Below, one piece after another: positions 1 to 44,722 of a stretch of DNA of 44,722 nucleotides. Numbering within the stretch: the stretch's first letter is position 1; the number at the start of each line of letters is the position of its first letter. The translations under genes were made by a program, and so were the position numbers. Under the pieces are notes generated by a model, which saw only the letters and a list, made by a program, of their open reading frames with translations, searched no databases and was not told the origin of the DNA. This DNA comes from Chryseobacterium gleum. GTDB taxonomy: Bacteria; Bacteroidota; Bacteroidia; Flavobacteriales_D; Sanyastnellaceae. Where the stretch lies: assembly GCA_945874695.1 (NCBI GenBank), contig CAMCHP010000018.1:1-44722 (forward strand), given 5' to 3'.

Positions 1-28
1 AGCGGGATTTTTTTTACTTCATTCGCCT

Positions 29-1171
29 ATGCGATTAATGGTGAGGTTATTTTGTTTTCTTCTGTGGGTTTGGGTTGGATGCACCTCCATTCAAGCACAG
101 AACCTTGTTCCCAATGGCAGCTTTGAAGACAAGCAGTATTGCCCGGTTGGAATGAACAATGCTTCAATACGGACATTGATCGGATGGACGCAAGCTACAA
201 AAGGCACGCCTGACCACTTCGACGCTTGCAATTCAAACCAAGCAGGAGTGCCCACAAATTTTGCAGGTGCTCAAAATGCCTTAGATGGTACTGGTTACGC
301 AGGTATGATAACGTATACCAGTACCAAACGCAATTACCGCGAATACCTGCAGGCAAAGCTTACGCGTCCGCTTTCTGGTGGAGAAATTATTTGTGTAGAG
401 TTTTGGATTTCGAGTGCTGAGCACAGCTTGTATGTGACCGATGCCTTTGGCGTACACTTCAGTCAAAACGCGGTCAGCCACCGCACACACCAACCCCTCG
501 ATGTTCAAATGCAAATGTCAAACCCGCGTTTGCACATCGTTGATCAACACGACCGATGGGTGAAACTCAGTGATACCTTTGTTGCCAAGGGGGGCGAGCA
601 GTACATCACGTTGGGTAATTTCTTGCCTGATGATCGCATTTCACGATTGAAACGCACGCTGCTTGAAGGTGCACTGGAGTCAAGTAAATGGGCATACGTA
701 TACATCGACCAAGTGGTTGTTCGAAGCGTCAAAGATCGCACCGAGTGCAGTTGTGTCAACGATCAAATTCGAGCAGGAGTGCATGATCCACCACTCCAAT
801 TGAGCGAAACCGAAGAAGTCAGCCTAAACACGGTTTATTTCGCTTTTGATGACAGCACCTTAAGTATTGAAGCACGCAAACAGCTCGATGGGGTCGCCAA
901 CGTTTTGCGCAAAACACCTTATAGTTTTGTCAGGGTCATGGGGCACACCGATGTGATCGGTCGTGAAGGCTATAACGTTGGGTTGAGTGCAAATCGAGCC
1001 AAGTCTGTAGTCGCCTACTTAGCTTACATTGGTATTGATCCTGAACGTCTCGAAATCGACTTTTACGGCAGCGAGTTACCCGCCGCCGACAACAGCACAC
1101 CCGAAGGCCGAGCTCAGAATCGCAGGGTTGAATTTAGCGTGCTTACTCGTCGTTACGTCGCCGAAGACTGA
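29..1171 (+). CDS. OmpA-family outer-membrane protein with N-terminal lectin-like domain
   Basis: 380 aa. Residues 1-24 form a signal peptide ending IQAQ. Residues 25 to about 235 form a beta-rich domain opening NLVPNGSFED, typical of Bacteroidota secreted proteins that carry a carbohydrate-binding-like fold before an OmpA domain. Residues about 265-375 are an OmpA C-terminal (peptidoglycan-binding) domain: FAFDDSTLS, GHTDVIG, LSANRAKSVVAYL and the final NRRVEF are visible. The expected role is to tie the outer membrane or a surface structure to peptidoglycan; the ligand of the N-terminal domain is unknown. A second ATG at 38 would also keep the signal peptide. The 3' end overlaps the convergent MFS gene by 19 bp. 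Confidence 0.9.
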   Translation: MRLMVRLFCFLLWVWVGCTSIQAQNLVPNGSFEDKQYCPVGMNNASIRTLIGWTQATKGTPDHFDACNSNQAGVPTNFAGAQNALDGTGYAGMITYTSTKRNYREYLQAKLTRPLSGGEIICVEFWISSAEHSLYVTDAFGVHFSQNAVSHRTHQPLDVQMQMSNPRLHIVDQHDRWVKLSDTFVAKGGEQYITLGNFLPDDRISRLKRTLLEGALESSKWAYVYIDQVVVRSVKDRTECSCVNDQIRAGVHDPPLQLSETEEVSLNTVYFAFDDSTLSIEARKQLDGVANVLRKTPYSFVRVMGHTDVIGREGYNVGLSANRAKSVVAYLAYIGIDPERLEIDFYGSELPAADNSTPEGRAQNRRVEFSVLTRRYVAED

Positions 1172-2514
1172 CCTTGTTTCGGTTCAGCCGGAATAAAGAA
1201 TAAAGCGATCAAACCTAAAACGAAAAAGACCACCAGCGAAAGCACTGAGTTGCGCATAGAGCCCGTCAATCCTTCGATGTAGCCGAACGCAAACATGCCG
1301 ATCACAATACCAAGTTTCTCCAAAACGTCGTAAAAGCTGAAGAATGATGTGTGATCACTGGTTTCAGGCAGCATCTTGGAATACGTCGAGCGACTGAGCG
1401 ATTGTGTGCCTCCCATCATAAAGCCAATCCAACCTGCAGCAATGTAAAACTCATTCGGGGTATCAACAATAAAAAATGCGAATAGGCATACGAAAATCCA
1501 GCTGATTAAGGCAATAATGAGCATGCGCACGTTGCCCAAAACCCTAGAGCCTCGTGAAAAAAGCCAAGCTCCCGGTACAGCGATCAACTGAACAAGCACA
1601 ATGGCCACAATCAATTGCGTGGTTGACAGTCCGGTCTCACGAAGAATTAATTGAGGGTACAATCCATAACCTACGCCTGTCGGGTCGTTGTAGGTGTGCA
1701 CTTCCTTCATACCGAAGAACTGCGCCATGAGCATAATGGTTTGCACAGCCATGCTGAAAATGAAGAAGGCGAGAAGGTAGCGCTTTAATCGCGTCAATCC
1801 GCTCATTTGTCGCCACACTCCGCGTAATTCATGGAAGCCTTTTGACCAAATGTTGCCAACTCGTTGCTTACTTTTCGACGTCTTCGGGAGCTTCCGAAAG
1901 GTGATTTGAGCAAAGCCTGCCCACCAGACTGCAACCAGAATAAACGACCAAGCAGTAAGTCCATCGTCGACAACCTGAATCATTACAAGTAAAACAACGA
2001 GCAACAGTACGCTGCCTACATAGCCGCGCACGTAACCTTTAGCACTCAACGCATCTTGCTCTTCAGGTGGCGCAATTTCAGGGAGATACGCATTGTAGAA
2101 CACAAGGCTGCTCCAAGATCCAATGCTAGCAAAGAGCACGGCTAGCATACTGATTTCGAGGTGCTCAGGTGTGAAAAAAAACAAGCCGACACAGGCCGCA
2201 GACCCCAAATAGCAGAAGAATTGAAGAAAGAACTTCTTACGACCGCTGAAATCTGCAATCCCCGATAAAATCGGTGACAGAATCATCACAACAAGCAATG
2301 ATGCACCAATGACATAACTATACACCTCGGTATTTACTAAGGTGTACCCGAAAAAGCTCACTTCGTCGATGATGTTCTCACCCTGACGGGTGGATGTAAC
2401 AGCATTGTAGTAAATGGGAAATATTGCGGTAGATATCACTAGGGAATACACGCTGTTGGCCCAGTCATAAAATGTCCACGCTTTTTGGATTGATCGGTCG
2501 TAAATTTTCTCCAT
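1153..2514 (-). CDS. MFS transporter, UMF1 (Atg22-like) family
   Basis: 453 aa, about 12 hydrophobic segments. The opening (QKAWTFYDWANSVYSLVI) and the first periplasmic loop are typical of the UMF1 / vacuolar-effluxer-like branch of the major facilitator superfamily, with GFMMGGTQSLSRSTYSKMLP in the second half as in that family. The substrate cannot be read from sequence; relatives are suspected amino-acid or metabolite exporters. It is transcribed divergently from the L-2-hydroxyglutarate oxidase. A box resembling the Bacteroidota -7 element (TACCTTCA, 2522-2529) sits just upstream of the ATG. The loop between the first two membrane segments contains one copy of the dispersed hairpin element (2375-2396). 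Confidence 0.88.
   Translation of the reverse strand: MEKIYDRSIQKAWTFYDWANSVYSLVISTAIFPIYYNAVTSTRQGENIIDEVSFFGYTLVNTEVYSYVIGASLLVVMILSPILSGIADFSGRKKFFLQFFCYLGSAACVGLFFFTPEHLEISMLAVLFASIGSWSSLVFYNAYLPEIAPPEEQDALSAKGYVRGYVGSVLLLVVLLVMIQVVDDGLTAWSFILVAVWWAGFAQITFRKLPKTSKSKQRVGNIWSKGFHELRGVWRQMSGLTRLKRYLLAFFIFSMAVQTIMLMAQFFGMKEVHTYNDPTGVGYGLYPQLILRETGLSTTQLIVAIVLVQLIAVPGAWLFSRGSRVLGNVRMLIIALISWIFVCLFAFFIVDTPNEFYIAAGWIGFMMGGTQSLSRSTYSKMLPETSDHTSFFSFYDVLEKLGIVIGMFAFGYIEGLTGSMRNSVLSLVVFFVLGLIALFFIPAEPKQGQSSAT
2375..2396 (-). repeat. Dispersed hairpin element, copy A
   Basis: Minus strand: CATC, left arm CACCC, loop GTCA, right arm GGGTG, tail AGAA. The 5-bp stem is fully Watson-Crick. It lies inside the MFS transporter gene in the sense direction, in the loop after the first membrane segment (peptide TSTRQGEN). 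Confidence 0.8.
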
Positions 2515-2569
2515 GACGCGGTGAAGGTAATCTGAATCACTGGTTCAAACAATATGTCGCTTCCTTGGT

Positions 2570-2577
2570 TACCTTTG
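2570..2577 (+). promoter_or_regulatory. Bacteroidota -7 promoter box for lhgO
   Basis: TACCTTTG matches the TAnnTTTG consensus of the Bacteroidota primary sigma factor and lies 17 bases before the GTG start at 2595. No clear -33 TTG is visible. Confidence 0.6.
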
Positions 2578-2594
2578 CGCAAATCATTTGAACC

Positions 2595-3809
2595 GTGGAA
2601 CGCACATTTGATGTAATTATCATCGGGGGAGGCATCGTAGGAGCCGCGACACTTTATAAACTTCAGCTTCTTCGACCGAATCTGAGTATTCTCTTGCTTG
2701 AAAAAGAAGGGAAATTGGCTGACCACCAAACGGGCAACAACAGCGGTGTGATTCACTCGGGTTTGTACTACACGCCGGGTTCACTCAAAGCCGAGAATTG
2801 TGTCAAAGGTCGTCGTGAACTTGTCAAGTTTGCCCAAACCTACGGCATCAAGCATGACATTTGTGGCAAAGTCATTGCCGCCACCGATCCTTCGGAATTC
2901 CCCTTCATGGAGAAAATCTTCAACAATGGAGTGGCCAATGGTATTGAAGGTTTAAGCCGCGTAACAGCCGAAGAGATCAAAGAGATCGAGCCCTTTTGTG
3001 AGTCAATCGGCGGTTTGCATGTGGGTTGCACGGGGATCATTGATTTTCGTGGAGCTACCGAAAAAATGGCTGAGGTGGCTATCGCCAAGCAAGCCAATAG
3101 CGAAGTTCGCTTAGCAGAAGAGGTTTTCTCCGTACATCGTGAGGGAGCCGCCTCAATTGTACACACGTCGAAAGATAAGTATCGGGCAAAGTTCCTGATT
3201 TTTTGCAGTGGTCTTCAAGCTGACCGGATGGCCAAGAAAGATGGAGTCGACTTGAAAGAAAAGATCGTCGGATTCCGGGGTGACTATTACGAGTTGACTG
3301 AACAGGCAAAGCACAAGGTAAAACACCTGATTTATCCGGTTCCGAATCCTGATTTCCCTTTCTTAGGGGTTCACTTTACCCGTATGGTTGATGGCAGCAT
3401 CGAGTGTGGACCGAATGCTGTGTTTACTTTTAAACGCGAGGGTTACGGAAAAACCGATTTCAATTTGAAAGATACACTGGATGCACTTTCCTATGAAGGT
3501 ACTTGGCGTTTGTTCATGAACAATATGTCGTATGGCATTAACGAGTATAGAAGAGCTTTTTCAAAAAGGTTATTCCTGAAAACGCTCCAACGTTTGTTGC
3601 CTTCGCTGACCATGGATGACCTTGAACCCGGTCGTGCAGGCGTTCGTGCTCTCCTTTTGCGCAAAGATGGCGACACACGCGACGATTTTCGAATCGAATA
3701 CACCGATCACAGTATTCATGTTTTGAATGCACCTTCTCCGGCTGCAACTGCCTCTTTAGCCATTGGCGAGCAGGTTGCAGAGATGCTTATTTTACGTTTC
3801 GGTGCGTAG
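2595..3809 (+). CDS. lhgO: L-2-hydroxyglutarate oxidase
   Basis: 404 aa FAD-dependent oxidoreductase of the DAO superfamily, full family length. It oxidises L-2-hydroxyglutarate to 2-oxoglutarate, a metabolite-repair reaction, feeding electrons to the membrane quinone pool in known relatives. The N-terminus has the dinucleotide-binding motif IIIGGGIVGAATLYKL (residues 8-23) and an acidic residue in LLLEKEG at the end of the second strand. The NNSGVIHSGLYYTPGSLKA stretch is diagnostic of LhgO/L2HGDH. The C-terminal FAD-contact region PGRAGVRA is present. The start is GTG at 2595, supported by the promoter box at 2570-2577. It appears monocistronic and divergent from the MFS gene. Confidence 0.93.
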   Translation: MERTFDVIIIGGGIVGAATLYKLQLLRPNLSILLLEKEGKLADHQTGNNSGVIHSGLYYTPGSLKAENCVKGRRELVKFAQTYGIKHDICGKVIAATDPSEFPFMEKIFNNGVANGIEGLSRVTAEEIKEIEPFCESIGGLHVGCTGIIDFRGATEKMAEVAIAKQANSEVRLAEEVFSVHREGAASIVHTSKDKYRAKFLIFCSGLQADRMAKKDGVDLKEKIVGFRGDYYELTEQAKHKVKHLIYPVPNPDFPFLGVHFTRMVDGSIECGPNAVFTFKREGYGKTDFNLKDTLDALSYEGTWRLFMNNMSYGINEYRRAFSKRLFLKTLQRLLPSLTMDDLEPGRAGVRALLLRKDGDTRDDFRIEYTDHSIHVLNAPSPAATASLAIGEQVAEMLILRFGA

Positions 3810-3891
3810 GCTCACGTTGTCTTCGGTAGACCTAAACAGACATCTCATCGAATTAATTTTTCTTTCAGTATAGCGTTCGGATTGAAAGCAT

Positions 3892-3899
3892 TAAACTTG
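3892..3899 (+). promoter_or_regulatory. Possible -7 promoter box for the histidine kinase
   Basis: TAAACTTG, one mismatch from TAnnTTTG, lies 20 bases before the ATG at 3920. Between them AAGAAAGGT could act as a ribosome binding site, stronger than most in this window. Confidence 0.35.
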
Positions 3900-3919
3900 T
3901 ATGCCCATCAAGAAAGGTC

Positions 3920-5179
3920 ATGCTAGGTTCAAAGCTTCTTGCAGAATTGCAGACAAAGGTCTCAATCACAGTAATTGTTGCTTCCGGCATCTTGTTTAGT
4001 GTTATCATTATCAACGACTTTTTGCTGGGGTTTTACCTTTTATCAGCGATTAAACTTCCTATTCTCTTGATCTTCGTTTGGGCATATTACAAGCTCAAAC
4101 GCGATGGTTTTCAAGAAAGGAGAACGCACATCGTAAACATTCCTGTCCTTATTTTTTTCGCGATAAATTTCTTGAGCAATCAAGGCACTGATGGTCCAAC
4201 ATTGGCTGCACTACTCACGCTTTTTGTTGTATTTCCAATTTTGCACTCAGATCGATGGAAGTGGATCTACACGGGGGTAACCTTGGCATTGATGGTCGTA
4301 CTGCTCTATTTAGGGGTTGACAAGTCAAATTTGGTAAATCCAACCTATGCCAGCGTTGAAGAACAGTTCATCGATCACCTCGCAACCCATGTCGCGATTG
4401 GAATTTTCATCACGCTCTTGGTAAATACAGTTTTCAGTTTTTACAAGCGACAGAATTATCAGCTGATCGATGCACAGCAGCAACTTGCTGCGCAAATGAC
4501 CCGCGTAGAGTCAGATAAAAAGCAGAAAGAATACCTGCTCGGGATTTTGGCGCACGATGTTCGAGGTCCCATTGTGAATTTGAGTCAGCTGTTGACACTC
4601 TACCAAGCCCAAGTGCTCAGTGAATCAGAATTGCGTCGCCTAATTGGAAATATTCAATCACGAATGGTTGATTTAGAGAGTACGATTGAGAATGTACTGA
4701 GCCAAATCAAGCTCAATGCCAATTTTCAGGCTGATGCAACCGAAACAGTCGACCCCAAAATCCTAACCCAAGAACTCGTGACCATTGTGCAGTACAAGTT
4801 CGAGACGAAGAATCAAAAGCTTGTGTTCGATGTTCGTGGAGCTGCAACACATCAACTCGTTTATGGTCAGAATGCGAATGAAGTTGCTTTAATATTGAAG
4901 AACCTCATTGATAACGCGCACAAGTATTCACCCGTCGAATCAACAGTGCGTGTTGAATTGAGCAATGAACAGGTTGGACTCCGCTGGCAGGTCGTAGATC
5001 AAGGACCTGGTATCGCTGAAGAACTCGCTCAACAACTCTTCAAGCAAGGCATCACAAGCAAACAGGGCACAGGAGTTGGTTTGTACTTGTGTAAGGCCAT
5101 CGCTGAGCGCATAGGCGCTGAATTGACGTATTCGTCGACTGCTCAAGGCAGTGTTTTCGAGCTGAAGCTCTCGTTTTAG
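3920..5179 (+). CDS. Membrane-bound sensor histidine kinase (orphan)
   Basis: 419 aa. The first 175 residues hold about five or six hydrophobic segments with short loops and no recognisable sensor domain, so the signal is probably sensed in or near the membrane. A short coiled coil leads into the dimerisation domain with H-box LAHDVRGPI (phospho-acceptor H212). The ATPase domain has N-box NLIDNAHKYSP (N332), G1 box DQGPGI (D360) and G2 box GTGVGLYL (383-390). All residues needed for autophosphorylation look intact. No response regulator gene is adjacent, so the partner is unknown. The downstream 3' flank contains tRNA-like fragments. Confidence 0.88.
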   Translation: MLGSKLLAELQTKVSITVIVASGILFSVIIINDFLLGFYLLSAIKLPILLIFVWAYYKLKRDGFQERRTHIVNIPVLIFFAINFLSNQGTDGPTLAALLTLFVVFPILHSDRWKWIYTGVTLALMVVLLYLGVDKSNLVNPTYASVEEQFIDHLATHVAIGIFITLLVNTVFSFYKRQNYQLIDAQQQLAAQMTRVESDKKQKEYLLGILAHDVRGPIVNLSQLLTLYQAQVLSESELRRLIGNIQSRMVDLESTIENVLSQIKLNANFQADATETVDPKILTQELVTIVQYKFETKNQKLVFDVRGAATHQLVYGQNANEVALILKNLIDNAHKYSPVESTVRVELSNEQVGLRWQVVDQGPGIAEELAQQLFKQGITSKQGTGVGLYLCKAIAERIGAELTYSSTAQGSVFELKLSF

Positions 5180-5198
5180 CGGTCAATTTTTAGCGCAT

Positions 5199-5259
5199 TG
5201 CGCTCGGTTCGATAGGAGCCCCTCAAGTCACCCATGCGCTCGGTTCGAACCTACAACCC
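5199..5259. repeat. Tandem tRNA-like T-arm fragments
   Basis: A 14-base direct repeat TGCGCTCGGTTCGA occurs at 5199-5212 and 5235-5248. The second copy continues into TTCGAACCTACAACCCT (5244-5260), which matches the T-arm region of the nearby tRNA-Pro (5331-5347) at all but one base. Neither copy has an acceptor stem or anticodon arm. These look like eroded tRNA 3' fragments, possibly left by old recombination at the tRNA gene. Confidence 0.45.
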
Positions 5260-5278
5260 TGTCGAATAAATTGATAAT

Positions 5279-5310
5279 AAAAAAAGAGCTTGATAGAATC
5301 AAGCTCTTTC
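5279..5310 (-). terminator. Rho-independent terminator of the tRNA operon
   Basis: A perfect inverted repeat (AAAGAGCTTGAT and its complement, 3-base loop) is followed on the minus strand by a run of seven T. It lies just after the 3' end of tRNA-Pro, as expected for the end of the Ser-Pro transcript. Confidence 0.85.
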
Positions 5311-5316
5311 TTAAAG

Positions 5317-5390
<74 letters not shown>

Positions 5391-5436
5391 CCGACTAATA
5401 TTCTTCACAACTCAGATGCGCGGGACATCTGACTTG

Positions 5437-5521
5437 CGGAGAGACTGGGATTCGAACCCAGGGACCAATAGACTCGGTCACAGCTTAGCAGGCTGCTGCA
5501 TTACCACTCTGCCACCTCTCC
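5437..5521 (-). tRNA. tRNA-Ser (anticodon GCT)
   Basis: 85 nt class II tRNA on the minus strand with a long variable arm. Acceptor stem GGAGAGG pairs with TCTCTCC (one G-T), discriminator G. The anticodon stem GCAGC/GCTGT encloses CTGCTAA, giving anticodon GCT. No encoded CCA. It is the first gene of the two-tRNA transcript. Confidence 0.95.
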
Positions 5522-5539
5522 ATCGGGCTCGCCGGACGG

Positions 5540-5547
5540 CAAAATTA
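5540..5547 (-). promoter_or_regulatory. -7 promoter box for the tRNA-Ser/tRNA-Pro transcript
   Basis: TAATTTTG on the minus strand is an exact TAnnTTTG match, 18 bases before the mature 5' end of tRNA-Ser. A TTG lies 15 bases upstream, closer than the usual spacing. The rest of 5522-5673 holds no gene. Confidence 0.65.
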
Positions 5548-5673
5548 GATATATTCTTGGCTCAACGAAATTTTTATTGAAAAAATCGCGCAAATACATC
5601 GAAATTAAAAATGGGGCGAGGGGTAATAAATTGACATACAGTGTTTAAGTTGGTGTGTGCTACGCACCGAAAA

Positions 5674-7170
5674 TTAGGCTTTGGGGTCATTTTCGATCTC
5701 AACTTCGCCCTCTGAAGCTGCAATTACAACCGAAACAGCGCCATCTCCTGTAATATTTACCACCGTTCGGCACATGTCTAAGATGCGATCGACCGGGAAA
5801 ATGAGGGCAATCCATGCTGGATTTAGTCCGACAGATTCAAGTACGATGATCATTAAAACCAGCCCTGCACTCGGCACAGCCGCTGCCCCAACCGAAGCAA
5901 GGGTGGCGGTAAGTACGATGACCGCTTGCTGGCTCCAGCTCAAGTCGACCATGTGGAATTGAGCCAATGCCACTACAGCAACCGCCTGATAAAGACTTGT
6001 GCCATCCATATTCACGGTGGCGCCAATGGGTAAAACGAAACTCGTGGTGCGTTCACTTACGCCCAAATTGCGGTGCACACAATCCATCGTGATGGGAAGG
6101 GTTGCTACCGATGAGGATGTCGAAAACGCAGTAATCTGAGCGTCGCGCATGCCGCCCATAAATCGACGAAATGAGACCCGTTTAACCAAGGTGCTTACGA
6201 GGGTTGGGTAAACTATGAAAATCATGATCGCGAGGCCAATTACAACTACGATCGAGTAGCGTACCAAGAATTCAAGCAGTTGAAAAAACTTATCAGGATC
6301 TGTACCTGCTGCCGTCACAACCTGCCCAGCCATGAGGGCAAATACGAAAAACGGCATGGCTTGCATCACTACAATGACCATCCGTACAAAGGCCTCATTC
6401 ATGCCGTCAACTAAATCGATCACAGGTTTGCTCTTTTCAGCAGGTATCGTAACGAGCACAATGCCAAAGAAGATTGCGAAAAAGATGATTTGGAGCATTG
6501 ATTGCGCGCTGAGCGCGTTGAAAATGTTGTCGGGAATCACATCGACAAGAGGCTGCAAAGGGCCTTCAGCTTTAGTTTTTTCAGCTTTTTGAAGTTTATC
6601 TTCCAGGCTTGACGAAACTTCTTCTGCATTAAGTTGGGCACGCACGTTAGCCACGACTTCAGCTTTTGCAGGGTCAGTCATGAAGTTGATCTCATCAATG
6701 GCTTGAATGCCATTGTCGTTGCGCCAAATCTCGTAGCGCACACGGTTGCTTTCACGCAGTGATTCGGGCACGTTTCCCCCGGGGTTAAATATGTTCACCA
6801 AAACAAGGCCCAAGATCACCGCAAAGAATGTTGTTAAGAGGTATGTCCCGAGGGTTTTTAAGCCCATGCGCCCAAGTTTTTTTATGTCACCGAGCGACGT
6901 TACACCCACGATGATAGAAAAGAGAACCAGCGGTACAGCAATCAACTTCAAGAGGTTCACGAAGATGTCGCCAAAGGGCTTGATGTAATCGAGCGTGAAC
7001 TCATTCCAACCAAATTTCACCGACATCCAAGCGTACACCGCTCCGGTAATTAAACCGATGATCACTTGCCAATGGAGTGCTATTTTCTTCAAGATAGGGA
7101 GATTTAAACGATGAATGATAGAATCAGCAGCTAAGATAGAAGAATCTTTGCGTTGGCTGCGAAAGGGCAT
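5674..7170 (-). CDS. Dicarboxylate/amino-acid:cation symporter (DAACS/SDF family)
   Basis: 498 aa from the ATG at 7170. An ATG-initiated extension to 7224 is open but would read straight through the terminator at 7176-7209, so the shorter start is chosen. Family motifs are present: the serine-rich STSSSVATLP of the re-entrant loop, GATVNMDGTSLYQ, AAAVPSAGLVLM, and the substrate/cation-binding end DRILDMCRTVVNITGDGA. It should take up C4-dicarboxylates or acidic amino acids with Na+ or H+; the substrate cannot be settled. It is longer than GltP or DctA because of an N-terminal extension and a hydrophilic insertion of about 80 residues in the first half. Confidence 0.88.
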   Translation of the reverse strand: MPFRSQRKDSSILAADSIIHRLNLPILKKIALHWQVIIGLITGAVYAWMSVKFGWNEFTLDYIKPFGDIFVNLLKLIAVPLVLFSIIVGVTSLGDIKKLGRMGLKTLGTYLLTTFFAVILGLVLVNIFNPGGNVPESLRESNRVRYEIWRNDNGIQAIDEINFMTDPAKAEVVANVRAQLNAEEVSSSLEDKLQKAEKTKAEGPLQPLVDVIPDNIFNALSAQSMLQIIFFAIFFGIVLVTIPAEKSKPVIDLVDGMNEAFVRMVIVVMQAMPFFVFALMAGQVVTAAGTDPDKFFQLLEFLVRYSIVVVIGLAIMIFIVYPTLVSTLVKRVSFRRFMGGMRDAQITAFSTSSSVATLPITMDCVHRNLGVSERTTSFVLPIGATVNMDGTSLYQAVAVVALAQFHMVDLSWSQQAVIVLTATLASVGAAAVPSAGLVLMIIVLESVGLNPAWIALIFPVDRILDMCRTVVNITGDGAVSVVIAASEGEVEIENDPKA

Positions 7171-7175
7171 GAGTG

Positions 7176-7209
7176 AAAAGAAAAAGCCCAACCTTTCGGC
7201 TGGGCCTTT
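7176..7209 (-). terminator. Rho-independent terminator after rny
   Basis: On the minus strand, AAAGGCCCAGCC, loop GAAA, GGTTGGGCTTT (one bulge, one mismatch) is followed by a T-rich tract. It lies between the rny stop codon and the symporter ATG at 7170, and so ends the coiled-coil/zapA/rny operon and sets the symporter start. Confidence 0.8.
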
Positions 7210-7250
7210 AAACAAAACGTACAAACAAGGAACAAAACGATTTTTACTGC

Positions 7251-8795
7251 CTATCGGGCATAGTTTACTGCGCGGCGTTCGCGGATCACAGTAATCTTGA
7301 TTTGCCCAGGATAGGTCATTTCGTTTTGAATGCGTTGAGAGATGTCAAACGACAGCTGATCAGCCATGTCATCTGATACTTGCTCGCTTTCAACCATCAC
7401 GCGCAACTCGCGCCCGGCCTGAATTGCGAACGATTTTGTGACGCCAGGGTATTCCAATGCAAGATTTTCAAGGTCTTTCAATCGTTGAATGTAGCTTTCA
7501 ACGATTTCACGGCGTGCACCCGGACGAGCGCCAGAGATGGCGTCACAAACTTGAATAATCGGCGACATCAAGGTCGTCATTTCGATTTCATCGTGGTGCG
7601 CTCCGATGGCGTTGCAAACATCAGGCTTCTCGCCATATTTCTCTGCAAGTTTCATGCCAAGCAATGCGTGCGGCAACTCTGTTTCTTCGTCAGAAACCTT
7701 GCCGATATCGTGCAATAAGCCTGCACGTTTCGCCGCTTTGGCGTTGAGACCCAACTCAGCTGCCATGGTCGCCGACAGGTTGGCCACCTCACGAGAGTGC
7801 TGAAGGAGGTTTTGTCCGTAAGATGAGCGGTACTTCATTCGACCAACCATACGTACCAACTCCGAATGGAGGTTGTGTATGCCTAAATCGATCGCGGTAC
7901 GTTTTCCAACTTCCATGATTTCTTCTTCGATGTTCTTACGCACCTTGTTCACGATTTCTTCAATACGTGCAGGGTGAATACGGCCATCGGTAACCAATTG
8001 GTGCATCGATAAGCGCGCAATTTCACGGCGAACCGGATCGAAGCAAGATAGAATAATCGCCTCTGGCGTATCATCAACAATGATCTCAACTCCGGTGGCA
8101 GCTTCTAACGCCCGAATGTTGCGGCCTTCACGCCCAATAATTCGGCCTTTGATATCGTCATTCTCAATGTTGAAGACTGAAACTGAATTTTCAATCGCGT
8201 GCTCGGTAGCTACGCGCTGAATCGACTGAATCACAATTTTCTTGGCCTCTTGGTTGGCTTTCAATTGTGCTTCATCAATGATTTCTTGGATTTGGCCAGC
8301 AGCGCGTGAGCGTGCATCTTCCTTGAGTTCTTCAATGAGGTGAGCGCGCGCCTCTTCTTGGTTCATGCCACTCACTTCTTCAAGTTTGGTCACCGTTTTT
8401 TGGTGCGCTTTCTCGAGGTCGGCTTGTTTTTTCTCTACAATTTCAAGCTGCTGCGTCAAGTTTTCGCGCACCTTTTCAAGGTCTTTTTCAGCGCGTTTTG
8501 ACGTTTCAATCTGCTTAGAAAGCTGCGACTCTTTGCTTTTAATTCGATCTTCAGCTTGTTGAATTCGGCGGGTGCTATCTTTGATTTCTTTCCCGTGCTC
8601 TTCTTTCAGAGCCAAAAATTTCTCTTTGGCTTGTAGCAGTTTGTCTTTCTTAATGGTTTCGCCCTTTTCTTCAGCTTCGCGCACAATTTCTGCGGCTTTT
8701 TTGCTTAGGATCTTGAGGTACACCATGTAGGCGAGGCCAGCTCCGATCACGAAGCTGGAGGCACCAATGATGATGAATAGAACAGTAGTGTCCAT
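7251..8795 (-). CDS. rny: Ribonuclease Y
   Basis: 514 aa, normal length. Rny is the membrane-anchored endoribonuclease that starts mRNA decay in bacteria lacking RNase E-type turnover. An N-terminal membrane anchor (residues about 4-26) is followed by a charged coiled coil (about 30-190), a KH RNA-binding domain with [13 protein letters not shown] (about 213-225) and an HD domain with HSREVANL and LLHDIGK, the metal-binding His and HD pair. It is the third gene of an operon after the coiled-coil protein and zapA, 36 bp behind zapA, an arrangement common in Bacteroidota. The stop codon lies inside a short TGCC/GGCA hairpin (7248-7260) resembling the dispersed element. Confidence 0.96.
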
Positions 8796-8831
8796 GGTTT
8801 AATTACAGCATTAGGCGCTGAAGTAAACGGG

Positions 8832-9113
8832 CTAGGAGAGGGCTTGACGCAGTGTTTCACGCAACGACAACAGGTCGTCGGCATAGTCGGGTGCTGCAGA
8901 AGTGGCATTCTTCTTCAAGCTGGCGGTGGCCGATTGCAAAGCAACCATGGCCAATAAGTCAGCACGATCTTTTACAGCATAATTATCCTGAAAGTACCTG
9001 AACTGCTCATCGACCATTTTTGCCGCATTGCGCACCACTTCCTCGTCTTCGCGAGGTATGGTCAAAGGGTACTGTCGCCCTGCAATTTTGACTTTTATCG
9101 ATAATTCGTTCAC
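8832..9113 (-). CDS. zapA: Cell division protein ZapA
   Basis: 93 aa. The N-terminus (LSIKVKIAGRQYPLTIPREDEE) is the ZapA globular domain and the remainder is the C-terminal helix that forms a coiled coil. ZapA binds FtsZ and bundles protofilaments at the Z-ring in the cytoplasm. It starts 4 bp after the stop of the upstream coiled-coil gene and is followed by rny, so these three genes are almost certainly cotranscribed. Confidence 0.9.
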   Translation of the reverse strand: MNELSIKVKIAGRQYPLTIPREDEEVVRNAAKMVDEQFRYFQDNYAVKDRADLLAMVALQSATASLKKNATSAAPDYADDLLSLRETLRQALS

Positions 9114-9117
9114 GAAC

Positions 9118-9420
9118 TTATTTATTCAGTAAAGCAATACACTTGTCAATTTCTCTCACTAACGCATTGATCTTCAATTTAGCTTCCGTTGATTCTTCGG
9201 CGCCGGTCAATGATTTAGCGATTTTAATGGTCTTATTGGCCTCTTCAAGCGCCGTGATTTTTGCTTCGTAACCCGCGAGTGCTTCTTGCGTTAGCACTAA
9301 CTTCTGCGAAGTGCGTTCAAGGTCGCTGCGCAGCTGCTCGCGTTCTTTGAGCAACTGATTGACCATGGCACGAATTTCGCTGATTACGTCTTCCATACAC
9401 GATTCGGATGTTGAGGTCAT
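9118..9420 (-). CDS. Small coiled-coil protein upstream of zapA
   Basis: 100 aa from ATG 9420; ATG 9396 (MEDVISEIRAM) is an equally plausible start. Most of the protein is a long coiled coil (residues about 15-65), and the C-terminus reads LVREIDKCIALLN, a motif I recall from the short protein encoded just before zapA in many Bacteroidota. Its function is not established; position and shape suggest a ZapB-like divisome partner, which is inference. The promoter box at 9433-9440 rules out the longer open frame beginning at 9444. Confidence 0.75.
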   Translation of the reverse strand: MTSTSESCMEDVISEIRAMVNQLLKEREQLRSDLERTSQKLVLTQEALAGYEAKITALEEANKTIKIAKSLTGAEESTEAKLKINALVREIDKCIALLNK

Positions 9421-9432
9421 CAAGTCCGTATG

Positions 9433-9440
9433 CAAAAGTA
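9433..9440 (-). promoter_or_regulatory. -7 promoter box of the zapA/rny operon
   Basis: TACTTTTG on the minus strand is an exact TAnnTTTG match, 12 bases before ATG 9420 and 36 before ATG 9396. Confidence 0.6.
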
Positions 9441-9554
9441 ACAATGTTCGCGTTATTTAGGTGTGCGCATGCAACGCTTTATTGACAGGAAGCTATGAAT
9501 AGTCAGGCGTTAATTCATTTTTTATCCTAGCGTGGGCACATTTACTCGGTACAT

Positions 9555-9562
9555 TACTTTCG
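9555..9562 (+). promoter_or_regulatory. Probable -7 box for the M23 peptidase gene
   Basis: TACTTTCG, one mismatch from TAnnTTTG, ends only 5 bases before the ATG at 9568, so transcription would begin at or near the start codon. Confidence 0.45.
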
Positions 9563-9567
9563 TAATT

Positions 9568-11283
9568 ATGAATTACACGCGTTTTAAATGCATTCTTATT
9601 GCGCTGATCCTCACCAGCTCGTGCATTGAAGTAACAGTGGCTCAACACGCCAGTCGCAGTGGATTCCATCCACCCCTCAATATACCGCTTAACCTCAGTG
9701 GCAATTTTGGCGAATTCAGATCGAATCACTTTCACACGGGCATTGACATTAAAACGGAAGGCCGAGAAGGTCTTAATGTTTTCGCCGTAACCGGCGGATG
9801 GGTGAGCCGCATCCGAGTAGGGGCATACGGATTTGGTAACGCGCTCTACATTGAGCACCCCAACGGTTACACGAGCGTTTACGGCCATTTGTTAGAGTTC
9901 GCACCCAGCATTGAAGCTTACCTGAAAAACGAACAGTATGCACGCCAATTGTGGGAGGTCGATCTCTACCCCGAAGCAGGTGTATTACCCGTTGATAGTG
10001 CTTCAGTGGTAGGGCGTTCGGGCAACAGCGGCAGCAGTGGCGGACCACACCTCCATTTCGAAATTCGAGAAACAGCAACAGAGTTTCCAGTGAATCCGCT
10101 GTTGTGGGATTTTCCGGTTGCAGACACGCGCGCGCCGCTCGTGAAGGGCATTCTGCTGAGCCCATTAACAGACTCTTCGGCGGTGTTAGGCACCCAAAAA
10201 GATCAACTCTTTGAAACCAAGTCATCAACCGGAACCATCGCCCTCGTGCGCACAACGCCCATTGAGGTTACCGGTGCTTTCGGAATCGGCGTGCATACGC
10301 TTGACTTGCTCGACGGCAATAGCAATACATGCGGTGTTTTCAGCATCGAAGTCTTTTTAGATGGTGAACGTCACTATTTGCAAGAAATGGATCGACTCGA
10401 TTTTGCCATCAATCGGCAAATGAATGCCCATGCTGACTTTCGCCGTTTCAAAACCGAACGCAAAAGCTTTCATCGCACCTTCGTGTTGCCCGATAACCGT
10501 TTGCCGATCTATAAAACCATCAAGGGCAATGGGCACATTGTGTTGCCTGACGATGCGGTGCATGAAATTCGGGTTGTGGTGCGTGATGTGCATGCCAATG
10601 CAACAACCTTAAATTTTAAGGTCAAGCAAGTTAAAGCGCCATTTACCGCGGCTGACCAAGTGCTTCCTGCGGGAGCGAAACACTGCAAGTACGATGAAGT
10701 ACACGCACTCCGAACCGATAGCTGCAATGTGTTTATACCGCTCGGCCGGCTTTATGACGATACATGGATTTGGGTGGAGCGGCTATCCGGCCGACAGGCC
10801 GAAGCCTCACCCCATTTTCAAATCGGAAATCGTTTTGAACCCGTACATGACACGTTCTTGGTGAAAATTCGCCCCAAACCTGTACCCGAAGAGCTCCAAT
10901 CGAAACTATTGGTTGTGTACTATGATGTTGATAAACAGCGCTATGCGCCACGCGGCGGTAGTTTTCACAAAGGCTGGGTGGAAGTCGATGTGAAAGAGTT
11001 TGGTCAGTACGCCGTTGCGCTAGACACACTCGCGCCGGTGATTAAACTTCGCCGCTTTGACCGCAGCCGTGTTGAGTTCAACATCAGTGATAATCTCAGT
11101 GGCATCGCTGAAATACGCGCGACTGTTGATGGGAAATGGGTGCGCATGCATTACGACCCCAAACGCACTTTGATTTGGCACGATGCAAAACAAGACGGTG
11201 TGATTCAGGCGACTTCGCAACTTTTTGAACTCACGGTTACCGATGAACGTGGCAATGTGGCTTCGTTCAGCAAGCGCTTCTGA
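9568..11283 (+). CDS. M23-family (LytM) metallopeptidase, secreted
   Basis: 571 aa from ATG 9568, which begins a proper signal peptide (MNYTRFKCILIALILTSSC...AQ); a GTG at 9532 would add 12 residues with no signal function. The M23 zinc domain has HFHTGIDI (first metal ligands), YGHL and SGNSGSSGGPHLHFEIRE (catalytic and ligand His). Such enzymes cut peptide crosslinks in peptidoglycan. The C-terminal 350 residues are beta-rich, with no domain I can name. The gene carries two dispersed hairpin copies, one antisense over FAVTGGW in the conserved M23 core and one sense at SGRQAEA. It converges on the DUF5916 gene with 8 bp between stops. Confidence 0.88.
   Translation: MNYTRFKCILIALILTSSCIEVTVAQHASRSGFHPPLNIPLNLSGNFGEFRSNHFHTGIDIKTEGREGLNVFAVTGGWVSRIRVGAYGFGNALYIEHPNGYTSVYGHLLEFAPSIEAYLKNEQYARQLWEVDLYPEAGVLPVDSASVVGRSGNSGSSGGPHLHFEIRETATEFPVNPLLWDFPVADTRAPLVKGILLSPLTDSSAVLGTQKDQLFETKSSTGTIALVRTTPIEVTGAFGIGVHTLDLLDGNSNTCGVFSIEVFLDGERHYLQEMDRLDFAINRQMNAHADFRRFKTERKSFHRTFVLPDNRLPIYKTIKGNGHIVLPDDAVHEIRVVVRDVHANATTLNFKVKQVKAPFTAADQVLPAGAKHCKYDEVHALRTDSCNVFIPLGRLYDDTWIWVERLSGRQAEASPHFQIGNRFEPVHDTFLVKIRPKPVPEELQSKLLVVYYDVDKQRYAPRGGSFHKGWVEVDVKEFGQYAVALDTLAPVIKLRRFDRSRVEFNISDNLSGIAEIRATVDGKWVRMHYDPKRTLIWHDAKQDGVIQATSQLFELTVTDERGNVASFSKRF
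9779..9800 (-). repeat. Dispersed hairpin element, copy B
   Basis: Minus strand: CATC, left arm CGCCG, loop GTTA, right arm CGGCG, tail AAAA; perfect 5-bp stem. It is antisense within the M23 peptidase gene, over codons for a conserved part of the catalytic domain. Like copy M, it is preceded by GGCTCACC. Confidence 0.8.
10784..10805 (+). repeat. Dispersed hairpin element, copy C
   Basis: TATC (one change from CATC), left arm CGGCC, loop GACA, right arm GGCCG, tail AAGC; perfect 5-bp stem. Sense orientation inside the M23 peptidase gene, encoding LSGRQAEA. Confidence 0.75.
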
Positions 11284-11291
11284 GCGTTTGA

Positions 11292-13814
11292 TTAGTTTTC
11301 GATGAACTTGCCTTTGCGAGTAAGGTTGAGGTAATCAATGAAGTAGAGCACGCGTAACGAAATGCTGTTCGTTTGCGCCAGAGTGAGTGTACGGTCAAGG
11401 TTGTTCTGAAAATTCTGCGGTATAATGAGATCATTGTCTTCAATGGCATTCTTCCATACGATGCGCAGCTCAGAACCGGGTGAGAATACCCAGGTGTACA
11501 CCATGTCGATGTTAAAGGCGTTGAAGCTTCGATTACGTGTATTGCCGTCTTCAGTAAAACCTTGCGCAATGCCGCTTCGATCGTTCCAAGAGGTGATTGA
11601 TTCGCCCAGTTTTCCGTCATCTGTGAGCGCGGCATAGTTAAAGTACTCAACGGTACTCCAATAATGACGCAACCTGAAACTCAGGCCCATGCGATTGGTG
11701 AAGATGTAATTGAGGGTTAACAAATTGGTGTGCGTGGTAACGTCGCGATCACCAAAGATGATATCGCCCGTATTTGCAAGGTCTGTAAACCCTTGCTGGT
11801 TGGCCTGTTTCGCGTACTCGTATTCATGAATGAGCATGAGCTTATCGCTAAAGCGGATGCGCGGACTGAAGCTCCAATAAATTTGGTTCCAGTTTTCACG
11901 ATCGAAATGGGTATAGTACAAATTGATGTCGATGGCAATTTTTCGACGGTAATCTGAAGAGAACCAACCTCCGTAGTAATAATTACGCGGCACGAAGAAA
12001 AAGCGCCCATCGACCCGTGGTTCGAAGTAGTCGAATCGGCCTTCAGGTTCAGCACCACCTTCAAATGAAAACGTATCAAACGACTTGGTGGTGATGATGG
12101 TGTTGCCCCAAGCTGAAGCACTTACAAATGCTGTAGGCAAGTAGAGCTGGTCAAAATCGACATTCACGGTGGTCCGCACCCGGTTGATGATCCAAAAGGG
12201 CTTGAAGACCCGGTGCGATGCGGTGATGTTGGTGTTGGTGAAATTCGCATTGGTTAGAAAACCGAAATCGTTGGGGTCGAAATGTTTAGAGAACACGGTA
12301 TGACTCGCTCCGTAGGTCCACTGGCCTTTGATTTTTGCGGCGCCGAGGTTGTAGCGATAGCCGGTATGATCTTCAGTTACATTCGGGTCGAATTTATGAC
12401 TGTAGGCCCCTCCGCCCGTGATGCTGAGGCTGTTCGCATCGTCGCGAATGTCGAATTCAGCGGCCGTTACGTTGGCGTCGCGGTTGCTTCCCGCTCGCAT
12501 CACATTGGTGTTGATGAGTGTTACGTAGGAGTTTTTGCCGAGGTTTTGGTCAGCGACCACGATGTTGTAATTCGCAAGAGGAGCCGTTTCAACCTCGCGC
12601 TGATTTCCCGCTTCATCTTCAATCACCGCTGCTGTAGGGGCAGTAACAGCGTTGAAAAAACCTAAGCCGAGTCCGTTCGATTTTCTTCCGCTGATTTTGG
12701 TGGCGTTGAGCAGTTGCGATTCAACGGGGTTGCTTACAATACGCTCGCCGGGTTGGAGGTTCTGATATGCCCGGCTGAAGTTGATCGGGAATCCGCCAAC
12801 CCGACGTGAATAAAAGATGTCTCCTTTGTTGAAGAGTTCAGTACCCTCGGTAAAAAATTGCCGTTGTTCTTCAAAGAAAACTTCAAACGGGGTGAGGTTG
12901 AGCACGCGGTTATCTGACCGAACTTGGCCGAAGTCAGGAATGAGGGCCATATCGAGTGTAAATGCGTCGTTGATGCCATATTTGAGGTCCATTCCTGCAT
13001 TTAAACTTGAGCCAGTACGTAGTTGTCCGGCGATGTCGGTATCAACTTCACCGTAAGCCACGGCATAGGGGTAAAGAAAGAGGCGGATGGGTGGTGCAAT
13101 ATCTCGAATTCCTGAAAGGGTTCCACTTTGGTTCACAATTCCAGGTACTTCGGGGTCAACGGGTTGCCAATAGCTGAGTTCGCGAATGCGGCGAATGCTT
13201 CGGGCGAAGTTGATGTCCCATACTTGTTCTTGTTTCTCTGGAAAGCGAAGCGCGCTGTACGGAATTTTGAACTCTGCCGTCCATCCTTGCTCGGTTCGGG
13301 CGGTGTTGCACTGCCAAACCGCATTCCAAACGACATCTTCACCAAAGGCGGTAATTTGTGCGTCGTATTGCACACCAGAAGGGGTTACTGTGAAGCGAAA
13401 TGCGTTGATGCCATCGCGAAAGGAGCTTATCCAAATGCTAAAGTGATCAGTGTTTCCGAGGTTGTCGCGGTCGGTGAGTTGGCTCAAAATGAGGTCGGGT
13501 TCTGAATCAAATAGGATGGCACCTATGTAGATGGCTTCATCATCGTAAAGTATGCGAACCTCTGTGCGCTGCGATGGGGGGGCACCTGGAACGGGGTCGT
13601 TTTGTGTAAAGTCGGTAGCAACCGGGGCATTGATCCAATCGGCTTCGTCGAGTGAGCCATTCACTTGCACGGGGGCAGAAGTGCGATAGGCTGTTGTGTT
13701 TTTTTGAAGGGGGACTTGGGCCAGCAAAGTGATTGGACTCAGGGTAAGCAAGAGCACCCCCCCCATGAACGCGAGGCGTGTAATCAGGTATGCTTTGCGC
13801 GAGCCAGGTTTCAT
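11292..13814 (-). CDS. DUF5916 outer-membrane barrel with CBM9-like domain
   Basis: 840 aa. A signal peptide (cleavage near LLAQ, residue 33) is followed by a carbohydrate-binding-family-9-like domain (about 45-230; NGSLDEADWINAP, DEAIYIGAILFD, GWTAEFKIPYSALRF) and a DUF5916 C-terminal region (about 235-840) full of alternating beta strands, expected to form an outer-membrane barrel. Members are common in marine Bacteroidota, often near peptidases or polysaccharide loci; function is not established. It ends in an aromatic-rich strand rather than a type IX sorting domain. A -7 box lies at 13847-13854. Confidence 0.85.
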   Translation of the reverse strand: MKPGSRKAYLITRLAFMGGVLLLTLSPITLLAQVPLQKNTTAYRTSAPVQVNGSLDEADWINAPVATDFTQNDPVPGAPPSQRTEVRILYDDEAIYIGAILFDSEPDLILSQLTDRDNLGNTDHFSIWISSFRDGINAFRFTVTPSGVQYDAQITAFGEDVVWNAVWQCNTARTEQGWTAEFKIPYSALRFPEKQEQVWDINFARSIRRIRELSYWQPVDPEVPGIVNQSGTLSGIRDIAPPIRLFLYPYAVAYGEVDTDIAGQLRTGSSLNAGMDLKYGINDAFTLDMALIPDFGQVRSDNRVLNLTPFEVFFEEQRQFFTEGTELFNKGDIFYSRRVGGFPINFSRAYQNLQPGERIVSNPVESQLLNATKISGRKSNGLGLGFFNAVTAPTAAVIEDEAGNQREVETAPLANYNIVVADQNLGKNSYVTLINTNVMRAGSNRDANVTAAEFDIRDDANSLSITGGGAYSHKFDPNVTEDHTGYRYNLGAAKIKGQWTYGASHTVFSKHFDPNDFGFLTNANFTNTNITASHRVFKPFWIINRVRTTVNVDFDQLYLPTAFVSASAWGNTIITTKSFDTFSFEGGAEPEGRFDYFEPRVDGRFFFVPRNYYYGGWFSSDYRRKIAIDINLYYTHFDRENWNQIYWSFSPRIRFSDKLMLIHEYEYAKQANQQGFTDLANTGDIIFGDRDVTTHTNLLTLNYIFTNRMGLSFRLRHYWSTVEYFNYAALTDDGKLGESITSWNDRSGIAQGFTEDGNTRNRSFNAFNIDMVYTWVFSPGSELRIVWKNAIEDNDLIIPQNFQNNLDRTLTLAQTNSISLRVLYFIDYLNLTRKGKFIEN

Positions 13815-13846
13815 TTCGAGCTGTCTGTTTCGTCCCCTTGGGCGCG

Positions 13847-13854
13847 CAAAGTTA
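13847..13854 (-). promoter_or_regulatory. -7 promoter box for the DUF5916 gene
   Basis: TAACTTTG on the minus strand is an exact TAnnTTTG match, 32 bases before the ATG at 13814. Confidence 0.55.
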
Positions 13855-13903
13855 GGGTTTTATCCTCCTTACTTCATTGAAGGGTTGCGTATGATTTGGC
13901 GGC

Positions 13904-13925
13904 CATCCGCCCGTTAGGGCGAAAC
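13904..13925 (+). repeat. Dispersed hairpin element, copy D
   Basis: CATC, left arm CGCCC, loop GTTA, right arm GGGCG, tail AAAC; perfect 5-bp stem. Intergenic, between the divergent DUF5916 and zinc-peptidase promoters. Compared with copy M, both arms changed together (GGCC to GCCC, GGCC to GGGC). Confidence 0.85.
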
Positions 13926-13965
13926 AAAAAATTAAATTCACCAACTATGTTGTGTCGCAGCCGCT

Positions 13966-13973
13966 TACCTTTG
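13966..13973 (+). promoter_or_regulatory. -7 promoter box for the zinc-peptidase cluster
   Basis: TACCTTTG is an exact TAnnTTTG match, 22 bases before the ATG at 13996. Confidence 0.6.
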
Positions 13974-13995
13974 GCGGCAGAAACAAGGTGCATTT

Positions 13996-14670
13996 ATGAT
14001 TTATGTGATTTTCATCCTCGTAGCCGTAGCGGGCTGGGTTGTTCAAAGCCAGTTGAAATCGAAGTTTAAAAAGTATAGCCAAACGGCTCTAAGTTCGGGT
14101 TTATCGGGCAAAGAGGTTGCTGAGCGGATGTTAGCCGATCATGGCATCGGCGATGTGAAGGTGATTTCAGTGCGGGGTCAATTGACCGACCATTACAATC
14201 CGTTAAATCGAACGGTAAACCTGAGTGAATCGGTTTACAATCAGCGCAATGCGGCGGCTGCGGCGGTAGCTGCGCATGAGGTCGGGCATGCTGTTCAGCA
14301 TGCGACGGGCTACGCGTGGTTGCAGTTTCGCAGTACCTTGGTGCCTATCGTAAGCTTTTCGAGCAATATCGTGCAGTGGGTGATTTTGATTGGAATTGTG
14401 CTTCTCGAAACTTTTCCGTATCTTTTGTTTATTGGCATCGTATTATTTGCGCTGATGACCTTGTTCTCTTTCGTAACATTGCCGGTCGAGTATGATGCTT
14501 CGCATCGCGCCATCCAATGGATGGAGTCACGCGGGATTGTGAATGCACAAGAGCAGGCCGGATCACGCGACGCGCTCAAGTGGGCTGCGCGTACCTATGT
14601 TGTTGCTGCATTGGGTAGCTTAGCGACGTTACTGTACTATCTTTCTATATTTTTGAACCGAAGAAGATAA
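13996..14670 (+). CDS. Neutral zinc metallopeptidase, YugP-like membrane protein
   Basis: 224 aa. An N-terminal membrane segment (residues 2-17), then the zinc-binding HEVGHAVQH motif (residues about 94-102), two further membrane segments (about 120-160) and a C-terminal one after the YVVAALGSLATLLYYL stretch. This is the architecture of the putative neutral zinc metallopeptidase family (Zn_peptidase_2, YugP). The substrate is not known; relatives are suspected to act in membrane protein quality control. It heads a tight cluster with a small lipoprotein (13 bp downstream) and a secreted coiled-coil protein. Confidence 0.85.
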   Translation: MIYVIFILVAVAGWVVQSQLKSKFKKYSQTALSSGLSGKEVAERMLADHGIGDVKVISVRGQLTDHYNPLNRTVNLSESVYNQRNAAAAAVAAHEVGHAVQHATGYAWLQFRSTLVPIVSFSSNIVQWVILIGIVLLETFPYLLFIGIVLFALMTLFSFVTLPVEYDASHRAIQWMESRGIVNAQEQAGSRDALKWAARTYVVAALGSLATLLYYLSIFLNRRR

Positions 14671-14683
14671 CCTTAATAACCTT

Positions 14684-14893
14684 ATGAATCGAAGATTAAC
14701 CTTTTTAAGCTTAGTCGGCTTGTTTTATCTGGCGTCATGCGCTGATCAACCCGCAAGCGAAGCGGCCGTTCCTTCGGCTGACTCAACTGAGAACAGTGCC
14801 CAAGTTGTAGAAGAAATCGACCAATTGCTTCAATCAACCGAGCGCATGCGTTCGCAACTTGACCGCACCATTCAAGAGACTCAAAACAACTGA
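14684..14893 (+). CDS. Small lipoprotein
   Basis: 69 aa. A lipoprotein signal peptide ends in lipobox LASC (Cys19). The mature part is about 50 residues, acidic, with a short helix (VVEEIDQLLQSTERMRSQLDRTI). I recognise no family. It sits 13 bp after the zinc peptidase and its stop is 2 bp before the next start, so it is translated as part of one operon. Confidence 0.75.
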   Translation: MNRRLTFLSLVGLFYLASCADQPASEAAVPSADSTENSAQVVEEIDQLLQSTERMRSQLDRTIQETQNN

Positions 14894-14895
14894 AC

Positions 14896-15453
14896 ATGAA
14901 GCGAATTATCATACTCGTAGGCTTGGTTTGTGCAGCGAACTTTGCTATTGCGCAAGATGCCGTTCCAGCAGGAAAGGGGGAAACGGCGACACGCACCCCC
15001 AAAGTTGAAGACAAAGCGGGCGAAACTGAAACTCTCCGAGGTAATCCGGCCCACATGAAAGAGGCGGCCGAGCAAAATCGCCTTGAAGCCATTCGTCAAC
15101 GCGAAGAAGCAGCCCGTCGTGCGGGTGCAGCGGTCAATCCATCACTCGCTGAGCAAGAGCGCTATTTGCGCATGCCCCGCACAGAGATCGCTCGCTTGCC
15201 TATCGCTGAACAAGTTGAGGCCATGCGCGCTCTCGGTCAACAAGCTATGAATTTAAATGCTGAAAGTTTGAGCCGAGCGCGCGAAGTGCTTAACACCTTG
15301 AAAATACAACTGGATGCCGAACTCCGTGGCACTGATCCTGCGAGTGAACGTGTGTCGCAATTGAAAGAGAAGGTGAACACCATTGCAACTTTGGTCGAGT
15401 CTCTGGAAAGTGAGCAGTTAAAACTCATTCGATTGATCAACGGGAAGCAATAA
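14896..15453 (+). CDS. Secreted coiled-coil protein of unknown function
   Basis: 185 aa. Signal peptide ending in AIAQ (residues 1-20), a low-complexity charged linker (to about 50), then a largely helical region (about 50-182) with heptad-like spacing. No recognised domain. Both this protein and the lipoprotein before it carry helices of the type that could pair with each other in the periplasm; that is inference from composition and gene order. The last 17 bases overlap the convergent gluQ gene. Confidence 0.7.
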   Translation: MKRIIILVGLVCAANFAIAQDAVPAGKGETATRTPKVEDKAGETETLRGNPAHMKEAAEQNRLEAIRQREEAARRAGAAVNPSLAEQERYLRMPRTEIARLPIAEQVEAMRALGQQAMNLNAESLSRAREVLNTLKIQLDAELRGTDPASERVSQLKEKVNTIATLVESLESEQLKLIRLINGKQ

Positions 15454-16375
15454 TTGTTTGCGTATTGAAATCGCCCCGCGTGCAAGCGGGAAAAGCATCA
15501 CCCAAAAGGTCGTTTAACTCACGGAGTTGATCGACCTTTTTTGCTTGCAGCCCCCAGCTTTGGGCAAGGGAAGTAAAGAAACTCGTGCGTGTGAATCCTT
15601 GCGAACGCGCCCAATGCACGGCTGTTGCGCCTTCTGACTTGCTCAGTTTCATTGATTCGAGTTGCACCAAGCCGTGATGCAAGAATTTGATCTGTGCAAA
15701 AGTTGGGCGATCAAGTTGTTGCGCGAGATGAAGCTGGAAGGCTGTCGAATCAATTAAATCAGCCCCACGCACGATGTGCGTAATGCCAAAATCGAGGTCG
15801 TCGCTCAGCGAAGCGATTTGATATGCGGGCAGTTGGTTTCGCTGAAACAGAGCGGTGCGTCCGGGCGTTATACTGAGGTCGACCAAGGTGCTTGTGCCAT
15901 CGTAGTCTGTGCAGCTCAACTGGGGCAAATCACCGGCCCATCGCCAAACGACTTCAGGTTGTTCGAAAGCCAGTTGTTGCGACTTACACGCACAAAAAGC
16001 ATGGGGTGCCACCTCGGTAAACATTTTTCGCGAACAATGGCACGCGTAAAGCAAACCGGCATCGCGCAAGGTATTGAGCAGAACCATGTACCGATCGATG
16101 CGTAAATGCTGGCTGTACGTTTTTAAGAATGCTTCAGGCCCTGACGGGCCGATGGTTGGTTCGATGCTTAAGAAGTCGAGGACGTTGAACACATCTTCGA
16201 GGTAAGGCAAGCGAAACCGTTCGCGGTCGAGGTCATCGATGCGCAACACGATGTCGGCACCCTGGCGCATAGCCACCAGCGCCGTTACAACAAACGAAAA
16301 CGCATTCCCGACATGGAGGTAGCCACTTGGGGTAGGTGCGATGCGTGTACGTGCAGCGAGGAGTTGTTGCGCCAT
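15437..16375 (-). CDS. gluQ: Glutamyl-Q tRNA(Asp) synthetase (GluQRS)
   Basis: 312 aa, the size of a catalytic domain without the anticodon-binding domain of GltX. It has the class I signature RIAPTPSGYLHVGN (HIGH-equivalent), the KMSKS-equivalent MKLSKSEG, and zinc-ligand-like pairs CHC and CAC near residues 112-130. GluQRS attaches glutamate to the queuosine at position 34 of tRNA-Asp. The lack of a C-terminal domain argues against a true glutamyl-tRNA synthetase. The promoter box lies 4 bases before the ATG, suggesting a leaderless message. One hairpin copy lies at 16133-16154 in sense orientation, over GPSGPEA. Confidence 0.87.
   Translation of the reverse strand: MAQQLLAARTRIAPTPSGYLHVGNAFSFVVTALVAMRQGADIVLRIDDLDRERFRLPYLEDVFNVLDFLSIEPTIGPSGPEAFLKTYSQHLRIDRYMVLLNTLRDAGLLYACHCSRKMFTEVAPHAFCACKSQQLAFEQPEVVWRWAGDLPQLSCTDYDGTSTLVDLSITPGRTALFQRNQLPAYQIASLSDDLDFGITHIVRGADLIDSTAFQLHLAQQLDRPTFAQIKFLHHGLVQLESMKLSKSEGATAVHWARSQGFTRTSFFTSLAQSWGLQAKKVDQLRELNDLLGDAFPACTRGDFNTQTIIASR
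16133..16154 (-). repeat. Dispersed hairpin element, copy E
   Basis: Minus strand: CATC, left arm GGCCC, loop GTCA, right arm GGGCC, tail TGAA; perfect 5-bp stem. The outer pair is G-C where most copies have C-G or T-G, so the pair has been reversed with pairing kept. Sense orientation inside gluQ. Confidence 0.78.
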
Positions 16376-16379
16376 GCGA

Positions 16380-16387
16380 CAAATATA
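16380..16387 (-). promoter_or_regulatory. -7 promoter box for gluQ
   Basis: TATATTTG on the minus strand is an exact TAnnTTTG match and ends just 4 bases before the gluQ ATG (16375). Confidence 0.6.
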
Positions 16388-16436
16388 CTTCGCGCAGTGT
16401 TACAGTGGAAACGGTCTCTACCACGTTGGCTTTCAC

Positions 16437-16444
16437 TACCTTCG
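16437..16444 (+). promoter_or_regulatory. Probable -7 box for the EEP hydrolase gene
   Basis: TACCTTCG, one mismatch from TAnnTTTG, 23 bases before the GTG start at 16468; divergent from the gluQ box 49 bp away. Confidence 0.45.
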
Positions 16445-16467
16445 CAAGAATTGAATAGTACGCACCT

Positions 16468-17433
16468 GTGGAGCTCATAGCAACCTTTTACAACGTTGAG
16501 AATTTGTACGACACGAAGAACGACAAAGGTGTGCTCGATGCAGATTTCACGCCTGAAGGCGCTTTTGCGTGGGATGAAACGCGTTACAAGGCGAAACTGG
16601 CCAATGTGGCTGAGGTGTTGTTTGCGACGGGTACGAACGGACGACCACCGGCCTTCATTGGCCTCAGTGAAATTGAGAACCGTGATGTGATTCACGATTT
16701 GTTGGGGCAAAGAGGGTTAAATGATACTTCGTACGGCATCGTGCACGCTGAAAGTCGCGATGTGCGAGGCATTGACGTGGCTTTTTTATACAATCGCAAT
16801 TTTTACACGCCCCATGGATTCGAGTCACTCAACTTTGAAGCTCGCACCCACCAAGTTTTTGGGGCCCGAGATATTTTGCACGTGTGGGGAACTCTGCATG
16901 ATTCAGCCAAATCGGAGATGCACTTTTTCATTAATCACTGGCCGTCGCGCCATGGGGGTGAGGCTGAAAGTCGCATGAAGCGAGCTGCCGCTGCCGCTAC
17001 TTTACGTGAAACAGTAGATCAGATTTTTGCCGATGCGCCCTATGCCTACCTCATGGCGATGGGCGATTTTAATGATGAACCCCGCGATGAGAGTTTGCGT
17101 CGGATCTTGAATGCCGGTGAAGATGTTCATCATTTGCACAAGTTGGTCAATTTAGGATGGGCAAGTTTAAAGCGCAATGAGGGCACAACTTTTCACGATG
17201 GTGAATGGTACCTCTTTGATCAAATCATGGTGAGTTCGAACTTGCTCGACGACCAAGCTCCCTACATCAAGCGACGCCGCATGTACATATACGACGAGGG
17301 CGATGTGATCTTTCGCGAACCGCGCTCACATGATGGAAAGCCGAATCGCACCTTTGTTGGCAAAAAATACAAGAACGGCTACAGCGATCACCTGGCTGTT
17401 TACGTGCGTTTTTTTATCGATTACCTTGAATAG
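16468..17433 (+). CDS. Endonuclease/exonuclease/phosphatase-family hydrolase
   Basis: 321 aa from a GTG start. EEP-superfamily motifs are in order: ATFYNVENLYD (Asn), GLSEIEN (metal-binding Glu), VAFLYN, FINHWPSRHGG (catalytic His), MGDFNDEPRDESL (Asp/Asn pair) and YSDHLAVYV (terminal Asp-His). This branch, with NVENLYDT at the start and no signal peptide, is widespread in Bacteroidota; the substrate (nucleic acid or phosphoester) is not established. It is followed by the transglutaminase-fold lipoprotein in the same direction. Confidence 0.87.
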   Translation: MELIATFYNVENLYDTKNDKGVLDADFTPEGAFAWDETRYKAKLANVAEVLFATGTNGRPPAFIGLSEIENRDVIHDLLGQRGLNDTSYGIVHAESRDVRGIDVAFLYNRNFYTPHGFESLNFEARTHQVFGARDILHVWGTLHDSAKSEMHFFINHWPSRHGGEAESRMKRAAAAATLRETVDQIFADAPYAYLMAMGDFNDEPRDESLRRILNAGEDVHHLHKLVNLGWASLKRNEGTTFHDGEWYLFDQIMVSSNLLDDQAPYIKRRRMYIYDEGDVIFREPRSHDGKPNRTFVGKKYKNGYSDHLAVYVRFFIDYLE

Positions 17434-17487
17434 TCGAAATTGGCGCAATATTTGACAAGACAATACGACATAACATATTCTTCACCG

Positions 17488-18357
17488 ATGAAGTCATTGC
17501 TTCGTTTTTCGTTTTTCATTGTTTTCCTTTCTATGGGCTTAACCGCGTGTGTGGTGCTTGAATTGCGTCCGACAAAGCGCATTGAAGCCCTGGGCTTTGA
17601 GGTTGCCAAAACCGATACAGCTTTGCAGCTCATGTACCCTTTTCGCTGCCAACTGGGTGATGGCGATGTTTTGTTTTCAGGCTATCGCCTGGATTCGATC
17701 TTGGCCGGTAGCAACGACAACCTCGAAAGGGTTTTTAGGTTGACTGACCATGTACACCGTCGTTTGGATGGCAAAACCACATCGAAGTCGATCGACCTCA
17801 ATGCGGCGGAGGTTTTGGTTTGGCTCGATTCGGGTCGTGCTGTTTCTAAAATGCATTATGCAACTTTGCTTACTGCGCTCATTCAAGCCAGCGGCCTGCC
17901 AGCGCGCACGGTGTTTCTAATGACCAATGATGCGCCGCATGTGAACGCAGGGGCAGGCCATTACATCACCGAGGTTTGGCTCGAAGAGCGCAACCAATGG
18001 ATGATGGCGGATGCACAGTTCAACTTGGTGCCAATGGTAGGTGAGTATCTTTTGAGCGCTGTTGATTTTCAGGCGGCCATCATTAACAATCGCCAATACG
18101 CCTTCTACAATGTTAGCGGCAAGGTGAGTGATGCTGAACGGGTGGCTTATTTGAAGTTCATTCCGCATAAGTTGTTCTACTTCGCTGTGGCTTTTGATCA
18201 GCGTGTAGCACCCGATGTGCCGTACACCTATGGCGATTACACACACTTAATTTTGGTCCCGCTTGAGAAAGAAGCGCCTGAACTGTTTCAAAGGCGCCGT
18301 TTGTTGAACACGTTTTATCCGACTTCTTCGAAGACGACCTTCTACCAGCGTCCTTAA
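17488..18357 (+). CDS. Transglutaminase-fold lipoprotein lacking the catalytic Cys
   Basis: 289 aa from ATG 17488, which gives a lipoprotein signal peptide with lipobox LTAC (Cys21); an upstream ATG at 17440 would place 16 hydrophilic residues before it. Residues about 125-200 resemble the transglutaminase-like core: MHYATLLTALIQASGLPAR, then GHYITEVWLEE and WMMADAQ, matching the family's His and Asp positions. In the usual G-x-C-x-x-(F/Y)-A motif the catalytic Cys is replaced (SKMHYA), so it probably does not catalyse transfer or proteolysis and may bind peptide or scaffold. Assignment rests on this motif pattern only. Confidence 0.65.
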   Translation: MKSLLRFSFFIVFLSMGLTACVVLELRPTKRIEALGFEVAKTDTALQLMYPFRCQLGDGDVLFSGYRLDSILAGSNDNLERVFRLTDHVHRRLDGKTTSKSIDLNAAEVLVWLDSGRAVSKMHYATLLTALIQASGLPARTVFLMTNDAPHVNAGAGHYITEVWLEERNQWMMADAQFNLVPMVGEYLLSAVDFQAAIINNRQYAFYNVSGKVSDAERVAYLKFIPHKLFYFAVAFDQRVAPDVPYTYGDYTHLILVPLEKEAPELFQRRRLLNTFYPTSSKTTFYQRP

Positions 18358-19277
18358 CGGATGGTCGCCCTGAACTGGCCTTGGCTATTTACGCCTAAAG
18401 CAGGAGCCGGTATTTTCACAAAACTAAACACTCGACGAAACGCGTTAAAAGCTTTGTTTTTTGATGGTATTCCGTCGAGGTTCAAGTCTAAAGAGAGATA
18501 GAAATCGCGGGTTCTGACGAGATCTGGCGTAGCTTCACTAGGGTTGAGTAAAGGAAAACTGTTTGTTCGTCCGCCAGTCATACCTGATGCACCGTAACCT
18601 ACGCAAATGTTGAGCCAGCGAGGCCATCGACCAGCATCCATCCAATGGTGTGGATTTGTAGACAGCCAGTAGGCTTGGCCGTTGTAATCTTTGAGCGCTT
18701 GCTGCCAGAATCCGACACCCAATGCATCTGGCCGATAGGCCGCAAACTCCGAAGGTAAAAAATTGTATTTGAAGCGAATGCGTTGTTCTTCCCAAAGCAG
18801 TTCTTGGCCGGTGTAGAAAGCAATGCCCGCCGTGTTTGCAACCATATCACTCACTGAGAAGCCCCACTTATCTGAAAAACCGTCGAGTACTTCAATGCAT
18901 GCGAGGTAACTGAAGCTCACACCGGCACCCACGATAAGGGCTGTTTTATTTTTGACACCCGAGAACCTCAGTGTGCGCGTCGAGAGTTCATTGATATAAT
19001 AGGCAGTCAATCCGTGACCAATTTTATCCATTTGCAACCATTGGTCTCCATCGTTGAAAAAATGAAATGCGTTGCGATCGAAGTCGGGGTACCATTGGGT
19101 TGAAAGTACAACCAGCGAACCGGTGTAGAGGGTCGCTCCGGTAATGCTGAGGGGTACGAGTCGTTTTTTGATAACCGCACTGGAATCATCTGGCGCTTGG
19201 CCACACAGCGATTGCGGTGAGGTATACAGCATCCAAAAGGCAATAAGACTGTTGAAAATGAGCCGCTTTGTAACCAA
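18354..19277 (-). CDS. DUF2279 (YfiM-like) family protein
   Basis: 307 aa from a TTG at 19277, chosen because it starts a clean signal peptide (VTKRLIFNSLIAFWML...SLCGQ). A GTG at 19391 is open but would overlap the divergent hybrid kinase by 77 bp and put 38 hydrophilic residues before the signal. Residues about 70-150 contain QMDKIGHGLTAYYINEL and FSVSDMVANTAG, typical of DUF2279. It is probably a periplasmic or outer-membrane-associated protein of unknown function. A hairpin copy lies antisense at 18725-18746 over AAYRPDA. It converges on the preceding lipoprotein gene with a 4-bp overlap. Confidence 0.75.
   Translation of the reverse strand: MVTKRLIFNSLIAFWMLYTSPQSLCGQAPDDSSAVIKKRLVPLSITGATLYTGSLVVLSTQWYPDFDRNAFHFFNDGDQWLQMDKIGHGLTAYYINELSTRTLRFSGVKNKTALIVGAGVSFSYLACIEVLDGFSDKWGFSVSDMVANTAGIAFYTGQELLWEEQRIRFKYNFLPSEFAAYRPDALGVGFWQQALKDYNGQAYWLSTNPHHWMDAGRWPRWLNICVGYGASGMTGGRTNSFPLLNPSEATPDLVRTRDFYLSLDLNLDGIPSKNKAFNAFRRVFSFVKIPAPALGVNSQGQFRATIR
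18725..18746 (+). repeat. Dispersed hairpin element, copy F
   Basis: CATC, left arm TGGCC, loop GATA, right arm GGCCG, tail CAAA; 4 Watson-Crick pairs plus an outer T-G. Antisense inside the DUF2279 gene. Confidence 0.75.
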
Positions 19278-19314
19278 AGTACCGTGATTTTCGAATAAAG
19301 GAGAACTCTGCGTA

Positions 19315-21444
19315 ATGGTGCAAATGACAATGAATTCTCGGCGTGAATATAAGGAATCTGTCAGTGGATTTCTGACGAGCGGAATCCGCACGCGTCGTGG
19401 CGTGAGATTTTACCGCATGATGAGTGCGGTTGGCGCCATCACATCGGTTATTTTTTTAGTGTACTTTGTTTTCATCTCAGCGGGGCACCATGAAGTAATT
19501 TGGGATCGCGCAGCAGTTGGGCTTTTCGCTTTGGGTTGTTACTTCTACAGCTACAAACCACGTTTGCAGCCAATCAAGCTTTATCGGTGGGTGAATGTGA
19601 TGTTTTATCTCTATTCGGCGCAAGCGGTTATTTCGGCGGCGCTGAACAGTTTTGACTTCACCTATTTGGTTGTTTTCTTCTTAACGATTCAGGCGATTTC
19701 AGGCGCGTTTCACACCTTGCGGCAAACCTTGCTGTATCTCTTGACCACACTTGGCGTTGTGGTTGTAGCTTTGGTGCTGATTGACAGCATGTCGAATGAA
19801 ATGAAGTGGTTTGTCGGTATTGCGGTGCTTACATCAGCCGTACTCTTGACCATTGTCGTGAACACCAAACTCCAGTTTCAACGCACCTTAGGCATTCAAA
19901 AAGAACTGCTGCAAACCATCGTTGCACAAGCTGAAGAGGCTATACTGCTCACAGATTTCGAAGGGGTTGTGATTGAAGCGAGCGGACAAGTTGAGGGGGT
20001 TTTTCGGATGTCGCCCCAAGAAATGGTAGGCGTTGATTTCAGCCATTTGCGCAAAGTTCCACTTACACCTGATGAAGATTTGGCGGGAGTAAAGAAATTG
20101 CTTTCAAGTAGGTTTTGGAACGATGAGGTTGTTCTTGTACGCGACGATGGCAGTGAGTTCATTGCGCACACCTCAATTACATACATTCAGCGGGTTAAAT
20201 CGGAGTATCTGGTTTACCGCGTGCGCGACGTTTCTGAAGAATATGCGCGACGTGATGAGCTGATTAAAGCCAAAGAGGCAGCTGAGGCAGCTACGCAAGC
20301 GAAGAGTGATTTCTTAGCGACTATGAGCCACGAAATTCGTACGCCCATGAACGGCGTAATTGGAATGACTGAGCTTTTGCGTTCGACGCAATTGACAGCC
20401 GACCAAACTACCTTTGTAAACACCATTTCAAATTGTGGGCAAGATTTGTTGGTGATCATTAACGATATATTGGACTTTTCAAAGAATGAATCGGGTAAGA
20501 TTGAGTTGAAGTTAGAGCGAGTTCATTTGATCGATGAAGCGCGTGATCTCCTTCGGTTGGTTGGGGTTTTGGTTGGGAAGAAGCCCATTGAATTGGTTTT
20601 AGCCATCGAGGGCGCTGTGCCCGAATCGATCATGGGCGATAAAATTCGAATCCGTCAAGTCTTAACCAACTTATTGGCTAACGCCATCAAGTTCACCAAC
20701 CAAGGGAAAGTACGTTTGGTATTGCACGAGTTACCGTGTGATCGCGCCGGTTTTGTGCGCATCGGTTTTCGCATTGAAGACACCGGAATCGGTATTGCGA
20801 AGTCGGCTATGGAGCACTTGTTTAAGTCATTCTATCAAATTGATTCCAGTGCATCGCGTCGTTACGGCGGAACGGGCTTAGGTTTGGCGATTTCACGACA
20901 GATTGTGCAATCAATGGGTGCTGAGATTGGCGTTGAAAGTGAGGTTGGAGTTGGCTCAGCATTCTTCTTCGACGTGGCCTTTGAGCGGGCTGAACCATCT
21001 GACCGACAGGTCGAAAACTCGAAAATTGACTTGCAGCCTGCACAAAGGTTTGCCCATTTGCGGGTTTTAGTGGCTGAAGACAATCGGGTGAACCGCGAAG
21101 TGCTGTACTTCATGTTGCGCGGCTATGGCATTGAGCCCGTATTTGCGACGAACGGTTTGGAGGCTTTGGAAGTTATTGCACGTGAGCCCATTGACTTTAT
21201 TCTGATGGATATTCAAATGCCTGAGATGGACGGCCTGGAAGCCACACGACGAATTTTGGGTGGTTCGCCGCGGATGGGGGCCTTGCCGGTGATTTTTGCC
21301 ATGACCGCCAATGCGTTGCCCGAAGATGAATTGCGCTGCCGCAATGCCGGAATGCTTGGATTCTTAACTAAGCCACTTTTACCCGAAGCTTTAGAGCAAG
21401 GTCTGGAAGCCGCTGTGGCTTTGTCGGCGAAAATGCGCGCTTGA
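19315..21444 (+). CDS. Hybrid sensor histidine kinase / response regulator
   Basis: 709 aa, all catalytic residues visible. Residues 35-185 form about six membrane segments with no large periplasmic domain. A PAS domain follows (about 198-310), then HisKA with FLATMSHEIRTPMNG (H339), HATPase with NLLANAIKFT (N456), EDTGIGI (D489) and GGTGLGLAIS (518-527), and a receiver domain with VAEDN (589), MDIQMPEMDG (phospho-acceptor D632), T664 and K686. It should autophosphorylate and relay to its own receiver; the output partner is unknown. A hairpin copy lies in the linker between kinase and receiver (PSDRQVE, about 561-567). A degenerate kinase-like gene follows after 40 bp. Confidence 0.93.
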   Translation: MVQMTMNSRREYKESVSGFLTSGIRTRRGVRFYRMMSAVGAITSVIFLVYFVFISAGHHEVIWDRAAVGLFALGCYFYSYKPRLQPIKLYRWVNVMFYLYSAQAVISAALNSFDFTYLVVFFLTIQAISGAFHTLRQTLLYLLTTLGVVVVALVLIDSMSNEMKWFVGIAVLTSAVLLTIVVNTKLQFQRTLGIQKELLQTIVAQAEEAILLTDFEGVVIEASGQVEGVFRMSPQEMVGVDFSHLRKVPLTPDEDLAGVKKLLSSRFWNDEVVLVRDDGSEFIAHTSITYIQRVKSEYLVYRVRDVSEEYARRDELIKAKEAAEAATQAKSDFLATMSHEIRTPMNGVIGMTELLRSTQLTADQTTFVNTISNCGQDLLVIINDILDFSKNESGKIELKLERVHLIDEARDLLRLVGVLVGKKPIELVLAIEGAVPESIMGDKIRIRQVLTNLLANAIKFTNQGKVRLVLHELPCDRAGFVRIGFRIEDTGIGIAKSAMEHLFKSFYQIDSSASRRYGGTGLGLAISRQIVQSMGAEIGVESEVGVGSAFFFDVAFERAEPSDRQVENSKIDLQPAQRFAHLRVLVAEDNRVNREVLYFMLRGYGIEPVFATNGLEALEVIAREPIDFILMDIQMPEMDGLEATRRILGGSPRMGALPVIFAMTANALPEDELRCRNAGMLGFLTKPLLPEALEQGLEAAVALSAKMRA
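20996..21017 (+). repeat. Dispersed hairpin element, copy G
   Basis: CATC, left arm TGACC, loop GACA, right arm GGTCG, tail AAAA; 4 Watson-Crick pairs plus an outer T-G. Sense orientation inside the hybrid kinase gene, exactly in the linker before the receiver domain. Confidence 0.8.
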
Positions 21445-21449
21445 TTTCG

Positions 21450-21457
21450 TACCTTTG
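21450..21457 (+). promoter_or_regulatory. -7 promoter box for the pseudo-kinase gene
   Basis: TACCTTTG is an exact TAnnTTTG match, just after the hybrid kinase stop codon and 27 bases before the GTG start at 21485. The gene may be expressed both on its own and by read-through. Confidence 0.55.
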
Positions 21458-21484
21458 GGTTAACCAAATGATTGGAAATCTTTT

Positions 21485-23089
21485 GTGCGATTGATCTCAT
21501 TGAAATTCAAGTGGTTTCTAATTTCGTTTGCTGGGTTGTTGCTGATTGCAATGGCCACTGCTTGGCTTCGCTATCCGCAACAGGAGCTGTTGTCAAAGCG
21601 TTTTTACCTTATTTCAGAGCAACATAAAGGGGCGCATGACCTCGCTGAGTTGCGTGCGCATGCTTCGGTTGCGGCGAGCGACTTTGAGGATGCCTTGTCG
21701 AAATGGCGTTCAGGGCACCGCAACCTACGTTTGGTCATCGATTCAGGGGAGGATGAGGTTTCGGCTGAATTGCTCGAGGCTTTTGACAACGGTTTTCTCG
21801 CACTCGACACGCATTTTTCTGAGCCTAACGCCATGCAATCAGCTGACGCCCTCGTAGCGACTTATGAGGCGGCGGGCGATCGGTTGGCTTTGCACACGAG
21901 CGGGGCTTTGAACGCGCAACTTGAGGCATACGGTTATGAGGTGCTCGCAATTTTGGGTAGTGTGTTGCTGCTAGCCCTGTTGTTCCTTTGGGCTTTTAAG
22001 CAGGGCAGCGGCGAAGAAACACCTGATGAACAGGCTGGAGAACCTGTTTTGGCACCCGTCGACAATGATTTAGCTCGGGCCGCAGTGCGTGATTTGAGCG
22101 ATTACCTTTTGCTGGAAGAGCGCACCGCACAGCTGTATTACCACCATGCGATTTCGCAAATGGTCGAGTTGGCGAGCTCAGCAGGCCGTTTACCAGCACC
22201 GTTTTTACTCATCGAACTGTTGAAAGATGTTCAAGTTTTCGTTGCATCGCGCCATGTTGAAGTTGAAATGGATATTGACGCCATCGCCATGCAAAACGTT
22301 GAAGTGCATGCTGATGCTGAGTTAATTGGACGTGTATGTGCACTGCTCACAGACCGCGTGCTTGCGCTCACCGGAGCGCAAAAGTTGCGCTTTGTGTTGA
22401 ACAGAGTTGATGCGACAGCCGAGGCGCTGCACGTGCGTTTCGATTGGCATTTGGGCAAGGTGCAATTTATGCCATCGAATTTAGCTGCTTGGCTTTCGCA
22501 ACCCGGTCAGGGTTTAGCGGTGGCTCAAACACTTGTTCAAGCGCACAACGGGCGCGTGTGGCTCGAGCAAGTGCAGGGCGGTTTGCTCTTGAAGGCCAAT
22601 ATGCTCTTCACCGACTTTGCTGAACGAAGCGTGCGCATCGGGCTTGACCAACTTCATGGCAAGCGTCTATTTTTAGCCGATGCCGATGCAGTGCGCTTGC
22701 GTGAACGCGTGAAGGAGCTCTCTGAATATGGACTGATGGTTACGCCTTTCAACAGCTTGATGGGTTTTATTGAGAACCCATCCTTGTTTGCGAAATTCGA
22801 TTTTGGTGTGTGCTTGTTTCCTGAGGAGGAGACTGAACGTTACAGCTTCTTGGCAGCATTGCACAGCCGGCCGGCCAATGAGCGCCTGCCTTTGATCGGG
22901 CTGCATCCTGCCGATAGGCAGCCCAAAGAAAAAGATGTTTGGGCGGCGACATTGCCTGAAGGGTGCACAACGCATGCTTTGGCCGATGCCTTGATCTACA
23001 TTTTGAGCGATGGCACAGGCAAGCGCGACAACATAGGAGCCCCATCAGGTACTACCACGTCGGTTCCCGCGCATTTGAATTTGAATTAA
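21485..23089 (+). CDS. Degenerate hybrid-kinase-like membrane protein (pseudo-kinase)
   Basis: 534 aa from a GTG start. Two membrane segments (10-27 and 154-172) flank a periplasmic, mostly helical domain. Residues about 239-376 follow the HATPase pattern (FLLIELLKDV, VHADAELIGRVCALL) and end in GQGLAVAQTLVQAHNGRVW, which resembles a G2 box. The N-box Asn and the D-x-G-x-G box are missing and no convincing H-box precedes it. Residues 393-508 look like a receiver fold (KRLFLADADAVRLRERV, FDFGVCLFPEE), but the phospho-acceptor position is Leu444 and no switch Lys is seen. It is probably not an enzyme; location suggests it partners the intact kinase upstream. Assignment is by motif pattern, not alignment. 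Confidence 0.65.
   Translation: MRLISLKFKWFLISFAGLLLIAMATAWLRYPQQELLSKRFYLISEQHKGAHDLAELRAHASVAASDFEDALSKWRSGHRNLRLVIDSGEDEVSAELLEAFDNGFLALDTHFSEPNAMQSADALVATYEAAGDRLALHTSGALNAQLEAYGYEVLAILGSVLLLALLFLWAFKQGSGEETPDEQAGEPVLAPVDNDLARAAVRDLSDYLLLEERTAQLYYHHAISQMVELASSAGRLPAPFLLIELLKDVQVFVASRHVEVEMDIDAIAMQNVEVHADAELIGRVCALLTDRVLALTGAQKLRFVLNRVDATAEALHVRFDWHLGKVQFMPSNLAAWLSQPGQGLAVAQTLVQAHNGRVWLEQVQGGLLLKANMLFTDFAERSVRIGLDQLHGKRLFLADADAVRLRERVKELSEYGLMVTPFNSLMGFIENPSLFAKFDFGVCLFPEEETERYSFLAALHSRPANERLPLIGLHPADRQPKEKDVWAATLPEGCTTHALADALIYILSDGTGKRDNIGAPSGTTTSVPAHLNLN
22904..22925 (+). repeat. Dispersed hairpin element, copy H
   Basis: CATC, left arm CTGCC, loop GATA, right arm GGCAG, tail CCCA; perfect 5-bp stem. 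Sense orientation near the 3' end of the pseudo-kinase gene (HPADRQP), in the receiver-like domain. Confidence 0.75.
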
Positions 23090-23090
23090 G

Positions 23091-23112
23091 GTTTCGGCCT
23101 AACGGCCAGATG
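23091..23112 (-). repeat. Dispersed hairpin element, copy I
   Basis: Minus strand: CATC, left arm TGGCC, loop GTTA, right arm GGCCG, tail AAAC; outer pair T-G. It fills almost the whole 25-bp gap between the convergent stop codons of the pseudo-kinase (23089) and the ABC-F gene (23115). Confidence 0.82.
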
Positions 23113-23114
23113 GG

Positions 23115-24761
<1,647 letters not shown>

Positions 24762-24813
24762 TCATTTTAACAATATTTGCTTTCTCTTGATTGGAATACC
24801 TCCAGCAAGCCTG

Positions 24814-24821
24814 TACATTCG
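24814..24821 (+). promoter_or_regulatory. Probable -7 box for the MacAB-like export operon
   Basis: TACATTCG, one mismatch from TAnnTTTG, 10 bases before ATG 24832; the leader would be only a few bases. Confidence 0.45.
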
Positions 24822-24831
24822 CCCAACGTGC

Positions 24832-25536
24832 ATGATAGATCTCAAGAACATAACCAAATCATACAAGACTGGTAAGCAAGCCTTGCAAGTCTTAAAGGGC
24901 ATTGACCTGTCGATTAAACAAGGAGAATTGGTTTCGATAATGGGGTCGTCAGGCTCTGGGAAGTCGACTTTGCTGAATATTTTAGGCTTGCTTGATGGCC
25001 ATGATGGCGGCAGTTATAAGCTCGATGGTTTGTCGATGGATAAGCTCGACGAATCAACGGCAGCGCAGTACCGCAGTAAGTTCATCGGCTTCGTATTTCA
25101 AAGCTTCAATTTGATCACGTACAAGAATGCCCTTGAGAATGTGGCATTGCCTTTGTATTATCAAAAGGTTCCGCGCAAGGTGCGCAATGCGAAGGCGTTG
25201 GCCTACCTTGAAAAAGTAGGATTGAAAGACTGGGCGCACCATTTGCCATCGGAAATGAGTGGCGGCCAGAAGCAACGCGTGGCCATTGCCCGTGCTTTGA
25301 TTACCGAGCCGCGTGTGATTTTTGCTGATGAGCCCACCGGAGCGCTCGATAGCGTTACCAGTGAAGAAGTCATGAAGCTCTTGCGATTTATTAATAAGGA
25401 AGGCATCACCATTGTTATTGTTACCCACGAGAACGAGGTTGCAGCCCAAACCAACCGCATTATACGATTGCGTGATGGCCTGATCGAATCGGCAAATGCC
25501 ACCCTTGAACCCCTCGATTCATTGGATCATGTTTGA
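24832..25536 (+). CDS. ABC transporter ATPase, MacB/LolD type
   Basis: 234 aa from ATG 24832; the open frame to 24787 lies upstream of the likely promoter. Walker A GSSGSGKST (residues 38-46), signature MSGGQKQR, Walker B VIFADEPTGALD and a D-loop/H-loop ending IVIVTHE are all canonical for the LolD/MacB ATPase class. It is the energising subunit for the two permeases that follow; the first permease's ATG lies inside its 3' end (8-bp overlap), indicating translational coupling. Confidence 0.93.
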   Translation: MIDLKNITKSYKTGKQALQVLKGIDLSIKQGELVSIMGSSGSGKSTLLNILGLLDGHDGGSYKLDGLSMDKLDESTAAQYRSKFIGFVFQSFNLITYKNALENVALPLYYQKVPRKVRNAKALAYLEKVGLKDWAHHLPSEMSGGQKQRVAIARALITEPRVIFADEPTGALDSVTSEEVMKLLRFINKEGITIVIVTHENEVAAQTNRIIRLRDGLIESANATLEPLDSLDHV

Positions 25537-26755
25537 TCGCGATAAGTGGCTGGAGATTTTGCATACGATTTTGCAAAATCCGTTACGTACTTTTTTGACG
25601 GGTGTGAGTGTTGCCCTAGGCATCTTTATTTTGGTTGTGATGCAAGGGCTCGGATTTGGCTTGCAAAACGGCGTAATGCGCCAAATGCAAGACGATGCAG
25701 TGAACTCATTGTGGATTTACAGCGATGTCACCACCTTGCCCTATCGGGGGACAAACCCTGGCAAAAACATTCAATTTACGAATGATGACTTGACTTATGT
25801 CGCATCTAAAGTAGAAGGCGTGAGCGGCTATACTGCGCGCCTTGGTTTTTGGGGCGCCCAAATGAGTTTTGAGAATGAAACGATGGGTTTCAGCGCACGA
25901 GGCGTGCATCCGGGGCACCAAGAGCTCGAGCGAACTGATATTAAGTCGGGTCGTTTCTTGAATGAGGCAGATATTGCGGAGCGGAAGAAAGTTGCGGTTA
26001 TCGGACAAACGATTGTAGATGATTTGTTTCGGGGGAGCGATCCGATTGGTCAGTATATGAGTATCATGGGCGTGCGTTTCGTGGTCGTAGGCACCTTTGA
26101 AAAACCGAACGGACGATGGGAAAACAGACAGGCCTATTTACCGATATCGACCGCACAACGGGTTTTCGGTCGTGCTGATCGCATCGGTTCATTCGCCGTG
26201 TCAACAGGTGATGCCCCCTTGTTTGAAACTGTGCGCATGGTTGAAGAAATCAAGGCCTACTTGTATGATACGCATGGGGTGCACCCGGATGACACACGAG
26301 CCATTTCGGTGACCAACAATAACGAAGAGTTTCGTACCTACCTCGATGTATTTACGGGCATTCGTATCTTTATTTGGATGATTGGCGGTTTCACGCTGCT
26401 CGCGGGGATGATCGGTGTAGGTAACATTATGTCGATCGTCGTGAAAGAGCGAACGAAAGAAATTGGTATTCGCAAGGCACTGGGAGCGAACCCCCGCACG
26501 ATACTTGCGCTGATCATTCAAGAAGCCACGTTTTTAACCCTTGTTTCGGGCTCGTTTGGTTTGGTTATAGGGGTGGTTCTCCTTGAAAGTATCAGCGATT
26601 TAATTGACCATGAATTCTTTTCAAATCCGGCCGTTGATTTTCGCATTTGCGCGTTAGCACTCGGCTTATTGGTAGTTTCAGGAATTTTATCGGGCTTATT
26701 TCCAGCGCTACGCGCTGTGCGAGTTAGTCCGGTTGAAGCATTACGCGACGAATGA
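25529..26755 (+). CDS. ABC transporter permease, MacB type (first)
   Basis: 408 aa from ATG 25529, overlapping the ATPase stop by 8 bp. One membrane segment near residues 18-40 (TGVSVALGIFILVVMQGLGF), a large MacB-type periplasmic core (about 45-270), then three C-terminal membrane segments with the FtsX-type stretch VVKERTKEIGIRKALGA. In MacB-like mechanotransmission systems the periplasmic part works with an adaptor and TolC to push substrates outward. Its stop overlaps the next ATG by 4 bp (ATGA). Confidence 0.9.
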   Translation: MFDRDKWLEILHTILQNPLRTFLTGVSVALGIFILVVMQGLGFGLQNGVMRQMQDDAVNSLWIYSDVTTLPYRGTNPGKNIQFTNDDLTYVASKVEGVSGYTARLGFWGAQMSFENETMGFSARGVHPGHQELERTDIKSGRFLNEADIAERKKVAVIGQTIVDDLFRGSDPIGQYMSIMGVRFVVVGTFEKPNGRWENRQAYLPISTAQRVFGRADRIGSFAVSTGDAPLFETVRMVEEIKAYLYDTHGVHPDDTRAISVTNNNEEFRTYLDVFTGIRIFIWMIGGFTLLAGMIGVGNIMSIVVKERTKEIGIRKALGANPRTILALIIQEATFLTLVSGSFGLVIGVVLLESISDLIDHEFFSNPAVDFRICALALGLLVVSGILSGLFPALRAVRVSPVEALRDE

Positions 26756-28023
26756 GACAGTTGTTTGACAGTGACCGTTGGCTGGAGATGCTGCAAGTAA
26801 TTTTGCGCAACCCCGTGCGCGCCTTTCTTTCAGGGCTGGGCGTGAGTTGGGGTATTTTTATGCTGATCATTACGTTGGGCTCAACGCAAGGATTGGAGAA
26901 TGGCATCAAAGCTGATATGTCAGGTACCGCTGAGAATAGCATGTTCTTATGGACGATGCAAACCAGTATGCCTTACAAAGGCTATCAAAAAGGCCGTTTT
27001 TTTTCATTGAACAACGGTGATGTTGAGCACCTGCGTCAAACGGTTGAAAGCGTCGAATTGATTTCGCCACGGAATCAACTGGGTGGCTGGAACGGCGCGA
27101 ACAATGTGATTCGCGGGTTAAACACAGGGGGCTTTAACATTTATGGTGACATGCCGGAATACCCACGCATTGAACCCATTCGTTTGCACACCGGCCGTTT
27201 TTTGAACTACGGTGATGTTGCGGCAGAACGTAAAGTATGCGTGATTGGCGATCGGGTGTATCAGGTTCTTTTCCCAGATGGCGAGGATCCGATTGGCGAG
27301 TACATCCAAATCAACGGGGTGAATTTTGTAGTCATTGGTCAGTATGGGACGCACCGCACCGGCGAAGACGCAGAGGAGGCAACGAGTTCGATTTATGTAC
27401 CGCTGCCGACCTTTCAGAAGGTTTTTAATTTTGGCGACTACGTCGGATGGTTATCGATCCTCATTCGCAAAGATGTGAACGCCGACGAGGCAGCCGAAGA
27501 AGTGGTGCAAGCTTTGAAGTCACGCAAGTCGATTCATCCTGATGATCCGCGTGCATTTGGATGGTGGTCGATGGCCGAAGAGGTTGCTGAGATGAACCTG
27601 GTATTTAGCGGCTTCAACGTTGTGGCGATTGTATTTGGTGGGTTGGTGTTGTTAGCTGGGATTATTGGCATCGTTAACATTATGTTGATCACGGTGCGTG
27701 AGCGAACCAAAGAAATTGGCATTCGGCGAAGCATTGGCGCGACACCTTTTTCGGTGATCACCCAGATCATGGCGGAGACCGTTTTCTTAACCACCATCGC
27801 TGGAATGGCGGGTATGATTGTAGGTGTGGTTGCTTTGGAGGTGGTGGCTAAAGTGTTGGAATCAGGTGGAGAAGCGGGGTCATTCCGCGATCCAGGTATT
27901 GCCATGCTGAGTGTGCTGCGTGCTTTAATGGCTATGATTGTGATGGGGGCCTTGGCGGGATTGTTGCCTGCGGCTCGCGCAGTGGCCATTCGACCCGTTG
28001 AAGCCTTGCGCGCCGATGGATAA
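26752..28023 (+). CDS. ABC transporter permease, MacB type (second)
   Basis: 423 aa, a paralogue of the preceding permease with the same layout (N-terminal membrane segment, periplasmic core, three C-terminal segments; VRERTKEIGIRRSIGATP). The two permeases probably form a heterodimer on one ATPase, unlike E. coli MacB where ATPase and permease are one chain. The ATGA overlap with the first permease ties their translation together. Confidence 0.9.
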   Translation: MRQLFDSDRWLEMLQVILRNPVRAFLSGLGVSWGIFMLIITLGSTQGLENGIKADMSGTAENSMFLWTMQTSMPYKGYQKGRFFSLNNGDVEHLRQTVESVELISPRNQLGGWNGANNVIRGLNTGGFNIYGDMPEYPRIEPIRLHTGRFLNYGDVAAERKVCVIGDRVYQVLFPDGEDPIGEYIQINGVNFVVIGQYGTHRTGEDAEEATSSIYVPLPTFQKVFNFGDYVGWLSILIRKDVNADEAAEEVVQALKSRKSIHPDDPRAFGWWSMAEEVAEMNLVFSGFNVVAIVFGGLVLLAGIIGIVNIMLITVRERTKEIGIRRSIGATPFSVITQIMAETVFLTTIAGMAGMIVGVVALEVVAKVLESGGEAGSFRDPGIAMLSVLRALMAMIVMGALAGLLPAARAVAIRPVEALRADG

Positions 28024-28050
28024 TTCAGTGAAAAGAAATAGATTCGAGTT

Positions 28051-29157
28051 ATGAATAAAGGATGTTTGTACAGTTTGATCGCCTTTGTGGTTGTGGTGCT
28101 CTTGGCCGCTGGAGGTACCTTGTATTATCTCAATGAAAAAGAGAAACAAGGACCCGAAATCTTCGATACAGAGCAAGCTGTGATTGGAAACGTTGTGTTG
28201 CGTACTGTGGCCAATGGCAGTGTGCAACCACGCAGGGAAGTGGATATCAAATCGCAAATCAGTGGTATTGTGAGCGGAATTTTTGTGGAAGCAGGAGACC
28301 TTGTTCAGGCTGGTGATTTGGTTGCGCGTATTCGGGTTATTCCTGATATGGTGAGTTTGAGTAATGCAGAGAACCGCTTGGAACGTGCGAAAATATCGTT
28401 TGATAACGCAGACTTAGATTTTAAGCGCAATGCGAAGTTGCTTGAAAGCGGCGTGATTTCGAATGCTGATTTTCAAGCTTTTGAGATCGCATTGCGTGCG
28501 GCGCGCGAAGAGCTCAGCGCGGCCGAAGACAATTTGCAAATTGTACGCGACGGGGTTGGTCGCCGATCAGGAAAGAGCACGTTAACCGAGATTCGTTCAA
28601 CCATTTCTGGAATGGTTTTGAATGTCCCCATTAAAGAAGGGAGTTCAGTGATAGAGGCCAACAATTTCAATGAAGGGACGTCGATTTGTGTAGTAGCCGA
28701 CATGGAAGATTTGATTTTCAATGGCAAAGTAGACGAGTCAGAGGTAGAGAAGTTGGAAGCGGGTATGGAATTATTTTTGACCATTGGGGCGATTGAGGAC
28801 AAGAAGTACGACGCGGTGTTGGAGTACATTTCACCTAAAGGCGTTGCAGAGAATGGAGCGATTCAATTTGAAATTCGCGCAGCGGTTAAGTTAGCTGAAG
28901 GCGATTTTATTCGTGCGGGTTACAGTGCGAATGCAAATGTGGTGCTAGACAAACGCGACAGTGTATTGACGATTAGCGAGAGTGTTGTGCAATACGATGC
29001 CGACCAGAAATCTTTTGTAGAGGTGGCTGTTGGCGAGAATGCATGGGAACGACGTGATGTGAAGTTGGGCTTGAGCGACGGGTTGAGGGTTGAGGTTTTG
29101 GAAGGCCTATCAACAGAGGAAAAATTGAAACTTTGGAATAAGCCGCGCTTCGATTAG
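28051..29157 (+). CDS. Efflux periplasmic adaptor subunit (MacA/HlyD family)
   Basis: 368 aa. An N-terminal membrane anchor (residues 8-26), a split lipoyl domain (VDIKSQISGIVSGIFVEAGDLVQAGDLVARI at about 67-97, returning near 190-215), a helical hairpin (about 105-175) and C-terminal beta domains. This is the membrane-fusion protein of the MacAB-like system. It starts 27 bp after the second permease. No TolC gene belongs to this operon; the one nearby is on the opposite strand. Confidence 0.9.
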   Translation: MNKGCLYSLIAFVVVVLLAAGGTLYYLNEKEKQGPEIFDTEQAVIGNVVLRTVANGSVQPRREVDIKSQISGIVSGIFVEAGDLVQAGDLVARIRVIPDMVSLSNAENRLERAKISFDNADLDFKRNAKLLESGVISNADFQAFEIALRAAREELSAAEDNLQIVRDGVGRRSGKSTLTEIRSTISGMVLNVPIKEGSSVIEANNFNEGTSICVVADMEDLIFNGKVDESEVEKLEAGMELFLTIGAIEDKKYDAVLEYISPKGVAENGAIQFEIRAAVKLAEGDFIRAGYSANANVVLDKRDSVLTISESVVQYDADQKSFVEVAVGENAWERRDVKLGLSDGLRVEVLEGLSTEEKLKLWNKPRFD

Positions 29158-29179
29158 GTTGCGCTCGCCTTCGAATTCC

Positions 29180-29187
29180 TACATTTG
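29180..29187 (+). promoter_or_regulatory. -7 promoter box for the ICMT-like methyltransferase
   Basis: TACATTTG is an exact TAnnTTTG match ending 4 bases before the ATG at 29192; an open start at 29159 lies upstream of it. Confidence 0.5.
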
Positions 29188-29191
29188 CGGC

Positions 29192-29956
29192 ATGGCACTC
29201 ATCGAAGAAATGGAGCGCAGCGGAAACTGGTTGTTTCGCTACCGCAGTTATTTACCACTGGTTTTATACGCAATGGCCTTTGTTGTTATTGCGAATGGGT
29301 GGGACAAAGACATGGATCATTCGAGCCTGAGCTGGAGCGTTTTTTGCTTGGGTGTGGGCTTGTTCGGTCAGCTTATTCGAATTTTCACGGTAGGTTACAC
29401 GCCGAAGGGAACTTCAGGACGTAACACCAATGAAGGTCAGGTGGCTGAAAGTTTGAATACTTCGGGCATTTATTCGATGGTACGCCATCCCTTGTACTTG
29501 GGTAACTTTTTCATGTGGCTCGGCATCATTCTTTACGTCGGGAACTGGTGGTTTAGTGTGGTGTGCACACTGTTATTTTGGGTGTATTACGAGCGCATTA
29601 TGTTTGCTGAAGAGGCCTTCTTGCGCAGAAAATTCGGTGCGGCTTATGCGCTGTGGTCAGACAAAACACCGCCCTTTTTTCCGAAGCTACGCCGGTACAA
29701 ATCGGCAGGCGTTGAATTTTCGTTGAAGAATGTATTGAAACGCGAATACAACGGGTTTTTTGCGCTGTTTGTGAGCTTTTTACTGGTGAATGTGCTCAAG
29801 AATTACTTGTATTACGAAGTCATTGATTTCAACTTCTTGGTTGATCCATTTTGGATGTATGCGACCGCCATTGCCTTCGTGATTTTCATTGTATTACGTT
29901 CATTGAAGAAGTACACGAAGGTTTTGAACGTAAGAGGTCGCGAATACAACGCTTAG
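29192..29956 (+). CDS. ICMT-like membrane methyltransferase
   Basis: 254 aa from ATG 29192. Several membrane segments; the core GIYSMVRHPLYLGNFFMWLG and the following E-x-x-F-R-x-x-F-G-x-x-Y pattern (EEAFLRRKFGAAYALW) are the SAM-binding and catalytic region of the isoprenylcysteine methyltransferase / phospholipid methyltransferase superfamily. Bacterial members methylate lipids or lipid A phosphate (for example LmtA), and that is the likeliest role here, but the substrate cannot be read from sequence. It could read through from the adaptor gene 34 bp upstream, or start from its own box. The stop overlaps that of the convergent TolC gene by 4 bp. Confidence 0.75.
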   Translation: MALIEEMERSGNWLFRYRSYLPLVLYAMAFVVIANGWDKDMDHSSLSWSVFCLGVGLFGQLIRIFTVGYTPKGTSGRNTNEGQVAESLNTSGIYSMVRHPLYLGNFFMWLGIILYVGNWWFSVVCTLLFWVYYERIMFAEEAFLRRKFGAAYALWSDKTPPFFPKLRRYKSAGVEFSLKNVLKREYNGFFALFVSFLLVNVLKNYLYYEVIDFNFLVDPFWMYATAIAFVIFIVLRSLKKYTKVLNVRGREYNA

Positions 29957-31377
29957 TTGAAGAGCAATTCTTCAGGCGAGTAGGTGAGCAGCGCGCGACG
30001 CCATTCAAGCAATCGCCGTTTACGCTTCAAGTCAATCAATTTCAGCTGCGAAGCAATGTAATTTGATTCGCGAATGTTGACCAAAAGGAGCGTGCTCTCA
30101 CCGAATAGAAGCCGTTTGTTTTCCATGCGCAGCAGTTCTGAAGCATTGGCTACGTTTTCAAGTGCGATTTGTTCTTCTTGACGCAAGAAATCGAGTTGAT
30201 TGGTCAACTGGTCGTACTGTTGAATCAGTTCGCGTTCTTGACGCAGCAATTGAAGCTGCAGCTGATTCAATCGAATCTCAGCGATTTTCAAGGTAGCGCG
30301 TTCTTTTCTGCTGATCAGCGGGAAGTAAGCTGAGAAGCCGAATTGTGTTGAGTTTCCTGACAAACTGTAGGCTCCTTGGCTCGAAAGTGCTTTCGCTGAA
30401 AACTGAAGATCAGGTTTTAGGCGCTCGCGTGCGAGTGCGCGATCGAGCAATGCCGCTCTGCGTTGCAAGTCGACCACATTGAGCATCGGGTTCAGCAAGG
30501 GCGATCGATTTTGGGTGAGTTGATCGTTTAAGCTGGATTCCCAAGTCGTATCACTTTTGAGCTGCATGTTTGAATAGCTTCGAAACAGCGCTTCATCCCA
30601 GATCATATTTCCAAGTAAGCGGTACCATGCCTCGAGCATTTGCGAAGTTGAGAGCACATCGCCTGAACGTTGCAACCATTGTGTGCGTGCTTCGAGCGTG
30701 TCCATTCCAGTAGCCATACCTTGTTCGAAGCGCGTTTTGGTTTGGTTGTACCGCGTTTCGGCGAGTTCAGCAATTTCTTGGCGCACGGTGAGTTCGCGCT
30801 GACTTGCGATCCAATTCCAGAAGAGTTCAGAGCTTGAATAAATCACACCGCGACTGAGGACTTCGAGTTGAACAATAGCCTGTTCGGCAGCGATGCGCGA
30901 TTTTTGGAGCTTGGTTTGATCTTCGGTTCGAAATAGACCATCGCCCAAAGGGATGGCAATTTCTGCGAAGGCTAATCCTTCAGCAGGTGTGCTGAACTCA
31001 GGATTGACGAAATCACCGCGGTTGCGATCAACGCCCGCTTTGAATTGGATGCCGGGCGGCGCCTGCCATGAAAACGAACTGTGTTGGTAGTCATAGTAAT
31101 CTTTGCCTTCGAACTCTTTGGCTTTGAATTCAGACTTCCAAACCGGATCGAAAGCAGCGCGTGCTACCTGAATGTTTTGCTTTGCGCGTTCAACCTCGAG
31201 TTCTTCAGACATCAAGCGCGGATGATAAAGCAACACTTGCTTCAAAAACACCCGTTCGGTGAGCGGCAATACATCTTGCGCCTTGCCTTCAGTTTTGCAT
31301 AGTGCAAGAAGGAGTAGTAGGTAAATTAGTGGCTTACTTCTTTTCACCTTGTGCAGCTTTAACGTCTTCAATTGCAT
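29953..31377 (-). CDS. TolC-family outer-membrane channel
   Basis: 474 aa from ATG 31377, which begins a signal peptide (MQLKTLKLHKVKRSKPLIY...GKAQ); an ATG at 31398 adds 7 residues. Long helical repeats with the OEP pattern (RFEQGMATGMDTLEARTQW; LLRQERELIQQYDQLTNQLDF) identify an outer-membrane efflux protein. It is the last gene of an operon with the HlyD adaptor, overlapping its 3' end by 44 bp, and gives the outer-membrane exit duct. It may also serve the MacAB-like operon, which lacks its own. Confidence 0.88.
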   Translation of the reverse strand: MQLKTLKLHKVKRSKPLIYLLLLLALCKTEGKAQDVLPLTERVFLKQVLLYHPRLMSEELEVERAKQNIQVARAAFDPVWKSEFKAKEFEGKDYYDYQHSSFSWQAPPGIQFKAGVDRNRGDFVNPEFSTPAEGLAFAEIAIPLGDGLFRTEDQTKLQKSRIAAEQAIVQLEVLSRGVIYSSSELFWNWIASQRELTVRQEIAELAETRYNQTKTRFEQGMATGMDTLEARTQWLQRSGDVLSTSQMLEAWYRLLGNMIWDEALFRSYSNMQLKSDTTWESSLNDQLTQNRSPLLNPMLNVVDLQRRAALLDRALARERLKPDLQFSAKALSSQGAYSLSGNSTQFGFSAYFPLISRKERATLKIAEIRLNQLQLQLLRQERELIQQYDQLTNQLDFLRQEEQIALENVANASELLRMENKRLLFGESTLLLVNIRESNYIASQLKLIDLKRKRRLLEWRRALLTYSPEELLFN

Positions 31378-32689
31378 AGAATTCGGGCGGGAATCCATTC
31401 AATTGACGCCACAATTCATACCCGAGCGGCACATCTTTCAAGAGCAGAATGCCCATCACCCCAGACCCAATACTGATCGGACGGGGCCAATCGCCTTCGT
31501 CGGGGTCGGGAATGAGAATCACGCGATACTTGCCTTGCGCGTTGATGACTTGATCTACACTCAGCACTTCGGCACCGTAGGTACCAATCGAGGCACTGGG
31601 CCAGCCGCTAAAGACAAGAGCTGGCCAACCGTCAAGTTGGAGCCTTGCTTTTGCACCGGGATGCAAAATTGGCACGTCCATTGCACTAACATAGAGTTCG
31701 GCTGCTGCATCGAAGTCGAGCGGTTGAATAGTAGCCACCGCAGTACCGGCCTTCACAATTTCGCCAACCCCCCCCTGAAGGGCCGATACAATGCGTCCGC
31801 TTTGCGGAGCAAGTACAACGCGACCACCTTCTCGAATTTGATAATTGGAAATGGTGTTTTCAAGCTTTGTTTTCTCGCCAATCGCCTCTTGAAACGCCGA
31901 TTCGGTTGTGGCAATGTCACTTCGGTTTTTGGCCAGTTTGTCGGCAAATTCAGCGGCTTTTCGGTTGACTTCGATCATGGCCATTTCTAAGCTTTGCCGC
32001 TGGCCTAAAAGTTGGTTTCTTGCCTTTACTTGCTTGGCCACCGCTTCTTGGCGTGAAAGGTCGCGTGATTCAAAATCTGTAGTTGAGAGGAGGCCGTCGC
32101 GGAAAAGTTCTTCAGCACGTTTGAAACGTTCATCGGCAATTTGGATGTTGAGATTTTCTTGGACAAGCGCTGCACTGTCGGCTTGAACGTATTGGCGGGC
32201 TTGAAGCACCTTCAAACGGGCCTGACTCAATTCAAAATCGCGCGACATGATCAAAGCCGTTTCTTGATCAAGCAGTGCTGCAATTTTTCGTTCATAGGCT
32301 GCAATCGAAAGTGTTTTGGCCTCGATTAGGTTTTGTGTACGCTCAACCAGTTTGGGGTCGAGGTACTCGGGATTCACTTCGTCTAAGATCAAAATGGTAT
32401 CACCTTCTTCAATGTACTGACCTTCGTAAGCGTACCAATTCACGATGCGACCATCAATAAGTGTATTGATTTGTTGTGGCTTTTTATTAGGAAATCGGCT
32501 AATTATTTTACCTGTAGACATAACGTTTTGGGTCCAGGGGAGGAGGAGGACCATTATCAACAAGACAAAGGCAATGAACAATCCACGAACAATGCGATAG
32601 CCTTTGCGTTGGTCGGCCAATATGCGCAAACTACCTGAATCTTCAACGCGCGACTTCATGTCGGCGGGCATCTGACTGATATTAAGCAT
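31334..32689 (-). CDS. HlyD-family periplasmic adaptor
   Basis: 451 aa. Cytoplasmic N-terminus, one membrane segment (about 34-50), lipoyl half (GRIVNWYAYEGQYIEEGDTILIL), a long coiled-coil hairpin (about 110-290), second lipoyl half (APQSGRIVSAL) and beta-barrel end. Large adaptors like this link an inner-membrane ABC protein to TolC in type I secretion. It overlaps the ABC gene by 8 bp. Minor changes in the lipoyl half are ordinary for the family. Confidence 0.88.
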   Translation of the reverse strand: MLNISQMPADMKSRVEDSGSLRILADQRKGYRIVRGLFIAFVLLIMVLLLPWTQNVMSTGKIISRFPNKKPQQINTLIDGRIVNWYAYEGQYIEEGDTILILDEVNPEYLDPKLVERTQNLIEAKTLSIAAYERKIAALLDQETALIMSRDFELSQARLKVLQARQYVQADSAALVQENLNIQIADERFKRAEELFRDGLLSTTDFESRDLSRQEAVAKQVKARNQLLGQRQSLEMAMIEVNRKAAEFADKLAKNRSDIATTESAFQEAIGEKTKLENTISNYQIREGGRVVLAPQSGRIVSALQGGVGEIVKAGTAVATIQPLDFDAAAELYVSAMDVPILHPGAKARLQLDGWPALVFSGWPSASIGTYGAEVLSVDQVINAQGKYRVILIPDPDEGDWPRPISIGSGVMGILLLKDVPLGYELWRQLNGFPPEFYAIEDVKAAQGEKK

Positions 32690-34382
32690 ATACGACCGAA
32701 TTAGTTGCGCCTAAATCATCTGGATTGCAAGGAAGCAATTGCCCATCTTCATGCTTGTAGTACGTGTCAAATAAGCGTGCATCGGGCCTACTTTCACTGA
32801 GAAAGATAACGGCCCAAGGGTGTTGAGGATCGAGCAAGTAATCGAGCATTTGCTTATAACGCACAGGATCAGATGGAAGCTGTTCTGCATCAATCAAGAG
32901 CAAGTCAGGATTATCGATGACATTGCGCGCCAAAAGAATACCCTTTGTGATTACAGGTGAAATCATCGTGCTAAAAGGCAGAACCATGGTGTTCTCACCT
33001 TCGGGTAGTTGTCGGATTTCTTTAATGAGGCCAATGCGTTGCAGGGTTTGTTCTACTGCCGTAGTAGAGACATTGAGTCGACCTGCTTTAACGTTGTCAA
33101 TAATGCTTGCTGTAATGAGCTCGTCGCGCCCCCAAAGTTCGCCGATTTGAGCACGAAACGCATTTAAGTCAATAGACTTTAAAGCGCGTCCACGAAACAG
33201 AATATGCCCTTGATAGTCTTTCACGCGGCCTGTGAACGCGAGGAGCAGGGTGCGTACAAAAAGTGGATTAGAATATTGAATGAAAACCCGCTCTCCAGCT
33301 TTGATTTCGAGGCGTTCACATGAGATTTCGGTCATGTACGGGCCATTCTTTATGTCGAGATCTTCAACCAAAAGCAGGGAAGCAGTTTGGCTGAATTCGG
33401 TCACGCGGCCAGGGTCTTCCAATTCGAGATCGGTCACAGCCCCCACTTTTTCAAGGGCAGTTAATACATCATACACCGACTCGAGGTTCATGATAATTTT
33501 CTCTACGGAGGTAATGATGAGCAAGATAACGATTTCAGCTGCAACGAATTGACCGATACCTATTTCTCGTTCGATCACGAGTAGACCGCCTAGAATGAGC
33601 AAACCGGCGGCAACCAAAAACTTAAAGAGTAAGAGCGCTAAGTAGTGCCTTACGAGCACTTTGAAGTGATCGCGACGCGCTTGGACGTAGTTCGTGGTCA
33701 TTTCATCGGTTTTGGTTACACCGATGGTTGACTTGGGCGTCATGCGGAGCGTTTCCACGTTGACCGCCATTTCTTCTAACCAGCCTACAACTTTGTACTT
33801 CCAGTTCGATTCACGCAAGCTCGTTTCGAGGCCTTTTTTCATCGACATGCGGATGAGGGTGAGCACGAGCACTACGATCACCAAGTCGAAGATGATGAAA
33901 AAGGGGTGGTATAAGGCAAGAAGCACCAAACCGAAAAAGACTTGAAGCAACGAAGTTGAGAAATCGATGATGAGCTTGCTCAAGCCTTTTTGAATGGCCA
34001 AGACATCGAAGAAACGGTTGACCATTTCTACGGCGTTCTTTTTCTCTAGGGTTTGAAAATCGATACGCGGAATTCGAAGTGAAAATTCGAGACTTGCCCG
34101 CGCAAACACGCGCTGTTGGAAGAATTCAATCAACCATTGTTGACGAATGACGAGCCAACCGCTGGCTACGATACCGGAGAGCACGAAAATAACAAGGATA
34201 ATCCACGACGTGCTGAGGCGCCCCGCTTGAATGAAGTTGATGATGGCCTGAATGCCGAGTGGCAATGAAAGGCTTACCAATCCACCGAAACCAGCAATCA
34301 AAAATACACGCGTCAGCAGCGTTTTTTCAGCAGCCAAAAGGCGCCAGAGTCGCTGCCATGGAGTCGTAAGAGTTACTTTCAT
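32682..34382 (-). CDS. Type I secretion-like ABC protein with a degenerate ATPase domain
   Basis: 566 aa. Membrane region of the ABC exporter type (about 25-300; SLPLGIQAIINFI, the Q-x-x-F-x-R-A-S-L-E-F stretch, coupling helices). The nucleotide-binding domain (335-566) has lost its key motifs: Walker A reads IQYSNPLFVRTLLL with no GKS/T (about 367-380), the signature LSGGQ is ISPVI (474-478), the Walker B catalytic Glu is Ala499 (LLLIDAE), the Q-loop Gln is gone and the H-loop His is replaced by Ser. ATP hydrolysis is not expected. From memory, related Bacteroidota proteins keep Walker A but share the altered signature, so decay appears to have gone further here. The reading frame is intact and the operon tight, so it is probably functional in another way. 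Confidence 0.8.
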   Translation of the reverse strand: MKVTLTTPWQRLWRLLAAEKTLLTRVFLIAGFGGLVSLSLPLGIQAIINFIQAGRLSTSWIILVIFVLSGIVASGWLVIRQQWLIEFFQQRVFARASLEFSLRIPRIDFQTLEKKNAVEMVNRFFDVLAIQKGLSKLIIDFSTSLLQVFFGLVLLALYHPFFIIFDLVIVVLVLTLIRMSMKKGLETSLRESNWKYKVVGWLEEMAVNVETLRMTPKSTIGVTKTDEMTTNYVQARRDHFKVLVRHYLALLLFKFLVAAGLLILGGLLVIEREIGIGQFVAAEIVILLIITSVEKIIMNLESVYDVLTALEKVGAVTDLELEDPGRVTEFSQTASLLLVEDLDIKNGPYMTEISCERLEIKAGERVFIQYSNPLFVRTLLLAFTGRVKDYQGHILFRGRALKSIDLNAFRAQIGELWGRDELITASIIDNVKAGRLNVSTTAVEQTLQRIGLIKEIRQLPEGENTMVLPFSTMISPVITKGILLARNVIDNPDLLLIDAEQLPSDPVRYKQMLDYLLDPQHPWAVIFLSESRPDARLFDTYYKHEDGQLLPCNPDDLGATNSVVYA

Positions 34383-34449
34383 TCGATGTAAGGCGTTCAG
34401 GCATTGTTGTCAATCACGCTTTGATTGAATTCGAGCCAATTTCACAATG

Positions 34450-34457
34450 CAAAAATA
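34450..34457 (-). promoter_or_regulatory. -7 promoter box for the ABC/HlyD/TolC operon
   Basis: TATTTTTG on the minus strand is an exact TAnnTTTG match about 68 bases before the ABC gene ATG, giving a leader of roughly 60 nt. Confidence 0.55.
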
Positions 34458-34508
34458 AACCCTGAATCAATCAAAATGTTTATCATTAACTTTATTTAAT
34501 GGATTTGC

Positions 34509-35315
34509 TCAGGTTACTTTTACTTTTGCTATAATTTTTCTCAATAGTGCAGGAAAAAAGCGGTGAATGTAAACGGCGAGGATCTCGCGTCGACCGATTA
34601 AAACCTGGGCTTTTCGTTTGCGCATTGCCCCGATCATCGCCAAGGCGCAGCGCTGGGCTGAAATTCCGTTTCCAGTAGCTTCATCCATGCTTCCTTGTTT
34701 GCTGCCGTCACCTACGAGTGCATTGCGGGAAATATTAGTTTGAATGTATCCGGGGCATACGATCGTCACGTGCAGGTTGTGATGTGTTGTTTCAGCGCGA
34801 AGCGCATTGAAATAGCCATGGAGTGCGTGTTTGGCAGCACAATACGAGCTGCGCAGCGGTGATGAGAAGATACCCATCAGGCTGGTTACCACAACAATAT
34901 GGCCCGATTTACGTGCGATCATGGTTGGAAGCGCGCTGCGCGTGAGCGCAACCGTTCCGAAGTAGTTGACTTCCATCATTTGGCGATCAACGGCAGCCGA
35001 TGTTTCAATGGCCGGGGCGCGTTGGCTGATTCCACCGCAATGTACGATGACATCGATCTGATTCTTGCACAAGGTTTCGGCTTGGGCATAGGCACCTTCA
35101 AGGCTTGGAGTGTTGGCCAAATCAAGGGCGAACACATCCACCCGTTCAGGGTGCAAACATTCACCACGTACTTTTTCGAGTTCCGCCTGACGGCGGGATG
35201 ACAGCACCAAGCGCACGCCAATTTTACTCAATTCAAGGGCGAGTGCTTTACCGATGCCTGAGGATGCGCCGGTGATCCAGAAGGTTTGATTTTCAAATGA
35301 TTTATTTGCTTGCAT
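34509..35315 (-). CDS. SDR-family NAD(P)-dependent oxidoreductase
   Basis: 268 aa classical short-chain dehydrogenase. The cofactor motif TGASSGIG (residues 15-22), the NADP-type LVLSSRRQAELEKV after the second strand, catalytic Ser (VTSLMG) and YCAAKHA (Tyr and Lys) and PGYIQTN are present. It most resembles the DHRS7-like group; the substrate is unknown. Two hairpin copies lie inside it, one sense (35179-35200, exactly over the SSRRQAE cofactor stretch) and one antisense (35135-35157), 21 bp apart. Confidence 0.9.
   Translation of the reverse strand: MQANKSFENQTFWITGASSGIGKALALELSKIGVRLVLSSRRQAELEKVRGECLHPERVDVFALDLANTPSLEGAYAQAETLCKNQIDVIVHCGGISQRAPAIETSAAVDRQMMEVNYFGTVALTRSALPTMIARKSGHIVVVTSLMGIFSSPLRSSYCAAKHALHGYFNALRAETTHHNLHVTIVCPGYIQTNISRNALVGDGSKQGSMDEATGNGISAQRCALAMIGAMRKRKAQVLIGRREILAVYIHRFFPALLRKIIAKVKVT
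35135..35157 (+). repeat. Dispersed hairpin element, copy J
   Basis: CATC, left arm CACCC, 5-base loop GTTCA, right arm GGGTG, tail CAAA; perfect 5-bp stem. Antisense in the SDR gene (codons LHPERVD). Confidence 0.72.
35179..35200 (-). repeat. Dispersed hairpin element, copy K
   Basis: Minus strand: CATC, left arm CCGCC, loop GTCA, right arm GGCGG, tail AACT; perfect 5-bp stem. Sense orientation in the SDR gene, over the conserved NADP-binding residues SSRRQAE, so it is not an insertion into the protein. Confidence 0.78.
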
Positions 35316-35364
35316 AAGTGCGTACGGTGCAATGAGATTGATGAAGCGACGGTATGAATTTATA

Positions 35365-35399
35365 CAAAAACAGGCATACCGTGATTGGCATGCCTGTTT
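35365..35399 (-). terminator. Rho-independent terminator of gyrB
   Basis: Perfect 10-bp inverted repeat (AAACAGGCAT and ATGCCTGTTT) followed on the minus strand by TTTTT, 20 bases after the gyrB stop codon. Confidence 0.85.
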
Positions 35400-35419
35400 C
35401 GCTTTCGGCGCAGATGCGC

Positions 35420-37372
<1,953 letters not shown>

Positions 37373-37412
37373 TTATCGGTTCAGTGTTATTTTCCAGATT
37401 GATTAAGTGCTG

Positions 37413-37459
37413 GAAAGCCGAAAAAACGCATGAGTTCGTCATGCGAAATTTCGGCTTTC
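37413..37459 (-). terminator. Nested hairpin with intrinsic terminator upstream of gyrB
   Basis: An outer 11-bp stem (GAAAGCCGAAA and its complement) encloses, across symmetric 3-base internal loops, a 7-bp stem CGCATGA/TCATGCG with loop CGAAC on the minus strand. The inner stem is followed on the minus strand by six T, the form of an intrinsic terminator. It could end the TPR/barrel operon or, as the promoter box at 37459-37466 implies, lie at the very start of the gyrB leader as an attenuator. Confidence 0.7.
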
Positions 37460-37466
37460 AAAGATA
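37459..37466 (-). promoter_or_regulatory. -7 promoter box for gyrB
   Basis: TATCTTTG on the minus strand is an exact TAnnTTTG match. Transcription would begin near 37452, inside the nested hairpin, about 80 bases before the gyrB ATG. Confidence 0.55.
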
Positions 37467-37572
37467 CGGTTTTTAGCTGCCTGAACGGCAGGAATGCCGC
37501 GTAGAATCTACGATTTATCAACAATTAACAGCAGGGTTTTCAACGAATCCAGCAGGTGAAGAATGTGTTGGG

Positions 37573-39294
37573 TTAGAAGGAGTAGGTTGCGCCCATCATG
37601 GCGTTGAATCGTTGCACAGGATACGCGTTCCAGCGTTGGTAGTTCGAAGCCAACAAGTTATTGAGTCGCAGCCAGGCGCTGATGCGTTTGGTGTAGCGGT
37701 ATTCGATATTTAAGTTTGCATCGAGGTAGCCTTGGAGGTCGATGGTATAGCTTCCATCGTCTTCCAAAATACCTTCTTGATGTTGTACAAGCGATTTGGC
37801 CTTACGCTTTCCTTCGGTGAATACGTCAATTGAAGCGATGAGCTTGTCTTCGATGTTGTAGGCGGTTGAAAGTGTAAGTCGGGTGGTTGGTTGATACCAA
37901 GCGTGGGCTTCGATGTCGGTGCTGTAAATGAAATAATCGCCGCGTAATTGGAAGCGGAAGTTGTTGGCGGTATTTACAGTGACCTCACCGCGAAGGTTGA
38001 AAACACTGAGGTTGTCATAAATTGCAAGGAATTGATTGCCCGGTCCTGTGGCACTATCGTTCACGAAGTACAAGAAGTTATCGAACCGGGTGCTTGCGAC
38101 GCGAATGTTGAAGCCCGTTGCAGATGAGAGCGAGCCACGAATACCGCCAAAAGCTTCAATTTTTCGGTTGGTGTTTTGCAATTCAACATCAGAGCGAACA
38201 AATGGATTGTTTGCTGTAATGTTTTCGTAAGTATTGAGTTCCATTCGTCCTTGTAAACCTGCGTACGGCACAAACAAGTCGTCGAGCAGGCTGAACGCAG
38301 CTTCAGCAATTGGATAAAAATGGAAAGGTTGTTCGCCGCGTGCATCGAGCCAAATACCAGCTCCCACATTCACCGTTAGTTGACCTTTACGGGTAGTAAC
38401 CATGGGTTGAATTTGAATCAAAACGTTGTTGCGGTTACTTTCTTCATCGGCCGTTAAATCTTGAAAGGTGAAGTCGTTATAATTCACACCAAAATCTAAG
38501 GTATAGAGTTCACTGTCGATGAATTTTCGGGCCTGTGCGCGCACATCAACATTGTTTTCGATGCCTTTATTGAGGTCGCTGAAGTTTCTGAATCGGACTT
38601 CAGAACGGTAGTTTATTTTGGTTGAGTCGCGGTAGAAGCTTTCAAATTGCACCCCACCTTGCACATCGTTGAAACGTCGTCTTAGGTTATCGATTGGCGC
38701 ATCCCAGTACAGGTATGGGTCGAACCCGTAGGCATGAACCACGTCGCGTTGCCATGCAATATCGCCTCCGATAGCATGCTTTTTCATGAGTCGTCGTCCC
38801 CACAATTTTGCTTCATTGGTCGAGAATTCATCGGGAATTGAATCTTCGAGTGCTACGCCGCCACCGCTGCTGAGGTGGTGGTATTCAACGCCCCAAGAAC
38901 CGTCGCGTGAGCGGTCATCCATATAATATAAATCGAAGAGCGCTGTGGTGTAAACACCAAAGCCACCGCGCACATAGCCGCGATACAATTTAGAAAGTTT
39001 GTCTTCGAGGTTAACCTTTGCCGCCTGAATGGGGATGGGTTGAATGTTTACCATGGGTTTAAACGGCAGCAGCGAGTAGCGAATGGGGGGCATTTCGAGC
39101 ACTGATTCGCGGGCTTGCGGCCAGCTTGACAGCTTAGCTGAGTTTTTCAACACGAGCTCTTTTGTGCCTGTGAACGTGACATCCATGTTTAGGGTGTCGC
39201 TTTGTGCGGCAGCATTCCAGGAGTCAGCAGCGAAAGCTGTCGCGAGTGCTGCAATGCTGAGCGTGATTTTGCGGAGGGTTTTATGCTTGATCAT
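37573..39294 (-). CDS. Plug-less TonB-receptor-like outer-membrane barrel
   Basis: 573 aa. Signal peptide (residues 1-31, ending AAAQ) followed by beta strands from about residue 85 to the end, with the aromatic-rich terminal strand FNAMMGATYSF. The barrel resembles the C-terminal part of TonB-dependent receptors but no plug domain or TonB box is visible. It lies 8 bp behind the TPR gene and is certainly cotranscribed with it; this TPR-barrel pair recurs in Bacteroidota, and its job is not known. Confidence 0.8.
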   Translation of the reverse strand: MIKHKTLRKITLSIAALATAFAADSWNAAAQSDTLNMDVTFTGTKELVLKNSAKLSSWPQARESVLEMPPIRYSLLPFKPMVNIQPIPIQAAKVNLEDKLSKLYRGYVRGGFGVYTTALFDLYYMDDRSRDGSWGVEYHHLSSGGGVALEDSIPDEFSTNEAKLWGRRLMKKHAIGGDIAWQRDVVHAYGFDPYLYWDAPIDNLRRRFNDVQGGVQFESFYRDSTKINYRSEVRFRNFSDLNKGIENNVDVRAQARKFIDSELYTLDFGVNYNDFTFQDLTADEESNRNNVLIQIQPMVTTRKGQLTVNVGAGIWLDARGEQPFHFYPIAEAAFSLLDDLFVPYAGLQGRMELNTYENITANNPFVRSDVELQNTNRKIEAFGGIRGSLSSATGFNIRVASTRFDNFLYFVNDSATGPGNQFLAIYDNLSVFNLRGEVTVNTANNFRFQLRGDYFIYSTDIEAHAWYQPTTRLTLSTAYNIEDKLIASIDVFTEGKRKAKSLVQHQEGILEDDGSYTIDLQGYLDANLNIEYRYTKRISAWLRLNNLLASNYQRWNAYPVQRFNAMMGATYSF

Positions 39295-39302
39295 GGTGCT
39301 GC

Positions 39303-42300
39303 TTAATTTCCTTGGTTGAGGTCAATTTCGACATCGCGATTTTGCGTGCCGTTTTGTTCTCCGGCTTCGATCCGATCGAGGTTTTCGAGGCGTTCTTTAG
39401 CGCCGTCGGCTACCCATGGCGTGCTTACGTTAGCGATGATCGTATTCAAAGTCGTACGCGCTTGAAAGAAGTCGTTCATGCCAACATACACATCGGCAAG
39501 GAGGAGGAAGCCTTTAAACTTCCATTCATCGAAAGCAGAGTATTTCTCAACCAACTGAAAGATTTCGGTTTCAGCGGGCTTGTATGCTTGCTTGAGGTAA
39601 GCGATTTCAGCCATGTTGTATTTGGCTTCAGCTGCGCGAACCCCGCCTGATTTTAATACTTCGGCGAAATCGTAATATGCGCCATCGAGGTCACCATTTT
39701 CTTTCAGCATTCGGCCTTTCCACAGGTGGGCTACTGGAAGAATATCGGATGGCGTGTTCGGATTAGCGATCACTTTTTCGGCGTATTCAAGTGCGTATGC
39801 TTTTTGATTGAGGAGGTAATAACAGCGCATTTGGCCGATTTGCGCCTCCAGGAGGTTTCGATCGGTGCGAGCTATACCTTCGAGCTCAATGTAGTGGTTC
39901 AGTGCCTGCTCGTAGTTCTTGTTGTTGAAATTGATGGTTGCGGCGGTGACGAGCGATTGTTCAGTGAAGTCGCTGGTTGGTTGACTGAGCACGAAATTGA
40001 AACCATTCAAGGCGTCATCAATTTGTCCTTTGCCGAAATAGCAATTGGCGAGGTAGAAATTAGCTGCTGTACCGTATAGGGCGGGTTGGTATTTTTTTAG
40101 GTATTCTTCGAGGCGCGGAATGGCTTTATCACAATCGCCGCTGATTGCGAAATCGGCCGCAGCGCTGTAAACTTTGCCTTCGATGTCGCTGTTTGACAGG
40201 CCGAGGTTGCTCGGTAATTGATCCATCAAACCTTCTTCTAAGAGTACTGTTTCTACTAGGTTGTAGGCATCAATGACTACCCGGTCATTGGGGTATTCGG
40301 ATTTGATGCGGTTCCAATACTCAACCACGCGATTATTTTCGCCCGTTTTCACGAAAATGAGACACATATCGAGCAGGCTGTATTTAATGTAAGCGCTGTT
40401 TGCGTGTTCGCGCAGAATGATTTCGTACCATTTCCGGGCATCGGTAAGTTGGTCACGTTTGAGATAGGTTTTGGCGAGTTCATATTTTGCATCAACCGTG
40501 TAACGTGAATCAACTTCATCGTCAATGAGTTTGGTGAGGCCTTGGATTTTCTTTTGATCATCGCCATTCAGACCGAAACACAACGATCGCTGATAGAGCG
40601 CATAATCGGTCATTTGTTGACCCAGGTCAATTGCTTTATCGTAGTATGCAATTGCTTGGGAATAGTCTTTGGTAACGTAGTAACAATCACCAATGCGCAA
40701 CAAAGCATCGCCTTTCTTTTTCAGGTCTTCTCCTTTAAACTGGTCAATGAATTTTCTGAATGCCGTTGAGCTACTCACATATTTTTCTTGGCTGAACAAG
40801 GCATAACCTGCACCGTAATTGGCTTCGTTGTAAAACTCACTGGTGTAGGCACCGGGTTCTTTCAAGAATTGGTTGTAGAGGCCTGTGGCTTTGGCGAATT
40901 CTTTTTTACGGTATGCTAGTTCAGCTTTCCAAAACAGGGCTTCGGCCGTGAATGAAGCATTTACGGGGTATGTAGCAACTTTATCGAAGAAGATTTCAGC
41001 TTCGTCATATTGTTGCGATTGAAACAGTTCGACACCGCGGTTGAAGGCCACAATCTGGTATGCTTCTTTGGTTCGGGCATCTTTGTTTTGAATCTTATCT
41101 AGCGAACTAAGCGCCTTTTCGTAGGCTTTGGTGCGCATGTAGACATTGAGCAAAAACTCATACGCCTCTTCGCGACGGGGTGAATCGGGGTAGCGTTCAA
41201 GGTAGGTTTCGAACGCAGTGATGGCCTCATGGAAGGGGTTGTACGAGAGTTCAAAAGCCAAGCGGGCGTAATTGAAGAGCGCATCTTCTTTGATATCTCG
41301 GTTGAAGTCTTTTTCAGACGCCTCTTTGAAAGCTGCGCGTGCCGATGGTTTTTGGTCGAGCTTCAAGTAGCAATCGCCCATGTAATAGGTTGCAGTTTGA
41401 GCCAATTCATCATCTTCTTGAGTCGCCTCACCGAATTGGGGCAGAGCAGCCTCATAGGCACCGGTTTGATAGTAGCAGTAAGCGAGTTGAAAGAAGTCTT
41501 CGCGTGCACGTTCTTTCTTTGGAACTTCAGCATGGTATCGTTCGATGTAGGGGAGTGCTTCAGCATAGTTTGATCGGCGGTAGTGTGCATCGCCAACTAA
41601 ACGTGAAATTTCAGGTAAACGCTTTACCGTAGTTGTGCCCGTTGAGTCAATCAACTTCGGGGCATAATCGAGTACTTCGTCGTATCGTCCTTGTTTGTAA
41701 AGGATTTGCGTGATGTAATATGGCGCTACGGGACCAAAATTGGGGTCGTTTTCGAGCTGCTTAAAACCATTCAAGGCTGTTTCAAATTGGCCATCGGTGT
41801 AAACGATGTGGCTGTAATAGTAAAGCGCTGGACGTTGAAACTCGCTTGTTCCGTCTTTTACGGGTTGTAGAAATTGACGCGCATCGGCATATTGTTCTTG
41901 TTCAAAATGCGCATGCCCGCGTTTGAAGTTGTAGCTATCGCGTTCTTCGGGTTTTAAGTCTCGTGGATTACTTTTTTCAAACCATTCGATGGCTTTTTTA
42001 TAGCTTTTTCGTTTGTAGTTGTGCACAGCCAGCTCGAAATAAGCGCGTTTTGACCATGCACTAGCGGGGTGATTTTCAACGAATTGTTCGAGGCGGTATT
42101 CAGCGTCTTTGTGGTACAAATTCATGGCACACAAGCCGGCATAGTATTCTGCATTGACCGACCGTTCAGCCAAGGGGTCTTGCTTTAGCGCGATAAATTC
42201 TTCGAATTTGCGCTGCGCAGCGGCATACTTTTCTTTGTCAAACAAGTCGAGTGCTTCGCGGTAAATGCGATCAATGGTTGTGAAGCTGGCTGTTTTTTGA

Positions 42301-42359
42301 GCTTCAACCGATGGCGAGAGTGCCAGCAAAACGATGCACAACAGGAGGATGTTTTTCAT
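39303..42359 (-). CDS. Very long tetratricopeptide-repeat protein, periplasmic
   Basis: 1018 aa from ATG 42359, which gives a signal peptide (MKNILLLCIVLLALSPSVEAQ); the open frame to 42446 starts at a TTG with no signal. The whole mature protein is TPR-like helices, including many copies of patterns such as KGDALLRIGDCYYVTKDYSQAIAYYDKAI. It is expected to be a periplasmic protein-protein scaffold for the barrel encoded 8 bp downstream. Confidence 0.87.
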   Translation of the reverse strand: MKNILLLCIVLLALSPSVEAQKTASFTTIDRIYREALDLFDKEKYAAAQRKFEEFIALKQDPLAERSVNAEYYAGLCAMNLYHKDAEYRLEQFVENHPASAWSKRAYFELAVHNYKRKSYKKAIEWFEKSNPRDLKPEERDSYNFKRGHAHFEQEQYADARQFLQPVKDGTSEFQRPALYYYSHIVYTDGQFETALNGFKQLENDPNFGPVAPYYITQILYKQGRYDEVLDYAPKLIDSTGTTTVKRLPEISRLVGDAHYRRSNYAEALPYIERYHAEVPKKERAREDFFQLAYCYYQTGAYEAALPQFGEATQEDDELAQTATYYMGDCYLKLDQKPSARAAFKEASEKDFNRDIKEDALFNYARLAFELSYNPFHEAITAFETYLERYPDSPRREEAYEFLLNVYMRTKAYEKALSSLDKIQNKDARTKEAYQIVAFNRGVELFQSQQYDEAEIFFDKVATYPVNASFTAEALFWKAELAYRKKEFAKATGLYNQFLKEPGAYTSEFYNEANYGAGYALFSQEKYVSSSTAFRKFIDQFKGEDLKKKGDALLRIGDCYYVTKDYSQAIAYYDKAIDLGQQMTDYALYQRSLCFGLNGDDQKKIQGLTKLIDDEVDSRYTVDAKYELAKTYLKRDQLTDARKWYEIILREHANSAYIKYSLLDMCLIFVKTGENNRVVEYWNRIKSEYPNDRVVIDAYNLVETVLLEEGLMDQLPSNLGLSNSDIEGKVYSAAADFAISGDCDKAIPRLEEYLKKYQPALYGTAANFYLANCYFGKGQIDDALNGFNFVLSQPTSDFTEQSLVTAATINFNNKNYEQALNHYIELEGIARTDRNLLEAQIGQMRCYYLLNQKAYALEYAEKVIANPNTPSDILPVAHLWKGRMLKENGDLDGAYYDFAEVLKSGGVRAAEAKYNMAEIAYLKQAYKPAETEIFQLVEKYSAFDEWKFKGFLLLADVYVGMNDFFQARTTLNTIIANVSTPWVADGAKERLENLDRIEAGEQNGTQNRDVEIDLNQGN

Positions 42360-42413
42360 ATACAACACGTGTAGTACCAATCCGATGAGGAAATAATCGT
42401 TGCAAAGGCTGTA

Positions 42414-42430
42414 CCAAATTTCAAATTTGG
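42414..42430. repeat. 17-base palindrome in the TPR gene leader
   Basis: CCAAATTT, C, AAATTTGG: a perfect inverted repeat on both strands, about 55 bases before the TPR ATG. It could be an operator or a leader hairpin; no T-run follows, so it is not a terminator. Confidence 0.6.
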
Positions 42431-42451
42431 CACCACCTTGCTCCAAGAAGT

Positions 42452-42459
42452 TAAAGGTA
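42452..42459 (-). promoter_or_regulatory. Possible -7 box for the TPR/barrel operon
   Basis: TACCTTTA on the minus strand, one mismatch from TAnnTTTG, places the start site about 15 bases upstream of the 17-base palindrome. Confidence 0.35.
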
Positions 42460-42552
42460 GTACAGTGTATTCATGCGTTTTGCGCTGGTGCGTTGAGTTA
42501 TTAACGGCATTTTGTGAACGTTCGGTATGTTGGTTTGCAGCTTTTTGCACAT

Positions 42553-42583
42553 AAAAAAAGGCCATCGTTTCTGATGGCCTTTT
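42553..42583 (-). terminator. Rho-independent terminator of the DUF4920 gene
   Basis: Perfect 11-bp inverted repeat (AAAAGGCCATC and its complement, 6-base loop) followed on the minus strand by seven T, 18 bases after the DUF4920 stop codon. Confidence 0.88.
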
Positions 42584-42601
42584 AGGTATTTTGAATGAAG
42601 C

Positions 42602-43183
42602 TTAATTCTGCGCTTCTGCAGCATCTTCAGTGTTGGCTGATTCGCCCTCGCTGTGATCGCCGTGGTCGTGGTCATGTCCTTCATGTGATTCTTCAGCGTT
42701 TTCAGTGCCTTCATAACCGAGAATTACAACACCCATTGCATTGAATTGCAACTCATATTTATCTTCGGTAATGGCATCAATTTCTTCTTGTGAAGCCATT
42801 GCATCTTCGAGGAGGTGCTTTTGCAAATCAACGGTGGTGGTGTCGTAGTAAGCTTGGCCGGTCATGTAGCACGTTAGTCCATTCACACCTGTTTTCGGCA
42901 CAAAGAAATTGTGCTCATTCATGAACACCATTACTTCACCTTGTGTTGGGTGCTCAACCTTCATCCAGCAGCCCATTTTTTGGCAGCTTTCAACAATGGT
43001 TGCGCGATAAACACCTTCTGCTCCGCCATCGAAATTTGCTGCAGCAAACGAAAGTGCACCTGTGGTATCGAATTGAGCTCCGTACGCGTTAACTGCGATC
43101 GTAGGCTCTTCAGGGGTTTGATTGTCGCTGCTCGTGCAAGCAAATAGGGCTGTTGCAGCAACAAAAAAGAGGACTTTTTTCAT
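42602..43183 (-). CDS. DUF4920 lipoprotein with His/Asp-rich tail
   Basis: 193 aa. Lipoprotein signal peptide with lipobox LFAC (Cys16). The DUF4920 core (about 30-160) carries SCQKMGCWM and YMTGQAYYDTTTV, with the Cys pair that is typical of the family. The last 33 residues are acidic and His-rich (SHEGHDHDHGDHSEGES), suggesting metal binding; that tail is not part of the DUF4920 core. Monocistronic, with its own promoter box and terminator. Function unknown; the metal idea is inference. Confidence 0.85.
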   Translation of the reverse strand: MKKVLFFVAATALFACTSSDNQTPEEPTIAVNAYGAQFDTTGALSFAAANFDGGAEGVYRATIVESCQKMGCWMKVEHPTQGEVMVFMNEHNFFVPKTGVNGLTCYMTGQAYYDTTTVDLQKHLLEDAMASQEEIDAITEDKYELQFNAMGVVILGYEGTENAEESHEGHDHDHGDHSEGESANTEDAAEAQN

Positions 43184-43205
43184 GATGTTCTCACTTATTT
43201 TGCGG

Positions 43206-43213
43206 CAAAGATA
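43206..43213 (-). promoter_or_regulatory. -7 promoter box for the DUF4920 gene
   Basis: TATCTTTG on the minus strand is an exact TAnnTTTG match, 22 bases before the ATG at 43183. Confidence 0.6.
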
Positions 43214-43250
43214 TAACGTTCAGTCGAATATCACATGCGCGTGTTTAAGG

Positions 43251-43273
43251 GTTTCGGCCTAAACGGCCGGATG
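43251..43273 (-). repeat. Dispersed hairpin element, copy L
   Basis: Minus strand: CATC, left arm CGGCC, 5-base loop GTTTA, right arm GGCCG, tail AAAC; perfect 5-bp stem. Intergenic. Confidence 0.82.
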
Positions 43274-43301
43274 GGGGCGATGATTTTTGTCAGGGCTCAC
43301 C

Positions 43302-43323
43302 CATCCGGCCGTTAGGCCGAAAA
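43302..43323 (+). repeat. Dispersed hairpin element, copy M
   Basis: CATC, left arm CGGCC, loop GTTA, right arm GGCCG, tail AAAA; perfect 5-bp stem, preceded by GGCTCACC as in copy B. Intergenic, facing copy L. Confidence 0.85.
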
Positions 43324-43327
43324 CCAA

Positions 43328-44722
43328 TTACTCACATAGTGTGCCAAATGCACCAAGGAATGTGAGGAGGTCATTTGAGTTCACTACACCGTCGCCGTTC
43401 AGATCGGCCGGGCAATCGGTGAATGCGACACAGGTTTCAGAGATTGGATCCCAGAAGGTTCCGAAGCCGCATGAAATCTCCGAAGGGCCAAAGGTACACG
43501 ACCCATCGTCGATCGTTGCGTTCGGATTGAAATTGTTCGCACCTATGTATGTGCATCCGATGCATGAAAAGTCGCATGAGTTGTTGTCGACGGTAGCGAA
43601 TGGACTGTAGTTGCAGGCTGAAGGGTCAGTGCAACCTATGCAGCTGATGAAATCGCAACTGCCATCGTCAATTGTTGCCAGTGGGTTGTAATTGCAAGCA
43701 TTTACATCTGTGCAAGCAGCGCATGAGTTGTATTCACACGATCCGTCTTCATTTGCGGCAAGCGGATTGTAATTACAAGCCGTTGGGTCAGTACAACCAG
43801 ATGTGACAGGACAATCGTTAAAAATGCATGACCCATCATCGAGGTTGGCGTTGCTATCATAGTTTACAGCAGTAGGGTAGGTGCATCCAGAGAAAATGCA
43901 CGAGCCGTCGTCAACATTCGCAATGCTGTCGAAATTGTCAGCATTCGGATCAGTGCACCCTTCGTAGATGCAACTTCCGTTGTCAATATTCGCTTGCGGA
44001 TCGAAGTTATTGGCAAGCGGGTCGGTGCAGCCTAGGAAAATGCATGAACCATCTTCATTATTTGCTTCAATGTTATAGTTATCTGCATTCGGATCTGTGC
44101 AACCCGAAATGATGCATGTTCCATCATCAACATTGGCTTGTGGGTCGAAGTTATCGGCGTTCGGATTTGTGCAACCGAGATATTCGCAAGTTCCATCATC
44201 GAAATTTGCAGTGTTGTCGAAATTGTCAGCTTCTGGATCAGTACATCCTGGAAAGCACTCAGGCACTGCCGATGCCCCGAATGTGATAACGACCAAACCG
44301 TTTCCAGTGTGAATTCCGTTGGTTTGCGAAGGATTTGTGAGGATGTCGATCAGGTTTGAACCGCCTGCGCCACCGCCGCCGCCACCGATGGAGTTGTTGC
44401 CGCATGCAGAGTTACCAGCAGTACCGGTTCCGCCACCGCCTCCGTTGATGAAACCGCCGCCGCCGCCGCCGCCAGATCCATTGATTACACCGCTCGCACA
44501 GCAGCAATTGGGGCCGTTTGCAGCGTTTCCGTTGTCAGAACCTGCCGCCCCGACGCACACTCCGCAGTTGAGGCAACCAGGGCCTACGGCACCACCGTCA
44601 CCGATTGTACCGCCAAAGCCTCCTGCGCCGCGATCGATGGGGGTGCCGCCGTTTTGTCCGGCACCGCTTCCGCCGGCACCGCCGTTTCCACCGTTGGTGC
44701 TACCAGCATTACCAGAATCCCA
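43328..44722 (-). CDS. Secreted CTDP-repeat protein with glycine-rich domain (5' end beyond window)
   Basis: 464 codons visible; the reading frame runs off the right edge, so an internal GTG at 44560 is not the start. The visible N-terminal part is a glycine-rich domain ending GLVVITFG. Ten Cys-containing repeats follow (43490-44248), each about 24 residues with the pattern GCTDPxAxNFxxxANxDDGSC, a metal- and disulfide-rich surface repeat of marine Bacteroidota. The end, DLNGDGVVNSNDLLTFLGAFG, is dockerin-like with an EF-hand calcium loop; no type IX sorting domain follows. Likely cell-surface or secreted, with adhesion or matrix role inferred. Confidence 0.85.
   Translation of the reverse strand, partial: WDSGNAGSTNGGNGGAGGSGAGQNGGTPIDRGAGGFGGTIGDGGAVGPGCLNCGVCVGAAGSDNGNAANGPNCCCASGVINGSGGGGGGGFINGGGGGTGTAGNSACGNNSIGGGGGGAGGSNLIDILTNPSQTNGIHTGNGLVVITFGASAVPECFPGCTDPEADNFDNTANFDDGTCEYLGCTNPNADNFDPQANVDDGTCIISGCTDPNADNYNIEANNEDGSCIFLGCTDPLANNFDPQANIDNGSCIYEGCTDPNADNFDSIANVDDGSCIFSGCTYPTAVNYDSNANLDDGSCIFNDCPVTSGCTDPTACNYNPLAANEDGSCEYNSCAACTDVNACNYNPLATIDDGSCDFISCIGCTDPSACNYSPFATVDNNSCDFSCIGCTYIGANNFNPNATIDDGSCTFGPSEISCGFGTFWDPISETCVAFTDCPADLNGDGVVNSNDLLTFLGAFGTLCE
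43490..44248 (-). repeat. Ten tandem CTDP...DDGSC coding repeats
   Basis: Ten units of about 72-90 bases within the secreted protein gene. The first six are exactly 24 codons; later ones carry short insertions with extra Cys. DNA identity between units is moderate, so this is an old protein repeat and not a recent slippage array. Confidence 0.85.

Follow-up and report, generated by a model that had tools for sequence, protein, structure and literature searches.

An ABC-HlyD-TolC-type exporter with a predicted ATPase-dead nucleotide-binding domain, and graded loss of this domain across Bacteroidota

Introduction

What drives a tripartite exporter whose ABC protein no longer carries the residues used for ATP hydrolysis? 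Type 1 secretion (T1SS) is defined by its ABC ATPase. In the 44,722-nt stretch of DNA analysed here (the window), an initial annotation described an otherwise ordinary ABC/HlyD/TolC operon in which the ABC protein had kept its frame and membrane part and lost every ATPase motif. We have examined this operon, its relatives and the explanations that such a loss admits.

Results

The operon and the fold of its ABC protein

The gene for the ABC-derived exporter protein (32682..34382, minus strand) is read from an ATG at 34382 as an uninterrupted frame of 566 aa with no internal stops. Its membrane part matches PF00664 with 35.5 bits, above the Pfam cut-off of 28, and its nucleotide-binding domain (NBD) matches PF00005 (ABC_tran) with 21.6 bits, under the curated cut-off of 25. 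The AF2 model (pLDDT 88) contains six TM helices (residues 20-52, 58-106, 126-158, 161-207, 220-270 and 276-317) and a confidently folded NBD, placing a transmembrane domain (TMD) of type IV exporter fold at residues 1-325 (33408..34382, minus) and the degenerate NBD at residues 330-566 (32685..33395, minus). The best structural matches of this model are TmrAB (Z 27.1), HlyB complexed with HlyD (chain 8dck; Z 27.0, TMq 0.86) and PCAT1. As modelled, the protein is thus a type IV exporter of the ABC superfamily, a six-TM domain joined to an NBD fold. None of the NCBIfam T1SS models attains its cut-off on this protein (the curated models TIGR01842, TIGR01846 and TIGR03375 give 48.9-72.2 bits against cut-offs of 510-726), and the SbmA Pfam model does not match it.

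The gene for a HlyD-like periplasmic adaptor of 451 aa (31334..32689, minus; PF13437, 45.5 bits) shares 8 nt with the end of the ABC gene and is followed by that for a TolC-like outer-membrane factor (29953..31398, minus; PF02321, 111.7 bits), whose true start may lie further in. An ABC-type inner-membrane protein, a HlyD-type adaptor and a TolC-type factor are therefore encoded together, and both the operon assignment and the intactness of frame and membrane part stand as first annotated. A promoter and terminator scan of 29800-35600 returned fewer sites than shuffled sequence.

Replacement of the ATPase motifs

Motifs were placed by alignment with relatives and by a profile alignment of the family to P-gp. 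On the minus strand, the former Walker A now reads IQYSNPLFVRTLL (residues 368-380; 33243..33281), with Val376 in place of the Lys; the former Q-loop IGELWGRDELI (residues 413-423; 33114..33146); the former ABC signature (LSGGQ) ISPVI (residues 474-478; 32949..32963); the former Walker B and D-loop LLLIDAEQLPSDP (residues 494-506; 32865..32903); and the former H-loop SES (residues 529-531; 32790..32798). The Walker B stretch is DLLLIDAEQ, in which Asp498 is kept and the catalytic Glu has become Ala499, leaving D498 as the sole surviving catalytic-motif residue. The alignments confirm the loss of the Walker A GKS/T, LSGGQ, Walker B Glu, Q-loop Gln and H-loop His claimed at the outset; the phrase "every ATPase motif" holds for these five, which are replaced, but is slightly too strong given the retained Walker B Asp. 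The ABC protein lacks the set of Walker A and B, LSGGQ, Q-loop and H-loop that marks an ATPase-competent NBD.

A shifted but intact Walker A, which the annotation had named as evidence against its own claim, was ruled out because neither GK[ST] nor G-x4-[GSA]K occurs anywhere in the ABC protein, so that no P-loop exists elsewhere in it. Helix 1 of the modelled NBD starts at residue 373, just three residues past the strand, which indicates that the P-loop geometry is absent as well. The same replacements occur in four other genomes (G005, G012, G031 and G024) at about 60% identity, the G024 ORF being split at a run of N, and sequencing or assembly error was rejected on this ground. As judged from its sequence, the window protein very probably does not hydrolyse ATP.

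Selection on the degenerate NBD

Within the Walker A-less clade to which the window belongs, the NBD has a dN/dS of 0.025 (G012/G031) and 0.022 (G005/G024) in two within-genus pairs, values that describe selection in the clade and not on the window branch, dS between the window and its relatives being saturated. In the same pairs dN/dS was 0.010 and 0.027 for the TMD (the latter for the N-terminal 245 codons only) and 0.036-0.037 for HlyD. The NBD is under strong purifying selection in this clade and the gene is not decaying. Relaxed selection, with dN/dS near 1, had also been named as a result that would speak against the annotation; it is excluded by these values, and a pseudogene was rejected with it.

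Twenty-nine NBD residues are invariant in three diverged clade members and occur in <5% of sequences elsewhere in the family, a comparison that covers only these three members and in which some residues are shared by descent and not by selection. Many of them lie at the former nucleotide site: Y370, P373, V376 and R377 in the former Walker A, E415, W417, G418 and R419 in the former Q-loop, A499-E500-Q501-L502-P503-S504 in the former Walker B and D-loop, and E530. In G031 (locus L036, 7903-9537, plus strand) a TGA ends the copy about 10 residues short of its near-identical sister in G012.

Graded loss across the family

Of 60 relatives, 40 have an orthologue of the ABC protein, and hundreds of genome records contain one, the matches listed being overwhelmingly from Bacteroidota and including Flavobacterium johnsoniae and F. 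psychrophilum; a first scan of genome contigs with the single ABC protein as query had given no match. Nearly all family-invariant columns fall within the TMD. Among the 113 Bacteroidia members with an NBD, the Walker A Lys is kept in 106, the Walker B Asp in 13 and the catalytic Glu in 10; LSGGQ and a His at the aligned H-loop column are found in none (0/113 each), and Q, Glu, His and signature are missing together in 95. The outgroup from other classes of the phylum (n=11) retains K, D and E in 11/11 and H in 9/11, its Q-loop Gln and signature being atypical already. This retention suggests that the ancestor was probably ATPase-competent.

Taken across the alignment, the loss of ATPase motifs is family-wide and stepwise in Bacteroidota, and the additional loss of Walker A, as in the window clade, is a minority state. 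The partly degenerate relatives mentioned in the initial annotation are thus real. Its expectation that full loss would be unusual holds in so far as Walker A loss is rare in the family; the window protein is not an isolated oddity, however, and represents one step in a Bacteroidota-wide dismantling whose last stage is proteins without any NBD. In four Bacteroidia members (L232-L235), all with Walker A retained, the TMD is preceded by an N-terminal extension of some 155-165 aa.

Relatives that lack the NBD

Seventeen relatives have no NBD and retain the operon: 13 are single-chain TMD-HlyD fusions, one of which (L069) is truncated by a contig end, and four are stand-alone TMDs of about 335-350 aa encoded ahead of HlyD. 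In an outgroup-rooted tree of TMD plus HlyD, the fusions fall into two groups. One of these is the sister of NBD-bearing proteins without Walker A; the TMD-only proteins form a third group, whose sister is an NBD-bearing protein. AU tests rejected a single origin, both for the fusions (p=1.5e-8) and for the NBD-less forms taken together (p=2.7e-75); these values come from quick-search trees, the groups, although known in advance of the tests, were our own choice, and any long-branch pull of the model is shared by the tests. On these sequence trees, the NBD is inferred to have been lost independently at least three times.

The model of a fusion (pLDDT 77, pTM 0.53) runs from six TM helices through a linker to the TM helix of HlyD and a long helical hairpin, and has no separate coupling helices. 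Foldseek ranked adaptor structures top for this model, with PCAT1 for the TMD; SbmA was not among the matches listed, which excludes nothing. In the genomes of the TMD-only proteins no family-type NBD was found in trans, the best hits having at most 30% identity and lying mostly within full half-transporters.

Coupling loops and charged TM residues

The coupling-helix regions of the window protein are intracellular loop 1 (residues 107-125; 34008..34064, minus) and loop 2 (residues 206-222; 33717..33767, minus). Measured from anchor to anchor, loop 1 of the window clade has 39 aa. All outgroup, Walker A-positive and TMD-only rows share this length; four other Walker A-less rows have 35-39 aa and the fusions 32-39 aa. 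For loop 2, the window clade and almost every NBD-bearing member have 38 aa, against 24-38 aa in the fusions; the control segments TM3 and TM6 are unchanged in length in the latter. The TMD-only proteins (L228-L231) have full-length coupling loops although a family NBD was not found in their genomes; loops of this length would be compatible with an NBD provided in trans.

TM6 carries the charged residues E283, E294 and K295 (33498..33536, minus). E283 is present in 13/13 fusions, 4/4 TMD-only proteins and 11/11 outgroup proteins, and E294 and K295 in all fusions; E283, K132 and K136 persist without change from outgroup to fusions, and E294, K295, K195 and Q278 nearly so. E283 lies within an apolar stretch of TM6, at a position that is Phe in P-gp by profile alignment. 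Since the ATPase-competent outgroup carries it too, E283 was rejected as marking a change to proton coupling; it counts as a coupling candidate and proves no such change.

Gene neighbourhood

The HlyD gene directly follows that of the TMD in 133 of 149 loci, or the two are fused, and TolC-type genes occur in 135 of the loci, mostly as third gene. A TetR-type cluster (five members checked against Pfam) occupies position -1 in 90/149 loci; the window clade has an SDR-family gene in its place. The recurrent TetR-type neighbour points to a possible inducible efflux role, and no recurrent substrate gene was seen near the operon across the family loci. Only 4/149 loci have an intact ABC ATPase gene between positions -4 and +5, and the window operon contains none. 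Elsewhere, the window genome encodes four further ABC_membrane half-transporters, three of them canonical in their motifs where aligned; no second T1SS-type ABC was recognised among its ABC_membrane matches.

Discussion

Since the ATPase signatures are replaced or the NBD is deleted, this machine, if it pumps at all, would need energy other than its own ATP hydrolysis. The conclusion of the initial annotation that energy must come from elsewhere presupposes active transport; proton force and a non-transport role, two of the three options it gave, both accord with the sequence. We propose that the window encodes a tripartite trans-envelope exporter that would descend from a T1SS-like ABC-HlyD-TolC machine and whose own ABC subunit would no longer power it by hydrolysing ATP. 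The TMD, the HlyD adaptor and the TolC factor would form the conserved conduit, the direction of export being suggested by HlyD and TolC only. In the window clade the NBD may serve as a non-catalytic, re-purposed cytosolic domain, docked on the coupling loops and probably holding or gating the dimer. Transport would most likely be coupled to the proton gradient through TMD carboxylates, with E283 in TM6 as the strongest candidate, by analogy with SbmA and the membrane domains of LmrA and MsbA. SbmA is described as a proton-driven protein with a glutamate ladder that has lost both NBD and coupling helices (PMC13316013), the proton-coupling E314 of LmrA is reported to be a TM6 residue (PMC6155054), and MsbA without its NBD is described as active in drug transport and as failing in the essential lipid function of MsbA (PMC8660845). 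A small molecule or a peptide, and not a dedicated secreted protein, is the probable substrate, because a TetR regulator recurs and a substrate gene does not. SbmA-like, proton-driven export is our best guess for the source of energy by analogy; the mechanism as a whole, in which a re-purposed NBD accompanies transport that is most likely proton-coupled, we put forward tentatively, with a chance a little short of even. The wider proposition, that tripartite exporters across the phylum may have passed from ATP-driven to proton-driven (secondary) transport, with every stage still alive and a single-chain TMD-HlyD protein, a T1SS-like machine without an ATPase, as the endpoint, we regard as possible and somewhat more doubtful than not.

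It is unlikely, although far from negligible, that the complex performs no energised transport and acts as a scaffold or passive conduit, a HlyD-TolC envelope tether or a gate through which a gradient or another machine moves the substrate. The TMD, HlyD and TolC are what persists through every form, the fusions require no motor, and the adjoining MacAB-like operon, with its own adaptor and no TolC, could share this TolC; however, the invariant charged TM residues and the strong purifying selection on the TMD suggest more than tethering. ATP power could also be provided in trans, as the annotation had suggested, by an intact ABC protein from elsewhere that dimerises with the degenerate one or adjoins it in a trimer of dimers, as in HlyB. 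Heterodimeric exporters with one degenerate site are reported to be common (PMC7756269), canonical half-transporters are at hand in the window genome, and the coupling loops are retained in TMD-only proteins. We nevertheless consider this source quite unlikely, and a dedicated second ABC protein is disfavoured: intact ABC ATPase genes are rare nearby, no other T1SS-type ABC was recognised among the ABC_membrane matches of the window genome, the TMD-only genomes yielded no family-type NBD, the docking loops are shortened in the fusions, and homodimers would have two dead sites because nearly the whole Bacteroidia family is degenerate. A nucleotide switch, in which ATP is bound as a signal and not hydrolysed and the window clade substitutes another ligand or a constitutively closed NBD dimer, would account for the retention of the Walker A Lys in nearly all Bacteroidia members despite the loss of catalytic residues, and for new invariant residues of the window clade in the same pocket. 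We judge it very unlikely, since repeated complete deletion makes the NBD dispensable and a switch alone provides no energy.

The proton-coupled exporter that we favour resembles several known systems in part. With the HlyB/HlyD/TolC T1SS it has in common gene order, parts, type IV ABC fold and a HlyD-type adaptor, and a 1:1 stoichiometry of ABC protein to HlyD would match the TMD-HlyD fusions, the HlyB:HlyD complex being described as 6:6 (PMC9751043). Unlike that system, it has an NBD without a working ATPase site, no C39-like domain and no substrate gene in the operon. The proton-driven peptide transporters SbmA/BacA (SLiPT) likewise have TMD carboxylates, and an ABC exporter TMD without an NBD, from an NBD-bearing ancestor; here the likeness in lacking an NBD extends to the NBD-less relatives only, and that in coupling-loop loss to the fusions only. 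SbmA is an importer and has neither adaptor nor TolC, whereas the window protein keeps both its NBD and its coupling loops (39 and 38 aa), and so shows neither an NBD-less TMD nor the loss of coupling helices that are features of SLiPT. The heterodimers TmrAB, TM287/288 and BmrCD are similar in overall fold, as type IV exporters with degenerate catalytic residues, but in each of them an intact partner provides one working site, whereas degeneration here is complete and no partner lies alongside.

A T1SS-like conduit thus persists in many Bacteroidota genomes, those of cultured organisms included, after its motor has been crippled, blanked or deleted. Such repeated loss makes it directly testable whether an ABC exporter TMD can be energised without an NBD, and what role an NBD then has. 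SbmA is one completed case; the present family adds intermediates and naturally NBD-less end points, alongside relatives that seem competent as ATPases. In the open-access literature searched by title and abstract we found no earlier account of a Bacteroidota family of NBD-degenerate ABC-HlyD-TolC systems, an absence that is not proof.

The MacAB-like operon beside this locus (24787-29157, plus strand) encodes an intact ABC ATPase, two MacB-type permeases and a HlyD-like adaptor, with no TolC. It is convergent with the TolC end of the degenerate operon, and this synteny is retained in three clade members (L035, L036 and L037). A gene for a PEMT/ICMT-like methyltransferase (29159-29956, plus strand) lies directly behind it.
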